The notes beneath the pieces are model-generated. The model did not search any database. It saw only the letters and a program-made list of their open reading frames with translations, and had not been told where the DNA came from. This document shows, piece after piece, positions 1-64,000 of a DNA stretch of 64,000 nt (positions are counted from its first letter, which is position 1; every line of letters starts with the position of its first letter). A program made the position numbers and the translations under genes. Source of the DNA: Sphingobacterium micropteri (GTDB taxonomy: Bacteria; Bacteroidota; Bacteroidia; Sphingobacteriales; Sphingobacteriaceae); the NCBI RefSeq assembly GCF_014692515.1, contig NZ_JACOIK010000011.1, forward strand, positions 1-64,000, read 5' to 3'.

Positions 1-98
1 AAGGGACAATCGCTCAGAAAAGGCATATTGAAACAGGAATAATAACAACTTTTTTATATAATTGTATGATCTTTTATAGTGGCACGGTTTGACCGAAA

Positions 99-365
99 TC
101 ACTGGCATGGTCCCTCCGAAATATCCATATGGTTGAGCTCTTCCATCAATCGATCGAATCTCGTTTTGATCGAAGCGTGTACCAGAAAATTGCCATGAAT
201 TTCAAATTCTTCAATATCCGTGCAGGTTACGGACTCGGTTAGAGCGATTATTTCCTTATATTTTTCCTCAGAAAGTCGGGACCAATATTCATAAGGATAT
301 TCTTTGTCACTTTTGCAGGACAGTAAGAGTAATGTAGCGAACAATAAAAAGGTGGTTTTTTTCAT
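99..365 (-). CDS. Small predicted lipoprotein, function unknown
   Basis: An 88-residue protein with a typical lipoprotein signal: a basic start, a leucine-rich core at residues 5-15 and a lipobox (LLLSC) placing the lipidated Cys at residue 17. The mature part is short and acidic, has two further cysteines (Thr-Cys-Thr near residue 48 and Pro-Cys-Gln at the C terminus) that could form a disulfide, and shows no domain I recognise. It would be anchored in a membrane facing the periplasm. It is transcribed away from the rest of the window, so any operon partner lies to the left. The start codon is fixed by the signal peptide. I am confident of the lipoprotein nature and have no view on function. 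Confidence 0.65.
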   Translation of the reverse strand: MKKTTFLLFATLLLLSCKSDKEYPYEYWSRLSEEKYKEIIALTESVTCTDIEEFEIHGNFLVHASIKTRFDRLMEELNHMDISEGPCQ

Positions 366-665
366 ATTAATTAGAATTTCTGTAATTGATATTATTGGAA
401 ACGCATGATAATATAGTAATGCTACAAGAGAATAACGTAAAAATCATTTACAGTTGTCATACTAGAATTTAAATGTACGGAAAACATAAAGTTAGGGTGT
501 AATTAAATAATGAAGCCAGAACTAAAATTAAGAAAACTCCTACGTGAAAATTTTAGATATTACAAAACTCTGCACAACCAACATATCTTAACTTACATTT
601 CATCTCGAATACAAAAGAACATTGCCAAAAAGATGTATCTTGGTCAACACTTAATCTAAACCTTA
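366..665. other. 300-bp AT-rich intergenic stretch
   Basis: This gap separates the divergently transcribed lipoprotein and outer-membrane protein genes and must hold promoters for both. I found no exact TAnnTTTG box; TATCTTGG at 636-643 is one mismatch away, but has no TTG at a suitable distance. It contains one 49-codon open frame, listed separately. No terminator or RNA structure was recognised. Confidence 0.4.
510..659 (+). CDS. Possible 49-residue basic small protein
   Basis: An ATG-started frame of 49 codons ends with TAA at 657-659, only 6 bases before the next gene's ATG. The product would be strongly basic (many Lys/Arg/His, two Glu, no Asp) and could form an amphipathic helix in its first 20 residues. 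Nothing in it resembles a family I know. A frame of this length is not surprising by chance in AT-rich DNA; the tight spacing to the downstream gene is the only argument for it. Treat it as a weak candidate. Confidence 0.2.
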   Translation: MKPELKLRKLLRENFRYYKTLHNQHILTYISSRIQKNIAKKMYLGQHLI

Positions 666-1850
666 ATGAAATACAAAGTTCTCCTGCTATTTTTTTTCGC
701 AATACAAATCACGTCTGCACAGGTTGCATATGAACAGGGTTATTTTATCGACAACGAGGGAAAAAAGACAATATGCCTGATTAAAGATCTGGGGTGGAAA
801 AATAATCCTTCGTCCATATCGTGTAAATTATCTGAAAACGCACCTGAATTCATACTGGACAGCCATAGTATCAAAGAATTCGGAGTAGGGGACAGCATAC
901 GGTATTCGAGGCAGCGGATCGCTATGGAAATATCGTCCGATAAGATAACAAATCTTTCGAGTGCTCCCTATTTGAACCTCGTGGATACCGTTGTATTATT
1001 GAAACACGAAGTGGAGGGGAAAGCCTCTTTATTTTCATTTTCTTCAAAATTTATTCCTAATCGTTATTTCTATCAGATCGATGCGGATTCGATTACGCCT
1101 TTGATTTATAGGTTACATTCGCCGGATGGGATCAAGATTATAAAAAATATGATGTACAGGGAACAGCTCCGTCAAACCATGCGTTGCGCCGAGAATAAAA
1201 AATATGTAGAACGATTGTCGTACAACTTAACGATGCTGCGTAGTTTTTTTATACATTATAATCAGTGTCAAGAAAGTAGTTATCATGTTTTAAACGAATA
1301 TCAGCATAAAGCGCAATTTACGATTACACCAAAGTTAGGCGTGGAATACACGTCGGTCGAAGCCACCAATACGATGGTGAGTACGTATGGATCATTTCCA
1401 AGTAAGATAGGGCCGAGAATCGGGTTGGAACTGGAATACATTGTTCCTTATTTTAAGAGTCAATGGCGCATTTTCGCCAATCCTTCTTTTGTTTCATATC
1501 ATGCCAATAGCACCGTAACGCCGTCGATGGAAATACAATATAATTCGATCGATATACCTATCGGACTAAGAAGATATTTTTTTATGCAAAACCATTCCGC
1601 GATATACCTCGATCTATTCACGATTTTCAATATTGATATAGATTCCCGACTAACTGTGCGAAATACGACGTTTTTAGAAACCAAAAGTAACATGAATTTT
1701 GGCGGGGCTATTGGCTACCTATGGAAAGGGAAATATGTAGCCGAATTGAAGTACAATTTGCCTAAGAACATAACGGAAGATTACTTGTTTTGGCATACAA
1801 AATATCGGAGCAGTAGCTTGTCACTAGGATACAGGTTCGGAGGAAGATAG
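666..1850 (+). CDS. Predicted outer-membrane beta-barrel protein, unknown role
   Basis: A 394-residue protein with a cleavable Sec signal peptide (hydrophobic core at residues 5-14, then Thr-Ser-Ala-Gln, the usual Bacteroidota cleavage pattern before Gln). The first half is a soluble region containing paired cysteines around residues 172 and 199. From about residue 215 the sequence has alternating aromatic/hydrophobic strands (for example FTITPKLGVEYTSVEA) and ends in Ser-Leu-Gly-Tyr-Arg-Phe-Gly-Gly-Arg, resembling the closing strand of an outer-membrane barrel. This pattern is common in Bacteroidota proteins of unassigned function. The neighbours do not suggest a pathway. The barrel is inference from strand pattern only. 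Confidence 0.6.
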   Translation: MKYKVLLLFFFAIQITSAQVAYEQGYFIDNEGKKTICLIKDLGWKNNPSSISCKLSENAPEFILDSHSIKEFGVGDSIRYSRQRIAMEISSDKITNLSSAPYLNLVDTVVLLKHEVEGKASLFSFSSKFIPNRYFYQIDADSITPLIYRLHSPDGIKIIKNMMYREQLRQTMRCAENKKYVERLSYNLTMLRSFFIHYNQCQESSYHVLNEYQHKAQFTITPKLGVEYTSVEATNTMVSTYGSFPSKIGPRIGLELEYIVPYFKSQWRIFANPSFVSYHANSTVTPSMEIQYNSIDIPIGLRRYFFMQNHSAIYLDLFTIFNIDIDSRLTVRNTTFLETKSNMNFGGAIGYLWKGKYVAELKYNLPKNITEDYLFWHTKYRSSSLSLGYRFGGR

Positions 1851-1916
1851 TCAGTTGAACTTGCGTTTTTTCAAAAAAAAGCGTTTCTTTAACCCTCGAT
1901 AGCTATCACGAACAAC

Positions 1917-2948
1917 ATGAGCGACATTGATTTTATCAAAAGCATTCAGATCAGTGAGTTTTCGTCTACACCGAAGTATCTGCAATTAGCAGATGCGGTC
2001 ATCGAAGGTGTACGGAAAAATCAATTGAAGCAAGGCGATATCCTACCCTCCATTAACGAAGTAAGCGTGTATTTTGATATTTCCAGAGATACGGTAGAAA
2101 AGGGTTATCGCCATCTTAAAAGCTTGGATATTATTTCGTCCACACCGGGGAAAGGGTATTTTGTCGCTAAATCCGATGTGGTTAGTAAGCAGAAGATAGC
2201 CCTATTTCTAAATAAACTGAGCGCACATAAAAAAATCATTTACGACGCCTTTGCCCGTGAGCTCGGTGACGAAGCTTCTTTGGATCTATTTGTGTATAAC
2301 AGTGATATCTCACACCTGCGTAGCCTACTGTTGAATTTGACAAAGCAGTACGACCATTACGTTGTATTTCCACATTTCAAAGAGGGGAGCGATCAAGCTC
2401 CGGAGGTACTCGGACTTATACCGATCGACAAGTTGATGTTGTTAGGGAAGCTGATCGACGGATTGAGTGGAAATTTTGATGCGGTCTATGAAAATTATGA
2501 AAAGGATATTTATGAAGCGTTGGAAAAGATGCTGTCGTCCCTTTCGCGGTACCGTACGTTGAAACTTGTTTTCCCTGACCATAGTGATTACCCGAAGGCA
2601 ATTATCAAAGGTTTTTATAGATTTTGTCAGCAATATGCATTTGATCATCTGCTCGTAGGCAATCTATCTACAGAGCCGTTAAAAAGAGGAGAGTGCTACA
2701 TTATGCTGGCCGAAGATGATTTGGTTCATATGCTCGAAAAATCGATTGCAAAAGACTATCAAATTGGCAAAGATATAGGCGTAATTTCTTATAATGAAAC
2801 ACCCCTTAAAAAATTTATCCTTAACGGGATAGCAACGATCTCCACAGATTTTGAGCTGATGGGGAAATATGCTGCACAAATCATCAAACAACAAAAAAAG
2901 GAACAGAAGGAAAATCCATTCTATGTTAATATACGGCCGTCGTTATAA
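1917..2948 (+). CDS. GntR-type regulator with sugar-binding-like C-terminal domain
   Basis: A 343-residue transcription factor. Residues ~16-85 form a GntR-type winged helix: a QLADAVIEGVR helix, LPSINEVSVYFDISRDTVEKG as recognition unit, and the wing STPGKGYFV. Residues ~92-340 resemble a LacI-type periplasmic-binding-protein fold (IALFLNKLSAHKK..., VVFPHF, IGVISYNETPLKKFILNGIATISTDFELMGKYAA), which normally senses a sugar or sugar phosphate in the cytoplasm. In Bacteroidota this architecture is often found beside pentose or rhamnose genes. It sits tail-to-tail with the AraR-like gene and just upstream of araBDA, so control of the arabinose or a linked sugar pathway is likely, but the ligand is unknown. 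The pairing means the locus carries two different regulators. Confidence 0.8.
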   Translation: MSDIDFIKSIQISEFSSTPKYLQLADAVIEGVRKNQLKQGDILPSINEVSVYFDISRDTVEKGYRHLKSLDIISSTPGKGYFVAKSDVVSKQKIALFLNKLSAHKKIIYDAFARELGDEASLDLFVYNSDISHLRSLLLNLTKQYDHYVVFPHFKEGSDQAPEVLGLIPIDKLMLLGKLIDGLSGNFDAVYENYEKDIYEALEKMLSSLSRYRTLKLVFPDHSDYPKAIIKGFYRFCQQYAFDHLLVGNLSTEPLKRGECYIMLAEDDLVHMLEKSIAKDYQIGKDIGVISYNETPLKKFILNGIATISTDFELMGKYAAQIIKQQKKEQKENPFYVNIRPSL

Positions 2949-2978
2949 TGGATTGTAGAACTGTTATAGGATTATAAA

Positions 2979-3048
2979 GTTACAGGGTTAGAAGGTTAGA
3001 GAGTCTCACTTCTTAACTCGTTTAACTTCTTAACTCTTCTAACTCTCA
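2979..3048. repeat. Palindromic intergenic element built from GTTAGA-like heptads, copy 1
   Basis: The left half is a run of GTTAC/GTTAGA units (AGGGTTAGAAGGTTAGAGAG) and the right half is its mirror image made of CTTAACT/CTAACT units, so the whole can fold as one imperfect hairpin. It lies between the converging GntR and AraR-like genes and could act as a terminator for both. Its right end enters the AraR-like reading frame: the stop codon (3039-3041 on the minus strand) is made by element sequence. A second copy is at 6354-6427. Confidence 0.6.
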
Positions 3049-3767
3049 TCCACAGACCAACTAGGTAGATAACGCAGGAACGACATGATTTTCTCCTTAT
3101 AAATATCCATATTCAAGCGGTAAAAAAACGCACCCTTTCTCGAATTCTCTTTGTCTTTTTCATTTAGCTTGATAAGAAGGCCAGAAGAAAGAAGCTTACG
3201 GCTGAAATTCCGCTTATCCAAATCGATATTGTATACACATTCATATAGCGAAGCGATTTGTGGAATCGTAAACTTTTCCGGCAATAACTCGAACAGAATA
3301 GGATACAGTGCTGCCTTCGTACGTAGGGTATGCTTGGCGGTAGAAATCATATCTTCGTGGTCGAAGATAAGTTTGGGATGCTTATCCAGCGGAAACCATT
3401 TTGCTTCGTACTCTTCGCTCAGAATATGCCTGTACTGTGTTGCGTCGATGAGTGCAAAATAAACAATACTCACTACACGGCGCTCCTCGCGGCCGGGTTC
3501 GCCAAATATGCCACAATTCTCCATATAGAGATCCTCTAGATTGGTGAGCTTTTTGAGTACACGTGATGCCGCTTTTTCGGGACTTTCATCTTCATGTACA
3601 AAACCGCCCATCAAACTCCATTTATTACGTTCTGGCGCAATTCCTCTTTTAACTAATAATATTTCCAGTGATTCGCCGTTAAAACCTAGAATAACACAAT
3701 CCACGGCTAGTAATGTCTGGGGTTCGTTTTTGTAAAAATCCATATGTTGCTTGAAAGGTCTTCCCAC
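3039..3767 (-). CDS. araR: AraR-like Nudix-fold transcriptional regulator of arabinose genes
   Basis: A 242-residue protein with an N-terminal Nudix domain (~18-150) and a C-terminal winged helix (~160-225), the architecture of the NrtR/AraR family; in Bacteroides thetaiotaomicron the AraR member is known to bind L-arabinose and repress arabinose genes. The Nudix box at residues 55-77 keeps Gly55, Glu61 and Arg69, but the catalytic Glu-Glu is replaced by Lys73-Leu74 and the final Gly by Asn76, so it should not hydrolyse nucleotides. It is divergent from araB across a 201-bp promoter region that contains an inverted repeat suited to a dimeric repressor. The stop codon falls inside a palindromic repeat. 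Assignment to arabinose rests on context and family; gene symbol given on that basis. Confidence 0.8.
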   Translation of the reverse strand: MGRPFKQHMDFYKNEPQTLLAVDCVILGFNGESLEILLVKRGIAPERNKWSLMGGFVHEDESPEKAASRVLKKLTNLEDLYMENCGIFGEPGREERRVVSIVYFALIDATQYRHILSEEYEAKWFPLDKHPKLIFDHEDMISTAKHTLRTKAALYPILFELLPEKFTIPQIASLYECVYNIDLDKRNFSRKLLSSGLLIKLNEKDKENSRKGAFFYRLNMDIYKEKIMSFLRYLPSWSVDES

Positions 3768-3968
3768 GTTAACAAATTATTGATTTGTCCGGTCAATATA
3801 TGGACAATTATATTTATTCTCATGAAAATAAAATAAAATTTTCACTTTTCTAAAATTAAGTGTTAATTTGACATTAATTTTGAAAGGGAAGTTCTTGAAT
3901 CCATACCGTAGGTGATATGGTGAAAGGACAGAAAAAAGGTGTTATAAACCAGAAAAGGTGTTCAATAA
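3768..3968. promoter_or_regulatory. Divergent araR / araB control region
   Basis: The region contains TTGTCC (3785-3790) and GGACAA (3802-3807), a perfect 6-bp inverted repeat with an 11-base spacer, close to the araR start and therefore able to repress araR; it is my best operator candidate. A perfect TAnnTTTG box (TAATTTTG, 3875-3882) faces araB, but no TTG lies about 20 bases upstream. Just before araB the ten-base sequence AAAAGGTGTT occurs twice (3934-3943 and 3953-3962), the second copy in the ribosome-binding position. The operator claim is inference. Confidence 0.45.
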
Positions 3969-5642
3969 ATGGAAAAATCGTATGTAATTGGATTGGATTA
4001 CGGTAGCGACTCAGTTCGGGCCGTATTGGTCGATGCAAGTAATGGAAACGAGATGGCTTCGTCCGTGTTCTATTATCCTAGATGGAAAAAAGGCGAATTT
4101 TGTAATGCATCGGCTAGTCAGTTCCGCCAGCATCCAATGGATTATATAGAAGGTCTGGAAGCTACTGTAAAAGATTGCTTGAAAAAAACGGAAGGGGTGC
4201 TTACCCCACAGCAGGTAAAAGCTATTTCGGTAGATACAACCGGCTCTACACCTGTAGCCGTAGATGAACGTGGTGTGCCGTTGGCGTTGATGGATGAATT
4301 TGCGAATAATCCCAACGCTATGTTTGTTTTGTGGAAAGACCATACGGCTGTAGAAGAAGCGCAACAAATTAATGATCATGCGGAGAAATTCGATATCAAT
4401 TATCTACAATATGTAGGCGGTGTTTATTCTTCTGAATGGTTTTGGGCAAAATTACTACGTACATTGCGGGTAGATGAAAGCGTTCGTAAAGCCATGTATA
4501 CCTGGGTGGAGCATTGTGATTATATCCCTTTTTTGCTGACAGGCGGAACGCGCGCTGTGGATATCAAGCGCAGTGTTTGTGCAGCAGGACATAAATCTTT
4601 GTGGGCTGCGGAATTTGGCGGTTTACCTCCTAATGCATTTTTTAGTGCATTGGATCCGCTGTTGAATGGCGTGACAGATCGCCTGTTTACAGATACGTAT
4701 ACTTCCGATCAGTCTGCTGGTACATTATCGACCGAATGGGCGGAAAGACTGGGGCTAACCACGGAAGTGGTGGTGGGCGTCGGAGCTTTTGATTGCCATA
4801 TGGGGGCTGTAGGTGGAGAGATTGAACCTTATTATGTAAGTAAAGTAATCGGTACCTCTACCTGTGATATTTTAGTCGCACCGAAAGAAGAAATCGCCGA
4901 TACATTGGTAAAGGGTATTTGTGGACAAGTAGATGGCTCGGTTATCCCGGGTATGATCGGTATGGAAGCCGGTCAGTCGGCTTTTGGGGATGCTTATGCC
5001 TGGTTCAAACAGATATTGCTATGGCCTGTAAAGAATTTATTGGCAGATAGTGGGATATTGCCCGACGGGGATTTAAAGAAAGTACTTGATTTTGTTGATG
5101 ATCAGGTCATTCCGCAGCTTGGCAGGCAGGCAGAAGCTTTGCCCGTAACGGCAACGTCGGAATTAGCACTGGATTGGTTCAATGGACGCCGTACACCGGA
5201 TGCTGACCAAACCTTAAAAGCGGCTTTGCAGGGCTTGAATCTGGGAACGGATGCGCCCCGTATTTTCCGTGCCATCGTGGAAGCAACTTGTTTTGGTGCC
5301 AAAAGTATTGTCGACCGTTTTATAAACGAAGGCATTCCTGTTAAGGGAATTATCGGACTGGGCGGGGTAGCAAAAAAATCACCGTATATTATGCAGACCA
5401 TGGCCGATGTGATTAATATGCCGATACGTGTACACAAGTCGGAACAAACTTGTGCACTTGGGGCAGCCATGTTTGCGGCAACAGCAGCAGGTATTTACGA
5501 TAAAGTGGAAGATGCCATGCAAGCTATGGGGCAAGGTTTTGAGCATACCTACGAACCTCGTCCGGAAATGGTGGACATTTATGCAGAACGATATCTGCAG
5601 TATAGAAAATTAGGTATTTTCGTGGAAAATATAAAGGAATAA
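3969..5642 (+). CDS. araB: L-ribulokinase
   Basis: A 557-residue FGGY-family carbohydrate kinase, close to the usual ~560 for ribulokinase. It phosphorylates L-ribulose to L-ribulose 5-phosphate with ATP, the second cytoplasmic step of L-arabinose catabolism. The N-terminal actin-like phosphate motif is DYGSDSVRAVLVD (residues 10-22); the C-terminal half carries the second nucleotide-binding elements (VVVGVGAFDCHMGAVGG; VIGTSTCDI; GIIGLGGVAKKSPYIMQTMADV; ALGAAMFAA). FCNASASQFRQHP and EQTCALGAAM are typical of AraB rather than xylulokinase or glycerol kinase. First gene of the ara operon, with araD starting 13 bases after its stop. Likely repressed by the divergent AraR-like protein. Confidence 0.95.
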   Translation: MEKSYVIGLDYGSDSVRAVLVDASNGNEMASSVFYYPRWKKGEFCNASASQFRQHPMDYIEGLEATVKDCLKKTEGVLTPQQVKAISVDTTGSTPVAVDERGVPLALMDEFANNPNAMFVLWKDHTAVEEAQQINDHAEKFDINYLQYVGGVYSSEWFWAKLLRTLRVDESVRKAMYTWVEHCDYIPFLLTGGTRAVDIKRSVCAAGHKSLWAAEFGGLPPNAFFSALDPLLNGVTDRLFTDTYTSDQSAGTLSTEWAERLGLTTEVVVGVGAFDCHMGAVGGEIEPYYVSKVIGTSTCDILVAPKEEIADTLVKGICGQVDGSVIPGMIGMEAGQSAFGDAYAWFKQILLWPVKNLLADSGILPDGDLKKVLDFVDDQVIPQLGRQAEALPVTATSELALDWFNGRRTPDADQTLKAALQGLNLGTDAPRIFRAIVEATCFGAKSIVDRFINEGIPVKGIIGLGGVAKKSPYIMQTMADVINMPIRVHKSEQTCALGAAMFAATAAGIYDKVEDAMQAMGQGFEHTYEPRPEMVDIYAERYLQYRKLGIFVENIKE

Positions 5643-5655
5643 TAATAGTACAACA

Positions 5656-6351
5656 ATGTATACAGCAATAAAAGAAGAGGCATACTATTGCAACATGCAG
5701 TTACCCAAATTGGGTCTGGTTTTGTTTACTTTTGGCAATGTCAGTGTGGCAGACCGGGAAAAAGGTGTTTTTGCCATTAAACCGAGCGGTGTACCCTACG
5801 AAGAGTTGACACCAGATCATATGGTTATCGTGGATTTCGATGGAAATACTGTAGCAGGCGATTTACGTCCGTCTTCGGATACAAGGACGCATGCCGTGCT
5901 TTATAAGCACTGGGACGGTATTGGTGGAATTACCCATACGCATTCTACTTATGGCACCGCATGGGCACAAAGCCAACGAGATATTCCTATTTTCGGGACA
6001 ACACATGCTGACCATCTGACGGTAGATATCCCCTGTGCACCACCAATGAGCGATGAGATGATTGTGGGAAACTATGAATATGAAACAGGTTTCCAGATCA
6101 TGAATCACTTTGAAGCACAACAGCTGGATTATAAAGAAGTGGAAATGGTATTGGTTGGGAATCATGCGCCATTTGCGTGGGGAAAGACAGGTATCAAATC
6201 GGTCTATAACAGTGCGGTATTGGAAACGGTAGCGCAAATGGCCTATTTAACGGAACAAATCAACCCCAAAGCCCCACGGCTTAAAGACGCATTGATCAAT
6301 AAGCATTATGACCGCAAACATGGGGCGGATGCATATTATGGACAATCGTAA
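5656..6351 (+). CDS. araD: L-ribulose-5-phosphate 4-epimerase
   Basis: A 231-residue class II aldolase/epimerase, exactly the length of the E. coli enzyme. It converts L-ribulose 5-phosphate to D-xylulose 5-phosphate, feeding the pentose phosphate pathway. The metal site is visible as the HxH pair in GGITHTHSTYGTAWAQ and the later His in VLVGNHAPFAWGK; the phosphate-binding stretch is IKPSGVPYEELT, and FGTTHADHL near residue 115 carries further conserved His/Asp. It follows araB by 13 bases and is separated from araA by a 98-base gap that holds a palindromic heptad element, which might lower expression of distal genes or stabilise the araBD message. Confidence 0.95.
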   Translation: MYTAIKEEAYYCNMQLPKLGLVLFTFGNVSVADREKGVFAIKPSGVPYEELTPDHMVIVDFDGNTVAGDLRPSSDTRTHAVLYKHWDGIGGITHTHSTYGTAWAQSQRDIPIFGTTHADHLTVDIPCAPPMSDEMIVGNYEYETGFQIMNHFEAQQLDYKEVEMVLVGNHAPFAWGKTGIKSVYNSAVLETVAQMAYLTEQINPKAPRLKDALINKHYDRKHGADAYYGQS

Positions 6352-6353
6352 TA

Positions 6354-6427
6354 AGAGTTAAAGAGTTAGAGTGTTAAAGAGTCTAACTTTTGACCATCCT
6401 AACTTCTTAACCTCTTAACTTTCTAAC
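6354..6427. repeat. Palindromic heptad element, copy 2 (araD-araA gap)
   Basis: The left half repeats GAGTTAAAGAGTTAGAGTG-type units; the right half is the mirror (CTTCTTAACCTCTTAACTTTC). It can fold as one long imperfect hairpin. It starts just after the araD stop and ends 22 bases before the araA ATG, so it lies inside the operon transcript. It resembles the element at 2979-3048. It lacks a strong U-tract, so processing or stabilisation of mRNA is as likely as termination. Confidence 0.6.
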
Positions 6428-6449
6428 AATAGAAAATAAAAATAAAAAA

Positions 6450-7952
6450 ATGAATATCGCATTAAACAAATTACAAGTCTGGTTCCTGACGGGAAGCCAG
6501 GATTTATATGGAGAGGAAACACTACGGGAAGTAGCTGTGCATGCTGCAGAAATTGCAGGCTATCTTTCCGCGCACGAAAAAATACCGGTTGAGGTTGTTT
6601 ATAAGCCAATTGTAAAGAACAGCGACGAGATATATGACACTATTGTGGCAGCTAACGCTAGCCGCGAATGTATTGGGTTGGTGACGTGGATGCATACCTT
6701 CTCTCCGGCAAAAATGTGGATAAGAGGATTAAAAGCATTGCAAAAGCCGTTATTGCATCTGCATACGCAATATAATAGAGACATTCCATGGGAAACGATG
6801 GATATGGATTTCATGAACCTAAACCAGAGTGCGCATGGTGATCGGGAGTTTGGACACATTGTAACTCGTTTAAATATTGGACGTAAGGTCGTGACTGGTC
6901 ACTGGCAAGATGAGGAGGTAATCGACCGTATTAACGTGTGGACACGGGCTGCTGCTGCATGGCAGGATTGGCAGGGTGCTAAATTTGCTCGTTTCGGCGA
7001 TAATATGCGTTTTGTGGCGGTTACCGACGGGGATAAGGTAGAAGCGGAAACCAAATTCGGCTTCTCCGTGAATACCTATGCTATCGGTGACCTAGTGGCC
7101 GTAATCAACGAAACGACCGACGAAGAACTGCAGGCTTTACTACAGGAATATGAAGAAACGTATGAGCTGGCGGAGAATGTAGTTGAAGGTGGTGCAGACC
7201 GCCAAAGTTTGGTCGAAGCAGCTAAAATTGAAATCGGTCTTCGTAAATTCTTGGAAGCGGGAAACTTTAAAGGGTTTACAGATACTTTCGAAGACTTGCA
7301 CGGTATGGTGCAATTACCGGGCTTGCCTGTTCAGCGTTTAATGGCCGATGGATATGGATTCGCGGGTGAAGGTGATTGGAAAACACCGGCATTGGTTCGT
7401 GCTTGTAAAGTTATGGGTGCAGGATTACCGGGAACCACGGCCTTTATGGAGGATTATACCTATCATTTTGACCCCGAAAATGCGATGGTGTTGGGATCGC
7501 ATATGTTGGAGGTAGATGCGGCACTGGCGGCACATAAGCCGAGGATAGAAGTACATCCCTTGGGTATCGGCGGAAAGGCTGATCCGGCGCGTCTGGTATT
7601 TAACGGTATCAGCGGTCCGGCGCTAAATGCCTCTATCGTCGATATGGGAACACGGTTCCGTTTAATTGTGAATAAAGTAGAAGGTGTACCCGTAGTCGAG
7701 AAACTCCCAAAGCTGCCTGTTGCACGGGTGTTATGGAGACCGCTACCGGATATGAAAACAGGCTGTAGTGCCTGGATATACGCCGGAGGTGCACACCACA
7801 CGGCTTATAGTATAAGTTTGACGCCAGAATATTTGGAAGACTTTGCCAGAATTGCCGGACTGGAATATGTCGCTATTGATGAAAATACGACATTAACAGG
7901 CCTGGAAAATCAACTCAAATGGAATGAACTATATTACCTGTTAAAAAAATAA
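6450..7952 (+). CDS. araA: L-arabinose isomerase
   Basis: A 500-residue protein, the standard AraA length. It interconverts L-arabinose and L-ribulose using a divalent metal, normally Mn2+. The start is typical ([18 protein letters not shown]). The four metal ligands of the family are present: Glu in [10 protein letters not shown], Glu in FMEDYTYHF, His in VLGSHMLEV and His in [24 protein letters not shown] and [12 protein letters not shown] are also conserved in AraA. Third enzyme gene in the ara cluster, preceded by the palindromic element and followed by a hairpin with a T-tract. Confidence 0.96.
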
Positions 7953-7959
7953 CCTAACC

Positions 7960-8000
7960 AAGGCTTCCCACCACATGATGATGTAACGGGAAGCCTTTTT
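7960..8000 (+). terminator. Hairpin terminator between araA and the symporter
   Basis: Arms AAGGCTTCCC (7960-7969) and GGGAAGCCTT (7988-7997) form a perfect 10-bp stem with an 18-base loop and run into a T-tract. Only 23 bases separate it from the symporter ATG, leaving little room for a new promoter, so readthrough or partial termination is likely. Confidence 0.75.
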
Positions 8001-8023
8001 GTATCAATAAAGCTGTATAATAA

Positions 8024-9724
8024 ATGGAAAAATTTGCAACAGTAGACTACATCATCTTTGTAATCTACTTTTTTGTGGTAGCCGGATATGGCTATTGGAT
8101 CTACCGTAAGAAGACGGCGGCACAAAACACCAGTAAAGATTATTTTCTTGCGGAAGGTTCACTAACCTGGTGGGCTATCGGTGCGTCCTTAATTGCGTCG
8201 AATATTTCGGCAGAGCAATTCATCGGAATGAGTGGAAACGGTTTCGAAGTAGGTATCGCTGTGGCGGCCTACGAAATTATTGCCGCCTTGGCACTGATCA
8301 TCGTTGCGGTCTGGTTTATTCCGGTTTATCTGAAAAACAAGATCTTCACGATGCCGCAGTTCTTGAACAACCGTTATAATGAAACGACGAGCTTGATTAT
8401 GGCCGTGTTCTGGTTGTTCTTGTATGTATTCGTGAACCTGACGTCTATCCTTTATCTGGGCGCAATAGCCATCTCCAGCCTTGCGGGCGGAGGGGATACC
8501 TTCCACTTAATTATGGTTGCGTTGGCGGTATTTGCCGTTATCATTACGCTTGGTGGTATGCGTGTTATTGGTTTTACCGACGTTATCCAGGTGGTAGTAC
8601 TTATCATTGGGGGTATCGCTACAACCTATGTGGCGCTGACATTGGTTAGCGAACACTTCGGATTAGGTAAGGATGTGCTTGCCGGTTTCAATGCGTTGAT
8701 GACCGATGCGCCGGAGCATTTCAATATGATCGTTGAGAAACCGGGTCCAGGAGCAACGCAAGAGGAGATCAACAAATATTTGATGTTGCCGGGTATAGGA
8801 ATGTACCTTGCTGGGATATGGATCGTGAACCTAAACTATTGGGGTTGTAATCAGTATATCACGCAGCGTGCATTGGGAGCAGATCTTAATACGGCACGTA
8901 AGGGTATTCTTTTTGCGGGTTTCCTTAAGCTTTTCATGCCGATCATCGTGATGTTACCGGGTATTGCAGCTTATGTATTGTATAAGAATGGCGCTTTGCA
9001 GGAAGAAATGGCACCGGGAGGGGTATTCCATGCGGATAATGCTTATTCAGCGATCTTAGGTTACTTACCGAATGGTATGAAAGGATTAGCATTAGCGGCA
9101 TTAACAGCTGCTATCGTTGCGGGTCTCGCTGGTAAAGCGAATAGTATAGCGACTATCTTTACGCTGGATATCTATAAGAAATATATGAATAAGGATGCCA
9201 GCGAAGGCAAAATGGTATGGGTTGGTAAATTAACGATTATTGCATCTATCGTGGTTGCTGTTCTCTTTACGTGGAACGATACCTTAGGTATTGGAGGTGC
9301 GGGTGGATTTACCTTTATCCAGAAATATACCGGCTTTATCAGTCCGGGTGTTTTTGCTATGTTCTTATTAGGGATGTTCTGGAAGCGGACAACCGGGCCA
9401 GCAGCTATTGCGGGGCTTATCACCGGTTTTGTGCTTTCTGTTTTCTTTAACGAGTTTGCCGTGAACGTCTTTGGGCCTGAAACGTGGATCTATACAGCCT
9501 ACCTCAATAAATTTGGCGTATACGAGATTCCTTTTCAAATTTGTATGGGATTAGCTTTTGCATTTACGATGTTGGTGATGGTGGGAATAAGCCTATTTGG
9601 TCCGAAGGTTAATCCGAAAGCATTTGAACTCGATCGGAAAATGTTTAAGGTGGAACCTTCCATTCTTGTGATGATTGTGATAACTTTACTGCTTGTAACA
9701 GCTATTTACGTGAGGTTTTGGTAG
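8024..9724 (+). CDS. Sodium/solute symporter (SSS family), probably for arabinose
   Basis: A 566-residue inner-membrane protein with about 14 hydrophobic segments, matching the SSS (SGLT-like) family. It begins with a periplasm-to-membrane helix (VDYIIFVIYFFVVAGYGYWIY), followed by the family sequence LTWWAIGASLIASNISAEQFIGMSG, where the discontinuous first helix binds Na+. Further hallmarks are NLNYWGCNQYITQRALGA and ALTAAIVAGLAGKANSIATIFTLDIYKKY. Transporters of this family import sugars with sodium. Placed between araA and a mutarotase, the obvious substrate is L-arabinose released in the periplasm, but substrate cannot be read from sequence. Expression probably depends on readthrough of the hairpin upstream. 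Confidence 0.88.
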   Translation: MEKFATVDYIIFVIYFFVVAGYGYWIYRKKTAAQNTSKDYFLAEGSLTWWAIGASLIASNISAEQFIGMSGNGFEVGIAVAAYEIIAALALIIVAVWFIPVYLKNKIFTMPQFLNNRYNETTSLIMAVFWLFLYVFVNLTSILYLGAIAISSLAGGGDTFHLIMVALAVFAVIITLGGMRVIGFTDVIQVVVLIIGGIATTYVALTLVSEHFGLGKDVLAGFNALMTDAPEHFNMIVEKPGPGATQEEINKYLMLPGIGMYLAGIWIVNLNYWGCNQYITQRALGADLNTARKGILFAGFLKLFMPIIVMLPGIAAYVLYKNGALQEEMAPGGVFHADNAYSAILGYLPNGMKGLALAALTAAIVAGLAGKANSIATIFTLDIYKKYMNKDASEGKMVWVGKLTIIASIVVAVLFTWNDTLGIGGAGGFTFIQKYTGFISPGVFAMFLLGMFWKRTTGPAAIAGLITGFVLSVFFNEFAVNVFGPETWIYTAYLNKFGVYEIPFQICMGLAFAFTMLVMVGISLFGPKVNPKAFELDRKMFKVEPSILVMIVITLLLVTAIYVRFW

Positions 9725-9759
9725 ATAAATAAACACAATAACTATAAACTATAAAGAAC

Positions 9760-10908
9760 ATGAAAAGAAACGTTTTCATTGCATTATTGGCTACGGCTTC
9801 ATTGACGTATGCTTGTCAACAGGGCGCCAATAAAGGCGAAACAGGAGCAACAACAAGCGACAGTATCGAACAGGCATCTTTTGATGCGGTTATCGACGGA
9901 AAAGATGTTAAACTGTATGCGCTGCAAAATGACAGGCTGCGTGTAACCCTAACAAATTACGGGGCGAGATTGGTCAGCTTAAATGTAAAAGGTAAAGAAG
10001 GCGAAGAAACAGATGTCATCCTAGGTTACGATACAGCAGACGAATTTAAGCAAAATGCCAGCAATTATTATGGAGCAATTGTGGGGCGGTATGGCAATCG
10101 TATTGGTAACGCTTCTTTTACGTTGGATGGTGCGACCTATGAGCTGGAGAAAAACAATGGCGAGAACTCCTTACATGGGGGCACAAATGGGGTTTTTAAC
10201 AAAGTATGGACGGTAGAGCAATCTTCGGATAGGGCCATTACCTTGGCGTATACGTCTCCCGATGGGGAGGCTGGATATCCGGGCACCGTAACCATGAAAG
10301 TAACGTATTCCTTAACGGATGAAGGAGGTTTGGTGATCGATTACGAAGGGTCTACGGACAAAGAAACGGTACTGAACTTAACCAATCACGCTTATTTTAA
10401 TCTCAATGGAGAAGGAGACTCAACGATATTGGATCATGAGTTGCAGATAGATGCTGACGCTATAACCGAAGTCGATGCGGCGTTGATTCCCACAGGTAAG
10501 AGCCTAACAGTAGCAGGTACCGCATTTGATTTTCGTAAACCGCAGACAATCGGATCACGTATCGATACAGATAACGAACAGCTAAAGGTCGGGAAAGGGT
10601 ATGACCATAACTTTGAGTTGGTGAAAGGGGAAGGATTCCGTAAAGTAGCTACAGTCTATGCACCTAAAACAGGGATAGAAATGCAGATATTAACAACCGA
10701 ACCGGGGTTACAGTTTTATAGCGGTAACTTTATGACGGACAGCGATCCGAAAGGTAAGGGAGGGAAAGGTTATCCATTCCGTTCTGCATTTTGTTTGGAA
10801 ACACAACATTTTCCAGATTCACCTAATCAACCCTCTTTTCCGTCTACGGTGCTGAAACCGGGCGAACAATACACCACAAAAACAGAATATCGGTTTTTTG
10901 TGAAATAA
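9760..10908 (+). CDS. galM: Secreted lipoprotein aldose 1-epimerase (mutarotase)
   Basis: A 382-residue GalM-family enzyme with a lipoprotein signal (MKRNVFIALLATASLTYAC; lipidated Cys19), so unlike cytosolic GalM it should sit in the periplasm. It interconverts alpha and beta anomers of aldoses. The catalytic His is in VLNLTNHAYFNLNG and the catalytic Glu in FCLETQHFPDSPN. The N-terminal part has GARLVSLNVKGKEG, IVGRYGNRIGNASF and NSLHGGTNGVFNKVW, all standard. The gene follows the symporter by 35 bases. Its likely task is to supply the anomer the symporter or isomerase prefers. A strong hairpin downstream ends the operon. Confidence 0.93.
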   Translation: MKRNVFIALLATASLTYACQQGANKGETGATTSDSIEQASFDAVIDGKDVKLYALQNDRLRVTLTNYGARLVSLNVKGKEGEETDVILGYDTADEFKQNASNYYGAIVGRYGNRIGNASFTLDGATYELEKNNGENSLHGGTNGVFNKVWTVEQSSDRAITLAYTSPDGEAGYPGTVTMKVTYSLTDEGGLVIDYEGSTDKETVLNLTNHAYFNLNGEGDSTILDHELQIDADAITEVDAALIPTGKSLTVAGTAFDFRKPQTIGSRIDTDNEQLKVGKGYDHNFELVKGEGFRKVATVYAPKTGIEMQILTTEPGLQFYSGNFMTDSDPKGKGGKGYPFRSAFCLETQHFPDSPNQPSFPSTVLKPGEQYTTKTEYRFFVK

Positions 10909-10912
10909 TACT

Positions 10913-10950
10913 AAAAGAGATGGCGATGATTAATCATCGCCATCTCTTTT
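10913..10950. terminator. Bidirectional terminator between galM and sigma factor gene
   Basis: A near-perfect palindrome: AAAAGAGATGGCGATGAT followed directly by its mirror ATCATCGCCATCTCTTTT, with A- and T-tracts on both sides. It sits between the converging galM and ECF sigma genes, so it can stop transcription from either side. Confidence 0.9.
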
Positions 10951-10952
10951 AT

Positions 10953-11552
10953 TTATAGTATAAACCACCATAATAACAGGGTACTCATAACCTTCAGTTG
11001 TATCCTGATATGACGTAACGCTACGGTCAGTTGATTTTCGACGGTACGTTTCGATATCCCCAATTTGTTTGCGATTTCATCGTTTGTCAAATTTTCCTTT
11101 CTGCTCATGAAATATATTTCTTGACATCGGGCAGGTAGCGTTTGCAAGCTTCCGTCAACATACCTTTCAGCGTCTTGGTAAATAAGACGCTCTTCGCCTT
11201 GGTTAGTCATGGCTTCTCCCGTTTCGGTGAGCTCATCCGTATACACAATGGCGGATGCTTTCCTTTTTTTAAGTTCTTTGTATACATGATAGCGAGCCGC
11301 TGCCCGAAGATAGGCGGGGAACGATTGAATAATCAATGTTTCCCGTTTTCGCCAAAGATTGAGAAAGATATCATGCGTAATCTCTTCGCTTTTTTCTCGG
11401 TCTTTTAGATAGGAAAATGCCGTGCTGTATAACGTCTCCCAATATCGGTCAAAAAGAAATGAAAAAGACTGGGAACAACCTATTCGCTGTACCTTCTCCC
11501 AATACTCGTGGTCTTTGAGGCAAGATGAATCTATAAGTTTATTGTTTCCCAT
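10953..11552 (-). CDS. ECF sigma-70 factor (FecI-like) of the glycan locus
   Basis: A 199-residue RNA polymerase sigma factor. Region 2 is visible at residues ~28-95 (FSFLFDRYWETLYSTAFSYL, EEITHDIFLNLWRKRETL, FPAYLRAAARYHVYKELKK) and region 4 at ~135-185 (LPARCQEIYFMSRKENLTN, DEIANKLGISKRTVENQL). In Bacteroidota such factors are held by a FecR partner and released when an STN-type SusC senses its ligand. Here the gene points away from the fecR-susC-susD operon rather than heading it. The C terminus is hydrophobic (MSTLLLWWFIL), a tail often seen in this group. Target is most likely the neighbouring operon. Confidence 0.92.
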   Translation of the reverse strand: MGNNKLIDSSCLKDHEYWEKVQRIGCSQSFSFLFDRYWETLYSTAFSYLKDREKSEEITHDIFLNLWRKRETLIIQSFPAYLRAAARYHVYKELKKRKASAIVYTDELTETGEAMTNQGEERLIYQDAERYVDGSLQTLPARCQEIYFMSRKENLTNDEIANKLGISKRTVENQLTVALRHIRIQLKVMSTLLLWWFIL

Positions 11553-11750
11553 GGATTAGCAAAACGGTTTTATCTTTCGTTTACGTGCTTGTGGCTTCCT
11601 GTTAGCAATATCGAATATAGATTAAAAAAATTATAAAAAATAAAATATACCTAATTATTTAACACAGGACGGAGCAGGATGGAGAAAAATAAAAAAAGTA
11701 TGTGTGTGTTCCCCAAAAAAAGACTCTAGTATATAAAGGGACACAAAAAC

Positions 11751-12896
11751 ATGTTAACCAAAGAAGAATATATCAAATTATACGAGAAATATATAGCCGG
11801 TCATTGTTCAGCGGAAGAGTTGAGCCAATTGCAAGATTACCAGGATAAATTTCAATTGAAAGAGACGAGATGGGACGAGCGGACTATGGGCGATAAAGCG
11901 GCTGTCAAGGCACGTCTTTATGCGCGTTTGCACAAAGAAATGCAAACGGATAAAGAGGATCAACCCGTATACTGGCAGTCGATGCGAAAATGGTTGGGCT
12001 ACGCAGCGGCGGCTATTATACTCGTCATAGGCGGATTATACTGGTCATCCGTAGAGAATGTGCCAAAACCGTTTGGTGAAGGAAGCCAAGCTATTGTCAT
12101 TGAACCGGGAGGTGATAAGGCGGTACTTGTATTAGATGATGGAACAGAAGTCTTGCTGAACGAACTGCATTTAGGTAATGTCACCATTAATGGAAAAGTA
12201 TGGGCAAATAAGGCCGGAGAAGGCGAATTACATTATGGAGCAATGTCGGAAGAGGAGATAAGATATCATACGATCCGTACACCACGGGGAGGACAATACC
12301 AAGTGACATTGGCTGATGGAACAAAAATATGGCTGAATGCGTCGTCATCTATACGTTTTCCGACTGCATTTATCGGAACTGAGCGGCTTGTTGAAATAGA
12401 GGGAGAAGTATTTTTTGACGTACAAAAGGATACAGGAAAGCCCTTCGTCGTGAAATCGGATAACCAAGAGATAACCGTTTTGGGTACGCAGTTTAACGTC
12501 ATGGCTTACCCGGATGAAGAGGGGGTGAAAACCTCCCTTATCGAAGGGAAGGTAGCGGTAGATATCGCCGGATCTAGCTATATGCTTAAACCGGGTGAAC
12601 GGAGTGTGTATGATAAGACGAAGAGACAGGTAACAAAGGAAACTTTTGACCCGGAAGAGATTCTAGCTTGGCAAGAAGGCTATTTTATGTTCAACGAGGA
12701 AAGCATCGAACACGTCATGCGGAAGATTGCTAGATGGTATGATGTGGAAGTGGAATATAAAGGAAATATGAAAGGCAAGCTTTTTTCAGGAACGGTTTCC
12801 CGGTTTGGGCAAGTGGATGAGGTTTTGGATATGCTTGAACTGACTGGAACCGTAACATTTAAAATAGAAGGAAGGAGGATTTTGGTTATGGGCTAG
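11751..12896 (+). CDS. FecR-family anti-sigma factor
   Basis: A 381-residue protein in the usual order: a short cytoplasmic sigma-binding region (1-80), one membrane helix (~82-99, WLGYAAAAIILVIGGLYW), and a periplasmic FecR domain (~170-270, with RTPRGGQYQVTLADGTKIWLNASSSIRFP, EIEGEVFFDVQKDTGKPFVV and VLGTQFNVMAYPDEE) plus a C-terminal domain (DPEEILAWQEGYFMFNEESIEHVMRKIARWYDVEVEY) that contacts the STN domain of SusC. It transmits the ligand signal from SusC to the divergent ECF factor. The intergenic region of 198 bp upstream is AT-rich and serves both genes. Second in position to SusC, 124 bases away. Confidence 0.92.
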   Translation: MLTKEEYIKLYEKYIAGHCSAEELSQLQDYQDKFQLKETRWDERTMGDKAAVKARLYARLHKEMQTDKEDQPVYWQSMRKWLGYAAAAIILVIGGLYWSSVENVPKPFGEGSQAIVIEPGGDKAVLVLDDGTEVLLNELHLGNVTINGKVWANKAGEGELHYGAMSEEEIRYHTIRTPRGGQYQVTLADGTKIWLNASSSIRFPTAFIGTERLVEIEGEVFFDVQKDTGKPFVVKSDNQEITVLGTQFNVMAYPDEEGVKTSLIEGKVAVDIAGSSYMLKPGERSVYDKTKRQVTKETFDPEEILAWQEGYFMFNEESIEHVMRKIARWYDVEVEYKGNMKGKLFSGTVSRFGQVDEVLDMLELTGTVTFKIEGRRILVMG

Positions 12897-13020
12897 ACAT
12901 GTACACAAGATAAAAACAAAAAGCAAATACCGAGAGCGATGCCGCGCCCCCGGTGGTTCAGCTAATGCAATTAAAAAAATAAACCGAGTTCTTAATCACA
13001 TTTAAAAACTAAACACCCAA

Positions 13021-16000
13021 ATGTACAAAAATTATGAGGTGCCTCCAAGTCTATATGTCCGTAGGCGAGGTGCAAAAATCTGGAAAATAATGAAACTGAT
13101 AGCATTCTTTATGGTGCTCGGAACGATGTGTTTACATGCGTCAGGTTACGCACAACGGGTTACGCTCGACCTAAAAAATTCTTCTTTAGAGCAAGCCTTA
13201 AAAACTATCGGGAAGCAGAGCGGATATCACGTTCTATATAATCCATTGACGATTGATAAGTCGAAGCGTGTATCGTTAAATCTAAAAAATGCATCCTTGG
13301 ATGATGCTTTGAAACGTGTATTTGCAGATCAGCCACTGGTATATACCGTCAGTAAGAAAACAATTGTGGTGAAGGAGAAGCCACGTGTTAAACCTGTTCC
13401 GGTTAAAATTATAGCGGAAGAAAGCAAACAACAGCAATCGGTTAATGGCGTGGTATCAGATTCCATCGGCCCCATACAGGGGGTGTCTGTTGTTGTGAAG
13501 GGTAGCTCTGCAAATGGTACAACAACAAATCAGCAGGGGTATTTTACCGTTCAAGTACCCGATAATAACGTCACGTTGATTTTTACGATGGTGGGTTATG
13601 AAACGCAGGAGATTCCGTTGAATGGGCGAAGGGAATTACAGATTAAACTGCGTTCCGTCAACGCTGATTTGGAGGAAGTCGTTGTCGTAGGTTACGGAAC
13701 CCAGCGGAGATCGGATGTTACAGGGGCAATTAGTTCCGTGGAATCGACGACTATTGCCCGAGCTGCAACAGCCGACGCAACAGGAGCATTGCAAGGACAA
13801 ACACCAGGTGCAGTCGTTGTCAAAAATGTGGGGAAACCCGGTTCGGGTTATAATATTAATATCCGTGGTATAAGTTCTTTCGGAGGTTCTAACTCCCCTT
13901 TGTTCGTAATCGATGGAATACCTACCACGTCCGGATTGAATGATATTAATCCGGCGGATATCGAAAAAATAGACGTTTTGAAAGATGCTTCTGCAACGGC
14001 GATTTATGGCTCACGTGGAGCCAAAGGTGTAGTGATTGTGACCACCAAAAAGGGAAAGCAAGGCCAAACGACGATTGCATATGACGGCTATGCCGGAGCG
14101 AGAAAACCTACAAATTTGCCGGATATGATGAACGGAGAACAATATGTAAAATATCGTACCGATCAGTTTTTGGCAACTGGACGGGATACTTCCCGTAGTA
14201 ACAATGCTTTCTTTACACCAGCGCAATGGGCAAATATCGACGCGGGTCGTTTTACCGATTGGCCGGGAATGTTTCTTAAAGATGGCAGGCAGATGAACCA
14301 TAATGTTTCCGCTAGTGGCGGAGATGAACAAACCCGCTTTTCGTTAGGACTTGGATTTTTACAAGAGGGCGGTAACGTTAGTCCAGAGGATTTTAAACGG
14401 TATTCCTTTCGTGGAAATATAGACAAGAATATCGGAGAGAAATGGATGGCTGGAATGAGTTTTTATGCGGCTCAAAATTTACAAAATCTAGGAAGTTCCG
14501 AAACGTTGCGTTCAGCCTATCGACTGCCGCCCACGGTATCACCTTATGATAGCGATGGCAACCCTGTTTTTCGTGTTCTTGGAGGCGACGGTGTGACCAA
14601 CCCTTTATTTGATGCTGATAATGATATACGGGATAGCCGAGGCATCAGGGCATTTGGGCAGATATACTTACAGGTAAAACCGTTACCCTACTTAACGCTG
14701 AAAACAACTTTTTCACCCAGTCTTAATACCGATAGGTTTGCTTGGTATTTTGGTTCGGAATCAAAAGAAGGGGCAGGAAATGGCGGATATAATTCATCAA
14801 GAAATAATAGCACAAGTGAACAGGTTAACTGGCTTTGGGATAACCAGGCGATTTATGAACGGACTTTGGGAAGTCATAAACTAACAGCAACCGTCATACA
14901 AAGTATGCAAAAAGATCGAATGGAATCTAGCGGAATAGATGTTTATAACTTACCTTATAATTCGCTATGGTATAATTTTGGATCCGCAACAAATACAGAT
15001 TTTAATGGTACTTTTCGAGGGCCGACTGTTCGCTCAAATTTTGTGCAATATACATTGGCATCTGTCCGTGGCCGGGTAAACTATAGCTTTAACGATATGT
15101 ATCTATTAACGGTATCCGGTACATGGGATGGTTCTTCCAGACTGGCGGAAGGGAATAAATGGGGTTTTTTCCCCTCCGCATCAGCCGCATGGCGTATTTC
15201 GCAAACAGAATTTATACAACAAATAGGAGCGATTAATGATCTGAAACTTCGATTAAGCTACGGAGCGTCCGGAAACGACAGGGTAGACCCCTATATTACG
15301 CAGGCAACTTTGGGAGCATCGACTTATTTTTTTGGAAATGCACTGGTTCAGGGATATTCTCCTAATAGGCTCGCAAATAAATTGCTGACTTGGGAAACGA
15401 CCAAGGAAATTAACCTAGGTTTAGATTTCGGATTTTTAGGGAATCGGATATACGGAACGATTGATCTTTACGATCGCAAAATACATGATATATTACTGAA
15501 TCGCAATCTACCAGCACCCTCAGGCTGGGAATCGGTAAGTGCAAATATGGGGAAACTCAGAAATCGCGGTCTAGAAGTGGGATTGACTACGGTGAACGTA
15601 CAGACCGATAAATTTTCTTGGAAGACGGATTTTGTATTCGATGCGAATAAGAATGAAATCCTCGAAACCGCCAATGGGAAAGCTGATGATATTGGAAACG
15701 CTTTTTTTATTGGGCATCCGGTACAAGTAAATTATAATTATGTGTTTGATGGAGTTTGGCAAGAATCGGAACGTGATATCGCGGCGGGATATAACCAGCT
15801 ACCCGGGCAAGTGCGTGTAAAAGACCTTGATAATAATGGGGTCATCAATGCGGAGGACCGGCAAATTATTGGCAAGCGTGTGCCGACTTGGACAGGTTCT
15901 TTTGCGACAACATTTCGATATGGTAATATCGATCTTTATGCAATGGCCTATACCCGTCGGGGAGAACAATTTAATTCATCGTTCAACAGTAGTTTTATGA

Positions 16001-16341
16001 ATTACAATCAGATTTATAATCAGGTGAATGTTGATTATTGGACGCCAGATAATCCGTCGCAGACGCATTTTCAACCCGGCACACCCGGCACATTTGTAAA
16101 CGTCGCTTATTTTCGGAAAGCAGATTTTGTGCGTATCAGTAATATAACATTGGGTTATACGGTTCCTACCAGTTTAATTAGTAAATATAAGATTAATAGT
16201 TTGCGGTTTTATGCGACCGCGACTAATCCGTTTTTGTTTACCGACTATGAAGGATATGATCCCGAATGGGCTGCCCAAAATACCTATGGGACGGCTATAA
16301 GCACGAGTAGTTATCTTTTTGGGGTAAATGTTTCATTTTAA
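13021..16341 (+). CDS. SusC-type TonB-dependent glycan receptor with signalling STN domain
   Basis: A 1106-residue outer-membrane receptor. After a long basic N-terminal stretch, the membrane signal spans ~25-45 (cleavage near Gly-Tyr-Ala-Gln). Residues ~46-118 are an STN domain (VTLDLKNSSLEQALKTIGKQ), the signalling module that touches FecR; ~140-212 a carboxypeptidase-regulatory-like domain; then the TonB-contact segment LEEVVVVGYGTQRR and the plug with GKPGSGYNINIRGISSFGG, PLFVIDGIP and DVLKDASATAIYGSRGAKG; the rest is the 22-strand barrel. It imports oligosaccharides with SusD as lid. The SusD ATG lies 13 bases beyond its stop. The substrate is inferred from downstream GH43, GH28 and GH115 genes as an arabinogalactan or pectic glycan. 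Confidence 0.93.
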   Translation: MYKNYEVPPSLYVRRRGAKIWKIMKLIAFFMVLGTMCLHASGYAQRVTLDLKNSSLEQALKTIGKQSGYHVLYNPLTIDKSKRVSLNLKNASLDDALKRVFADQPLVYTVSKKTIVVKEKPRVKPVPVKIIAEESKQQQSVNGVVSDSIGPIQGVSVVVKGSSANGTTTNQQGYFTVQVPDNNVTLIFTMVGYETQEIPLNGRRELQIKLRSVNADLEEVVVVGYGTQRRSDVTGAISSVESTTIARAATADATGALQGQTPGAVVVKNVGKPGSGYNINIRGISSFGGSNSPLFVIDGIPTTSGLNDINPADIEKIDVLKDASATAIYGSRGAKGVVIVTTKKGKQGQTTIAYDGYAGARKPTNLPDMMNGEQYVKYRTDQFLATGRDTSRSNNAFFTPAQWANIDAGRFTDWPGMFLKDGRQMNHNVSASGGDEQTRFSLGLGFLQEGGNVSPEDFKRYSFRGNIDKNIGEKWMAGMSFYAAQNLQNLGSSETLRSAYRLPPTVSPYDSDGNPVFRVLGGDGVTNPLFDADNDIRDSRGIRAFGQIYLQVKPLPYLTLKTTFSPSLNTDRFAWYFGSESKEGAGNGGYNSSRNNSTSEQVNWLWDNQAIYERTLGSHKLTATVIQSMQKDRMESSGIDVYNLPYNSLWYNFGSATNTDFNGTFRGPTVRSNFVQYTLASVRGRVNYSFNDMYLLTVSGTWDGSSRLAEGNKWGFFPSASAAWRISQTEFIQQIGAINDLKLRLSYGASGNDRVDPYITQATLGASTYFFGNALVQGYSPNRLANKLLTWETTKEINLGLDFGFLGNRIYGTIDLYDRKIHDILLNRNLPAPSGWESVSANMGKLRNRGLEVGLTTVNVQTDKFSWKTDFVFDANKNEILETANGKADDIGNAFFIGHPVQVNYNYVFDGVWQESERDIAAGYNQLPGQVRVKDLDNNGVINAEDRQIIGKRVPTWTGSFATTFRYGNIDLYAMAYTRRGEQFNSSFNSSFMNYNQIYNQVNVDYWTPDNPSQTHFQPGTPGTFVNVAYFRKADFVRISNITLGYTVPTSLISKYKINSLRFYATATNPFLFTDYEGYDPEWAAQNTYGTAISTSSYLFGVNVSF

Positions 16342-16354
16342 TTTTAAAACGACG

Positions 16355-18037
16355 ATGAAAAAGAATCTTTTCATATCCATTTTTATATTGTCTGCTGCCT
16401 TTTCTTCTTGTGCGAAATTCTTGGAAGAAAAGAATATAAGCGGAATAACGGCAGAGAACTACTACGTGGACGTTGCCGGTTATGAATCCTTGGTTAACTC
16501 TTGTTATGCTTCCTTGCGAGATATCTATGGAATCAACCCCAGTTTGTTTGAGTGGGGAACAGATATTGGTACACGTGGAGAAATTGAACTGGTAAGTGGT
16601 TCGGCGAACGATGTGCCAGCAGAACAGCTCAATGAATACCGTACGTTGACACCCGATAATGGTCCTATTAATACTTTTTTCTCCGCTGCTTTCAGTGGAA
16701 TTCAGAGTTGTAATACGGCGATTCACAGAGCAGATGCAATTCCCGATTTAGGAGAGGAGCTGAAAGCGAGAAGAACAGCTGAAGTTCGTTTTTTGAGAGC
16801 TTATTATTACTATCTGTTGGTGGAGAATTTTGGTGCGGTGCCTATTGTAGAAGAAGAGTTTACAGAGCCTGTCAGTCATTTTGAACCCGCATCTGAACAA
16901 ACAGTATACGAGTTTTTAGGGAATGAGCTATCGGCCATTATACCATCATTGGAAGCTGATCCGACCAAAGTGGAAGCTGGAAGAGTTACACAAGGAGCTG
17001 CAAAACAGTTGCACGCCTTACTTTATTTAACAAAAGGATATAAATCGTTCGGTAGCGACGCAGATTTTGTTCGGGCAGCACAGATAGGAGAGGAGCTCAT
17101 TAATGGTTCTGCTTATAGTTTACAGCCTTCTTTTGCGGAAGTCTTTGAACCAGGGAATGAAAAAAATCGGGAAATTATTTTTTCGGTGCAGTATGGACCG
17201 CAACCGGGCTATAATGGCAACGCGCAGAATATTATGTTTGGATGGCGTTATTGGCGAGAACAGGGATTTGATGAAGTTAGTGCCGTGACAGATTATAATA
17301 GGAGGAGGTCAGATTTCATGCCTACGCAATTTTTGTACACCTTGTTCAACACAGCGAAGGACGCCCGGTATGAAGCGACGTTTCTTAGTGAACTTTATGC
17401 AACAAAAGATGAAGGAAACATAAGAAAAGGGGATTTAAGATATTATTTTCCTTTTCCTGACCAACCATTCACGTCAACAGATGAAGCAAATTTGAAGGCT
17501 AATAATCCTCGTGTGGAGGTAATCCGTTTTGAGCGGTGGAAGCAGGCATTCAGCAATGTGGGGGGTGCAGAAAAGTTCCCGATGATCAATAAGTTTTATG
17601 CACCAGATGCAGGTCTTCCCTATAACAATGAATTTACTTATGCCAGTACAAAAGATGTATTCTTATTTCGACTGGGAGAAACATACTTAATTACCGCAGA
17701 AGCTTACTATAATGCTGGGGAAACGGGCAAAGCTGTAGAAAAACTGAATGTTCTTAGAGAGAGAGCGGCGAAAGCAGGACAAAGTCTTGCTATCACTGCT
17801 GCAGATGTTGATTTGGATTTTATATTAGATGAACGGGCAAGAGAGATGGCAGGAGAGTATAAAAGATGGCTGGATTTAAAACGTACCCGAAAGTTAGAGA
17901 GGGCTTTTGAACACAACATATTGACAAAAATGGCGAATCCTTCAGGAATAGTGGATAACAAATATTATTTGAGACCAATTCCGCAATCAGTAATCGATAG
18001 GGATACGGGAGAATATCCACAGAATGACGGGTATTAA
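16355..18037 (+). CDS. SusD-family surface glycan-binding lipoprotein
   Basis: A 560-residue lipoprotein that caps SusC and binds glycan at the cell surface. I place the start at 16355 (MKKNLFISIFILSAAFSSC, lipidated Cys19) rather than an earlier in-frame ATG at 16328 that would overlap the end of susC. The N-terminal TPR-like region includes FLEEKNISGITAENYY and EVRFLRAYYYYLLVENFGAVPIV, the most conserved SusD segment; the C terminus has LGETYLITAEAYYNAGETGKAVEKLNVLRERA, ILDERAREMAGEYKRWLDLKRT and YLRPIPQSVIDRD, all typical. A palindrome directly after the gene may end or stabilise the susCD message. Confidence 0.93.
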   Translation: MKKNLFISIFILSAAFSSCAKFLEEKNISGITAENYYVDVAGYESLVNSCYASLRDIYGINPSLFEWGTDIGTRGEIELVSGSANDVPAEQLNEYRTLTPDNGPINTFFSAAFSGIQSCNTAIHRADAIPDLGEELKARRTAEVRFLRAYYYYLLVENFGAVPIVEEEFTEPVSHFEPASEQTVYEFLGNELSAIIPSLEADPTKVEAGRVTQGAAKQLHALLYLTKGYKSFGSDADFVRAAQIGEELINGSAYSLQPSFAEVFEPGNEKNREIIFSVQYGPQPGYNGNAQNIMFGWRYWREQGFDEVSAVTDYNRRRSDFMPTQFLYTLFNTAKDARYEATFLSELYATKDEGNIRKGDLRYYFPFPDQPFTSTDEANLKANNPRVEVIRFERWKQAFSNVGGAEKFPMINKFYAPDAGLPYNNEFTYASTKDVFLFRLGETYLITAEAYYNAGETGKAVEKLNVLRERAAKAGQSLAITAADVDLDFILDERAREMAGEYKRWLDLKRTRKLERAFEHNILTKMANPSGIVDNKYYLRPIPQSVIDRDTGEYPQNDGY

Positions 18038-18060
18038 ATATTGTCTGTGAGGTCACAGGT

Positions 18061-18084
18061 TACCACGGGTTGCAACCCGTGGTA
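18061..18084. repeat. Perfect 24-bp palindrome between susD and the GH43 gene
   Basis: TACCACGGGTTG is followed at once by its exact reverse complement CAACCCGTGGTA. It lies 23 bases after the susD stop and 24 bases before the GH43 start. A smaller inverted repeat, TGTGA-GG-TCACA, is immediately upstream (18046-18057). There is no T-tract, so it looks more like a mobile or REP-like palindrome or an mRNA stabiliser than a simple terminator. Confidence 0.7.
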
Positions 18085-18108
18085 TTATTATATAAATTTA
18101 TAGATTCC

Positions 18109-19515
18109 ATGAAAAGACTAACGACAATCTTCTTGTTTGCCTGTATAGCCGTTTGTAGCTACGGGCAAACTCGTTTTAAGCAACCCGTCTACGAAGCGAT
18201 TTATTCGGGCGTGCCTTGGTTTGACCAACATGGGAATACCGTGAGTGCACATGGCGCAGGTGTCATCAAAGATAATGGTCGATATTATTTGTTCGGCGAG
18301 TTTAAGACTGATTCGGCGAATGTGTTTAACGGTTTCGCCTGCTATTCCTCGGCGGATCTCTATAACTGGACGTTTGAGCGCATGGCACTTCCGTTGCAGG
18401 AAGAAGGGAAATTAGGCAAGAACCGTGTTGGGGAACGACCCAAGGTAATGAAATCGCCGGCTACGGGCGAGTATGTTATGTTTATGCACGTCGATTCCTT
18501 GAACTACAAAGATCAATACGTCGGGTACGCAACAGCACAACATATCACCGGGCCTTATACGTTCCAAGGTCCCATCCTGTACGAAGGAAAGCCGATCCGG
18601 AGATGGGATATGGGCGTGTTTCAGGATGAAGATGGAACGGGTTATCTATTGGTTCACCATGGCGATATTTATCAATTGACCGCGGATTACCGTGGGATTG
18701 ACAAGCAAGTCGCTAGCCGTGTTCCGGGTATGGGTGAATCCCCCGCGATGTTAAAGAAAAATGGGGTGTACTTCTTGCTGAGTTCAAACCTAACCAGTTG
18801 GGAGCGTAACGATAATCAGTATCATACCGCACGGAACATCGCTGGCCCTTGGACAGAGCAAGGTTTGTTTGCGCCGGAAGGTAGCCTGACCTGGAATTCC
18901 CAGTGTTCGTTTGTATTACCGATTATGGGTACACAGGATACTACTTTTATGTATATGGGCGATCGTTGGTCATTTCCGAAACAAAACTCGGCGGCTACTT
19001 ATGTATGGCAACCTTTCGAGATAGATGGAGAACGTCTGTCTATTCCTGCTTATCAGGAATCCTGGACAATCGATTTGTCTACGGGGCAACATAAGTCCGT
19101 GCAAACCCAAGGAACGGAGATCGAACTGAAAGATATGGATGCGGTGAGTTTCCAAGGCAATTGGAAAGCAGACAGCATGGAGACGTATAGCTCGGATAAT
19201 AAAGACGATCATTTTTTGTATACGTTTACCGGAACGGGTCTAAAATTATACGGACTGGCGCGGCCGGACGGTGGGTATGCAAAAGTTTGCATACGGGATC
19301 CAAAAGGTAACACGGTCGTAGAATCTATTGTCGATATGTATTGTTTATATCCTGCCGAAACGCTCAAATTTGTGAGCCCGGCATTACCGAAAGATACGTA
19401 TACTATAATCGTTACCGTAATGGGCGAACGTGGAAACTGGGCGGATAAAAGAAGAAACAACTACGGTAGTACCGGCTATGGTGTCGCTTTGAAGAGGATA
19501 GCCGTACAGCCATAA
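18109..19515 (+). CDS. GH43 glycoside hydrolase, resembling exo-beta-1,3-galactanases
   Basis: A 468-residue secreted enzyme. The start is set at 18109 because the Sec signal begins there (MKRLTTIFLFACIAVCSYGQ); an earlier in-frame ATG at 18070 would translate the palindrome. The five-bladed propeller covers ~25-330. Its opening, WFDQHGNTVSAHGAGVI then YYLFGE, matches the GH43_24-like pattern rather than arabinofuranosidases, in which an Asp base follows. The probable acid is Glu in GMGESPAM; Gln in TWNSQCSFVLP fits the Gln that replaces the catalytic base in characterised fungal exo-beta-1,3-galactanase. Residues ~345-468 form a beta-rich C-terminal, probably carbohydrate-binding, domain. 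It would cut beta-1,3-galactan backbones of arabinogalactan. Subfamily is an inference. Confidence 0.75.
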   Translation: MKRLTTIFLFACIAVCSYGQTRFKQPVYEAIYSGVPWFDQHGNTVSAHGAGVIKDNGRYYLFGEFKTDSANVFNGFACYSSADLYNWTFERMALPLQEEGKLGKNRVGERPKVMKSPATGEYVMFMHVDSLNYKDQYVGYATAQHITGPYTFQGPILYEGKPIRRWDMGVFQDEDGTGYLLVHHGDIYQLTADYRGIDKQVASRVPGMGESPAMLKKNGVYFLLSSNLTSWERNDNQYHTARNIAGPWTEQGLFAPEGSLTWNSQCSFVLPIMGTQDTTFMYMGDRWSFPKQNSAATYVWQPFEIDGERLSIPAYQESWTIDLSTGQHKSVQTQGTEIELKDMDAVSFQGNWKADSMETYSSDNKDDHFLYTFTGTGLKLYGLARPDGGYAKVCIRDPKGNTVVESIVDMYCLYPAETLKFVSPALPKDTYTIIVTVMGERGNWADKRRNNYGSTGYGVALKRIAVQP

Positions 19516-19552
19516 TCTCGGAAACAAAATCCATACATAAGTAAAAATTTAA

Positions 19553-20938
19553 ATGATGATGAGGACAATGTGGAATACATATACGATGACGGTGCTGTTG
19601 TTTCTTTTCCTGACTGGAGAACACCTTTCTGCACAGAAAAGCCAAGTAACACTACAGAAGGTCAGTGTGGAGGCACCTTTTAAGATGCCGAAGATCAAAA
19701 CACCGAACTTTACACGGGTTGCGGATTTTGTCATTACAGATTACGGTGCAGAACCGGGAGACAAAGAAAAAAATGCTGTAGCCCTTGAAAAAGCTATAGC
19801 TGCCGCTACCGTTGCCGGAGGGAATGTGATTATCCCGGCGGGCGAATGGAAAACCAAGAAAATCCATTTGAAGAGCAATGTGAATCTCCACCTTTCCGAA
19901 GGTGCTGTATTGTTGTTCTCTCCCGATCCACAAGATTACTTGCCGGCTGTATTTACCACCTGGGAAGGGTTGGAATGCTACAACTATTCGCCGTTGATCT
20001 ATGCTTTCGAGGCAAAGAACGTTGCGATTACGGGAAAAGGCGAGGTTAGGGCAGATATTAGTCAATGGCGTAAATGGTTCCCGCGTCCATCGGCACACAT
20101 GGAAAGTATCAAACGCTTATATAACTGGGCACAAGATCGCGTGCCGGTAGAAGATAGAAACATGGTCAACGACACGTCCAATATGCGCCCGCAGTTTATA
20201 CAGTTTAACCGTTGTGAGAATGTATTGGTAGAAGATATCAAGATCCGTAACAGCCCATTTTGGACCGTACATCTTTATTTATCTAAGAATATTATCGTGC
20301 GTGGTATTGATGTGTACGCACATGGTCATAACAACGATGGTATTGATCCGGAAATGAGTCAAAATGTACTGATTGAGAACTGCGTATTCGATCAGGGAGA
20401 TGATGCCATTGCCATTAAATCGGGGAGGAATCCGGAAGGCTGGCGACTGAAAACGCCATCTAAGAATATCGTTATCCGAGATTGTCTCGTGAAAGACGGC
20501 CATCAATTAGTCGCGATAGGCAGTGAGTTATCGGGAGGTATCGAAAATGTCTATGTCGAAAATTGTAAAGTGGCAGATGATAACGAGAAACTGATGCACC
20601 TGTTGTTTATCAAAACAAATGAGCGGATGGGCGGTCATGTTAAGCAGGTATATTTCAAAAATATTGAAGCTAATGCGATCCGGGAAGGTATTTTGGGAAT
20701 TGATACGGATGTTTTATATCAGTGGCGTACTTTGGTACCCACGGTAGTTCGAAAATTGACCCCAATTCAGGATATTTACTTAGAAAACGTACAAGCAACG
20801 GAGGCCAAGTTTGTAAGCAAGATAAACGGAAATGCGGATTTGCCGGTACGTCATATCCACTTAAAAAATGTGACCCTCCGTCATGCTTCCGAAGAAGAAA
20901 TTCAGACAAAAAATGTAGAAGGGTTTGTGCTAAATTAG
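19553..20938 (+). CDS. GH28 glycoside hydrolase (polygalacturonase-like)
   Basis: A 461-residue secreted protein with a Sec signal (hydrophobic core ~12-20, cleavage near LSAQ). The body is a right-handed parallel beta-helix of the GH28 family, beginning with ITDYGAEPGDKEKNAVALEKAI and GGNVIIPAGEWKTKKIHLKSN. Catalytic motifs are NNDGIDPEM (NTD position), QGDDAIAIKSG (paired Asp) and DGHQLVAIGSELSGG (GHG position, here GHQ). The RIK position reads FIKTN, so the subsite usually holding a galacturonate carboxylate differs. It should hydrolyse alpha-linked uronic acid or a related terminal sugar of pectin. It lies 37 bases after the GH43 gene in the same operon. Exact linkage is not predictable. 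Confidence 0.82.
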   Translation: MMMRTMWNTYTMTVLLFLFLTGEHLSAQKSQVTLQKVSVEAPFKMPKIKTPNFTRVADFVITDYGAEPGDKEKNAVALEKAIAAATVAGGNVIIPAGEWKTKKIHLKSNVNLHLSEGAVLLFSPDPQDYLPAVFTTWEGLECYNYSPLIYAFEAKNVAITGKGEVRADISQWRKWFPRPSAHMESIKRLYNWAQDRVPVEDRNMVNDTSNMRPQFIQFNRCENVLVEDIKIRNSPFWTVHLYLSKNIIVRGIDVYAHGHNNDGIDPEMSQNVLIENCVFDQGDDAIAIKSGRNPEGWRLKTPSKNIVIRDCLVKDGHQLVAIGSELSGGIENVYVENCKVADDNEKLMHLLFIKTNERMGGHVKQVYFKNIEANAIREGILGIDTDVLYQWRTLVPTVVRKLTPIQDIYLENVQATEAKFVSKINGNADLPVRHIHLKNVTLRHASEEEIQTKNVEGFVLN

Positions 20939-20987
20939 CAGTCATAGCGGCACAGGTTGCATCCCGCCATTATAAAATATAATTTTA

Positions 20988-23396
20988 ATGATGATGAAAA
21001 GAGTAATAGGAACGTTCTTCCTTTTGTTTATTGCTTTTAGCAATTATGCACAGGATGGATTTAAACTAATAGCCGACGGACAAGGTGCCTCCCTGCATTA
21101 TAGTGGTACAGCATCTTTGGTGGAAACGGCAATTGACTTGATTGTGGAAGATTCGAAAAGTGTCTCCGAGCAGCCGTTCCGATTAACTGATAAGCCAGCG
21201 AGCGGATCAGTGATCATTGGTATTCCGGGAGAAAGCAAGTCATTTGATCAGCTCTTGGCTGCAAATCAAATTGATATATCTGAGATTAAAGGACAATGGG
21301 AAGCTTTCCATATACAAGCGATAAGAGTTGGAAACACACAATCCCTTTTTGTGGTTGGAAGTGATCCACATGGAGCGGCTTATGGCGTGTTGGAGTTGTC
21401 CCGATTAATTGGTGTATCGCCCTGGGTCTGGTGGGCCGACGTAGCACCTGAACGCAAATCGGATGTTATTTTGCCAGCTGATTTTAAAGATACGCAATAT
21501 CCTAATGTACAATACAGAGGGATTTTTCTAAACGACGAAGATTGGGGTTTAACGCCTTGGAGCGCCCATACATTTGAACCCGAAGCGAAAATAAAAGAGG
21601 GTATTGATCCTGCCAAAACAAAAAAAATGCAGACCATAGGTCCGAAGACCTATAGCAAAATCTTTGAACTCTTATTGCGGTTACGGGCGAATACCATCTG
21701 GCCGGCCATGCATGAAGTAACGGTTCCGTTTTATTTTGTGCAGGGCAATCGGGAAGCTGCTGAAAAATATGGCATCTATATCGGTTCTTCGCATTGCGAA
21801 CCCTTAGCCAGAAACAGTGCCACAGAATGGGATATCGTGGGAGAAGGACGGTATAACTATATCAGCAATAAAGAAAATGTCGTGTCGTATTGGACAGACC
21901 GTCTAAAAGAGCTGGGTGGCTCAAATAATATATTTACACTTGGCATGCGCGGTAAGCATGATGGCGCTATGGAAGGGGTAAAAGGTGTTGCAGAATATAA
22001 AGATGCTATAGATAAAGTTATCGTCGATCAAACGGCATTGTTGAAGACGTATATTAACCCTGATCCGTCCCAGATTCCGCAGGTTGTGATCCCCTATAAG
22101 GAAATACTTGATGTGTACCGAGCAGGTATGAAGGTGCCTGACTACGCCACCTTGATGTGGTGTGATGACAACTATGGATACATTACGCATTTCCCTGATG
22201 CGGAGGAGAAACAGCGAAGTGGTGGAAACGGTGTATATTATCATATTTCCTATTGGGGACGTCCCCACGACTATTTATGGTTATCCACCGCGAGTCCCGC
22301 ATTGATCCATCAACAGATGAAAACAGCTTATGAACATGATGTTCGTAAAATATGGATTGTAAATGTCGGTGATATCAAACCGGGGGAATATCAAACAGAG
22401 CTGTTTCTGGATATGGCGTGGAATATAGAGGAAATCAACAATAAGGGGGTTAACCAACATCTTCGAGATTGGTTGACACGTGAGTTTGGACGTGAGACTG
22501 GTGAAAAACTGCTGCCCATGATGCAAGAACACTACCGATTAGCACATATCCGTAAACCGGAATTTATGGGCAATACGCGTGAGGAGGAAGCAGACCGTGC
22601 GTATTACAGAACGGTGCGTGATTTGCCTTGGAGTGAAGAAGAAGTGCGTGACCGGTTACAATCCTACAGAGATCTTTCGACAGCGGTATCCGCGATAGAA
22701 AATTTTATTCCACAGAACAAAAGAGAAGCTTTTTTTCAATTAATAGCGTATCCTATTCAAGGGGCAGCGGAAATGAACCATAAGATGCTACATGCACAAT
22801 TAGCGCGTCATGGGAAAGTCGACTGGAAAGAAAGCCATGATGCCTTTGATCGTATCATAGCGCTAACGGATAAATATAATAACCTGCATGGTGGAAAGTG
22901 GAATCGTATGATGGATTATAAACCTCGAAATTTGCCGGTATTTCAGCGTGTGAAGGAGGAGCAGGCGACTGAACCTATGATAAGCCATATTAAACCAAAC
23001 CTGACGTTGAATGGAGCAGATCTACACGGCAAGTCTACCTCTCTAGAAGGACTTGGTTATGAGGGGAAAGCAGTTTCCGTGGCCAAAGGCGAAGAATTAT
23101 ATTATGATTTGAAGGAAATACAAGGCGATTCTGTTCTCGTGGAAGTACGATTGTTACCGAGCCATCCCGTAGAGGGAGGGGATATCCGTTTCGCCATTTC
23201 GCTGGGTGATACCGCTACACAGGAAATATCCTATAAGACTGTGGGGCGTAGCGAAGAGTGGAAAATGAATGTGCTGCGTAATCAAGCTATTCGAAAGATA
23301 AGGTTCCCTTTGCAAGGAAAAGATAAAGCAAGAATTAGAATCTCCGCGTTAGATGAGGGTGTTGTGTTGGATCAGGTGTTGGTGTTTGGATTATAA
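20988..23396 (+). CDS. GH115 alpha-glucuronidase-like enzyme
   Basis: An 802-residue secreted protein with a Sec signal (MKRVIGTFFLLFIAFSNYAQ). The N-terminal domain contains SLFVVGSDPHGAAYGVLELS; the catalytic barrel follows with YRGIFLNDEDWGLTPWS, LRANTIWPAMHEV, GIYIGSSHCEPLARN, FTLGMRGKHDGAMEG, TLMWCDDNYGYI and VYYHISYWGRPHDYLWL, all GH115 hallmarks. Family members remove 4-O-methyl-glucuronic acid from glucuronoxylan or arabinogalactan. The C-terminal beta-sandwich domain is present but the protein is somewhat short for the family. Start is one of three consecutive ATG codons. Last gene of the locus, followed by a strong hairpin. The substrate is more likely arabinogalactan than xylan because no xylanase is nearby. 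Confidence 0.87.
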   Translation: MMMKRVIGTFFLLFIAFSNYAQDGFKLIADGQGASLHYSGTASLVETAIDLIVEDSKSVSEQPFRLTDKPASGSVIIGIPGESKSFDQLLAANQIDISEIKGQWEAFHIQAIRVGNTQSLFVVGSDPHGAAYGVLELSRLIGVSPWVWWADVAPERKSDVILPADFKDTQYPNVQYRGIFLNDEDWGLTPWSAHTFEPEAKIKEGIDPAKTKKMQTIGPKTYSKIFELLLRLRANTIWPAMHEVTVPFYFVQGNREAAEKYGIYIGSSHCEPLARNSATEWDIVGEGRYNYISNKENVVSYWTDRLKELGGSNNIFTLGMRGKHDGAMEGVKGVAEYKDAIDKVIVDQTALLKTYINPDPSQIPQVVIPYKEILDVYRAGMKVPDYATLMWCDDNYGYITHFPDAEEKQRSGGNGVYYHISYWGRPHDYLWLSTASPALIHQQMKTAYEHDVRKIWIVNVGDIKPGEYQTELFLDMAWNIEEINNKGVNQHLRDWLTREFGRETGEKLLPMMQEHYRLAHIRKPEFMGNTREEEADRAYYRTVRDLPWSEEEVRDRLQSYRDLSTAVSAIENFIPQNKREAFFQLIAYPIQGAAEMNHKMLHAQLARHGKVDWKESHDAFDRIIALTDKYNNLHGGKWNRMMDYKPRNLPVFQRVKEEQATEPMISHIKPNLTLNGADLHGKSTSLEGLGYEGKAVSVAKGEELYYDLKEIQGDSVLVEVRLLPSHPVEGGDIRFAISLGDTATQEISYKTVGRSEEWKMNVLRNQAIRKIRFPLQGKDKARIRISALDEGVVLDQVLVFGL

Positions 23397-23397
23397 C

Positions 23398-23437
23398 AAA
23401 AGAGGCGATGCACTCTACTGCGCATCGCCTCTTTTTT
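23398..23437. terminator. Terminator at the end of the glycan locus
   Basis: Arms AAAAGAGGCGATGC (23398-23411) and GCATCGCCTCTTTT (23422-23435) give a perfect 14-bp stem followed by T's. It separates the GH115 gene from the converging lipoprotein gene and can serve both. Confidence 0.9.
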
Positions 23438-23999
23438 ATTTCTGTATCGGATACTGTTTGAATATTCCGTTGACAATCTGTGGAAGTTTATTAATGGTCT
23501 TTTCGGGAGATTTAACCTCAGATGAACCCCTAGCTTGCCATACAACACTGTTGGTTCGTCTATCCACTGCCTCGATAATGAGGTGGGCATAACGGTATTT
23601 TTCATGACCTACAGGATAGCTGTAACCACCCCAGCCCATTCCCCAGCCCCAACCCATACCCCAAGGACCCCAGCCGCCCCATCCGTAAGATGGGCTATAT
23701 ACCATACGGCTTTTGTTATTCACAATCGTGACATAGCGAAAAAGAATATCCGGGTTGTCTTTGGAATATTGCATACCCAATGCTTCCAATTCCTTATTGG
23801 CAGCATTCAGGATATTGCTTTTGGCAATATCATTGTTGAAATAATTTTTAGATAGCGAATCCACCGGTGGAAGCCAACTATACGTTTTGTATTGGCCAAA
23901 ATCTTGGTGCTGAACCCGCGTGGTATTATACTTCACAGAAGCACAGGAAGCAAGAATGGCCACAATACCCAATAGGAAAATATATTTTATCGTATTCAT
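23436..23999 (-). CDS. DUF4136-type lipoprotein with a Gly/Trp-rich segment
   Basis: A 187-residue lipoprotein (lipobox LASCAS, Cys19). After the signal the sequence VKYNTTRVQHQDFGQYKTYSW and SNILNAANKELEALGMQYSKDNPDILFRY matches the DUF4136 pattern, in which a small alpha/beta domain carries an ABC-like fold of unknown role. Residues ~105-130 contain a striking Gly/Trp/Met-rich run (WGGWGPWGMGWGWGMGWGG). The C-terminal part (AHLIIEAVDRRTNSVVWQARGSSEV) is also typical. Its stop codon touches the shared terminator. No functional link to neighbours is visible. Confidence 0.8.
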   Translation of the reverse strand: MNTIKYIFLLGIVAILASCASVKYNTTRVQHQDFGQYKTYSWLPPVDSLSKNYFNNDIAKSNILNAANKELEALGMQYSKDNPDILFRYVTIVNNKSRMVYSPSYGWGGWGPWGMGWGWGMGWGGYSYPVGHEKYRYAHLIIEAVDRRTNSVVWQARGSSEVKSPEKTINKLPQIVNGIFKQYPIQK

Positions 24000-24081
24000 A
24001 ATAACCCCATTTTATTTTATTAGACAGGTGAATTGATAAAAGGTTTAAAGAATTTTATGTTCTTTTTTCCCTCAAAAAAGA

Positions 24082-25728
24082 TTAAAAATACTTCGCTACC
24101 AATGGCATGACCCGTCCGCTACCGAAAGCTTTGGGACTTACCCGAAGTATAGGCGGCGCCTGAAATCGCTTAAATTCGGCATTGTTTAGTAACGCGGCAA
24201 TACGTTTTACCAAGGTCTCCTCGAATCCCGATTGAATGACTGCCGTCACTGATTTTTCCAGTTCAATAAGTTGATACAATATACTGTCCAATATATCGTA
24301 GGGAGGCAAGGAATCGGAATCCTTCTGATCTGGACGTAGCTCGGCCGAAGGTGGTTTAACAATAGTATTCACCGGAATGATTTCCCGTTCACGGTTAATA
24401 TAACCGGCCAATGTGTAGGCTTGGGTTTTGTAAACATCACCAATGACGCTCAAAGAACCCGCCATATCGCCGTATAATGTTCCATATCCAACGGCTGCTT
24501 CGCTCTTATTGGACGTGTTTAATAGGATATGACCAAATTTATTAGAAAGAGCCATAAGGATCGTTCCTCGAATACGGGCTTGTATATTTTCTTCCGTAAG
24601 ATCAGGAGCGCGATCCCTGAACGGCTCGGAGAGCGTTTGTTCAAAAGCCTCTGCAACGTCTTTTATAGGGATAATTTGGTAGGAACAACCGGTGTTTTCG
24701 ACCAAATCCAAAGCGTCTTTTAGGGAATGGTCACTGGAATAGACAGAAGGCATCAGGACGGCAAGGACATTTTCTGCACCTAGTGCTTCGCAGGCCAAAG
24801 CAGCCACAACTGCCGAGTCTAATCCTCCTGACAGGCCCAGGACAGCCTTTTTGAAACCAGACTTCTGAAAGTAATCTCGAATTCCTAAAAGGAGCGCCTG
24901 GTGGATTAACGCTATTTCCGACGGTTTATCGTTGTTTTCTACCGGTAAGTCTTTAGAAGTAGCTTGCGATTGGGCATACATGTCCACTATGGTGTAATCT
25001 TCCGAAAAGCCTTCTAACGCGGACAGTATGTTACCATTTCTATCCAGCGCCAACGAACGTCCATCAAAAATAATATCGGTATGTGCACCGATTTGGTTGA
25101 CATACACCAATGGACATCCTGCTTTAATGACATTGCGTTTTAATACATTGATCCGATTGTCGAAATGGGTATACGAAAAAGGGGAGGCGGCAATATTGAT
25201 AATAAGCGAGGGATTTTCCTTCCGTAATTCCGCCATTAAGTCGCCCACATAGGAGTTTGATACCTCGTCGTCCCACAAGTCTTCGCAGACCGTTAGTGCC
25301 ACCTTTTCTCCTGCGATTTCAATACAAGAGGCAGAACGGTTAGGTTCGAAGTATCGGTATTCATCAAACACATCGTAATCCGGTAATAAGCTTTTCTTAC
25401 AGATGTGTTGAATTTGTCCATCCGCCAGTACGATGGCGGCATTGTAAAGTGGTTTGCCCTCTGGATCCATATTTGCCACAGGCGAGCCAATGACGCAATG
25501 AATGCCTTGGCATGCTTGTGCAATTTCCTGCAAGCTATCGGTGCACTGTTGAATAAATTGGGTGTTTCGCAACAGATCCTTTGCAGGGTAACCACCTACG
25601 GCGAGTTCAGCGAAAACAATTAAATCAGCACCATCTGCTTTGGCGCGCGTAATATGACGGATAATTTTTTCGTTATTGGCGGCAAAATTCCCGATATGAT
25701 AGTTTAGTTGAGCAAGCGCTATCTTCAT
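24082..25728 (-). CDS. nadE: Glutamine-dependent NAD+ synthetase
   Basis: A 548-residue cytoplasmic two-domain enzyme. The N-terminal nitrilase-fold amidase (1-~255) has the catalytic triad Glu (VFAELAVGGYP), Lys (CKKSLLPDYDVFDEYRYF) and Cys (LTVCEDLWDD), releasing ammonia from glutamine. The C-terminal synthetase (~275-548) has the PP-loop GLSGGLDSAVVAALACEALG that adenylates nicotinate adenine dinucleotide, plus NTSNKSEAAVGYGTLYGDMAG. Together they make NAD+ from NaAD, ATP and glutamine. The domain order and length are usual for the short glutamine-dependent type. It is monocistronic by appearance, with the upstream TA locus divergent. Confidence 0.95.
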   Translation of the reverse strand: MKIALAQLNYHIGNFAANNEKIIRHITRAKADGADLIVFAELAVGGYPAKDLLRNTQFIQQCTDSLQEIAQACQGIHCVIGSPVANMDPEGKPLYNAAIVLADGQIQHICKKSLLPDYDVFDEYRYFEPNRSASCIEIAGEKVALTVCEDLWDDEVSNSYVGDLMAELRKENPSLIINIAASPFSYTHFDNRINVLKRNVIKAGCPLVYVNQIGAHTDIIFDGRSLALDRNGNILSALEGFSEDYTIVDMYAQSQATSKDLPVENNDKPSEIALIHQALLLGIRDYFQKSGFKKAVLGLSGGLDSAVVAALACEALGAENVLAVLMPSVYSSDHSLKDALDLVENTGCSYQIIPIKDVAEAFEQTLSEPFRDRAPDLTEENIQARIRGTILMALSNKFGHILLNTSNKSEAAVGYGTLYGDMAGSLSVIGDVYKTQAYTLAGYINREREIIPVNTIVKPPSAELRPDQKDSDSLPPYDILDSILYQLIELEKSVTAVIQSGFEETLVKRIAALLNNAEFKRFQAPPILRVSPKAFGSGRVMPLVAKYF

Positions 25729-25846
25729 TGTGCATGGATTTGTTGGAAGTAAAAATAAGAAAACCGACCGGATACACGAAATCTCTTAGCGAAAAGGTGG
25801 AAGGCTGTAGAATGGGAAGAAGCTTTTTTTGCAGAACTCTTTTCGT

Positions 25847-25895
25847 TATATTTGCGTAAGACTAAATTTTAGTGATATATGCTAAATATTTAAGC
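25847..25895 (+). promoter_or_regulatory. Promoter and two operator-like palindromes of the TA locus
   Basis: TATATTTG at 25847-25854 is an exact TAnnTTTG -7 box. Directly after it is ACTAAA-T-TTTAGT (25861-25873), a perfect 6-bp inverted repeat, and eight bases later a related near-palindrome, GCTAAATATTTAAGC (25881-25895). Two similar sites 20 bases apart around the start of transcription fit autorepression by an antitoxin or toxin-antitoxin complex. Operator function is inferred. Confidence 0.55.
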
Positions 25896-25914
25896 TCTTG
25901 CAACAAGATTTGGA

Positions 25915-26127
25915 ATGATTATGAAAGTACTATTGGACATAAAAGATAGCAAAGCATTGCACTTATTAGAAGTGCTTAAAGAGTTGCCTTATGTGAAAAC
26001 CAAGCAGCTTACTGATTCTAAGGCGCAGCTTATGAGTGAGATTCGGGAAGCTGTCGAGGAGATGAAACTTATTCGGGCGGGTAAAAAACAAGCCCGTGAT
26101 GCGGAAGATTTTCTGAATGGGCTATAG
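25915..26127 (+). CDS. Putative antitoxin of a RelBE-like pair
   Basis: A 70-residue acidic/basic protein immediately upstream of a RelE-like toxin and overlapping it by 11 bases, the usual arrangement of type II antitoxin genes. It begins MIMKVLLDIKDSKALHLLEVLKELPYVKTKQL, a short beta strand and helix like those of antitoxins found in Bacteroidota, and ends in a helix (LMSEIREAVEEMKLIRAGKKQARDAEDFLNGL) likely to wrap the toxin. A second ATG two codons in (25921) is equally usable. It should bind the toxin and the palindromes upstream. Confidence 0.75.
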   Translation: MIMKVLLDIKDSKALHLLEVLKELPYVKTKQLTDSKAQLMSEIREAVEEMKLIRAGKKQARDAEDFLNGL

Positions 26128-26449
26128 CGTAAAATCTATTGAGGTTTTTGAACGACAAGCTAAAAAGCTGATCAAAAAATATCCGTCTCTAAAATCAGAA
26201 TTTTTGGCGCTCATACAGGAACTCAAAGGAAATCCAGTTCAAGGTACAGCCTTAGGCAAAAGTTGCTACAAAATTCGATTATCTATCAAGTCAAAGGGAA
26301 AAGGTAAATCCGGAGGAGCTAGGATAATTACCAACTTTGTAGTGGCTAACGATACGGTTTATTTACTTTCTGTCTATGACAAGTCTGATAAGGAAAATAT
26401 CTCTGATAAAGAGTTGGATGAGCTCTTGTTATCTGTGCCGGAATGGTAG
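26117..26449 (+). CDS. RelE/ParE-superfamily toxin
   Basis: A 110-residue basic protein with the fold pattern of RelE-like toxins: VKSIEVFERQAKKLIKKYPSLKSEFLALIQEL (paired helices), GNPVQGTALGKSCYKIRLSIKS (strand with conserved Lys-Ile-Arg), then GGARIITNFVVANDTVYLLSVYDKSDK, the last two strands. The Gly-Lys-Gly-Lys loop and the basic faces fit an mRNA-interferase that cuts at the ribosome, but catalytic residues vary in this family and activity is not certain. The start overlaps the antitoxin stop (ATGGGCTATAG). Its 3' end overlaps by 21 bases the oppositely oriented orphan antitoxin-like gene. Confidence 0.78.
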   Translation: MGYSVKSIEVFERQAKKLIKKYPSLKSEFLALIQELKGNPVQGTALGKSCYKIRLSIKSKGKGKSGGARIITNFVVANDTVYLLSVYDKSDKENISDKELDELLLSVPEW

Positions 26450-26650
26450 TCTGCTAACATTCCCCCAATTATCGAGATCCTCTTCCGAAATATTTTTTTC
26501 TTTTATGGCATGCTGAAGGTTGTTCAACAATTTTCCAGAGAAATATTTTGCAAGAAAGTCTCGTATGGCAAGTAGATCTTCTTCGCTAGGTTCAAAAGAG
26601 TAAACTTTAAGTAATTCTAATTGCAAACTATTTAGTTTTTGATTTTCCAT
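26429..26650 (-). CDS. Orphan antitoxin-like small protein
   Basis: A 73-residue protein starting MENQKLNSLQLELLKVYSFEPSEEDLLAIRDFLAKYF, a sequence type I recognise from Bacteroidota as the partner usually encoded before a PIN-domain toxin. I use the ATG at 26650 because the longer frame to 26734 would need TTG and adds a sequence unlike the family. The C terminus (DNWGNVSRLPFRHR) does not match the normal end and runs into the 3' part of the RelE-like gene, where the toxin gene should follow. No PIN gene is present, so it is either a decayed pair or a free-standing antitoxin. Assignment by recall only. Confidence 0.5.
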   Translation of the reverse strand: MENQKLNSLQLELLKVYSFEPSEEDLLAIRDFLAKYFSGKLLNNLQHAIKEKNISEEDLDNWGNVSRLPFRHR

Positions 26651-26740
26651 GTCAAGCTGTACTCGTCTTTGCTCTTTCTTTACGTTTAAATTTAAAAATA
26701 AATCACGTGCATTGCAAGTTTTCGATACTTCCAAATAACA

Positions 26741-26767
26741 AAGCCCGCTGATTCAAACAGCGGGCTT
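26741..26767 (-). terminator. Hairpin terminator after the first FKBP-like gene
   Basis: AAGCCCGCTG and CAGCGGGCTT form a perfect 10-bp stem with a 7-base loop. It lies 22 bases after the stop of the minus-strand FKBP-like gene. Confidence 0.8.
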
Positions 26768-26788
26768 CGTTTATTTATAGCGATTAAA

Positions 26789-27442
26789 TTATTTTTTATC
26801 CTTTATATCCACTACTTCAATATAAAAATGCAAGGGTGAATCTGCAGGAATATCATCCGAGGCCGTATTGTCGTAACAGTAAGGTGATGGTGCGACGAAC
26901 TCGATAATAGCTCCTTTCTGTAGCCCTTTTTCGGTGATGCCGCCGATCTTATAATCCTTTTCGTTTAGCCGTACTTCCTTGGGATAGAAGGCAATATTCC
27001 ATGCTGGAATAACTCCACCAAGTTGGAACGAGCGGGTGTCATCTTCTGGATCGTCCTCAGGCGTTTGGTCAAAAATCTCTCCGTTCCTCATCAATTTACC
27101 AACATATTTTACCTCTACGGTCGGACTGGCGAGGGCCAAGCCTCCCATAGAACCCGGAACCAACCATCGCGTATACGTTCCTTCTTCTCCTGGTTCGTGA
27201 ACCTTAAACCAGATACCCGTGGAATCGTCAAATTGCGCATCCTCGCCAAAATTTGCTTCAGCGAATGCTTTGAGTTCGGGAGCTTGTTCTTCTAGTAAGG
27301 CTTCGATACGTATTCGGTTTAAGGAATCTCTACGACGTTGTTCTTCCGCCCAATTGGCATTGTTGTCGTCTGATTTGCTGCAGGACACGATGCCAATTGT
27401 GGCTAATAGGAAGAGGAAAAAGAATTTTGAAAGGTTTTTCAT
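26789..27442 (-). CDS. FKBP-like peptidyl-prolyl isomerase lipoprotein (A)
   Basis: A 217-residue lipoprotein (IGIVSCSKSD, Cys21). A charged helical region (~30-60) precedes an FKBP-like domain at ~95-215: VEVKYVGKLMRNGEIFDQT, then an acidic insertion DPEDD, FQLGGVIPAWNIAFYP, ITEKGLQKGAIIEFVAPSPYCYDN and IPADSPLHFYIEVVDIK. FKBPs isomerise Xaa-Pro bonds and assist folding of exported proteins. The Asp of the FDQT motif and the Trp of VIPAW remain, but the flap is rearranged. It lies downstream of a paralogue, separated by a terminator-like hairpin and 77 bases. Enzyme activity is plausible, not assured. Confidence 0.82.
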   Translation of the reverse strand: MKNLSKFFFLFLLATIGIVSCSKSDDNNANWAEEQRRRDSLNRIRIEALLEEQAPELKAFAEANFGEDAQFDDSTGIWFKVHEPGEEGTYTRWLVPGSMGGLALASPTVEVKYVGKLMRNGEIFDQTPEDDPEDDTRSFQLGGVIPAWNIAFYPKEVRLNEKDYKIGGITEKGLQKGAIIEFVAPSPYCYDNTASDDIPADSPLHFYIEVVDIKDKK

Positions 27443-27455
27443 TTTTTTGATTAAA

Positions 27456-27491
27456 AAAGAGCGTGTCTAAAAAACTTCGGACACGCCCTTT
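27456..27491 (-). terminator. Hairpin terminator between the two FKBP-like genes
   Basis: GCGTGTC (27461-27467) and GACACGC (27480-27486) pair, extended by A/T pairs, and a T-tract follows on the minus strand. It suggests that the upstream gene can be transcribed alone. Confidence 0.7.
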
Positions 27492-27519
27492 GTATGTATT
27501 ACTTGTGATTATTTTGTTG

Positions 27520-28209
27520 TTATTCGATGCCTAATACTTCAAAGTCGTAACGCACGGGAGCATTTGAAGGAAGATAATTCGGTGCTTGTTGGCCCGAATA
27601 CAGAGGTGTTGACCAATAAGACGGTGATATAATGCGGACTTTACTGCCTTTCTGTAAACCTTTTTCGGTGAGTCCTGCCAAAAGACCTAAATTCCGGTTT
27701 TCGCCCTCAAATTTTGCGGTATATGGAGAGAATCCGATAAGCCATGCTGTGGTTAAGTTTGTGTTTGTGCTAGTAAAAGTATAATCACTTCCTGTCGCAT
27801 CCTCTTTCAGCGGCGTTTCACTCGTTAACGAATATACGGCGTATTTTAATTTTACAGATGTTGGAGGAATTATTTGGTATTGGCCATACCCAATACTTTT
27901 CGCTTTATATTCGTATGCTTCATCGTCTTCTTGAGTCGGTTCCGCAAGTACTTCATACCAAATACCTCTTTTAACAGTTTTTCCTAACCGCGGTAATGAA
28001 ATCGTAACGGTATCTTCTTTCCAGTCTCCTTCAGTTGACGCTAAGTAATCTTGAATCTTTATTTTTTCGGCAGAAAGCAGAGAATCCACAGCTTTTTCTT
28101 GTTTTAAATATTCTGCTTCGTAATCTGTATCGTCATTGTCTTTCATACAAGAAGCAAATGCGACTGCTAAAACAGCGAATACAATTAATGGTCTAAATAG
28201 AGTTTTCAT
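27520..28209 (-). CDS. Divergent FKBP-like lipoprotein (B)
   Basis: A 229-residue lipoprotein (AFASCMKDND, Cys21) whose C-terminal half has the same order of elements as gene A: SVKLKYAVYSLTSETPLKED, LTTAWLIGFSPYT, LTEKGLQKGSKVRIISPSYWS and LPSNAPVRYDFEVLGIE. The Gly-x-Leu-x-Asp-Gly-x-x-Phe-Asp motif of active FKBPs is absent and replaced by a Ser/Thr-rich stretch, so isomerase activity is doubtful. LTEKGLQKG is shared exactly with gene A, showing common descent. Its ATG overlaps the TGA of a short upstream frame (ATGA). Confidence 0.72.
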   Translation of the reverse strand: MKTLFRPLIVFAVLAVAFASCMKDNDDTDYEAEYLKQEKAVDSLLSAEKIKIQDYLASTEGDWKEDTVTISLPRLGKTVKRGIWYEVLAEPTQEDDEAYEYKAKSIGYGQYQIIPPTSVKLKYAVYSLTSETPLKEDATGSDYTFTSTNTNLTTAWLIGFSPYTAKFEGENRNLGLLAGLTEKGLQKGSKVRIISPSYWSTPLYSGQQAPNYLPSNAPVRYDFEVLGIE

Positions 28210-28400
28210 CTTTTTTTCTTATTTTTTTTAATAGCTGATGAGTTCTCTCCCGATGAATCGGGATCGGTTTCATAAATTCTAATATCTTTTTCTACAGGAT
28301 AGAACGCAGGTTCATATCTTAATGCTACAGCAAAAGTAAGAAAATTATATATTTTTCTGTAGAAGTAGGTTAAGCTCTTTCGCATTAGATAGGATTCCAT
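28206..28400 (-). CDS. Possible 64-residue small protein upstream of FKBP B
   Basis: An ATG-started frame whose TGA overlaps the next gene's ATG by four bases, a translation-coupling arrangement. The first part is basic and aromatic (LTYFYRKIYNFLTFAVALRY), the end is lysine-rich only because of the A-rich leader. No family is recognised. The overlap is suggestive, but the sequence is AT-rich and the frame could be chance. Confidence 0.3.
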   Translation of the reverse strand: MESYLMRKSLTYFYRKIYNFLTFAVALRYEPAFYPVEKDIRIYETDPDSSGENSSAIKKNKKKR

Positions 28401-28588
28401 GATATTTTTGTCTTCTTAATATTACTTTTTTCTTCACTTTTTTTCTAATTAAAGACAACAACTTTATTAATTCTGGAAAATACCGATCATAAAGAAATAA
28501 AAATAGTTATATATAATTATTTTAGGGTAATTCTCTTTTTTTTTATTTAAAATGACTTACCTTTACGATGAATAAAAAAATTAACATC

Positions 28589-29146
28589 ATGAAAAAATCA
28601 TTATTACTTTTATTGTTTATTGTTGTTGCCGTCTGTCCATCATTTGCCCAAGTTGGCTTGTTGCCACCCCATTATCCAGCGAAGCCTGGGGACGATTTAT
28701 CTGCTGTAAGGATCGTGGCTGTCAATGAAATTCAAGATGCGGGAGAAACTTATTATTGGGCGTTGGTAGAGCTACATCAAACATTATCCCCACAGGCTAA
28801 GGATAATGGACCCAATGTTACCAAGTTCAATTTAGGAGCTGGTGCTTTAGATGGAGTTGCAGTTGAGAATTGGGGTATTGCTAGTTATTATCCTTCTCTG
28901 ACGTACTATCACCCCGGAGATGCTTCTGGGTGGTTTAAAAGTTATAAACATAGTGCAGGTGGGAAATCTCTGATTTGGTGTGTTGCCTCACGTAGTGGTG
29001 ACTATTTAACTATCAACTCATATCAAACTATATTGACACATATTAGTTATACCTATAAAAAGGGCTTCTTGGGACTCGGTAGAGGGTTTGGAACATATAT
29101 TGTCAAAATTCCCGCACAGCTGAATCTTACCCAAAAATGGTATTAA
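28589..29146 (+). CDS. Secreted protein of unknown function
   Basis: A 185-residue protein with a clear Sec signal (MKKSLLLLLFIVVAVCPSFAQ, cleavage before the Gln); this favours the ATG at 28589 over one seven codons earlier. The mature part is rich in Tyr and Gly (YYPSLTYYHPGDASGWFKSYKH; GFLGLGRGFGTY) and looks all-beta, perhaps a single sandwich domain. No motif links it to a family I know. It precedes the TTG-started barrel gene by 77 bases in an AT-rich block, and the two may be one operon, which would make it a surface or periplasmic partner of the barrel protein. Function unknown. Confidence 0.7.
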   Translation: MKKSLLLLLFIVVAVCPSFAQVGLLPPHYPAKPGDDLSAVRIVAVNEIQDAGETYYWALVELHQTLSPQAKDNGPNVTKFNLGAGALDGVAVENWGIASYYPSLTYYHPGDASGWFKSYKHSAGGKSLIWCVASRSGDYLTINSYQTILTHISYTYKKGFLGLGRGFGTYIVKIPAQLNLTQKWY

Positions 29147-29223
29147 TTAACTTAGAAATCAACAGTCAGAAATAATCTGTTAATGATAGCTTTTAAATAC
29201 CGTATTAAACAGAAATTGAGTAG

Positions 29224-31827
29224 TTGGCATTTTGTAAATCATTTATCGTTCTCTTATTGATAGCAATCGTCATCAATAGCTTGGGCGCACCATTAGATTG
29301 TGACTGTGGTTATAAGTATCGAAACACAAGAGATTCAACTAAAAGGTATTCACTAGAAATCGTTGATAGTATAACAAACAAAGCTATTCCATCTGTTACA
29401 GCTTATGTCTATAATGAAAGTAAGCTTGTGCAGATGGAATCTAGTAATAATAGGGGAATAATAAATTTTTTATGGAATGATTCTTCCATTTCCCCTAAGG
29501 TAAACGTAAAGCATCTAGCCTACAAAGAGCAAACCATAGATAACCTTAATCAAGACGAAACTACAGCGGTAGTCTTCCTCTCTCCCCGAAGCATCGTTAT
29601 CGATACTGTAGAACTTTCATCTCAGCCTTCCGATACGATAACGTTTAAATTAGATTCGGTCGCGACGCAACGAGATAAAATGAATAAAGCGATCCTTACG
29701 CTCGAAGGCTTCCATATACAAGACGACATACTCTATTATAAACTAAAGCCTATAGACAAAGTTTTAGTAAATGGGGAAGTGTTTTTTTATTCTGATGCTG
29801 ACGAATTATTAAAGCTGCTACCTGCGTTTATAATAGATAAAGTAAAAATATACGATACAGTAGATTCTTTAGAAATACAGGATAACCAAATTCCATATAA
29901 GGAGATGAATCTCATAACCTATGAGGATAAGAAAAACGGTTTTTTTGGTGACATCAATATGTCTGGAGGAAAGCATAAGACGAGAGACATAGGGTATAGC
30001 TTATTTTTAACACTTGCAAAAAACAAAATTCATTCTAGAGCATCTAGAAATAACATAGCGAGATACTGGGATAGTGATATTCTGACGTTAAGAAATCTAC
30101 AACCCATCAACAATCAGTTATTTCAGGATATCATATTAAAACATAGTAATACATCAATACAAAATTTAACCATATCAAACGATTTAACGTATAGTACGAA
30201 TGCTGTAATTGATAGAGATGAGAAAGTAGATAGTATCATACAACATAGCGTTATGTCTACTATTTATTCGGTGAATCAATCTACATCCCGAAATAATAAT
30301 TTTAATTATTTATCTTCTCTTCAATATAGGACAAAATCTATCCAAGCAAACTTAACTCCCTCCTTGTCATTTTTTAATAGTACAAACAATTTTACAAAAG
30401 AATCAACTGTAAATAAAAATAGTAATTTAAATAGTCGTACAATAAACCAAAATTCTTTCCAGAATATCAATATACCCTATACACAGTTAATAACGCTGAA
30501 AGATAACCAAAGATTAAGAGTAAGTTTTAATTATTCCTATAATAAAAATAGGATGCAAGATACGGTTACTAGAGACGACGAAACTTCAACCTATTCGATA
30601 AAAACAAATATTGCAAAAGAGTTCTCTCCGGGTATTGAATACGCTTACCAAATATCCAAACCTATTCATATTAGCGTCGGTAGTAAGTTTGCTAAACGAT
30701 CTAATAGTAATAGTAATAAAACCAGAGTTGTTCCAAGAGACACTTTGACTACTTCATCAGAAAATTATACGAGTAAATTATTCTCCAATCAGGCAAACAT
30801 TAGTTATAAAGCCGGTTCATTTCAAACGCTGGGCACAGTATCTTTGAATAAGATAGAAGAAAATTATATTTATTCTGATGCTTCGAATAAAAGGACGCGT
30901 AATAATTTTCTATTCCATTTTAACACGAAATATCTATATAAAAATTGGGACTTCAGTGGTTCTTTTAATCAAACTAATATATTACCTAGCATTCAACAAA
31001 TAATTTCGGATCCACGAATTACCAATAATTCCAATGTTTATGTAGGTAATCCCCATTTAACAACAGGATATTCGAGAAAATATGAACTCTCGTTAGCCCA
31101 CTCTAACAATCAAAACGGAAATCACGTAAGTCTCCAAATGTCATCCGCCCAATCTATTAATGGTATCGAAGAAAGATTTCATTTATTAAGTGCAGATACT
31201 ACAATAAATGGGGTTATTATTCCGGGTGGAATGGTGTTGATTTCTCCGGTTAATGGGGTGCGAAAACACGGCTATAACACCAATCTTTCATATTATATCA
31301 ACAAAACTTTTGTGGAAAATATGAGAACAAATATAAATTTAAGTTTTTCTAATTCTTATTCTATATATCAAAATAATCCCAATGAAAAGAAAAATTCAGT
31401 CTCGATGGGAGTTAATGTTCAATATGATACACATATGCTAAAAATGAGATTGAATTATGATTATGGATTAAATTACCATCAGATAGAAAGCAATGATAAT
31501 TTAAGGATGCTACACCAAAGTGTAAACAATTATATTGCTTTTAATGGGTTAAGTTTGTTTAGATTGGAATCAAATGCTACGCTTTCTATGAATAGATTTT
31601 CAAATGATTTCACTTTTGATCAGATATATTGGAATCTTATCGCTTATCAGCATATACTCAAAAGCCAAAAATTAAAGGTGCAATTTGCCGTCAATAATAT
31701 CCTCAATACTCAACAGAATGTTCTTTTTGATATTAACAACAATATCGCCTCTCAAAGTAGTACAAATATTAACGGGAGATTTTGGATCGTTACATTATCT
31801 TATCAAGTAGCAAAATTTGGCTTCTAA
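29224..31827 (+). CDS. Large outer-membrane barrel protein (TonB-receptor-like), TTG start
   Basis: An 867-residue protein. The signal peptide (AFCKSFIVLLLIAIVINSLGAPLDC) begins right after an in-frame TAG at 29221-29223, so translation must start at TTG 29224 or very near; no ATG is available. After a carboxypeptidase-regulatory-like domain (~40-125), a plug-like segment appears (KVLVNGEVFFYSDADELLKL, AFIIDKVKIYDTVDSLEIQD, YEDKKNGFFGDINMSGG), the pattern of the OMP_b-brl_3 class rather than SusC. The remainder is a barrel with many Asn/Ser-rich strands ending VTLSYQVAKFGF. The gene is visibly AT-rich (the 60 bases from 30361 contain only 12 G or C), unlike its surroundings. Substrate is unknown; the preceding secreted protein may be a partner. 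Confidence 0.75.
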   Translation: MAFCKSFIVLLLIAIVINSLGAPLDCDCGYKYRNTRDSTKRYSLEIVDSITNKAIPSVTAYVYNESKLVQMESSNNRGIINFLWNDSSISPKVNVKHLAYKEQTIDNLNQDETTAVVFLSPRSIVIDTVELSSQPSDTITFKLDSVATQRDKMNKAILTLEGFHIQDDILYYKLKPIDKVLVNGEVFFYSDADELLKLLPAFIIDKVKIYDTVDSLEIQDNQIPYKEMNLITYEDKKNGFFGDINMSGGKHKTRDIGYSLFLTLAKNKIHSRASRNNIARYWDSDILTLRNLQPINNQLFQDIILKHSNTSIQNLTISNDLTYSTNAVIDRDEKVDSIIQHSVMSTIYSVNQSTSRNNNFNYLSSLQYRTKSIQANLTPSLSFFNSTNNFTKESTVNKNSNLNSRTINQNSFQNINIPYTQLITLKDNQRLRVSFNYSYNKNRMQDTVTRDDETSTYSIKTNIAKEFSPGIEYAYQISKPIHISVGSKFAKRSNSNSNKTRVVPRDTLTTSSENYTSKLFSNQANISYKAGSFQTLGTVSLNKIEENYIYSDASNKRTRNNFLFHFNTKYLYKNWDFSGSFNQTNILPSIQQIISDPRITNNSNVYVGNPHLTTGYSRKYELSLAHSNNQNGNHVSLQMSSAQSINGIEERFHLLSADTTINGVIIPGGMVLISPVNGVRKHGYNTNLSYYINKTFVENMRTNINLSFSNSYSIYQNNPNEKKNSVSMGVNVQYDTHMLKMRLNYDYGLNYHQIESNDNLRMLHQSVNNYIAFNGLSLFRLESNATLSMNRFSNDFTFDQIYWNLIAYQHILKSQKLKVQFAVNNILNTQQNVLFDINNNIASQSSTNINGRFWIVTLSYQVAKFGF

Positions 31828-31891
31828 CGCTTACAATAATTAAAGAACTTTATTTTAACGATTTTGTTTATATTCTTGGAATATTGTGCTG

Positions 31892-32169
31892 TTTTTGGAC
31901 GGTCCAGAAGTTTTGTTATACAATTACGTTTCTATTTCTGGAATAGGATTCCGTTTGTATGCCACAACAGGTATTTGTTAAACCAAAAGAATCATTTTGT
32001 TGGCAATAAGCATATTTTGTTTGACAATAAGGATTCGATTTCCGGCATATAAACCTGTTTGTAAACCATGACGTTTATTTGTTAAGCAAAAAGAATCTTT
32101 TTGTAGGCAAAAAAGAAGTTTTTTAGGGGAAAAAGTAAATTTGCCAAACTTTTAAAAACGCTGTTTCTG
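31892..32169. repeat. Degenerate ~21-nt tandem array with an internal 104-bp duplication
   Basis: TTTG or a close variant (TTTCTG, TTTCCG, TTTTAG) recurs about every 21 bases; the final G positions are 31897, 31915, 31940, 31957, 31977, 31999, 32019, 32044, 32061, 32081, 32103, 32125, 32143 and 32169. Most units also carry a dyad, TTTG then 3-5 bases then CAAA or CAAT, clearest in TTTTTGTAGGCAAAAA (32098-32113). Five units are duplicated at an offset of 104 bases: 31935 onward matches 32039 onward in about three quarters of the first 75 columns by hand count. The period is two helical turns, so the T-tracts are phased and bending is expected. Not coding, since 104 is not a multiple of three. 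Confidence 0.7.
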
Positions 32170-32206
32170 AGCTGTGAGGGAATAAAATTAGGCGTTTTTA
32201 GCAGGT

Positions 32207-32270
32207 AGGGGGTCAAATTGCGACAAAATTTTCCGAAAAAGTGAAAAATTTTGGCACGATTTGACCCCCT
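32207..32270. repeat. Long inverted repeat upstream of the fibronectin-III gene
   Basis: AGGGGGTCAAAT (32207-32218) and ATTTGACCCCCT (32259-32270) are perfect 12-bp arms. After a six-base stretch with three mismatches the symmetry resumes with AAAATTTT on both sides, giving arms of about 26 bp around a ~12-base centre. It lies 20 bases upstream of a -7 promoter box, so it may be an operator, or a stable structure in a readthrough transcript. Confidence 0.75.
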
Positions 32271-32289
32271 GTTTCGTACCGTGCCCTCC

Positions 32290-32297
32290 TATATTTG
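32290..32297 (+). promoter_or_regulatory. Probable -7 promoter box of the fibronectin-III gene
   Basis: TATATTTG is an exact TAnnTTTG box 52 bases before the ATG. No TTG is found at the preferred ~20-base spacing; TTTGACC at 32260 is 26 bases away and overlaps the palindrome arm. Confidence 0.5.
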
Positions 32298-32349
32298 CGT
32301 CTGTTGGTCAACATAGACATCATTTTTTTAATCTTTAAAAACATTCATC

Positions 32350-32973
32350 ATGGCAAAAACAACATTAAAAACCGGCGCGACGGGCAACAGCGAAGCAGCG
32401 TATGTAAAGTTTGTTGAAAATATCGTGGTTAAATTAACAGAAAACATAGCTTTATTCCCGGATGTAGAACCAGAACGGGATGTTTTGGAACAGCTACTCT
32501 CGGAATTCAAACGGACGCAGGCCGATGCCGCATACCGCGACAAGCGGATGGTCGTCATCAAAAATCAGGCTTATGCCACATTGAAAGCGGAGGTATACCG
32601 TATGTCACTTTATGTAGAACGTCAGGCAGCGGGGGATGAGGCCATGATCTTGGCCGCAGGTTTTATCCCCTCCAAAAGAGGTATGCGTGTGCTGGAGCCG
32701 GCCCCCAAACCGAAAATTTTTATCGTCGAGGTCAACGCACAAATTTCCGGTGTCGCGGATCTCAAGGTGAACGGCTGGAGACGGGTGCTTGCCTATCGAT
32801 TTGAATACCGGAAGAAGAACAGCGATAGCCATTGGAACCCGGTGTTGAGCTCGAAATCCAAAGTGACGATAATCGGGTTGGAGCCCGTACAGGAATATGA
32901 GTTTCGGGTAGCCTATATTGGTCGAAATCCGCAGATAACCTATAGTGATATCGTCAGCTCGTATGTATTTTGA
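32350..32973 (+). CDS. Fibronectin type III domain protein, cytoplasmic by appearance
   Basis: A 207-residue protein with no signal peptide. Residues 1-~115 form a helical region (YVKFVENIVVKLTENIALFPDVEP, ERDVLEQLLSEFKRTQADAAYRDKR, KAEVYRMSLYVERQAAGDEAMILAAGF) reminiscent of small Bacteroidota proteins of this size. Residues ~120-205 are one fibronectin-III-like domain (GWRRVLAYRFEYRKKNSDS, SSKSKVTIIGLEPVQEYEFRVAYIGRN). The leader region is unusual (periodic array, palindrome). Its GC content looks normal in contrast to the preceding gene. Function unknown; protein-protein interaction is the default expectation for the fibronectin-III part. Confidence 0.75.
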   Translation: MAKTTLKTGATGNSEAAYVKFVENIVVKLTENIALFPDVEPERDVLEQLLSEFKRTQADAAYRDKRMVVIKNQAYATLKAEVYRMSLYVERQAAGDEAMILAAGFIPSKRGMRVLEPAPKPKIFIVEVNAQISGVADLKVNGWRRVLAYRFEYRKKNSDSHWNPVLSSKSKVTIIGLEPVQEYEFRVAYIGRNPQITYSDIVSSYVF

Positions 32974-33079
32974 TCGCTATTTTTTTAATAGGAACAAAAC
33001 CGTTATCTTTAAACAGTAATCCCCAATTTGCCGTTGTCGATACGCTTTTTTATCGTGCTAAGGTATTTTGGAAAGCCGT

Positions 33080-33096
33080 TCCTGATACGATCAGGA
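33080..33096. promoter_or_regulatory. Operator-like palindrome upstream of the CBS gene
   Basis: TCCTGAT-ACG-ATCAGGA is a perfect 7-bp inverted repeat with a 3-base centre, 34 bases before the CBS-protein ATG. The size and position fit a dimeric regulator site, but it could also be a small hairpin in the leader. Confidence 0.4.
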
Positions 33097-33130
33097 GCGT
33101 GTTCATCAGCCATTATAAATTGATAATAAT

Positions 33131-33559
33131 ATGAAAACCGTAAAACACATCCTCCAGACAAAGGGCGCTGTGGTGTACGCTGTAAGCCAAAGCACCTCCG
33201 TTTTTGACGCTTTACAAACGATGATGGAAAAAAACATCAGTGCGTTGTTGATTATGGAACAGGAAACATTAGTGGGTATCTTCACCGAACGGGATTATGC
33301 CCGGAAAATTATCCTGCAAGGCAAATCGTCCAAAGAGACACCTGTCCAGCTCGTCATGACACCTAACCCACGCACGATTACAACCGACGAAAAAGTGGAG
33401 AATTGCATGGAACTGATGACCAATAACCACGTGCGGCATTTGCCCGTCGTAGAAAGTGGTCAGGTGGTCGGCATGATTTCTATCGGTGACCTCGTGAAAC
33501 ATATCATCGAAGATCAAAAGCAGACCATTGACCAGCTCCAAAACTATATCAGTAGCTAG
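33131..33559 (+). CDS. CBS-domain pair protein
   Basis: A 142-residue cytoplasmic protein made only of two CBS motifs: residues ~5-65 (VYAVSQSTSVFDALQTMMEKNISALLIM, LVGIFTERDYARKI) and ~75-130 (MTPNPRTITTDEKVENCMELMTNNHVRHLPVV, VVGMISIGDLVKHII). Such pairs bind adenine nucleotides such as AMP, ATP or S-adenosylmethionine and act as energy sensors. With no fused effector domain it probably regulates another protein in trans. The C terminus ends in a short helix (EDQKQTIDQLQNYISS). The stop overlaps by 4 bases the end of the converging thioredoxin gene. Confidence 0.88.
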   Translation: MKTVKHILQTKGAVVYAVSQSTSVFDALQTMMEKNISALLIMEQETLVGIFTERDYARKIILQGKSSKETPVQLVMTPNPRTITTDEKVENCMELMTNNHVRHLPVVESGQVVGMISIGDLVKHIIEDQKQTIDQLQNYISS

Positions 33560-34047
33560 GGATTCATACCACCGATAGCATCTAGTAGTTTCTTTAATTG
33601 GACCGGTGTTAACACGCCACCATGACGGAATAACACCTGATAGTTTCTGTCAAGAAGTACCCAACTTGGAAAAGCGAGTGTTCCGGGGCCGTTTAATGTC
33701 CGGGCGAGTTCGTGTGTTCCGGTATTTTTACCCGTCGGCTTGAACGTATAGCTCTTGCCTTGAAACAAAATATCATCCTTACTTTCTGCATCAAATTCTA
33801 CATAATAGAATAAGTCGGCTTTTTTTGCAAAATCCTTGTTCTTGCGTAGCTGGTTTTTCTGCATCCGGCAATATTGACACCAATCCGTAGATAGCAGGAT
33901 CAGTATAGGTTTCGCGTGCTGTGCTAGAAGACTATCTACCTTCTCGATGCCCACAGGATTGATCTGCGCGTTACAAAACGACGTGAACAGTCCCATAATG
34001 GCTAGCCATACGCTACAACGTTTACCGAATCCTGCTATCATATTCAT
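33556..34047 (-). CDS. Periplasmic thioredoxin-fold protein
   Basis: A 163-residue exported protein (signal ~10-26, cleavage near FCNAQ) with a thioredoxin fold: VDSLLAQHAKPILILLSTDWCQYCRMQ contains the redox motif Cys-Gln-Tyr-Cys, and LARTLNGPGTLAFPSWVLLDR supplies the cis-Pro region, followed by VLFRHGGVLTPVQLKKLLDAI. The active site differs from CGPC and suggests a reductase or isomerase in the periplasm. It starts 12 bases after the TonB-dependent receptor stop and is surely cotranscribed with it, linking thiol chemistry to the receptor's substrate, which I suspect to be a metal or metal complex. Confidence 0.85.
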   Translation of the reverse strand: MNMIAGFGKRCSVWLAIMGLFTSFCNAQINPVGIEKVDSLLAQHAKPILILLSTDWCQYCRMQKNQLRKNKDFAKKADLFYYVEFDAESKDDILFQGKSYTFKPTGKNTGTHELARTLNGPGTLAFPSWVLLDRNYQVLFRHGGVLTPVQLKKLLDAIGGMNP

Positions 34048-34059
34048 ATGGTGATGAAG

Positions 34060-36294
34060 TTAGAACAAATTATACCGGACACCTAAGAATCCACGAATCC
34101 CTTGGTTTGGTCCGTAAACGTAACTAGGGTCAAACGGTAGAAGATTCGGATCATCAATTTTTTCAAACGGGTCGTGGGCACGGGAGATGATAAAAGGAAT
34201 CCCTTTAGTGGGCGTCCAGTTTAGTAAATTCTTTACACCACCGAAAATTTCAAGCCCGTTACGGAAATGCTTCGTAACCTGTATATTCTGGATGCTCCAT
34301 GCTTTCGACTCGTCCGGTCTAGGATCATCCTCGCCCAACACAGGTAAACGCATAGGGCCTATGACATTACCCGTGTAATCAAAACTTAATCCTAAACGAT
34401 TCCAGTTATAGCCAATAGTCCAAGTACCCATGTATTTCTCCGTCAGCATCTGCCATTCCCTTTCGCCCTCTTCTTCACTGTGGACATCCATTACAGTTCC
34501 GCCGACCATGGCTTTAAAACCGCTTGGATGTGCCCAATCTAAGTTGACCGAAATACCCTGTGAAACGGCGTGTCCATCTAAATTGGAGTAGATGATTTTA
34601 TTGATATCGGTATCATAGTCGGGGATAATTTTATTGGTGAAATACGTATAGAATGCAGTCGCATCAATACCAAATATAGCGCCATTATCTGCGTAGAACT
34701 TCTTAACATAGTTAACATTGGTGTTCCACGAAGTTTCGGGTTTCAGGTCCCCAATGAACACCACATCGCGCGCACCGGTCAAAGCCGCATGGTCTTCGGT
34801 AAACACATTCGCGACACGATAGCCATTCCCTACACCGATACGTAGCACTTGGCTCTTATCCTTGGAGTTCCATTTGTAATTCAAACGCGGTGATAAGATG
34901 CTCCCGTGAATCGAGTTATAATCGTATCGTGCGCCGAGCAACAGCTTGTGCTGTGGATGTAACGTAATTTCATCTTGCACAAATAGCCCCGGTAAATGGG
35001 TGTGTGATACGTCGGTCGTTGCAGGTGTGTTATCGTCGTAATAGGTGTAACGATAAGCGAGTCCGGTCAATAAATCATGATTTTTAAGTTGTTTACGCCA
35101 TGTTAATTGACCAAACACAATTTTTTGGTCCGCCATATACTCGGTATCGCCATAAACGCTATTTTGGTCGTGCCCGTTGGCACTGAAGGAGAAGGAGAGA
35201 TCTTCGCTACCGGGTAAATCGTAGACACCCATTACCTCCCATCGTTTGGTATAGATGCTTTCGCCATATACCTCATCACCTCCACGATATTGCCTACTCC
35301 AGTTCATCTCTCCACCCCAGCGGTCTTCATAGATGTACCTTCCGGCCAGCGAGAACGTTTTGTTGTCCTTACGGGCGAAATTCCATTTATTAAAGATGGA
35401 TATCCTGTCTTGCAGGGTGACGTCTGTAAAATTATCTCCGTTTTTATCCAACGGATTCGAATAGTTGAAGTAATTTACACCTAACAACGACTGTGCAGAA
35501 CCTACGTTAAACTTGCCTCCGAGGTCTAGATTGTATTCCTGCCAGGTGGTGCCGAAGGTCTCTAAACTAAATAATGGAGCGTTGTCAGGTGTTTTCGTAA
35601 TGATATTGATGAGACCGCCCACGGCTTCGCTACCATATAATGTGGAAGCTGGTCCTTTGACTATTTCTACGCGTTCGATTAAAGCTTGTGGGATCCCATT
35701 CAACCCGTATACAGTGGACAGACCGGAAACAATGGGCATACCATCGATCAGTACCATGGTATACGGGCCCTCCAGGCCATTGATGTGGATGTCGCCGGTA
35801 TTACACACGCTACAGTTGATCTGTGGGCGTACACCATTTATATTTTGGAGCGATTCGAAAATTGTCGGTGCCGGATTAGCCCTGAAAAATTTAGCAGAAT
35901 ATACCTCGACCGGTATAGGGCTTTCTAATTTGGAAACTTCCCGCAGTGTTCCCGATACGACTACCTCATCTAGATTGCGATTGTCCTTTTGTAATATAAT
36001 GGGGAGTTGTGTGTTGTTTTGGGTGAGATGGATAGGTTGTTTGATGGGTAAGTAACCTATAGCGCGGACTACTAATGTCGCTTTTCCAGTTGGAATGTCT
36101 TCCAATTGGAAATTTCCATCTTTATCTGTTGTTGTTCCTATGGTAGATCCTTCTAGTAGTACACTAGCCGCGAAAATAGGTTGATTATCCGCATCCGTAA
36201 TCTGTCCCTGTATTTGTGTTTGGGCAAAAAGTGCGAGTGGGAATATATAGAGTAAGGCTATTAGACAAAGCCTGTAATTGTATCTTTTTGTCAT
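34060..36294 (-). CDS. TonB-dependent receptor, possibly for a metal complex
   Basis: A 744-residue outer-membrane receptor with a signal peptide (~8-24, ALFAQ) and a carboxypeptidase-regulatory-like domain (~28-105). The plug follows: LDEVVVSGTLREV (TonB box region), then INGVRPQINCSVCNTGDIHI with a Cys-Ser-Val-Cys pair, GLEGPYTMVLIDGMPIV, IERVEIVKGPASTLYGSEAVGGLINIITK. The barrel ends in GIRGFLGVRYNLF. The CxxC in the plug and the clustering with a thioredoxin-like protein and a His-rich membrane protein hint at a soft-metal (for example copper) or thiol-sensitive substrate, but this is inference. It is smaller than SusC and has no SusD, so it is not a glycan importer. The promoter likely lies in the 207-bp gap upstream. 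Confidence 0.85.
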   Translation of the reverse strand: MTKRYNYRLCLIALLYIFPLALFAQTQIQGQITDADNQPIFAASVLLEGSTIGTTTDKDGNFQLEDIPTGKATLVVRAIGYLPIKQPIHLTQNNTQLPIILQKDNRNLDEVVVSGTLREVSKLESPIPVEVYSAKFFRANPAPTIFESLQNINGVRPQINCSVCNTGDIHINGLEGPYTMVLIDGMPIVSGLSTVYGLNGIPQALIERVEIVKGPASTLYGSEAVGGLINIITKTPDNAPLFSLETFGTTWQEYNLDLGGKFNVGSAQSLLGVNYFNYSNPLDKNGDNFTDVTLQDRISIFNKWNFARKDNKTFSLAGRYIYEDRWGGEMNWSRQYRGGDEVYGESIYTKRWEVMGVYDLPGSEDLSFSFSANGHDQNSVYGDTEYMADQKIVFGQLTWRKQLKNHDLLTGLAYRYTYYDDNTPATTDVSHTHLPGLFVQDEITLHPQHKLLLGARYDYNSIHGSILSPRLNYKWNSKDKSQVLRIGVGNGYRVANVFTEDHAALTGARDVVFIGDLKPETSWNTNVNYVKKFYADNGAIFGIDATAFYTYFTNKIIPDYDTDINKIIYSNLDGHAVSQGISVNLDWAHPSGFKAMVGGTVMDVHSEEEGEREWQMLTEKYMGTWTIGYNWNRLGLSFDYTGNVIGPMRLPVLGEDDPRPDESKAWSIQNIQVTKHFRNGLEIFGGVKNLLNWTPTKGIPFIISRAHDPFEKIDDPNLLPFDPSYVYGPNQGIRGFLGVRYNLF

Positions 36295-36501
36295 GTAAAT
36301 AATTCATATGAAGCTACATCCCATAACACCATCATGAAACAGCGTTTTGCCATGTAAAAGACATTACGGGTGATAGGTGCTAGGCGAATGAGCCGTCAAG
36401 GTATGCAGGAAGTGAAAAAAATCACAACATGAGGGCAGACCTTATCCTGTAATAATAAATGTGTTTCGTTAAATTTCCGATGAATATTCGGAAAGTGGAA
36501 A

Positions 36502-36873
36502 TTAGGATAGAGAAGAGGCAGGAGGACCCCGTAAATCGTAGTGAAAGAGTAGGGTGGAAGGTGTGCTTTCCGTTAGTTCTGCATAATGTATACAAAGTAA
36601 CAGCGGGGTAATGACAAGCTCGAAAGCCTGTAGATCACCAGCGACGAAAACACCTGCAAATACAACATTCAGAAATTGAATTTCATCATCGGATTCATGA
36701 TGATGAGGCTCGCCTTTTTTGGTAAAGTCGTACGGGTGAATGTGGGTAACCATTTCCCCGGTAGACGTGATCTCCTTGTGCATAAATACCACACCACTGG
36801 TGATAATCGCTACCATCCACACACTTAATGACCAAGCGATGAAATTGCGATATGTGGTACTTAATTTATGCAT
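36502..36873 (-). CDS. Small membrane protein with His-rich loop and RGPP tail
   Basis: A 123-residue protein with an N-terminal membrane helix (~13-31), a metal-binding-like His/Asp/Glu loop (GEPHHHESDDEI, plus HIHPYDF) and a second hydrophobic segment (~64-95). It ends LLFHYDLRGPPASSLS; an Arg-Gly/Ala-Pro-Pro tail is reminiscent of DUF2946-type small proteins that sit beside copper genes and TonB receptors, but the match is weak. It is the first gene of a probable minus-strand cluster with the TonB receptor and the thioredoxin-like protein. No catalytic motif is visible. Confidence 0.6.
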   Translation of the reverse strand: MHKLSTTYRNFIAWSLSVWMVAIITSGVVFMHKEITSTGEMVTHIHPYDFTKKGEPHHHESDDEIQFLNVVFAGVFVAGDLQAFELVITPLLLCIHYAELTESTPSTLLFHYDLRGPPASSLS

Positions 36874-36919
36874 ATAATATTACGCCGTTTATTGGCAAAG
36901 ATACAAAATGATCTGAAGA

Positions 36920-37270
36920 CTACAGTGTCAATTTATTGTTATGGTCCGGGAAAAGTAAACTGGGCTTGTGTATTTTAGCCTCTTCCGGGGTCATACTTGC
37001 ATAAGAAATGATAATAATGATATCACCCACCTGAACTAACCGAGCGGCAGCTCCATTCAGGCAAATAGTACCTGTTCCACGTTCACCCGGAATAACATAA
37101 GTCTCCAATCGAGCCCCGTTATTGTTGTTTACAATCTGCACTTTTTCGTTCGCAACAATATTTGCTGCATCCATCAAATCTTCATCAATCGTGATGCTTC
37201 CCACGTAGTTCAGTTCCGCTTGCGTAACACGAACCCGATGAATCTTTGATTTCATTACTTCAATCAACAT
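36920..37270 (-). CDS. panD: Aspartate 1-decarboxylase
   Basis: A 116-residue pyruvoyl enzyme, slightly shorter than the E. coli protein. It decarboxylates L-aspartate to beta-alanine for pantothenate and coenzyme A. The self-cleavage site Gly24-Ser25 is in [18 protein letters not shown]; the new N-terminal Ser becomes the pyruvoyl group. Other conserved pieces are [13 protein letters not shown] with Lys9 and the [23 protein letters not shown] segment including the substrate-binding Arg and Thr57 region. Directly downstream of panC with 22 bases between, so beta-alanine and pantothenate synthesis are coexpressed. Confidence 0.96.
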
Positions 37271-37292
37271 AATACAAAATTACGCTTTTTTT

Positions 37293-38138
37293 TTAATCCA
37301 GTAACATATTATCTATCAACCGTACGCCTTCTACCCATGCTACCAATAGGGCTACGTGGTTTTTCGCAGGGTCGATGCGGTCTATTTCTTGTAACGAACG
37401 TGTCTCACAAATAGCCAGATATTCGATGTCAATTTCCTTCTCCTGATGCAGGATGTCCAAAGCTTCCTGTCGAAGTATGTTCAAATCGTGGTCTTTAAAA
37501 TGGCGCTTTATATGGCTTAACGCACGATATAATACCAATGCTTTTCGCTTTCCCACTTCCGAAAGGCGCATATTACGTGAGCTTAATGCGAGTCCTTCCT
37601 CGTTTCGGACCGTTGGGACGATATGTAGGCGGACGGGCAGTTTTTTTAACTCAATGAGGCGTTGAATAACCATCACCTGTTGGAAGTCTTTTTGACCAAA
37701 ACAAGCTATATCGGGTTCCACTAAACGGAACAATTTGTATACGATCTGTGTTACCCCTTGAAAATGGCCTGGCCGTTTCTCACCCTCCCATACCTGCTCC
37801 AGATTCCCGAGATCAAGGTGCCAAGGTTCTTCCGCTGGGCCGTACATTTCTTCCACAGAAGGTAGGAAGGCTACATCACAACCTATTTCCTGTAATAACC
37901 GCAAGTCGTTTTCTTCCGGACGGGGGTATTTTTCGAGGTCACCCGGGTCATTAAATTGGGTGGGATTTACAAAAATACTGCAGACGACGATGTCTGCAAT
38001 TTGTTGTGCCTCTTTTAGGAGTGAAAGATGCCCCTCATGGAGCGCCCCCATTGTTGGTATAAGCGCTATGCGCAGTGTGGCTTTACGGGGTCCGTCGAGG
38101 TAAGTTTGAAGGGCCTGTCTTGTTCTAAATATGTTCAC
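37293..38138 (-). CDS. panC: Pantothenate synthetase (pantoate-beta-alanine ligase)
   Basis: A 281-residue cytoplasmic enzyme of the usual length that joins pantoate and beta-alanine with ATP via pantoyl-adenylate. The nucleotide-binding HIGH-type motif is in IPTMGALHEGHLSLL; FVNPTQFNDPGDLEKYPR binds pantoate; CFGQKDFQQVMVIQRL and ALSSRNMRLS (KMSKS-like) complete the active site. It is transcribed divergently from the GT5-like gene. The minus-strand promoter should lie in 38139-38210, where GCAAATTTGC at 38161-38170 is a one-mismatch -7 box. Confidence 0.96.
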   Translation of the reverse strand: MNIFRTRQALQTYLDGPRKATLRIALIPTMGALHEGHLSLLKEAQQIADIVVCSIFVNPTQFNDPGDLEKYPRPEENDLRLLQEIGCDVAFLPSVEEMYGPAEEPWHLDLGNLEQVWEGEKRPGHFQGVTQIVYKLFRLVEPDIACFGQKDFQQVMVIQRLIELKKLPVRLHIVPTVRNEEGLALSSRNMRLSEVGKRKALVLYRALSHIKRHFKDHDLNILRQEALDILHQEKEIDIEYLAICETRSLQEIDRIDPAKNHVALLVAWVEGVRLIDNMLLD

Positions 38139-38210
38139 GGCAAAACGTTGAAATAAGGGCGCAAATTTGCAGAAATAAATTCGTAATATAAAGTGATGAA
38201 ACTTAATGAA

Positions 38211-38241
38211 TTGTAAAATTCATAAAATAATCGTATCTTTG
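38211..38241 (+). promoter_or_regulatory. Promoter of the GT5-like gene
   Basis: TTG at 38211-38213, a 20-base spacer and TATCTTTG at 38234-38241 fit the Bacteroidota -33/-7 consensus exactly. The ATG lies 42 bases downstream. Confidence 0.75.
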
Positions 38242-38283
38242 TAGACCGATTTTACTGTTCGATAAATAAAAAAAGAATTGGAG

Positions 38284-39108
38284 ATGGCAAAAACGAAAAT
38301 ATTGTTTGTAACCCATGAGATGTCGCCTTTCCTTGAAAAAAGTAAAATTTCTGAAATAACACGCCAGTTACCACAAGCAATGCAAGAAAAAGGATTTGAA
38401 ATCCGTATTCTGATGCCACGTTTTGGTAATATTAATGAGCGCAGAAATCGTCTTCATGAAGTGATAAGGTTGTCGGGAATGAACATCGTGGTGGATAGCA
38501 ATGACAGTCCGCTCATTATTAAAGTTGCTTCATTACCTGCTGCACGGATGCAGGTGTATTTTTTAGATAATGAAGAGTATTTTCAGCGGAAAAAGGTTTT
38601 TCGTGATGAAAAGGGTGAGTTTTTTGCAGACAACAACGAACGTTCGTTGTTCTTCTGTAAAGGTGTCTTAGAGACGGTGAAGAAGCTAGGTTGGTCACCG
38701 GATGTGGTGCACTGCCATGGTTGGTTTTCGGCTATGGTTCCGGCCTATTTGAAAACAGCCTACAAAGATGATCCTACATTTAAGGATGCCAAAGTGATGT
38801 ATTCGCTATATGCGGACGAAGACTTTGACACGGTAGGTGCTAAATACGGGACGATGGCAGCACAAGCAGATATGCGTCCGGAGGAAGCAGCTCCTTATGG
38901 TGACGGCTCGTATGTAGACCTATACAAAGGAGCGCTGTCATACACCGACATTGCTGTATTTGCGGACGGAGATATACACCCCGAATTGAAGGCATATATA
39001 GTAGAAAATGGTATCCGTAGTTTTTCTCCAGATAGTGACGTTGATTATGAGGGTTTTGCGGAGGTATTTGAGGAGTTTTCCACGGCTGACATAGAGGAGA
39101 CGGCATAA
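38284..39108 (+). CDS. Short glycogen-synthase-like (GT5 N-domain) protein
   Basis: A 274-residue protein equal to only the N-terminal Rossmann domain of GT5 glycogen synthase (full enzyme ~470-500). It starts KTKILFVTHEMSPFLEKSKISEI, where the ADP-glucose/glucan-binding KxGG motif of true synthases (Lys-Val-Gly-Gly-Leu) is replaced by Lys-Ser-Lys-Ile-Ser, and continues with FEIRILMPRFGNINERRN and PDVVHCHGWFSAMVPAYLKT. The second GT-B domain with the catalytic Lys and Glu is absent. Such short proteins occur next to panC in many Bacteroidota; I expect a regulatory or structural role rather than synthesis. The ATG at 38284 is chosen over an in-frame TTG two codons upstream. A terminator follows. 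Confidence 0.8.
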   Translation: MAKTKILFVTHEMSPFLEKSKISEITRQLPQAMQEKGFEIRILMPRFGNINERRNRLHEVIRLSGMNIVVDSNDSPLIIKVASLPAARMQVYFLDNEEYFQRKKVFRDEKGEFFADNNERSLFFCKGVLETVKKLGWSPDVVHCHGWFSAMVPAYLKTAYKDDPTFKDAKVMYSLYADEDFDTVGAKYGTMAAQADMRPEEAAPYGDGSYVDLYKGALSYTDIAVFADGDIHPELKAYIVENGIRSFSPDSDVDYEGFAEVFEEFSTADIEETA

Positions 39109-39139
39109 TTTTTTCATATTTTTAAGTTTTAAATGTTTG

Positions 39140-39169
39140 AAAGACGCGATGTGAATCGCGTCTTTTTTT
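39140..39169 (+). terminator. Terminator after the GT5-like gene
   Basis: AAAGACGCGAT (39140-39150) and ATCGCGTCTTT (39155-39165) form a perfect 11-bp stem with a 4-base loop, followed by a T-tract. Confidence 0.9.
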
Positions 39170-39256
39170 GTTGGTACGAAGTTTTTTCTTATTTTAGACT
39201 TGCTAACTGTATTGTCGGATACAAAAAGAGGAATAGACTATTATAAACGAAAGAAC

Positions 39257-40654
39257 ATGGAAAGTTTTTCAAGAAGATCATTTTTACAAGCTGTTGCCCT
39301 GCTCGCCGCAGGATCGGTCGTGTCGTTGCCTGCAAATGGATTTGGATTGCATCGAAAACTAAGAGTCACGTTGGTCGGTACGGGGGTCCGAGGTATATCC
39401 TTTTGGGGCCGCCGTTTGGTAGAACAGTATCCAGACCAACTGGAATTTGTGGGGCTAAGTGATATCAATCCTGGCAGGTTGCAGTATGCGAAGGAATACA
39501 TGAAAGTGGATTGCCCGACCTTTGTCAATTTCAAAGAGATGCTGCGTACGGCCAAACCGGATTTGGTGATCGTGTGTACGACTGACTCTTCTCATCACGA
39601 ACTGATCATTGACGGGCTGGCGGCTGGCTGTGATGTCCTCACGGAAAAGCCGCTAACAACGGATGAAATAAAAGCACAGGCGATCCTGGATGCAGAACGA
39701 CAATATGGGAAAAACTTAATTGTAGGATTCAATTATAGATGGAGTCCTTATATGACGAAAATCAAGGAACTGCTTATGAACGGGGAAATTGGTGAAATTA
39801 CATCGGTTGATTTCAATTGGTATCTCAATACCCATCATGGCGCGTCTTATTTCCGTCGTTGGCACGGACTGATGAACAAAGGCGGATCGCTATGGATACA
39901 TAAAGCTACGCACCATTTTGATTTACTCAATTGGTGGTTGGATTCTGAACCTGATGAAGTGTTTGCTTATGGTGCGCTGGAGCATTATGGCAAAAATGGG
40001 CCATTCAGAGGAACCAGTTGCCGGAGTTGCTCGTATAAAAAAGAATGTGATTACTATTGGGATATTACGGGTGACGCGCATGCTATGAAACTGTATGTGG
40101 CTAATGAAGCACATGATGGGTATATTCGTGATGGCTGTGTTTATCGGAAGGAGATCGATATTTACGACAAGATGTCGGCGCAAATTAAATATGCAAATGG
40201 CGCGATCGCTAATTATTCGCTGACTACGTATTCGCCGTTTGAGGGTTGGCGAATTGCTTTTAACGGGCAAAAAGGGCGTGTTGAGGCATGGTTAGATATT
40301 CCATGGATGAAAAATGACAGTTTGGATCAAGAGAGTTTGCATGCCGCAGAAATGCAGCAGGCGGAAAATATCGATGTTATTCATGAGCCGGTTGTACTAT
40401 ATAAAAATTGGAAGGATTACCAGATCATTCAGGTAGCTAGCGAACGCGCTGGTCATGGTGGTGGCGACCGCCGCTTACACGATAAACTGTTCAAGCAACC
40501 CGAGGCCCCTGATCCTTACGGGCATGCAGCGGGTCTGCGCGACGGTGTAATGTCTATTTTAATTGGTGTAGCTGCCCGTCATAGTATCGAGAAAGGCAGC
40601 CCGATAAAAATTGCTTCGTTGACAGATTTAAAACCCCAAGCCAAACGCGGGTAG
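39257..40654 (+). CDS. Tat-exported Gfo/Idh/MocA-family oxidoreductase
   Basis: A 465-residue protein. The ATG at 39257 gives a Tat signal (SFSRRSFLQAVALLAAGSVVSL) that an upstream TTG would only extend. A Rossmann NAD(P)-binding domain follows (LRVTLVGTGVRGISFWGRRL, LVIVCTTDSSHHELIIDGLAAG, DVLTEKPLTTDEIKA) and then the C-terminal domain with GFNYRWSPYMTKIKELLMNGEIGEI and GGSLWIHKATHHFDLLNWW. It carries a Cys cluster (Cys-Arg-Ser-Cys then Lys-Glu-Cys, ~residues 255-266) that could bind metal or be structural. Members oxidise or rearrange sugars in the periplasm, and related GH109 enzymes use NAD for hydrolysis. No sugar gene is adjacent, so substrate is unknown. Confidence 0.85.
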   Translation: MESFSRRSFLQAVALLAAGSVVSLPANGFGLHRKLRVTLVGTGVRGISFWGRRLVEQYPDQLEFVGLSDINPGRLQYAKEYMKVDCPTFVNFKEMLRTAKPDLVIVCTTDSSHHELIIDGLAAGCDVLTEKPLTTDEIKAQAILDAERQYGKNLIVGFNYRWSPYMTKIKELLMNGEIGEITSVDFNWYLNTHHGASYFRRWHGLMNKGGSLWIHKATHHFDLLNWWLDSEPDEVFAYGALEHYGKNGPFRGTSCRSCSYKKECDYYWDITGDAHAMKLYVANEAHDGYIRDGCVYRKEIDIYDKMSAQIKYANGAIANYSLTTYSPFEGWRIAFNGQKGRVEAWLDIPWMKNDSLDQESLHAAEMQQAENIDVIHEPVVLYKNWKDYQIIQVASERAGHGGGDRRLHDKLFKQPEAPDPYGHAAGLRDGVMSILIGVAARHSIEKGSPIKIASLTDLKPQAKRG

Positions 40655-40678
40655 TAGTTAAGCTATAGATATATAATG

Positions 40679-40714
40679 AAAAAAGGTCTCCTCTATATAG
40701 AGGAGACCTTTTTT
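40679..40714. terminator. Bidirectional terminator between oxidoreductase gene and tRNA-Asp genes
   Basis: GGTCTCCTCTAT (40685-40696) is followed by its exact reverse complement, and six A's and six T's flank it, so the 36-bp palindrome is perfect. It terminates the plus-strand gene and the minus-strand tRNA transcript. Confidence 0.95.
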
Positions 40715-40716
40715 AG

Positions 40717-40790
40717 CGGTCTGGACGGGACTCGAACCCGCGACCCCATGCGTGACAGGCATGTATTCTAACCAGCTGAACTACCAGACC
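40717..40790 (-). tRNA. tRNA-Asp (GTC), copy 1
   Basis: A 74-nt cloverleaf on the minus strand: acceptor GGTCTGG/CCAGACC, D-arm AGTTCAGCTGGTTAGA, anticodon loop CTGTCAC closed by CATGC/GCATG with anticodon GTC, and T-loop GGTTCGAGTCC. The discriminator is G and CCA is not encoded. The second copy lies 68 bases upstream in the same orientation, so both probably come from one transcript. Confidence 0.97.
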
Positions 40791-40858
40791 TAATTTCTTC
40801 CGTTTATGCGGAAATATATGCTAAGAACGTTTTGAAGCAATGCTTCTCTTTTATGGAG

Positions 40859-40932
40859 CGGTCTGGACGGGACTCGAACCCGCGACCCCATGCGTGACAG
40901 GCATGTATTCTAACCAGCTGAACTACCAGACC
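40859..40932 (-). tRNA. tRNA-Asp (GTC), copy 2
   Basis: All 74 bases are identical to those of copy 1, including the discriminator; the spacers differ. It is the promoter-proximal copy on the minus strand and follows the prfA gene, 73 bases downstream of its stop. Confidence 0.97.
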
Positions 40933-41005
40933 TTTTATCCTTCTCGTTTGAAGGTGTGCAAATATAGGTGTATTTTACAGAATGTCGAAATTTTTTTGAA
41001 AAAAT

Positions 41006-42079
41006 TTAGTCTACCGCACCCTCTTTCATTTTCTCTGCATTCTCCGCAAATTGGAGCGCGTCTATAATGCCTTGAATATCACCATCCATAACGGTAGGAA
41101 GGTTATAGAGCGTCAAGCCGATGCGGTGTTCCGTAACACGTCCTTGTGGATAATTGTATGTCCGTACTTTGGCAGATCGGTCTCCGGTAGATACCATCGT
41201 TTTACGTTTAGCTGCGACATCACCATGTTTTTTCTGCACCTCAAGTTCGTATAATTTATTTCGAAGCATCTCCATGGCCAGTTCGCGGTTTGCTAATTGG
41301 GAGCGTTCAACTTGGCACACAACTACAATTCCAGAAGGTTTGTGTGTCAACTGCACCTTCGTTTCCACTTTGTTGACATTTTGTCCCCCAGCACCGCCCG
41401 AACGGGATGTTTGCATTTCAATGTCACCAGGGTTCAACTCGACATCAACATCTTCCGCTTCCGGCAAAACAGCTACCGAAGCTGCAGATGTATGAACCCG
41501 ACCTTGCGTTTCGGTATCTGGAACACGCTGTACACGATGGACCCCGGATTCATATTTTAGTTGACCATACACGTCCTCGCCGAGGACTTTTAAAATAACC
41601 TCCTTATATCCACCGGATGTTCCTTCCGTTACATCCATTACTTCCGTGCGCCAACCTTTTGTTTCGAAATATCGTGTGTACATTCTATATAGGTCGCCAG
41701 CGAATAGGGCAGCTTCATCGCCACCAGTGCCGCCGCGAATCTCGATAATAGCATTCTTGGCATCCTCGGGATCTTTCGGGATAAGCATTAAGCGAACTTC
41801 TTCCTCTTTTTCTTCCTTTTGATCTAAAAGGATGTCCAATTCTTCTTTCGCCATCTCCCGGAGTTCTTGGTCTTTTTCGTTGGCGAGTATATCTTTGTTG
41901 GTGTCGATATTACTAACGATATTTTTATAGATATGATATTGCTCCACAATTTTCCCCAAGTCTTTATATTCTTTATTCAACTTGGCAAAACGCTTCATAT
42001 CATTGATGGTATCTGGGTTGCTTAATTCAGCCTCTACCTCTTCCCACCGTTCTTTTATAGCTTGTAGTTTCTCTAACAT
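41006..42079 (-). CDS. prfA: Peptide chain release factor 1
   Basis: A 357-residue factor of standard length that recognises UAA and UAG stop codons. The stop-codon reader is the Pro-x-Thr tripeptide of RF1, here Pro-Asp-Thr in [23 protein letters not shown]2 would show Ser-Pro-Phe. The peptidyl-hydrolysis motif GGQ is in [19 protein letters not shown]. Domain 1 is the helical N-terminus, with [22 protein letters not shown] preceding domain 2. A TAnnTTTG box on the minus strand (complement of 42131-42138) precedes the gene by about 50 bases. Confidence 0.97.
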
Positions 42080-42130
42080 AGTGCGTAATGCTCTTCATAA
42101 CGGAAAGGTGTTTTCCGTTTTTATTAGGCA

Positions 42131-42138
42131 CAAAAGTA
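42131..42138 (-). promoter_or_regulatory. Probable -7 promoter box of prfA
   Basis: On the minus strand the sequence reads TACTTTTG, an exact TAnnTTTG box, 52 bases upstream of the prfA ATG. I see no TTG at the normal spacing upstream, which would lie at the 3' end of the SMR gene. Confidence 0.45.
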
Positions 42139-42153
42139 CGTATTTTTTTGGTA

Positions 42154-42483
42154 TTAATGCGTGGAAACCACTTTGAGGCCAATAATAGAAGCGATCAATG
42201 TAAAAATGAAAAATACACGCCAAAAATCGGCCGGCTCTTTAAAGATAAAAATACCAACTAAGACAGTTCCTACTGCGCCAATGCCTGTCCAAACCGCATA
42301 GGCGGTTCCAAGCGGCAGCGCTTGGGTAGCTTTCATCAACAGTAGCATGCTGATGGTCAAACATACACCAAATCCACCGTACCAAAGGTACATTTCCGTT
42401 CCTGTTGTGTGTTTAGCTTTTCCTAAGCAGGATGTGAATCCCACTTCAAATAGACCTGCAATAATTAATATAATCCAATTCAT
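42154..42483 (-). CDS. SMR-family transporter of the SugE/Gdx type
   Basis: A 109-residue inner-membrane protein with four helices. The essential Glu13 lies in LIIAGLFEVGF, where protons and substrate exchange. The signature LPLGTAYAVWTGIGAVGTVLVG and the C-terminal IIGLKVVSTH are those of the SugE/Gdx branch, whose studied members export guanidinium, rather than EmrE multidrug exporters. It would act as an antiparallel dimer. No guanidine riboswitch is seen upstream. The gene is followed on the minus strand by prfA, 74 bases away. Substrate is inferred from the family only. Confidence 0.88.
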   Translation of the reverse strand: MNWIILIIAGLFEVGFTSCLGKAKHTTGTEMYLWYGGFGVCLTISMLLLMKATQALPLGTAYAVWTGIGAVGTVLVGIFIFKEPADFWRVFFIFTLIASIIGLKVVSTH

Positions 42484-42712
42484 AGTCCTTCATATTATGT
42501 ATGCTACAAATATCTATATCCGAAAACAGAATACTTTTTACAAATGATAAAAAAATAAATTATTTCCCATGTCTATCGCTGCACTCGTCATTAACATCTT
42601 ATTAACAAGTCTGTCTGTATAACACTGTAACTTTATTGCTACAATATATAGATGGGGAATCTATACACAAAAGTAAAACAGACCTATCTACATAACAGCT
42701 GACAATAAAACT

Positions 42713-45700
42713 ATGATTAATATGCCAAACATTTACAGTTTAAACAGGTGTCGGACAGGTTTTGTAAGGGGCAGTATGCTGTGCTTTGCTTTACTAGCCT
42801 GTCATTATGGTCATGCAGAGAGCAGACCCTATCGGGATGCAGCAGAAATAACAGCCTCGATGGCTCAACAACAAACTATTACGGGTACGGTTCAAAATGC
42901 GACAACGGGTGACCCGCTGTCGGGCGTAACGGTCAACGTGAAAGGAGAAGACGTCGCCACGCAAACGGATGGTGCGGGTAACTTTGAAATTGCAGCGGAA
43001 ATTGGTGATGTGCTGCAAATTCGTTTCATTGGTTTTTCTACCCAAGAGATCACGGTGCGGGGAACAACGGTACAGGTCAGGTTAACTTCCGATGAAGAAA
43101 TATTGGATGAGGTCGTGGTGGTCGGTTATGGTACGCAGCGGCGGAAAGAAATTACTTCTGCTGTTGCCTCGGTCAAAGAAGAGGATTTCAATCGAGGGGG
43201 AATGAGAAACCCCATGGAACTTGTTCAGGGTAAAGTGGCGGGTTTGAATATTACACGTGCTCAGGGGAGTAATCCAAATTCGGCGACGAATATCCAATTA
43301 AGGGGTATGGCCTCTATGAAAGGAACAAACAGCCCACTCATTGTTATTGATGGGATTCCTGGTGGGAATCTGGACTTGGTCAAGCAAGGAGATATTGAGT
43401 CGATCGACGTACTGAAAGACGGGTCGGCAGCAGCTATTTACGGTACCAGGGGAAATGGTGGTGTAATTCTGGTAACGACTAAAAAAGGAAAGGCTGGTAC
43501 GCCACAATTTGAATACTTGACCTATGGTCAAACCGAAGTAGTGAACCGTAGACCCTCCATGCTTAATGCGACACAATTTCGTGAAAAAGTGGTTGATGGA
43601 CTGAACCGACCGTCGTATGACTTGGGATCTGATACCGATCTTTATAATGAACTCATAAACAAAAATAATTTTTCGCACTTCCATAATTTTATAGCCAGTG
43701 GTGGTGGCGAAAATTCAACTTATCGTGCTTCCTTTAACTATGAACAGGCACAGGGTATTGCCAAATCGAATAGTAAAGATCAGTTTGGGGGGCGGATTAA
43801 TTTTAATCAGACTGGACTTAACGACCGATTGACGTTGTCTGCGAATATTGCTGCTAATTTCAGTAAGGCGGACTTATTGGGTGGTCGGAAGGATGATGAT
43901 TCCGAGAATGTTCCAGATTTCGAGCAAGCTGTCCAACGTAATCCTACCGCCCCTATTTATGGGGAAGATGGATCTTTTTATCAGACCCAGGAATTCAATA
44001 ACTATAACCCAATGAGCCGATTGGCACATCGTCTCAATGACCGTAACCAACAAACTTTCTCGGGGGACGCCCGTCTAAAATATCAGATTTTAGAAGAACT
44101 GAGCGTGTCTGCTTTCGGATCCTATGTCCGCGATAACTGGAATGATCGTCAGTATCGTTCTACGGAAGATTGGGACCAGCGACTTAATTCTGACTATCAG
44201 GGGATGGCTTATGCTTATAAACGCAATGAATTGAACTGGACCAAGACATTCGAGAGCACAATTGATTATAATAAGACTTTTAACGACCTGCATACCATAA
44301 CAGGTCTATTGGGTTATAGCTATCAATATGCTACAGCGGAATGGTTTGATATGTCTAATAACGGATTTACCACCGATGGTTTTCTGGATTGGAATTTTGG
44401 GTCTGGAACCGCGCTTACAAATGATCAGCTGCCACGTCCCACCATGGGATCCTTTAAAGAAGATAACACCTTGATTGCGTTCTTTGGTCGTGTGAACTAT
44501 AATTATGCGGATAAATACTTTATTACGGCAATCCTACGTCGCGAGGGTTCTTCCAGATTTGGGGTGAATAATAAATGGGGTAATTTCCCTGCTGTCTCGG
44601 CGGGATGGAATATCTCCAATGAGGAATTCTTCACCAATAAAGAGGTGGTTAACGACCTGAAGTTACGGGTTGGCTATGGGGTAACCGGTAATCAAGGTAT
44701 TCCAAACTACCTTTCGTTAATTACATTGGGAACCGGTGGTGTATACCCGCAAGGCGGTGTTTACTACCAGACTTACGGACTGTCACGTAATCCGAACCCC
44801 GATTTACGCTGGGAACAGAAAGCGGAAACGAACATTGGGGTAGACTTTGGGTTGTTCAACAATCGCTTGACCGGTGCGCTTGATGTATATCATCGTAAAA
44901 CCTCTGATTTGCTGTATGAGTATCGTGCGCAACAACCGTCTTACGGACAGTCAACCATCTGGTACAACGTAGGTGAAGTCGTTAACAAGGGAATCGAGTT
45001 GCAGCTGAGTGGTTCGCCGATTAGAAATGACAACGTACATTGGCAGATCGATTTTACCGGCAATTATCAACAGAATGAATTGACAAAGCTGTCTAGTGAT
45101 GTCTTCCAAAGCGATTATTTAGAATTTGGTGGTCTTCCTTCTCCAGGTAACTTAGGCTCCGCAATTCGCTTGGAAGAGGGGGGAGAAATTGGGTCTTTTT
45201 ACGGAAAACGTTTTGCCGGATATGATGATGCAGGGAAATGGCTGTTTTACAAAGCGGACGGATCTACTGCACATGCGGGAGATATGAATAACGATGATCT
45301 GACATATATCGGAAATGGGGTGCCCAAATTTCAGGCATCTTTGGGTAACCGCGTTAGTTACAAGGGATTTGATTTGACGGTATTCCTCCGTGGTAAATTT
45401 AAATATGACATCCTGAATACCGCGGATATGTTCTTTGGGAACAAAAAATGGTTGCCTAATAATGTTCTTGAATCTGCTTTTGGCAAACACGATCAGTTAG
45501 ACGATGACCCGCAGTACTCAGACTACTATTTGGAAAATGGCTCATTTGTCAAGATTGACAATGTTACCTTGGGATATAACGTCAGTTTGAAAAGCGAACA
45601 TGTCAGAAATCTTTATGTTTATCTAACGGCTAGAAATTTGGCTACCATCACCTCCTATTCTGGATTGGATCCTGAACTACAAGATACGGGATTCGATGCG

Positions 45701-45769
45701 GGGATTGACTCAAGAGGTTTTTATCCGAGAACACAGTCTTGGTCATTTGGGGTGAATATTGGCTTTTAA
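42713..45769 (+). CDS. SusC-type TonB-dependent receptor (second pair)
   Basis: A 1018-residue outer-membrane receptor lacking the STN domain. The signal is atypical, with the hydrophobic stretch SMLCFALLACHYGHAES at 21-37. A carboxypeptidase-regulatory-like domain covers ~55-127 (TITGTVQNATTGDPLSGVTV), followed by LDEVVVVGYGTQRRKE and the plug (ATNIQLRGMASMKGTNSPLIVIDGIP shortened here: INLRG-like, PLIVIDGIP, IDVLKDGSAAAIYGTRGNG), and the barrel ends in WSFGVNIGF. It imports a glycan or peptide with its SusD. With no STN, FecR or sigma factor, regulation differs from the first pair. No enzyme gene adjoins to reveal the substrate. Confidence 0.92.
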   Translation: MINMPNIYSLNRCRTGFVRGSMLCFALLACHYGHAESRPYRDAAEITASMAQQQTITGTVQNATTGDPLSGVTVNVKGEDVATQTDGAGNFEIAAEIGDVLQIRFIGFSTQEITVRGTTVQVRLTSDEEILDEVVVVGYGTQRRKEITSAVASVKEEDFNRGGMRNPMELVQGKVAGLNITRAQGSNPNSATNIQLRGMASMKGTNSPLIVIDGIPGGNLDLVKQGDIESIDVLKDGSAAAIYGTRGNGGVILVTTKKGKAGTPQFEYLTYGQTEVVNRRPSMLNATQFREKVVDGLNRPSYDLGSDTDLYNELINKNNFSHFHNFIASGGGENSTYRASFNYEQAQGIAKSNSKDQFGGRINFNQTGLNDRLTLSANIAANFSKADLLGGRKDDDSENVPDFEQAVQRNPTAPIYGEDGSFYQTQEFNNYNPMSRLAHRLNDRNQQTFSGDARLKYQILEELSVSAFGSYVRDNWNDRQYRSTEDWDQRLNSDYQGMAYAYKRNELNWTKTFESTIDYNKTFNDLHTITGLLGYSYQYATAEWFDMSNNGFTTDGFLDWNFGSGTALTNDQLPRPTMGSFKEDNTLIAFFGRVNYNYADKYFITAILRREGSSRFGVNNKWGNFPAVSAGWNISNEEFFTNKEVVNDLKLRVGYGVTGNQGIPNYLSLITLGTGGVYPQGGVYYQTYGLSRNPNPDLRWEQKAETNIGVDFGLFNNRLTGALDVYHRKTSDLLYEYRAQQPSYGQSTIWYNVGEVVNKGIELQLSGSPIRNDNVHWQIDFTGNYQQNELTKLSSDVFQSDYLEFGGLPSPGNLGSAIRLEEGGEIGSFYGKRFAGYDDAGKWLFYKADGSTAHAGDMNNDDLTYIGNGVPKFQASLGNRVSYKGFDLTVFLRGKFKYDILNTADMFFGNKKWLPNNVLESAFGKHDQLDDDPQYSDYYLENGSFVKIDNVTLGYNVSLKSEHVRNLYVYLTARNLATITSYSGLDPELQDTGFDAGIDSRGFYPRTQSWSFGVNIGF

Positions 45770-45780
45770 TGGAAAGAATT

Positions 45781-47418
45781 ATGAAAACAGTTAAAAAACA
45801 TACGATACGATTTACGGCAGCGGTATTGGTTGCGACGGCTGGTTTTTCTAGTTGTACAAACTTGGATGAAAACCTATATAGCGAGCTTGAGGAAGCTAGC
45901 TTCTACAAAAATAAACTGGAAGTAATGCAGGCGGCATTACGACCATTTACGCATATGCAGGCTTGGTTGGCACCGACGGGAGGTAATGGCTTTTACTACC
46001 ATTCAGAATTGGCGGCAGATCAAGTGGCCTGGCCGCAAAAAGGCCGCCATGGATATGATGGAGGAGACCATTTTCGGATGCATTATCATACCTGGACCGA
46101 CAACGAGAACCGGATGAGAACCGCTTGGGAATTGATGTGGACTGGAGTCGGATTTATAAACAATGCATTAGCTGATATTGAGGCACTTGATATTGAAGCT
46201 ATCGGCATGACGCAGGAAGAGATCGATGAAGTGTTTGCACAGTTGAGAGTTTTGCGCGCTTATCACTACATGCGCATTATGGATATGTGGGGAAATGTTC
46301 CCGTCGCTACAAAGGTGTCCGAAACGCCTGAAAACCCCGAAACGAGGCCGCGGGCGGAAGTCTTTGAATTTGTAAAGACAGAGCTTGAAGCGGAAGTGGA
46401 GAAGTTGCCGGATTTATCTGCGGAAACGGTGGGTAAAGTAAACAAGGCAGCAGGATATGCAATGCTTTCGGAGTTATATCTGAATGCCGACAAGTGGTCT
46501 GGTACAGCGATGTGGGATGAATGTATCGCCGCTTCGGAAAAAGTGATATCCGGGGCGGGTGGTGGTATTGGCGGAACACCGCAATTATCCGAGGATATTA
46601 ACGCTATCTTTAGCAATACGAATAGCGCAAACCCAGAAGCACTTTTCCAGTTCCAATATAGCCGCAAAGGAGGTTTTACGTTTGATTGGGGAGGTTTCTA
46701 CATGAGCTATGACTATATGAAGGAAGTGTTAGATGTAGGGTACGGTGGTTGGAATGCTTTCGTGGTGATCCCAACAGCCTTTGATGCCTATCAGGAGAGT
46801 GATCTACGTAAACAAGACTGGTTTCTCTTTGGACCACAGTACAAATATGGAACACAAACACCGGTAAAAGGAACGGAAGAGTATGCCGGACAAGATCTGG
46901 TCTTTGTGAACGCCATCCGTCGAGAAAGTGAGGGCGACACGAATTCAGAAGGCTCTATGGCCGAAGGAGAAGAAAACTCGGGTGCGAGGTTCCATAAATA
47001 TAAGTCTGGACGCTTAAGCGATGAGAACTACCAGGAAAACGATTACATTATTTATCGTTTAACGGAAATGTATTTCAATAAAGCCGAAGCCCTTATTCGC
47101 AAAAACGGCGGTACTGCCGATCAGGAAGCAGTTGATTTAATCAATGCGTCTAAAGAACGTGCCTTTGAGGCGGCCGACTGGAATGCAAATAGATATACTA
47201 CTGCGAACTTAACGCTTGATGAACTTCTAGCCGAAAGAGGACGGGAGTTTATCTTCGAAGGTAAGCGTAGGACGGATTTGATCCGTTTCGGTAAATATAC
47301 GACCGGATCCTGGTGGGACCATGAAGCGACAAATGATGCGAATAAGGAATTGTTTCCCATTCCGCAGACGCAGCTGGCCATCAACCCTAACCTGCAACAA
47401 AATCCTGGCTACAATTAA
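45781..47418 (+). CDS. SusD/RagB-family surface lipoprotein (second pair)
   Basis: A 545-residue lipoprotein; I place the start at 45781 (MKTVKKHTIRFTAAVLVATA, then GFSSC with the lipidated Cys) rather than at ATG codons overlapping the end of susC. SusD features: LDENLYSELEEASFYKNKLEVM, QLRVLRAYHYMRIMDMWGNVPV, AAGYAMLSELYLNADKW, YRLTEMYFNKAEALIRKNGG and ELLAERGREFIFEGKRRTDLIRFGKY, and a C terminus ending PIPQTQLAINPNLQQNPGYN. It caps the SusC barrel and binds the substrate. A hairpin terminator follows. The pair is free of enzymes, so it may serve nutrients processed elsewhere. Confidence 0.93.
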   Translation: MKTVKKHTIRFTAAVLVATAGFSSCTNLDENLYSELEEASFYKNKLEVMQAALRPFTHMQAWLAPTGGNGFYYHSELAADQVAWPQKGRHGYDGGDHFRMHYHTWTDNENRMRTAWELMWTGVGFINNALADIEALDIEAIGMTQEEIDEVFAQLRVLRAYHYMRIMDMWGNVPVATKVSETPENPETRPRAEVFEFVKTELEAEVEKLPDLSAETVGKVNKAAGYAMLSELYLNADKWSGTAMWDECIAASEKVISGAGGGIGGTPQLSEDINAIFSNTNSANPEALFQFQYSRKGGFTFDWGGFYMSYDYMKEVLDVGYGGWNAFVVIPTAFDAYQESDLRKQDWFLFGPQYKYGTQTPVKGTEEYAGQDLVFVNAIRRESEGDTNSEGSMAEGEENSGARFHKYKSGRLSDENYQENDYIIYRLTEMYFNKAEALIRKNGGTADQEAVDLINASKERAFEAADWNANRYTTANLTLDELLAERGREFIFEGKRRTDLIRFGKYTTGSWWDHEATNDANKELFPIPQTQLAINPNLQQNPGYN

Positions 47419-47463
47419 AGCCTGCCTACAATTAAAGAAAGAAGAATAGCTTGATCATAATCG

Positions 47464-47502
47464 AAAGCGGATATGTACGTCAACGTATATGTCCGCTTTT
47501 TT
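47464..47502 (+). terminator. Terminator after the second SusCD pair
   Basis: AAAGCGGA and TCCGCTTT are the outer stem, with further complementarity towards a short loop (TATGTACG with CGTATAT), followed by a T-tract on the plus strand. The stop codon of the converging response regulator (47480-47482, minus) lies within the hairpin. Confidence 0.8.
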
Positions 47503-48172
47503 GCTTTAAAATGAACCCTACCTTGAAGACGGTCTCTAGGGTCAGAAATTGTGAATGCTGTAAAATTTTTCGAATCCGGCTGATAAAAACATCTAAGCTG
47601 CGACCGAGAAAATAATCGTTGTCACCCCACACGCTGATCAAAATATCTTCTCGCTTTAATACCTGTTCTACATGCTCCAACAGATATTTCCACAGTTCAA
47701 ATTCACGTGCAGTGAGTTTATATACCTTGCTATCGTCGATCACTAACTCCATGGTGTTATTGCGGAGGTAAACATCACATACCTTCAGTTCATCCCGCGT
47801 CGATCCCTGATATCGGTTCAAGATATTATGGATGCGCCAGGCAAGTTCTTCGACGTCAAACGGCTTTGTGATATAATCCGCAGCACCTAATTTCAATCCT
47901 TTCAACCGACTTGTTTTTTGATTTCTCGCCGTTAGAAACAGAAAATGTAAATGTGGCTTTATTTTACGGATGCTCTCAATGAGTTCGAAACCATCTTTTC
48001 CCGGTAAATGAATGTCGACTAATAACAAATCGTAATCGTTTGCTTTACAGTATTCTAAGGCTCCGAAGCTGCTTGGAACCAACTGGGTTGTAAACCCCAC
48101 GGCATTCAAATAATTTTTTACTTCTTGACCGAGGTCTTGATCGTCTTCTATCAACAACAACTTACCTTTCAT
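47480..48172 (-). CDS. OmpR-type response regulator
   Basis: A 230-residue two-component regulator. The receiver domain (1-~120) has LLLIEDDQDLG, the phospho-accepting Asp53 in LLLVDIHLPGKDGFELIE, the Thr of FLFLTARNQ and the Lys of YITKPFDVEEL. The C-terminal winged helix (~135-228) carries VYKLTAREFELWKYLLEH and RSLDVFISRIRKIL, DNA-binding features of OmpR/PhoB. The gene overlaps the sensor kinase by four bases. In layout it resembles the RprXY system of Bacteroides fragilis, but the regulated genes are unknown. The stop codon is inside a terminator hairpin. Confidence 0.92.
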   Translation of the reverse strand: MKGKLLLIEDDQDLGQEVKNYLNAVGFTTQLVPSSFGALEYCKANDYDLLLVDIHLPGKDGFELIESIRKIKPHLHFLFLTARNQKTSRLKGLKLGAADYITKPFDVEELAWRIHNILNRYQGSTRDELKVCDVYLRNNTMELVIDDSKVYKLTAREFELWKYLLEHVEQVLKREDILISVWGDNDYFLGRSLDVFISRIRKILQHSQFLTLETVFKVGFILKQKSGHIR

Positions 48173-49632
48173 CCTTCGTGTTTTTTATCGTTTTTGGGAA
48201 TGATGATTCGAATCTCCGTTCCGCGCGTGTCACGCAGACGTATCTCTTGCTTCCATTGATGAATTTTTATCATTTGATCAACATAATATAGCCCTAGTCC
48301 TAATCCGCCTTTTTCTTTGCCTTGTCTACCCTGATAAAACTTATGGAAGACGTATTGTCGTTCTTCTGGAAGTATTCCCTCGCCATTATCGGAAATTTCC
48401 AGCAGAATGTTTGCTTTTCTTTCTATAAGCCGTACCGTGACTTCTTTATCGGTACTATTATTATGTTTTATGCCATTCTCCATGAGGTTGTTTACGGCTG
48501 TTGTAAAATAAAAAAAATCATATTTTGAAAAAACCTGCTGTAAATCGGTCTCAAATTTTATATGAACATGTGGATGATGTATATATTTTAGACGCAAATC
48601 ATGCAGACTATTTTCTATATCTTCGACCAGGTTACGATGTTCCTTACGAACATTACTGGGATCGAACATCGATATGTCAATGGCTTGATCTACCAGCTGA
48701 TCAATTCGTTTAGATTGCCTTTCGATGACGGCAATGCTTTGCGTGACGCGCGTATTGTTGTATGGTTTTGTTTCTCGTATCAGGTTTTTGACGGAAACGG
48801 ATATAGATGATATGGGTGTTTTAAATTCATGGGTAATGCTATTCAAAAAATCTTGTGTGACTTCATTCAGTTTTTTCTGTTTTTGCCAACGCCGAAAGGT
48901 CAAAATATAAGTTGTCGCAATAATCAATGTACAAATAGCTGTTAGAAGAAAAAGTGGGAATATCTTCTTGTAGACCGTGAACTTTTGTGAATGATTTAAT
49001 CCGTAAAGGGTGAATTTTACCCCGTAGCTATAGGGCATATAAGAAGAAACGGAAATATTGGATACTACCTCATTTGGATCGATATAACGCTCGTCCCCGT
49101 CAATACGAAGGGGTAGAAGAACGTCGTTCCAAATGGTTAGATCGATATAATTTTTACCATCGAAAGAGATCGAAATTTCATCGAGTGTTATCGCATACCC
49201 ATATTTTTCCAGATCCAGGTGGATCGATTTCAGGATAGCGGACATCACGGAATCCATATTGGATGCTGCGGTCAATTCTTTCAAAATATGATTGGTGATC
49301 AGACGTATAGAGTCATTATACATTCGTCTATCCGTTTTATAAAGGTGTTCTAACGCCATAAGACGCTCCTTATCCAAGTAATTATCAAACACATTTTGAC
49401 CGCCCGGATAGAGTTTGTCATTGATGATTGCCTCCCCGTAGAGACGCTTGATTACATCTTTTTCTTTCTGCGCAATTTCACGACTTTCAATATTATAAGA
49501 GCTTGATATGAGCTTGTATTGTAGAATTAGAAGTATAAAAAAGCATAGCGTAGCAAGAAGCCGCAACGCCATATCTCGGTGGATCGTGTGGCAGATCTTT
49601 TTCGTCATGCGTGCAAAACTTCTGTATAGCAT
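48169..49632 (-). CDS. Membrane sensor histidine kinase
   Basis: A 487-residue kinase with two membrane helices (~22-43 and ~224-246) enclosing a ~180-residue periplasmic sensor of no recognised type. Cytoplasmic HisKA domain: DFLNSITHEFKTPISSISVS with phospho-His268; ATPase domain with N box (FTTAVNNLMENGIKHNNS), G1 (LLEISDNGEGILPEERQYVF), F (FYQGRQGKEKGG) and G2 (GLGLGLYYVDQM). It phosphorylates the overlapping response regulator. Two internal Met codons near the start (9 and 21) are alternatives. It is the third gene of a four-gene minus-strand operon starting with the LpxH-like phosphatase. Confidence 0.92.
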   Translation of the reverse strand: MLYRSFARMTKKICHTIHRDMALRLLATLCFFILLILQYKLISSSYNIESREIAQKEKDVIKRLYGEAIINDKLYPGGQNVFDNYLDKERLMALEHLYKTDRRMYNDSIRLITNHILKELTAASNMDSVMSAILKSIHLDLEKYGYAITLDEISISFDGKNYIDLTIWNDVLLPLRIDGDERYIDPNEVVSNISVSSYMPYSYGVKFTLYGLNHSQKFTVYKKIFPLFLLTAICTLIIATTYILTFRRWQKQKKLNEVTQDFLNSITHEFKTPISSISVSVKNLIRETKPYNNTRVTQSIAVIERQSKRIDQLVDQAIDISMFDPSNVRKEHRNLVEDIENSLHDLRLKYIHHPHVHIKFETDLQQVFSKYDFFYFTTAVNNLMENGIKHNNSTDKEVTVRLIERKANILLEISDNGEGILPEERQYVFHKFYQGRQGKEKGGLGLGLYYVDQMIKIHQWKQEIRLRDTRGTEIRIIIPKNDKKHEG

Positions 49633-49654
49633 CTTCCGGAATAAATTTATCGCA

Positions 49655-50215
49655 TCATTTCTTTGCGCGAATCCTACTTAATGTAACTTGTGATATACCT
49701 AGATACGAAGCGATATATCCTAGTTTAATCTGATTAACCAATTCCGGCGCCCGATCCAACAGGTCTTGATAGCTTTCACGTGCTGTTTTAAATAGTTTTG
49801 ACATGAGCCGATATTCAATTTTTAGTGTTTCTACTTCGGCAAGTTTTCTACCCCAATTAGCGATACCTAAGGTATTGGAAAAGAGTGATTGCAATTGAGC
49901 TGAATGGATTCTATACACCGTGACCGGCTCGAGGGATTGTATAGTTTCATAACCTGGTTTACCGTGTACGTAACTATTTAAAGATACAAGTGCATCACCG
50001 GGAAAAGCAAAATCTAAAATGACCTCCCGATCCTCTTTATAATAAAATATACGACAAGATCCGGTTTTCAGAAAATAGAGATAGCGGGAATTTTTGCCTG
50101 TTTCTATAATATTATGCTGTTTATGGAATGTAACTTCTTCAAAAAGCGCCAATAGGGCTTGTTGGTCTGCTGTATGGAGAGGAGCAATACGTTGAATGAT
50201 GGTTAGGGCATCCAT
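49655..50215 (-). CDS. Crp/Fnr-family regulator
   Basis: A 186-residue protein with an N-terminal cyclic-nucleotide-binding fold (~15-125: KHNIIETGKNSRYLYFLKTGSCRIFYY, VILDFAFPGDALVSLNSY) and a helix-turn-helix at the C terminus (KLGYIASYLGISQVTLSRIRAKK). The start is placed at 50215, because earlier codons belong to the end of the overlapping LpxH-like gene. The cAMP-binding Arg-Ser pair of Crp is not seen, as is usual in Bacteroidota, so the ligand is unknown. It overlaps the upstream gene by 13 bases and is followed by the histidine kinase after 22 bases. Confidence 0.88.
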   Translation of the reverse strand: MDALTIIQRIAPLHTADQQALLALFEEVTFHKQHNIIETGKNSRYLYFLKTGSCRIFYYKEDREVILDFAFPGDALVSLNSYVHGKPGYETIQSLEPVTVYRIHSAQLQSLFSNTLGIANWGRKLAEVETLKIEYRLMSKLFKTARESYQDLLDRAPELVNQIKLGYIASYLGISQVTLSRIRAKK

Positions 50216-50946
50216 TTTTTTAATTCCAATTTTGTGCCATCCCATACTGCATAGGTGCAGGCATGTATCCACTCGCCGAGGTTAACGATACGGCTGTTTC
50301 CGGGCAGTTGAATATCGTAGGCGAGATGACGATGCCCAAAGATGAAATAATCGAAATGCTCCTGTTGCAGCAGCTCTTTCGCATATTGAATAAGCCATTC
50401 CTGGTCTTCTCCTAAAAAATGTTCTTCCCCTAAACTAGCCGCTCGGCTGTGACGAGACCATCTTTGCGCAATACCAATGCCGAGGTTTGGGTGTAGTCTT
50501 GCAAAAAGCCACTGGCAGACCTTGCTGCGGAAGAAAGCTTTCAGAAATTTGTACTTTGCATCTCCAGGACCAAGTCCATCGCCATGATGTATATAAAATC
50601 GTTTGCCGTCGAGTTGGAGGATTAGTTCATTATCGACAATATGGGCATTTAATTGCTCTTTTAAATAACCGAACATCCACATGTCATGGTTGCCTTTAAA
50701 GAGCGTGATCTCCACACCGAGGTCGGATAGCTCCGCTAATTTGCCCAGAAAACGGATAAATCCTTTGGGAACTACGGTGCTGTATTCAAACCAGAAGTCA
50801 AAAATATCGCCTACTAAAAAAAGAGCTTTTGCGTCATGCTTGATATGGTCTAGCCAGGAGACAAGCTGCCGCTCCCGCGCTGTAGAGGTTGTTCTGGATG
50901 TGACACCCAAATGAAAATCCGAAGCAAAGTATATTTTATCTCTCAT
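50203..50946 (-). CDS. UDP-2,3-diacylglucosamine diphosphatase-like metallophosphatase
   Basis: A 247-residue calcineurin-like phosphoesterase with the full metal set: Asp and His in FASDFHLG, GDIFDFW, GNHDMWMFG, HHGDGLG and FGHRHLA. These and RLHPNLGIGIAQRWSRHSR match LpxH-type enzymes, which split UDP-2,3-diacylglucosamine to lipid X in lipid A synthesis at the inner membrane. The family assignment is good; the exact substrate is inferred. It is the first gene of an operon with a Crp/Fnr regulator and a two-component system, an odd partnership for a lipid A enzyme. Confidence 0.85.
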   Translation of the reverse strand: MRDKIYFASDFHLGVTSRTTSTARERQLVSWLDHIKHDAKALFLVGDIFDFWFEYSTVVPKGFIRFLGKLAELSDLGVEITLFKGNHDMWMFGYLKEQLNAHIVDNELILQLDGKRFYIHHGDGLGPGDAKYKFLKAFFRSKVCQWLFARLHPNLGIGIAQRWSRHSRAASLGEEHFLGEDQEWLIQYAKELLQQEHFDYFIFGHRHLAYDIQLPGNSRIVNLGEWIHACTYAVWDGTKLELKKWMP

Positions 50947-51143
50947 GGAGCGTCAAAATTAATCAATTTTTGATTAAAGTTGTTTTTTTAAGCCGAACCC
51001 CTCCTTTAACATTCAAGGTCGCATCCAAATATTTTACAACTGCACAAACTTATTTTTAGTACTATCCCTAATGTAAAATATTTGAAGCGACGAGGTTTAT
51101 GGACAAGTGTTTATTCTGGTGTCCATGAGCTCACTTCGTTCGG

Positions 51144-51176
51144 TTTATCTTCTTTTTATGGGAAAAAGAGGATAAA
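51144..51176 (+). repeat. Leader hairpin before the prolyl oligopeptidase gene
   Basis: TTTATCTTCTTTTT and AAAAAGAGGATAAA pair over 14 bases with one G-T-type mismatch and a five-base loop (ATGGG). No T-tract follows, so termination is unlikely; it is 35 bases upstream of the ATG and may affect mRNA stability. Confidence 0.45.
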
Positions 51177-51210
51177 AAGCCTAACTTGCAATCGGTTTAA
51201 AAAAATGGTT

Positions 51211-53358
51211 ATGAATAAAAATTTAGGTATCATGCTGTTGGTATTGGGCGTTACATCCTGCAATCAAGAACATGTTATAGAATCAAAAGATGACATCGTG
51301 CTGAAACCTTATCCGAAAACAGAAGAGACAGATCAAAAAGATGATTATTTTGGAACGATTGTAGACGATCCATATCGTTGGTTAGAGGATGACTTATCCG
51401 CTGAAACCAAACAATGGGTAACTGCCCAAAACGAAGTAACACAAGATTATTTAGGTCAGATTCCATTTCGTGAAGCTATCCATAAACGATTGGAAAATTT
51501 ATGGAACTATGAGAAGGAAGGGGCGCCGATTAAAGAGGGGGATTATATCTATTTCTATAAAAATGACGGCCTTCAGAACCAATACGTACTATGGCGTAAA
51601 AAAGGCGAAGATGGAAAAGAAGAGGTTTTTCTGGATCCTAACAAATTTTCGGAAGATGGTACGAGCTCATTAGCGGATATATCCTTCTCGAAGGATGGTT
51701 CGTTGGTCGCTTATCAGATTTCAGAAGGTGGATCCGACTGGCGAAAGGTTGTTGTGCTGAGAACAGAAGATAAAACTATCGTAGGGGACACGCTGGTGGA
51801 TGTCAAGTTCTCCGGATTGGCTTGGAAAGGCAATGAAGGTATCTATTATAGCAGTTATGATAAGCCCAAAGAGGGATCGGCATTATCGGCTATGACAGAT
51901 CAACATAAGTTATATTTCCATAAATTAAATACGCCGCAGAAAACGGATGAATTGATATTTGGCGGACCAAAAATGCCGCGTCGCTATATTGGTGCCGGAT
52001 TAACGGAGGATGAACGTTATTTAATCGTGTCGGCCGCAAATGCGACTTCGGGTAACGAACTGTATATTAAAGATCTTTCTGCTTCCAATACTGGATTTGT
52101 GACGGTGGTAGGTGACATGGATAAAAACCATGAAATTATAGATAACGAGGGGTCTAAATTGTTCCTGTATACGGAGCTTGACGCACCAAATGGCCGAGTA
52201 GTAACGGTTGACGCTGCTAATCCACAGTCGGAAAACTGGCAAACATTGATTGCTGAAACGGACGAGGCACTGGCACCTACGGTAGGTGGCGGTAAAATAT
52301 TTGCTAATTACCTAAAGGATGCAACTTCGCTTGTAAAACAATACGACCGAAATGGGAAGTTGGAAAGGGAAATCGAGCTACCGGGTATAGGTTCTGCAGG
52401 TGGATTTGATGCGAAATTAGAAGATAAAGATTTGTATTATTCTTTTACAAACTACGTGAATCCAGTGACCATCTATAGGTATGATATCGTATCCGGAAAA
52501 TCGGAGATTTATAAAGAATCGGCGATCAATTTCGATCCTTCGCAATATGAATCGAAGCAGGTGTTCTACCCAACTAAGGATGGAACGAAGATACCGATGC
52601 TTATTACCTATAAAAAAGGTATCCAGTTAGACGGAACAAATCCGACGATGCTATATGGATATGGAGGCTTTAATATCAGCTTAACGCCATCTTTTTCTAC
52701 CAGTAATATTATCTTGTTGGAACAAGGGGGCATATATGCTGTAGCGAACCTTCGTGGAGGAGGAGAATATGGGGAAAGTTGGCACCTTGCTGGGACACAA
52801 ATGAATAAGCAAAACGTATTTGACGATTTTATTGCGGCAGCAGAGTATCTGATTGACCAGCAATATACTTCCCCTGAAAAGCTAGCGATTGCCGGGGGCT
52901 CCAATGGAGGGCTATTGGTTGGAGCGAGTATGACCCAACGCCCCGAGCTTTTCAAAGTGGCTTTTCCGGCGGTTGGCGTGTTGGATATGTTACGTTATCA
53001 CAAATTTACCGCAGGAGCAGGCTGGGCATTCGATTACGGCACGGCTGACGACAGTAAAGAAATGTTTGACTATTTGCACGCGTATTCACCTTATCATGCA
53101 TTGAAACCTGGAACAGCTTACCCAGCTACCATGGTGACAACAGCAGATCATGATGACCGGGTAGTGCCGGCTCATTCCTTTAAATTTGCAGCGCGTTTAC
53201 AAGCGTATCATAGCGGTGATAATCCGGTTCTGATCCGTATCGATACCAAAGCAGGCCACGGTGCTGGAAAATCGACGGCTATGGTTATAGACGAACAAAC
53301 GGATAAGTGGGCGTTTATGTTCCAGAATATGGGAGTAGGTTATAGGGAGATAAAATAA
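51211..53358 (+). CDS. Prolyl oligopeptidase family (S9A) lipoprotein
   Basis: A 715-residue serine peptidase that cuts after proline in short peptides. The ATG at 51211 is chosen because the lipoprotein signal begins there (NLGIMLLVLGVTSC); the longer frame starts at TTG and reads through a hairpin. The N-terminal part opens KPYPKTEETDQKDDYFGTIVDDPYRWLED and is a seven-blade propeller (to ~residue 440). The catalytic triad is Ser in AIAGGSNGGLLVGA, Asp in TTADHDDRVVPAHS and His in DTKAGHGAGKST. It is presumably periplasmic, anchored by its lipid. Followed by a hairpin shared with the carbonic anhydrase gene. Confidence 0.94.
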   Translation: MNKNLGIMLLVLGVTSCNQEHVIESKDDIVLKPYPKTEETDQKDDYFGTIVDDPYRWLEDDLSAETKQWVTAQNEVTQDYLGQIPFREAIHKRLENLWNYEKEGAPIKEGDYIYFYKNDGLQNQYVLWRKKGEDGKEEVFLDPNKFSEDGTSSLADISFSKDGSLVAYQISEGGSDWRKVVVLRTEDKTIVGDTLVDVKFSGLAWKGNEGIYYSSYDKPKEGSALSAMTDQHKLYFHKLNTPQKTDELIFGGPKMPRRYIGAGLTEDERYLIVSAANATSGNELYIKDLSASNTGFVTVVGDMDKNHEIIDNEGSKLFLYTELDAPNGRVVTVDAANPQSENWQTLIAETDEALAPTVGGGKIFANYLKDATSLVKQYDRNGKLEREIELPGIGSAGGFDAKLEDKDLYYSFTNYVNPVTIYRYDIVSGKSEIYKESAINFDPSQYESKQVFYPTKDGTKIPMLITYKKGIQLDGTNPTMLYGYGGFNISLTPSFSTSNIILLEQGGIYAVANLRGGGEYGESWHLAGTQMNKQNVFDDFIAAAEYLIDQQYTSPEKLAIAGGSNGGLLVGASMTQRPELFKVAFPAVGVLDMLRYHKFTAGAGWAFDYGTADDSKEMFDYLHAYSPYHALKPGTAYPATMVTTADHDDRVVPAHSFKFAARLQAYHSGDNPVLIRIDTKAGHGAGKSTAMVIDEQTDKWAFMFQNMGVGYREIK

Positions 53359-53363
53359 AAAGA

Positions 53364-53397
53364 AGAAGCCGTCTCGTTACTTTTTGAGACGGCTTCT
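53364..53397. terminator. Hairpin between prolyl oligopeptidase and carbonic anhydrase genes
   Basis: AGAAGCCGTCTC (53364-53375) pairs perfectly with GAGACGGCTTCT (53386-53397) around a ten-base loop. It can terminate both converging genes. Confidence 0.8.
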
Positions 53398-53432
53398 CTT
53401 ATAAATCTTAAACTTGAATTAAACGGTTATTA

Positions 53433-54080
53433 TTATTTGAAAGCAAATACTTTTCCTAACGCTTCGTTATTTGTAAAAGTGTTGTCTAAGTCATTAAGTT
53501 TTCCGGTAGCAATATCAATGACCATACCATGTACGGCTAAATTTTGGTCATTTTTCCAGGCGTTTTGTACAATGGAAGTTGTGCAAAGATTAAAAACTTG
53601 CTCTCTCACATTAAGTTCTATAAGTCGGTTTACCTTTTCGTCGTGATCTTGAATATCGTCGATTTCGGCGGCATGCAGGCGATAAACATCTTTTATGTGA
53701 CATAGCCAGTTGTCAATGACACCGAATTGTTTGCGGCTCAATGATGCGGCAACACCGCCACACCCGTAATGTCCCGCCACAACAATATGTTTCACTTTCA
53801 ATACGTTGACAGCGTAATCGAGTACGGATAGCATGCTCATATCGGAATGTACGCACATGTTTGCGATGTTACGGTGCACGAATACTTCGCCAGGTCTCGA
53901 ACCGACTATCTCATTGGCAGGAACACGGCTATCTGCACAGCCAATCCATAGGATTTCCGGGCTTTGCCCTTTCGCCAATTGCTCAAACCGTCCAGAAGTA
54001 TCGTTTTTAACAAACTCTACCCAAGATCTGTTGCCTTCTAATATTTTCTGAAAACCTAACTCTAGTTCTTTATTTCCCAT
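53433..54080 (-). CDS. Beta-type carbonic anhydrase
   Basis: A 215-residue cytoplasmic enzyme interconverting CO2 and bicarbonate. Zinc ligands are Cys in WIGCADSRVPANEIVG, with the adjacent Asp-Arg dyad, and His and Cys in VVAGHYGCGGVAASL. SRPGEVFVHRNIANMC and LNVREQVFNLCTTSIVQ are also characteristic of beta-CAs. The start at 54080 (GNKELELGFQKILEG) is preferred over a longer frame to 54146 with no homologous look. It is 110 bases downstream of a SulP transporter gene on the same strand, suggesting they cooperate in bicarbonate supply. Confidence 0.95.
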   Translation of the reverse strand: MGNKELELGFQKILEGNRSWVEFVKNDTSGRFEQLAKGQSPEILWIGCADSRVPANEIVGSRPGEVFVHRNIANMCVHSDMSMLSVLDYAVNVLKVKHIVVAGHYGCGGVAASLSRKQFGVIDNWLCHIKDVYRLHAAEIDDIQDHDEKVNRLIELNVREQVFNLCTTSIVQNAWKNDQNLAVHGMVIDIATGKLNDLDNTFTNNEALGKVFAFK

Positions 54081-54190
54081 AATTATAATTTGTGATATAG
54101 TTTTTAATAGAATGGAGTGTCGTGTCTCTATTGACAGTCCAGACAATTTAATACATTATTATGAATATTCTTGTAAATTTTTGTTTTTTA

Positions 54191-55768
54191 TTACTGTACG
54201 TTTACCTCTTTGTGTGGAGTAACCGCTTTCTTGTTCTTTTTATACGTAACGGATTCTAATTCAATGTCGATTCCTTTACTGATCGCATTCGTCTGAAAGT
54301 CTTTTAAAACCTCAATGACGTCCTTGTCAATAAATTTGCTAGATCTCCCGTCAATACGAATCGCTTGTACGCCTTTCGGTAAACTATAAAGTTTTTGCTG
54401 AATAGGTACTTTGTTTAGAAAAGATACCTCTTCTGCAAGTGTCATCGTAACCTTTTTTTCACCATTCTCCTCGTCAATTTCCATTTTGAAGGCATTTTGC
54501 ATGTTCGCACGGATGATATAAAAAAGAGCAACCACAATACCTATTCCAACACCCATTAGCAAATCTGTAAAGACAACGGCGACGATAGTTGCAAAAAAGG
54601 GAATGAATTGATCTAATCCTTTGCGCAACATTTTTTTAAACAGGCTCGGATTAGCCAATTTATATCCGGTATGGAGTAATATCGCTGCCAAACATGACAG
54701 TGGGATCAGATTAATGAGGGATGGAATGGCTAAAAGAGCGACTAAAAGCCAGATACCGTGTAACATAGCGGATTGCCGGGTTCGTCCACCAGCCTGTGTA
54801 TTAGCAGAGGAACGTACGATAACAGATGTCAAAGGAAGTCCTCCCAGAAAACCGCTGGTCATATTACCTACACCTTGTGCAACTAGTTCTCTGTTGGTTG
54901 GTGTAACGCGTTTGAAAGGATCTATCTTGTCGATAGCTTCAATACTAAGCAACGTTTCTAGGCTGGCAATGATCGCAATTGTGAACGCAACTATCCAGAC
55001 ATCTTTATTTACGATTTGCGTAAAATCTGGAAAAATGAATAGTTGTGTAAATTCCTGGAAAGAGCTTACAACAGGGATGACAACGAAGTGGTTCGTATTC
55101 AATTGCATGGTAGAGCCTTGAAAAACGGTGGCCAATCCAACGCCTAATAGAACAACGATCAACGGTGCAGGTACTTTATTAATACCTTTAATTTTCGGCC
55201 AATAAATGAGAACGGCAAGCGACAACAAACAAATGATAGTTGCTCCCCAGTTTACACTGGCGAAAATGGTGTCGCTAAATGCGGCTATTCCTCCACCTCC
55301 ATCAAGCTCAAAGGCATGTTCTTCCGTAAGCCCAAAAGCCAATGGTATCTGCTTTAGTATAATGGTAATACCAATAGCAGCCAACATACCTAAAATTACA
55401 GCTGATGGGAAATAATTTCCAATCATCCCGGCCTTGAGTATACCCAAAATGAGCTGTACCACGCCGGCGATGACCACAGCGAGCAGAAAAGTTTCGTACG
55501 CCCCTAATTGTTCAATAGCCCCCAGTACAATAACTGTTAAACCAGCAGCTGGACCGCTTACGCTAAGCGGGGATTTGCTGATGGATGCGACGACTAATCC
55601 GCCGATAACACCTGTTAATAATCCTGCAAACAATGGTGCCCCAGACGCCATTGCAATACCCAAGCATAGCGGTAGTGCGACAAGAAAAACCACAATACTA
55701 GCTGGGAAATCATATTTTAAGTCCCTTTTCGATAATTTAAGAAAAGCAGACAAACGAGTTCCTGACAT
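54191..55768 (-). CDS. SulP-family anion transporter with STAS domain
   Basis: A 525-residue inner-membrane transporter with about 11-14 helices. SulP features: YDFPASIVVFLVALPLCLGIAMASGAPLFAGL (first helices), ISKSPLSVSGPAAGLTVIV, and NRELVAQGVGNMTSGFLGGLPLTSVIVRSSANTQAGGRTR (family signature; residues ~295-330). The C terminus (~440-525) is a reduced STAS-like domain (KLYSLPKGVQAIRIDGRSS). SulP members carry sulfate or bicarbonate. Because a carbonic anhydrase follows on the same strand, bicarbonate is a good guess, with SulP-CA fusions known elsewhere, but sulfate cannot be excluded. Confidence 0.9.
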   Translation of the reverse strand: MSGTRLSAFLKLSKRDLKYDFPASIVVFLVALPLCLGIAMASGAPLFAGLLTGVIGGLVVASISKSPLSVSGPAAGLTVIVLGAIEQLGAYETFLLAVVIAGVVQLILGILKAGMIGNYFPSAVILGMLAAIGITIILKQIPLAFGLTEEHAFELDGGGGIAAFSDTIFASVNWGATIICLLSLAVLIYWPKIKGINKVPAPLIVVLLGVGLATVFQGSTMQLNTNHFVVIPVVSSFQEFTQLFIFPDFTQIVNKDVWIVAFTIAIIASLETLLSIEAIDKIDPFKRVTPTNRELVAQGVGNMTSGFLGGLPLTSVIVRSSANTQAGGRTRQSAMLHGIWLLVALLAIPSLINLIPLSCLAAILLHTGYKLANPSLFKKMLRKGLDQFIPFFATIVAVVFTDLLMGVGIGIVVALFYIIRANMQNAFKMEIDEENGEKKVTMTLAEEVSFLNKVPIQQKLYSLPKGVQAIRIDGRSSKFIDKDVIEVLKDFQTNAISKGIDIELESVTYKKNKKAVTPHKEVNVQ

Positions 55769-55957
55769 AAAATTTTAAATTTAATCCGTTATCTATTCTA
55801 ATAAACCAAAACCAACTGAACCTGCATGAGCTGCCATACATAAAGACATAAATAAATCAGATCATGCCAAGCTTCATTGTCTCTATGAAAAAATGTTCCA
55901 ATGAAAACCTATTGAAGTCTTATAAAACCTCAAAAAGAATGAATGTAAAATAAGGGA

Positions 55958-56296
55958 TTAACAGTTAGGAGGCGGGGGAGGCACGGATGGATGGAACAAG
56001 CTTAAAAGCCTTTCGTTTTTTAAGTAGCGCTTCTCTTTACCCAGATTTTCGATAATTGGGCAAAATGATAGATAATCAGAAGTTGTTGTGAAGAGTTTCA
56101 GTCCTCCTTCATGTAGATCTTCGGAAGCACCATTCCCCTTCGCTGTATTCTCAATTTCTAACTGAAGAACAACCTGCAGAATGGTTCCTTGGTCTAAGAT
56201 ATCTACAAACATAGGCGTGGCAGAAATTAGCATCTTTATCATAAAGATGGCAAAACATAATTTTGCTGCTAGTATCCTTGTTGCCTTTGTTATCAC
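55958..56296 (-). CDS. Small membrane-associated protein with a proline tail
   Basis: A 112-residue protein with one N-terminal hydrophobic segment (~10-29, AAKLCFAIFMIKMLISATPMF) and a soluble region ending in HPSVPPPPPNC. Short Bacteroidota proteins with a single N-terminal helix and a proline-rich C-terminal tail exist without known function; a few lie near metal-related genes. Neighbours are the SulP transporter (same strand) and the HerA-like ATPase (opposite strand). The N-terminal Met at 56296 is plausible but internal Met codons at 19 and 22 would also give a signal. Function unknown. Confidence 0.5.
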   Translation of the reverse strand: MITKATRILAAKLCFAIFMIKMLISATPMFVDILDQGTILQVVLQLEIENTAKGNGASEDLHEGGLKLFTTTSDYLSFCPIIENLGKEKRYLKNERLLSLFHPSVPPPPPNC

Positions 56297-56469
56297 GCTC
56301 TTTTATTTTGTGCTTTTCAAAAATACAATTTTTTCTTTGGAAAAAAATAAAGAAAGTGGACTATTTAGGTTATTTTTTTATTAATTATCCATATCTTACC
56401 CTATTTAGTTGAAATTGTTACAAATATGTGGCATTTTTGTGTGCATTTAGAGACTTAACTTATCGGTGT

Positions 56470-58026
56470 ATGGCTTCCCATATAGCAGAATTTATCGAAA
56501 ATATAACAACTTCCTACAATCCCAAGGGAGAATATATTCAATTGGGCTCCGGCATATTGGACAAGGAGGTTATTACGGATGCTAAAGTGAACTTAGCACT
56601 TAAAATTATGAATCGTCATGGGCTTATTGCCGGTGCTACCGGTACAGGAAAAACCCGCACCCTACAATTGATGGCAGAGCAGCTTGCTGATAAAGGTGTA
56701 CCCGTCTTTATGTTGGATGTTAAAGGCGATTTATCGGGATTGGCGGAGCCGGGGAAAACAAATGATGCATTAATAGAGCGCGGAGAACTCGTCGGGATTC
56801 CGTTCGAGCCGGCACATTTTCCATTGGAAATTTTTTCGCTTAGTGGTGAGCTGGGAGCTCCCATGCGTATTACCGTACAAGATTTTGGTCCTATTCTATT
56901 AGCGCGGATATTGGATTTAAATGATACACAAACGGGGGTATTGTCGGCCTTATTTAAATATGCTGAAGATCAACAATGGGAATTGATCGAATTAAATGAT
57001 GTCAAGAAGCTGCTTACATACCTTGCCGACGGCCCAGGAGCAGAAGATATAAAGGATGATTATGGTAAAATAAGCACGTCAACTTCGGGAACGATTTTAC
57101 GAAAAATAGTCGCTGTAGAACAACAGGGAATTGCCCACATCTTTGGAGAAAGGGAATTTGATATTCAGGATTTGTTCAATAGGATAGATGGTCGTGGCGT
57201 GATTACATTGTTGAATATTTCGGATATCCAGGATCAACCATTGGTATTTTCTACTTTTCTGTTAAGTCTTTTAGCACAATTATTTAAAAAACTGCCCGAA
57301 GTGGGCGATCTGGATAAACCAAAGTTGGTGTTTTTCTTCGATGAAGCACACTTATTATTTAACGGTGCGTCAAAGGCTTTTCTTACGCAAGTTGAGCAGA
57401 TTATACGTTTGATCCGTTCGAAAGGAATCGGTGTGTTTTTCTGTACACAGGCTGCTAGCGATATTCCGGCATCTGTCTTAGGACAACTGGGGAATCGTGT
57501 GCAACATGCGCTGCGGGCTTTTACACCCAATGATGCGGATAACCTTCGTAAAACGGTAAAGACGTATCCGTATTCTCCCTTTTATGAAATTGACAAGGTG
57601 TTGACTTCATTAGGTACAGGACAAGCGTTGATTACTGTACTCAATGAAAAAGGTATTCCAACGGAAGTGGTGGCTACGCATTTAGTACCTGCGAGAGCAG
57701 TTATGGGACCTTGTCAACCGGAAAGCTATACCCGGATTACAGTGGATTCGGCGTTTTATGGCAAGTACCAAGGACGGGTAGAGCGAAGAAGTGCCGCGGA
57801 AATTGTGGATGAAAAGATGGCTGTCTTTGAAGCAAAACAGGAACAAGAAAAAGCGAAGAAAGTGGTGGAAAAATCGAAAAGCCGTGGCACGAGTAGGCGA
57901 AGTTCGAGACAGACGCCAATGGAAGCCGCTAAAACACAGGCCTCTCGTACATTGGCTCGGGAGGGAGCCAAGCTCTTAGGGAAATTAGCAAACGGCATCT
58001 TAAATGCTCTGTTCAAAAAGAAATAG
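56470..58026 (+). CDS. HerA-like ATPase (DUF853/YjgR type)
   Basis: A 518-residue P-loop ATPase. I prefer the ATG at 56470 (ASHIAEFIENITTSYNPKGE) to an in-frame start at 56428. Walker A is GLIAGATGTGKTRTLQLM; MLDVKGDLSGLAEPG follows; Walker B is LVFFFDEAHLLFNGASKAF; the sensor/arginine-finger region includes IRLIRSKGIGVFFCTQAASDIP. The C-terminal tail (~445-518) is a Lys/Arg-rich helix. This is the DUF853 branch of the HerA/FtsK group, of unknown role in DNA or protein handling. It is one of few single-copy housekeeping-like genes here and has its own upstream gap; the start of the next gene is 62 bases away. Confidence 0.88.
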   Translation: MASHIAEFIENITTSYNPKGEYIQLGSGILDKEVITDAKVNLALKIMNRHGLIAGATGTGKTRTLQLMAEQLADKGVPVFMLDVKGDLSGLAEPGKTNDALIERGELVGIPFEPAHFPLEIFSLSGELGAPMRITVQDFGPILLARILDLNDTQTGVLSALFKYAEDQQWELIELNDVKKLLTYLADGPGAEDIKDDYGKISTSTSGTILRKIVAVEQQGIAHIFGEREFDIQDLFNRIDGRGVITLLNISDIQDQPLVFSTFLLSLLAQLFKKLPEVGDLDKPKLVFFFDEAHLLFNGASKAFLTQVEQIIRLIRSKGIGVFFCTQAASDIPASVLGQLGNRVQHALRAFTPNDADNLRKTVKTYPYSPFYEIDKVLTSLGTGQALITVLNEKGIPTEVVATHLVPARAVMGPCQPESYTRITVDSAFYGKYQGRVERRSAAEIVDEKMAVFEAKQEQEKAKKVVEKSKSRGTSRRSSRQTPMEAAKTQASRTLAREGAKLLGKLANGILNALFKKK

Positions 58027-58040
58027 AAGGAATAAATTTC

Positions 58041-58048
58041 TATCTTTG
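58041..58048 (+). promoter_or_regulatory. Probable -7 promoter box of the nucleotidyltransferase gene
   Basis: TATCTTTG is an exact TAnnTTTG box 40 bases upstream of the ATG. A TTGTTAACAA palindrome (58068-58077) lies in the leader. No TTG is found at the preferred distance upstream. Confidence 0.5.
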
Positions 58049-58088
58049 TTAGAGGTGGATTTTGTAATTGTTAACAACAAAATAGATA

Positions 58089-59003
58089 ATGAATAAACCA
58101 ACATTGTTAATTCTAGCCGCAGGAATGGCGAGTAGATATGGATCGTTAAAACAGATTGATGGATTTGGTCCGCATGGAGAAACCATCATTGATTATTCTA
58201 TTTATGATGCTATCCGCGCTGGTTTTGGAAAAGTAGTATTTATTATTCGCGAGGAATTTTTAGAAAAGATGCGTGAAGTTTTCGATAAAAAGTTGCAAGG
58301 TAAGATTGAGGTGGATTATGCTTTTCAAAGTTTTGACTTAACGAAATTTGGTGTTGACAGCGTAATCGAACGTACTAAACCTTGGGGAACTGCCCATGCT
58401 GTTATGAGTGCAAAGGATCATATCAATGAACCTTTTTGTGTAATTAACGCAGATGATTTTTACGGTAAGGATGCTTTTGAGAAGATGGCTGCTTTCTTGC
58501 GTGATGAAGTTACAGATAAAAAAATGGCCCTTATGGGATTTAAGGTCGGCAATACCATGTCAGATTATGGATATGTTTCCAGAGGAGTGTGCGATGTAGA
58601 CGGAGAGGGGAATATGGTATCGGTAACGGAGCGTACAAATATCTATTATGTAACAAATGATGTCGGTACGAAGAAAATCGTTTACGAAGAAGATGGTGTA
58701 CAACATGATTTAGATCCAGATACCAGGGTTTCGATGAACTTCTGGGGTTTCACGCCACGAATTTTTGAAGTAGCTCAAAATATGTTTTCTAAGTTTGTGG
58801 AAGAGAACGGCGACAATCCAAAGTCGGAGTTTTTTATTCCTTCTGTTCCGGATTATATGGTAAAAAACGATATGGCTAGCTTTCGGGTTATTCCAACTTC
58901 TTCTAAGTGGTTTGGGGTAACATACAAAGAGGACAAACCTATTGTACAGGACTCTATTTCCAATTTGGTTCAGGAGGGGGTATACCCGGACAAGTTGTTT
59001 TAG
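58089..59003 (+). CDS. Sugar nucleotidyltransferase-like protein
   Basis: A 304-residue protein of the NDP-sugar pyrophosphorylase fold. The nucleotide-binding signature LILAAGMASRYGSLKQIDGFGPHGETIIDY opens it, followed by the acceptor-binding region ERTKPWGTAHAVMSAKDHINEPFCVINADDFYGKDAFEKM, with the metal-binding Asp-Asp in NADDFYG. Enzymes of this class join NTP and sugar 1-phosphate. The first motif differs from RmlA/GalU (Gly-x-Gly-x-Arg), so substrate cannot be given. The following gene starts 29 bases later. Cytoplasmic. Confidence 0.82.
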   Translation: MNKPTLLILAAGMASRYGSLKQIDGFGPHGETIIDYSIYDAIRAGFGKVVFIIREEFLEKMREVFDKKLQGKIEVDYAFQSFDLTKFGVDSVIERTKPWGTAHAVMSAKDHINEPFCVINADDFYGKDAFEKMAAFLRDEVTDKKMALMGFKVGNTMSDYGYVSRGVCDVDGEGNMVSVTERTNIYYVTNDVGTKKIVYEEDGVQHDLDPDTRVSMNFWGFTPRIFEVAQNMFSKFVEENGDNPKSEFFIPSVPDYMVKNDMASFRVIPTSSKWFGVTYKEDKPIVQDSISNLVQEGVYPDKLF

Positions 59004-59032
59004 TATGTAAGTAAACGCTAAATTATAAACTT

Positions 59033-59293
59033 ATGTATTTTATACGATTTATTTTAAGGACAGTTAGAGTTTTGGCAGCCGGAGCTTTGATGTGGTTAGT
59101 TGTCGCTTCTCTTCAGGAAGAGCGACTAGAGAAGACATTAGTGGAGTCCTTTTGTGCAGAAATTGACGGTATTAAGGTAGGTGTACTGGAAGGAGATTTG
59201 TTGAAGATGGATATCGAAGTACGTAATGTCTCCACGGATTCTATCTGCGTATCTCTTAAAATACTTTTTGATCGATCAGACGCTCGAGGATAG
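59033..59293 (+). CDS. Small membrane-anchored protein, unknown function
   Basis: An 86-residue protein with an N-terminal hydrophobic helix (~9-27, RTVRVLAAGALMWLVVASL) and a short soluble beta-rich tail (IDGIKVGVLEGDLLKMDIEVRNVSTDSICVSLKILFD). Its GC content matches its neighbours, it follows the nucleotidyltransferase gene by 29 bases and ends 22 bases before a strong terminator, all in favour of a real gene. No family recognised. Confidence 0.5.
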   Translation: MYFIRFILRTVRVLAAGALMWLVVASLQEERLEKTLVESFCAEIDGIKVGVLEGDLLKMDIEVRNVSTDSICVSLKILFDRSDARG

Positions 59294-59315
59294 CTATATA
59301 ATGATGGTTTTTATA

Positions 59316-59350
59316 AAAAAGTCCCGATGGAAAATCCATCGGGACTTTTT
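59316..59350. terminator. Terminator between the small membrane protein gene and dnaK
   Basis: AAAAAGTCCCGATGGA and TCCATCGGGACTTTTT form a perfect 16-bp stem with a three-base loop; A- and T-tracts flank it, so it works for both converging genes. Confidence 0.95.
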
Positions 59351-59374
59351 ATGTATGCGGTTATCAAAATAAAA

Positions 59375-61285
59375 CTATTTTACTTCTTCAAACTCTACGT
59401 CTTGCACGTCGTCACCACCTTGTTTGTTATTGTCTTGTGCTTGACCGGCGTCACCTTGCGGTTGTTCTGTTCCTCCTTGTTGTGAAGCAGCGTACATCTC
59501 TTCCGAAGCGGCATTCCAAGCATTCTGAAGTTCAGCCGATGCTGTATCGATGTCGGCAAAGTTTTTTGCAGCATAAGCTGTTTTCAATTTCTCTAATCCA
59601 GCTTCGATAGCACCTTTTTTATCGGCAGATAGCTTATCGCCATATTCTTTCAATTGTTTCTCTGTAGAGAAGACTAAGGCATCAGCCGCATTTATTTTTT
59701 CTGCTTCTTCTTTAACTTTTTTATCTGCTTCCGCATTCGCTTCCGCTTCTTGCTTCATTTTTTGGATTTCTTCTTCAGATAATCCAGAGGAAGCTTCGAT
59801 GCGGATATTTTGCTCTTTACCTGTAGCCTTGTCTTTTGCCGATACTTTAATAATACCGTTGGCATCAATATCAAATGTTACTTCGATTTGAGGCACACCA
59901 CGAGGCGCTGGCGGAATATCCGTTAACTGGAAACGTCCAATCGTACGGTTTTGTGATGCCATCGGGCGCTCTCCCTGTAGAATGTGGATTTCTACAGATG
60001 GCTGATTATCCGATGCAGTAGAGAATACTTCTGATTTTTTTGTCGGGATAGTCGTATTTGCTTCAATTAACTTGGTCATCACGCCACCCATGGTTTCGAT
60101 ACCTAATGAAAGCGGTGTAACGTCTAGCAACAATACATCTTTTACTTCTCCCGTTAATACACCACCTTGGATAGCAGCTCCAAGAGCCACCACTTCGTCG
60201 GGGTTTACACCTTTTGACGGCTCTTTGCCAAAGAAGTTTTTGACGGCTTCTACGATAGCCGGAATACGAGTAGAACCTCCCACCAAAATGATTTCATCAA
60301 TATCGGAAGTAGCATATCCTGCATTTTTCAATGCCGATTTACAAGGGTCTATTGTACGTTTAATCAAATCTGCGGCTAAAGATTCAAATTTAGCACGAGA
60401 AAGTGTGCGTACTAAGTGTTTAGGACCTGTTGCATCAGCAGTGATGTAAGGTAAGTTGATTTCTGTCGAGGTGGTGCTGGATAATTCGATTTTAGCCTTC
60501 TCTGCAGCTTCTTTCAAGCGTTGTAGCGCCATCGCATCCTTTTTAAGGTCGAAGCCATTGTTTTCATTTGCAAATTCTTCTGCTAACCAGTTGATGATTA
60601 CATTATCAAAGTCATCACCACCTAAGTGCGTGTCACCATCTGTTGATTTAACTTCGAATACACCATCTCCAAGTTCCAGTACAGAAACATCATGTGTACC
60701 ACCACCACAGTCAAACACGACGATTTTCATGTCTTTGTGGGCTTTGTCCAAACCGTATGCTAATGCGGCTGCAGTTGGCTCGTTGATGATACGCTTCACA
60801 TTCAATCCTGCAATTTCACCAGCTTCTTTCGTCGCTTGACGCTGTGCGTCGTTAAAATAAGCAGGTACCGTAATAACGGCTTCGGTTACTTCCTGACCTA
60901 AGAAATCTTCTGCTGTTTTCTTCATTTTCTGAAGAATCATAGCTGAAATTTCCTGCGGTGTATATTTGCGGTCATCGATTTCAACGCGAGGTGTATTGTT
61001 ATCACCTTTTACAACCTTATAAGGTACTTGCTCGGCTTCCTTGATGGATTCATCGTATGACAAACCCATAAAGCGTTTGATAGAATAAACTGTTTTGTTG
61101 GGGTTAGTGATCGCTTGACGTTTTGCAGGATCACCCACTTTACGTTCACCACCTTCCACAAAAGCAACAATAGAAGGGGTGGTACGCTTTCCTTCGTTGT
61201 TTGCAATAACTACCGGCTCGTTACCCTCCATCACGGCAACACATGAGTTTGTAGTACCTAAGTCGATTCCAATAATTTTTGACAT
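59375..61285 (-). CDS. dnaK: Chaperone DnaK (Hsp70)
   Basis: A 636-residue Hsp70 of usual length. The ATPase domain starts [50 protein letters not shown] is the phosphate motif (the usual Phe-Asp-Leu-Gly-Gly-Gly-Thr-Phe reads Phe-Asp-Cys-Gly-Gly-Gly-Thr-His, as in many Bacteroidota); [19 protein letters not shown] is the adenosine motif. The substrate domain has [35 protein letters not shown], and the C terminus ends [11 protein letters not shown]. It folds new and damaged proteins with DnaJ and GrpE, which are not in this window. A 246-bp upstream region holds a sigma-54-like sequence. Confidence 0.97.
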
Positions 61286-61346
61286 ATCTTGTTTTTTAAT
61301 ATTTACGAATTAGTAATTAACGTTGTTTTTAATATGCTATGTCTTT

Positions 61347-61363
61347 AACAACACTTGTGCCAA
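61347..61363 (-). promoter_or_regulatory. Sigma-54-like promoter sequence upstream of dnaK
   Basis: On the minus strand the sequence TTGGCAC-AAGTG-TTGTT matches the sigma-54 consensus TTGGCAC-N5-TTGCA except at the -12 C. It is 62 bases upstream of the ATG. The overlapping TAACCTTG is a one-mismatch sigma-A -7 box without a -33 TTG. Sigma-54 use is inference; the rest of the dnaK leader (61286-61531) shows no other clear element. Confidence 0.4.
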
Positions 61364-61531
61364 GGTTAAAATCGTCATAAAAATGTAGTTTATGTCGTTT
61401 TTCTTCTTATCTCCGCTGTCAATCTGTCATAATATTATCCAGAACCCTTCGCTTGCGGCTAGTAACATACGGCTAAAATATTTTTTTACCCAGAATAAAT
61501 TAGTAAATTCGTCTGGTAAGATAACATAAAC

Positions 61532-62083
61532 ATGACCTTTCAGGAATACTTAGACTATTTTGAACAAATTTTAGCCTCTCCTGAGGATTACGATCCCTAT
61601 GGAGATGAGGAATATTTAAATTACACAAAATTAAATTGGTCAAGGATGAACCGGTGGTTGAAACGGTTTGAACCGAATGATGCAGTAAAAAGCTTAATCG
61701 CAAGCATAACCGAACCTCAACACTGGATTGTAATCACCGAACCTTGGTGCGGCGATGCGGCCCACTCTGTGGCACAGCTTTATCAGATAGTGAAAAACAA
61801 TCCTAACATCGATTTTGAAATACAACTCCGTGATAAGGAACCATTCCTCATTGAAGATTATCTTACGAACGGAAGCAAATCTATACCTAAACTTATCATC
61901 CGGAATGATGTAGGTCATGACAAATTTATTTGGGGGCCTCGTCCACAACCATTGCAGGATATATATATGCAGATGAAAGCGGAAGGAAAGGCTTTCGCAG
62001 AAATTAACGAAGTTATACAAAAGTGGTATAATGAAGATAAAGGAGAGGTACTGCAAAGAGAACTGCTTACACAGTTAAGTTAA
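61532..62083 (+). CDS. Thioredoxin-fold protein with a WCGDA site
   Basis: A 183-residue cytoplasmic protein. After an acidic N-terminal region (~1-60) comes a thioredoxin-like domain: IVITEPWCGDAAHSVAQLYQIVKNNPNIDFEIQLRD, where the redox CxxC is reduced to a single Cys in Trp-Cys-Gly-Asp-Ala, and SKSIPKLIIRND gives the cis-Pro strand. Such WCGDA proteins are common in Bacteroidota and cannot do dithiol exchange in the usual way; role unknown. It lies downstream and on the opposite strand of dnaK and 20 bases before the YjbR-like gene. Confidence 0.82.
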   Translation: MTFQEYLDYFEQILASPEDYDPYGDEEYLNYTKLNWSRMNRWLKRFEPNDAVKSLIASITEPQHWIVITEPWCGDAAHSVAQLYQIVKNNPNIDFEIQLRDKEPFLIEDYLTNGSKSIPKLIIRNDVGHDKFIWGPRPQPLQDIYMQMKAEGKAFAEINEVIQKWYNEDKGEVLQRELLTQLS

Positions 62084-62103
62084 GTTAACAACCGTTTAAT
62101 AGG

Positions 62104-62460
62104 ATGAATATTGAAGACATTCGGGAGTACTGTCTTACTAAGCCGGCAGTAACAGAAGAATTACCTTTCGGTCCGGATACTTTGGTCTTTAAAGTGGGCG
62201 GAAAGGTGTTCTTGTTGGTAGGACTGGATCAAGTAGAATCTTTAAGCTTCAACGTGAAATGCGACCCTGACGAAGCCGTTGAATTACGACTAAACTATCC
62301 TGAAACGGTTATTCCCGGTTATCATATGAACAAAAAGCATTGGAATACGGTATATTGTAACCGCCAATTTTCGGATGAGCGTTTGAGGATGTTTATAGAT
62401 GACAGCTATGCATTGGTATACAATTCGCTATCTAAAGCAGTAAAGGAAACTATAAAGTAG
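62104..62460 (+). CDS. MmcQ/YjbR-family protein
   Basis: A 118-residue protein with the YjbR fold: IEDIREYCLTKPAVTEELPFGPDTLVFKVGGKVFLLV, FNVKCDPDEAVELRLNYPETVIPGYHMNKKHWNTV and LRMFIDDSYALVYNSLSKAVK. Family members have a double-wing DNA-binding-like fold with no established function. Twenty bases after the thioredoxin-fold gene on the same strand, so the two probably form an operon. Confidence 0.92.
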   Translation: MNIEDIREYCLTKPAVTEELPFGPDTLVFKVGGKVFLLVGLDQVESLSFNVKCDPDEAVELRLNYPETVIPGYHMNKKHWNTVYCNRQFSDERLRMFIDDSYALVYNSLSKAVKETIK

Positions 62461-62467
62461 TAACACA

Positions 62468-63328
62468 TTAGTAAATCAAATTCTCCAATAGATTCCGCCG
62501 TTGTTGCTGTGGGTTGGAGCCACCTCCGAAAAACCGATTATTACCCAATGCATCGAAAAAGTCGTTCATCGTCATGGGTTTACTTTTTTTGTCTCGCCAT
62601 TGGTTTGGGACATTATCTACCACAAAATCTACTTTGCGTGCCCAATAATTGATGTGCATTTCGGGAATGGCGAGTCCTAGTATCATGCCTGGGAGCCCGT
62701 GTACTAATGCAGGTCCTCCGGATATAGGGATTTGATCAGTATAAAAAGCTACTATATAAAGTGAATCCGGCGTGGCACCATTGACCCGCCGACAATCATA
62801 GCCTGCTATGTTTCGATATTCATCGGTAAAACGCCAGGTAATTTGCTGTAATGAATCTTGCAATAGGTATTTTTCGTCCAAATTCAATTCCAATTCGCTT
62901 GTGCCTTCACGGAAATTCTGATAATACACTTTCTGTTCGCCTGGCCTTGTGGATTGTCGAACATTCGGCGCACGATTCATATTTCTATTGCCTCCTCTGC
63001 CCCCACCCGTGCCACTGCGGCCGGAGCTCGCTGTGCTTCCCGTTGTTTCTGCTTCTTCTGCTGGAGTCATGAGTGTTTCGTCATCGTCAAATCGCAGGGT
63101 AAACATCGATGAGTTTTTCTCCGGTACATCATCGATGTTGCCGCCAAACCGCATCATCATGCCTCGATTTCTTCCGTCAGCTCGGTTGGTCATTTCACGC
63201 ATTCTTGCCCTTACATATACTTCTTTTTCAAAGCTAATAATGCCTTTGTTTGGGAAATACGCATGTTGTGCTGCTGTCTCAAAATAGCAGCATATCAGTA
63301 CGATATATAGTAAAATCAGTTTGCTCAT
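62468..63328 (-). CDS. GLPGLI-family secreted protein
   Basis: A 286-residue exported protein (signal ~1-20, FETAAQ). The family motif is in VHGLPGMILGLAIPEMHINYWARKV, and DEYRNIAGYDCRRVNGATPDSLYIVAFYTDQIPI is the upstream conserved part. A Gly/Asn/Ser/Arg-rich insertion lies at ~95-125 (TGGGRGGNRNMNRAPNVR). GLPGLI proteins are widespread in Bacteroidota, unassigned, and normally follow a TonB-receptor-like barrel gene; that is the arrangement here, with 3 bases between genes. Confidence 0.88.
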   Translation of the reverse strand: MSKLILLYIVLICCYFETAAQHAYFPNKGIISFEKEVYVRARMREMTNRADGRNRGMMMRFGGNIDDVPEKNSSMFTLRFDDDETLMTPAEEAETTGSTASSGRSGTGGGRGGNRNMNRAPNVRQSTRPGEQKVYYQNFREGTSELELNLDEKYLLQDSLQQITWRFTDEYRNIAGYDCRRVNGATPDSLYIVAFYTDQIPISGGPALVHGLPGMILGLAIPEMHINYWARKVDFVVDNVPNQWRDKKSKPMTMNDFFDALGNNRFFGGGSNPQQQRRNLLENLIY

Positions 63329-63331
63329 TTT

Positions 63332-64000
63332 TTAATCTCCACTTTTCTTTCCTAAATTCTTGTTAAAATCCCATTTTACACCAACCATAAAGTATTGGGT
63401 AAGCATCTCTTGTTGCGTTTCGGAGAAACTATTGTTGTTGAAAGAACGATTTGTATTGTTAAAGCTATTGAATACATCGAAAGCTTTTACGCTTAGTAAA
63501 AGCGATTCATCTTTTAATAGTTTGCGGGTAAGCTCCAAATTCATATAGAATTGCTGGATAGGATCGGGGAACACCTTAGATTTTCCGGTATAGCTGTAGA
63601 ACAGTACTTGGGTTAGGCTGAATTTAAACGGAAGAAAATATTTTAAGTCGGCATTTGCTGACGATCGAAACGCCGTATTATTGAGCTGTCGCTGGATGGT
63701 ATTTACTTCATTGTTCACTCCAAAGCTTAGATTGAGATTAAAATCGATATTTTTTGAGTTTTGCTTATTTGCATTAATGCCTCCCTGCGCATTTGTGTTG
63801 TTGCTACGATTGAGATCACCGTTAATATATCCATAATTGTTGCTGAACTGTGCAGATGTAAACGGACCAAACTGTACATTACCGTTTAAGATTGGTCGGG
63901 TATAGTTGGCGTAAATACGGCCATTCCAGTTAACGTGGTCTTGAATATTGACGAATGTCGTGGTAGTTCTTCCCTCGTCATCGATAATCGATCGGTTTAC
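63332..64000 (-). CDS. TonB-receptor-like outer-membrane barrel, N-terminal part outside the window
   Basis: The minus-strand frame is open from the stop at 63332 to the window edge (223 codons visible); no upstream stop occurs, so the gene continues beyond 64000 and only the C-terminal barrel is seen. Strands such as HVNWNGRIYANYTRPILNG, GPFTSAQFSNNYGYING and LNLSFGVNNEVNTIQRQLNN, and the end MVGVKWDFNKNLGKKSGD, are those of OMP_b-brl_3 receptors. It is upstream of and nearly abutting the GLPGLI gene. Its substrate is unknown. The gene should not be started at the internal GTG at 63718. Confidence 0.85.
   Translation of the reverse strand, partial: VNRSIIDDEGRTTTTFVNIQDHVNWNGRIYANYTRPILNGNVQFGPFTSAQFSNNYGYINGDLNRSNNTNAQGGINANKQNSKNIDFNLNLSFGVNNEVNTIQRQLNNTAFRSSANADLKYFLPFKFSLTQVLFYSYTGKSKVFPDPIQQFYMNLELTRKLLKDESLLLSVKAFDVFNSFNNTNRSFNNNSFSETQQEMLTQYFMVGVKWDFNKNLGKKSGD

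Follow-up and report, generated by a model that had tools for sequence, protein, structure and literature searches.

In plasmid iterons and partition-site arrays, degenerate protein-binding sites of about 20-22 bp stand in tandem and in register, and operators usually keep their letters. Sites of AraC-family regulators are typically asymmetric; the spacing of araI1 and araI2 is 21 bp. Two published accounts assign two 15-bp direct repeats to XylS at Pm (PMC5481539) and 15-bp blocks at -72 to -58 and -50 to -36 to MtlR at PmtlE (PMC4514859).

The DNA analyzed here (the window) is a 64,000-nt stretch of Sphingobacterium micropteri contig NZ_JACOIK010000011.1, from a genome of 38 contigs and 4.85 Mb. 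A first-pass annotation, made from the letters alone, had picked out a short non-coding array with a period of about 21 nt upstream of a fibronectin-III (FN3) gene. This array is a member of a large family of non-coding arrays found upstream of FN3 genes in Sphingobacterium and its relatives. The features of the locus are as follows.

31878-32135, no strand assigned: 12 full degenerate units with a partial unit at each end (autocorrelation, circular 21-state HMM and unit listing)
31906-32009, plus strand: super-unit copy 1, 104 bp, five units (repeat search, super-unit register and model R1)
32010-32113, plus strand: super-unit copy 2, 104 bp, 72% identical to copy 1 in the register 31911-32014/32015-32118
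32207-32270, no strand assigned: large palindrome with 26-nt arms at 32207-32232 and 32245-32270, 88% complementary, around a 12-nt center
32290-32297, plus strand: TATATTTG, a sequence match to the Bacteroidetes -7 promoter consensus TAnnTTTG
32350-32973, plus strand: FN3 gene, 207 aa, with a predicted N-terminal helical part and C-terminal fibronectin-III fold

The arrays resemble AraC/XylS operators such as Pm and PmtlE in having repeats about two helical turns apart upstream of a promoter. An AraC-type gene is linked to 26 of 41 FN3a arrays and to none of eight FN3b arrays (both groups are defined below). Unlike Pm and PmtlE, for which two sites are reported, the FN3 arrays contain 10-28 fitted units; unlike AraC/XylS operators, their units are palindromic and locus-specific, and many have no adjoining AraC-type gene. 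Degenerate units of about 21 bp in register are shared with iterons and partition arrays, but, unlike iterons, several array types occur in one genome, they lie before FN3 genes, and the FN3 protein had no tblastn match in plasmid and phage collections; by eye, no replication or partition gene stood out among the genes listed. The window protein also matched no PADLOC and no PHROGs family, and a phage or plasmid origin is not supported by these searches. A CRISPR array is likewise a tandem non-coding repeat, but here the whole unit repeats and the units abut without spacers; the lack of unique spacers was one of the grounds on which the first-pass annotation had set CRISPR aside. By eye, no cas gene stood out among the genes listed.

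Autocorrelation of 31892-32169 gave a match of 0.592 at lag 104 compared with 0.281 for shuffled sequence (z 8.7), and further peaks at lags 42 (z 6.2), 62 (6.0), 21 (5.7), 83 (5.1) and 125 (4.9). None of these six z-scores was matched at any lag by 1000 dinucleotide shuffles, which bears out the proposed period of about 21 nt and the lag of 104, and the repeat search recovered the proposed 104-bp duplication. The log-likelihood ratio of a circular 21-state HMM was 107, with a maximum of 52 across five shuffles. Fourteen cores over about 280 bp had been counted by hand; the array is real, but the count is corrected to 12 full units between about 31878 and 32135, ends that shift with the model used. 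Ten units are 21 nt long and two are only 20 nt, and therefore the mean pitch is 20.8 bp. Tandem Repeats Finder detected the repeat only at 32088-32135. The short dyads ascribed to most units are weak in the window array (column-permutation p 0.047) but convincing across the family. The window array is among the very degenerate ones, and L047 is the near-perfect extreme.

The structure model of the 207-aa protein had a mean pLDDT of 88.2, and its best PDB matches were FN3 domains. The FN3 gene has a 100% identical counterpart in Sphingobacterium corticibacterium strain 30C10-4-7. Eleven family members were found in the window's own genome by single-protein search and at least 12 by family profile, a search that scores at most 12 candidates per genome. 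Counting the window's own genome in each case, the family is present in 16 of 40 genomes and, by profile search, in 37 of 250 genomes of the order; it is missing from many genomes within the same genus. Fifty loci from the host and its relatives were retrieved with wider DNA and, with the window, were sorted according to their neighbors and their resemblance to the window protein into 41 FN3a, eight FN3b (L040, L041 and L101-L106) and two distant loci (L107 and L108). At FN3a loci, an AraC-type gene lies upstream on the same strand in the 26 cases given above (phmmer, two AraC queries, E≤1e-3), including an 89-aa fragment in L036 and a gene broken in two in L084; the AraC-type protein of L032 matched HTH_18 at 7.9e-15. 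A coiled-coil gene lies downstream in 26/41 (phmmer E≤1e-3). Both genes are present at 25/41 FN3a loci and neither at 14/41 ("orphans"), one of which is the window locus. Neither gene was detected at any of the eight FN3b loci at the same phmmer threshold; a DUF5675-type gene, different from the coiled-coil partner of FN3a, lies downstream in five of the eight (phmmer; Pfam 2.8e-30 in L041). Structure searches gave no match at E≤0.001 for the coiled-coil protein and indicated no DNA-binding fold for either the FN3 or the coiled-coil protein.

An AT-rich barrel gene (29224-31827) precedes the window array. It had no tblastn match at E≤1 in L069, L070, L140 and L141, from the two nearest relatives, and similarity between the window and these relatives starts near 31869; the barrel gene therefore lies outside the cassette. 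Farther upstream, 25915-26449 contains two small genes that overlap and, judged by eye, resemble a toxin-antitoxin pair.

In the window's own genome, an array was found upstream of 11 family members, window included, which are all of those with enough upstream DNA; the C31 member sits at a contig end and was left out. The window and nine paralogs had best periods of 20.4-21.0 (z 4.2-17.2, reached by 0/200 shuffles), and the C6 member, found by profile, had a period of 21.0 (z 10.1). Across loci, a free period scan returned 20.8-21.0 nt at p≤0.02 in 48/50 testable cases, the exceptions being L032 (20.0) and L086 (31.6). Overlapping sets behaved similarly: 35/37 loci of an earlier set fell at 20.2-21.0 with p≤0.02 (L029, at 21.0 with p 0.11, and L066, at 27.0 with p 0.09, failed), and 26/30 passed in another (L128, L131, L135 and L137 failed), which amounts to 19 of 23 new loci because seven were already in the earlier set. 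Only 21 of 387 control windows passed the period test, and 16 of these came from the 1400-nt stretch that directly follows FN3 genes and in which the coiled-coil gene lies; 7/30 FN3 downstream flanks passed.

The circular 21-state HMM fitted all 50 arrays better than five of five shuffles. Higher-order repeats of 42 and 63 bp are present in L045 and L063. In 35/50 arrays the palindromic symmetry of the unit profile reached or exceeded the 95th percentile obtained from EM fits on shuffled sequence (Mann-Whitney p 1.5e-19), and phase was unbroken in 27/50; recurring 20-nt units are a property of the window's group. Ortholog arrays (20 pairs) were 47-89% identical, with 11-53% of positions differing. 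Their lengths differed by exactly 21 or 42 nt in 7/20 pairs, and differences of 136, 85, 68, 62 and 1-10 nt were also found. Pooled over 15 ortholog pairs, some of which share sequences, the seven most informative columns were 75.7% identical (1344/1775 cells) and the seven least informative 67.2% (1183/1761 cells), a modest effect that was significant alone in five pairs and showed no trend in four. Unit letters differ between locus groups while the period holds.

Between array and gene, a TAnnTTTG box was found within -160 to -15 of the start codon in 40/50 loci against 4.0 expected; the window's box is at -60. Because -120 was the limit of the modeled array region, the order of array first and box second is in part imposed by the method. 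An inverted repeat with a score of at least 10 within 230 nt of the start codon was present at 33/41 FN3a loci and in 9/205 shuffled windows. By eye, its outer GGGGT-AAAT and inner GCCAAAA boxes recur, and the sequence separating them varies in step on the two arms. The large palindrome is missing from four of the 26 AraC-bearing loci (L035, L082, L087 and L088) and was found in 10/14 orphans, with that of L089 being unrelated and AT-rich; FN3b loci do not have it, and L040 and L104 carry an unrelated one from -56 to about -6. It tends to accompany the AraC-bearing subfamily, and it may therefore be the site of the AraC-type protein. In the window, the left arm matches the version in the C22 cassette and the right arm resembles that of the G007 cassette, judged by eye and with imperfect complementarity between the arms.

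The 104-bp block represents a conserved super-unit of five units, which also occurs in an array without an FN3 gene: its unit order is common to the window, the C22 cassette, related G007 and G020 loci and the solitary C11:31k array. A sequence-only model (R1) scored 85.6 bits at 31907-32008, a sequence included in the model. The search of the window's own genome with the sequence-only model gave 25 matches at E≤1, strong at the window, C22:327k and C11:31k and weak at C22:229k (30 bits) and C33:193k (20 bits). When 21-bp arrays were ranked in a 400-kb genome sample, picked so as to contain two FN3 loci, the top four were, in this order, the FN3 array of C11, the solitary array C22:229k, C11:31k and the C22:327k cassette. 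Solitary arrays of the window's type were sought throughout the genome, and those of other types within the 400-kb sample.

Solitary arrays have varied surroundings. At L156:9050-9310 (G000:C22:229,050-229,310), a same-type array without an FN3 gene has, by eye, an FMN-dependent dehydrogenase gene on one side and a metE-like gene on the other; downstream are one palindrome arm and then a leader resembling a SAM riboswitch by eye. At L210:2288-2933 (minus strand; G000:C33 near 193 kb), a same-type array comes directly after an AraC-type gene, and one palindrome arm lies beyond it. The encoded protein, 106 aa, is a DNA-binding domain (HTH_18, 3.7e-16) without the N-terminal domain, and there is no FN3 gene. 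At L209:2543-3654 (minus strand; G020), an array with a 62-bp super-unit (22+20+20) directly follows a gene for a 245-aa protein that has no Pfam match and by eye resembles DUF6266-like proteins. L207:2474-2960 (G007:C56) has an array, a full palindrome and a promoter-like box, with no FN3 gene on the contig among the matches listed, and is possibly a cassette that lost its FN3 gene. A palindrome-arm-like sequence follows four solitary arrays (L156/L214, L208, L209 and L210; by eye) and is not clear by eye in L213. L213 and L208 occupy an equivalent place in two species with their letters largely rewritten. Solitary arrays of the same type may be what remains of lost cassettes.

Of the three readings first proposed for the array (a multi-site operator, bent DNA or a decaying repeat family), the multi-site operator explains the data best. 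We give an even chance to the proposal that the array regulates the FN3 gene from upstream, as a row of putative dimer sites controlling the FN3 promoter. In the window, about 12 degenerate dyad-symmetric sites two helical turns apart would place bound dimers on one face of the DNA and allow contacts between them. A dimeric DNA-binding protein particular to the lineage would fill the row cooperatively, and the bound row would act on the promoter about 150 bp downstream, where the large palindrome, perhaps the AraC-type regulator's site, also sits. Dimers in a row are suggested by the two-turn pitch, the promoter box, dyads without covariation, and the lack of any sign of coding, curvature or RNA structure. 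The near-constant period over the family, the arrays without a phase break, the ortholog length differences of exactly 21 or 42 nt and the better conservation of informative columns also speak for the operator reading. Covariation across the dyad within arrays had a mean z of 0.10 +/- 0.19 (n=50) with the choice of axis controlled, as expected of protein sites and not of hairpins; a hairpin RNA or cruciform is not supported, since an apparent covariation (mean z 1.19) was gone under that control.

The array had also been judged non-coding on the length of the 104-nt block, and this assessment holds. An open frame exists in 11 of 50 arrays, but their shortage of stops (observed/null 0.52) is nearly matched by five control triplet sets (0.55-0.68). 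Of 10 ortholog pairs, nine lacked a codon-position pattern, the exception being L079/L081. Coding heptads, for which 21 nt would be seven codons, are not supported by these results.

Several observations count against the operator reading. Identity of the AraC DNA-binding domain predicts array similarity no better than that of other cassette proteins, most orphan arrays outside the window's group are unlike that of the nearest cassette, same-type arrays exist without an FN3 gene, and many ortholog length differences are not multiples of the unit. The modest column effect and the loci without a significant 21-nt signal in the two earlier sets (two of 37 and four of 30) weigh in the same direction. 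The unrelated letters of different groups also represent turnover faster than is usual for operators. Either the reader and its sites co-evolve quickly, with the unit letters following the binder, or spacing and symmetry outweigh the letters.

Another account, with a modest chance of being right, is that the array is a tandem direct-repeat operator of the cassette's AraC-type regulator, with one AraC/XylS-type monomer per 21 bp and with orphan and solitary arrays as the regulator's other targets. The gene precedes the array on the same strand in the AraC-bearing FN3a loci, and in most of them the fitted array begins at the first base past the AraC stop codon, which is also the first base that the fit allowed. 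The direct repeats about two turns apart described for AraC-family sites in the accounts cited above (PMC5481539, PMC4514859) would fit this pitch. Yet 15/41 FN3a and 8/8 FN3b loci have no adjoining AraC-type gene, and those tested have arrays. The palindromic units are also at odds with the asymmetry typical of AraC-family sites, and the large palindrome by the promoter offers an alternative AraC site. Array similarity was measured by local alignment against shuffles, used in place of PWM-cosine, which understated it because arrays mix unit types. Among complete cassettes, this similarity drops to background level when protein identity is under about 50-60%. It is higher where the DNA-binding domains are more alike (rho 0.18, p 0.003), yet the partial correlation for this domain was -0.05 over 276 pairs, no more than general relatedness, and those for each of the cassette proteins ranged from -0.05 to 0.13. 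Orphan arrays of the window's group are related to those of complete cassettes, as a shared regulator would predict (window array against L071, z 33.1; against L032, z 9.1). Outside this group, 8/11 orphans share 64-70% FN3 identity with a complete cassette, but their arrays are unlike that of the nearest one (z≤1.6), so a shared factor is unlikely there.

A broader, doubtful extension is a system spanning the genus, with a private DNA "address" for every FN3 cassette: the letters of the dyad sites would be free, the 21-bp pitch and symmetry fixed, and a fast-evolving DNA-binding protein, the reader, would polymerize along the row. If this is true, same-type solitary arrays would be the reader's remote sites, and the whole would be a new address-and-reader system and not ordinary promoter control.

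It is unlikely that the array is a functionless tandem repeat held in step by slippage and unequal crossing over, with solitary arrays as relics of dead cassettes. Block duplication is evident from the 42-, 62-63- and 104-bp higher-order repeats and from near-identical arrays, unit letters turn over rapidly, and the single palindrome arms on four solitary arrays (by eye) and the truncated AraC-type gene beside one of them also speak for it. However, slippage alone should yield many periods, so the pitch shared by arrays with unrelated letters (48/50), together with their common place before a promoter box, counts against this explanation, for which dyad symmetry and column conservation are also unexpected. 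The earlier suggestion of a decaying repeat family survives at best in part: letters turn over and solitary arrays may be relics, but phase is kept.

A DNA-organizing or address element, in which the array type tags loci for clustering or marking by a protein without any promoter switch, is quite unlikely. It would suit the dispersal of same-type arrays (the window, C22:327k, C11:31k, C22:229k and, more weakly, C33:193k), the solitary array that keeps its place in two species (L213 and L208) and the array types that mostly differ among loci of one genome. Against this, the arrays found mostly precede one gene family and its promoter, and some solitary arrays look like relics. Very unlikely is a transcribed RNA array, whether of small RNAs, a sponge or a hairpin RNA. 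A place after the AraC-type gene would permit read-through and the units hold short dyads, but these do not covary, the pitch fits B-DNA and the promoter box is closer to the gene than the array is. Rfam gave 14 matches at E≤5 over 31500-32600, all far under gathering scores, and over the window array itself none with E below 2 or near a gathering score. Intrinsically bent DNA is scarcely credible: in a wedge model, some arrays were strongly curved (L032, z 3.6), but the window array was nearly straight (ratio 0.94, z -0.8) and the 50 arrays matched period-preserving column permutations (mean z 0.06 +/- 0.18).

Literature searches aimed at such arrays, which covered few subscription papers and no bioRxiv preprints, found no description. 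Rows of operator sites are a known kind of element; the family-wide fixed pitch with private letters is, to the extent checked, a new variant. Fixed-pitch, free-letter non-coding arrays, at least 11 of them in one genome, are unusual. They provide many natural variants of one architecture, on which helical-phase rules for cooperative binding and the joint evolution of a DNA reader and its sites could be tested directly. The arrays mark an uncharacterized FN3, AraC-type and coiled-coil gene family of Sphingobacterium and related genera.
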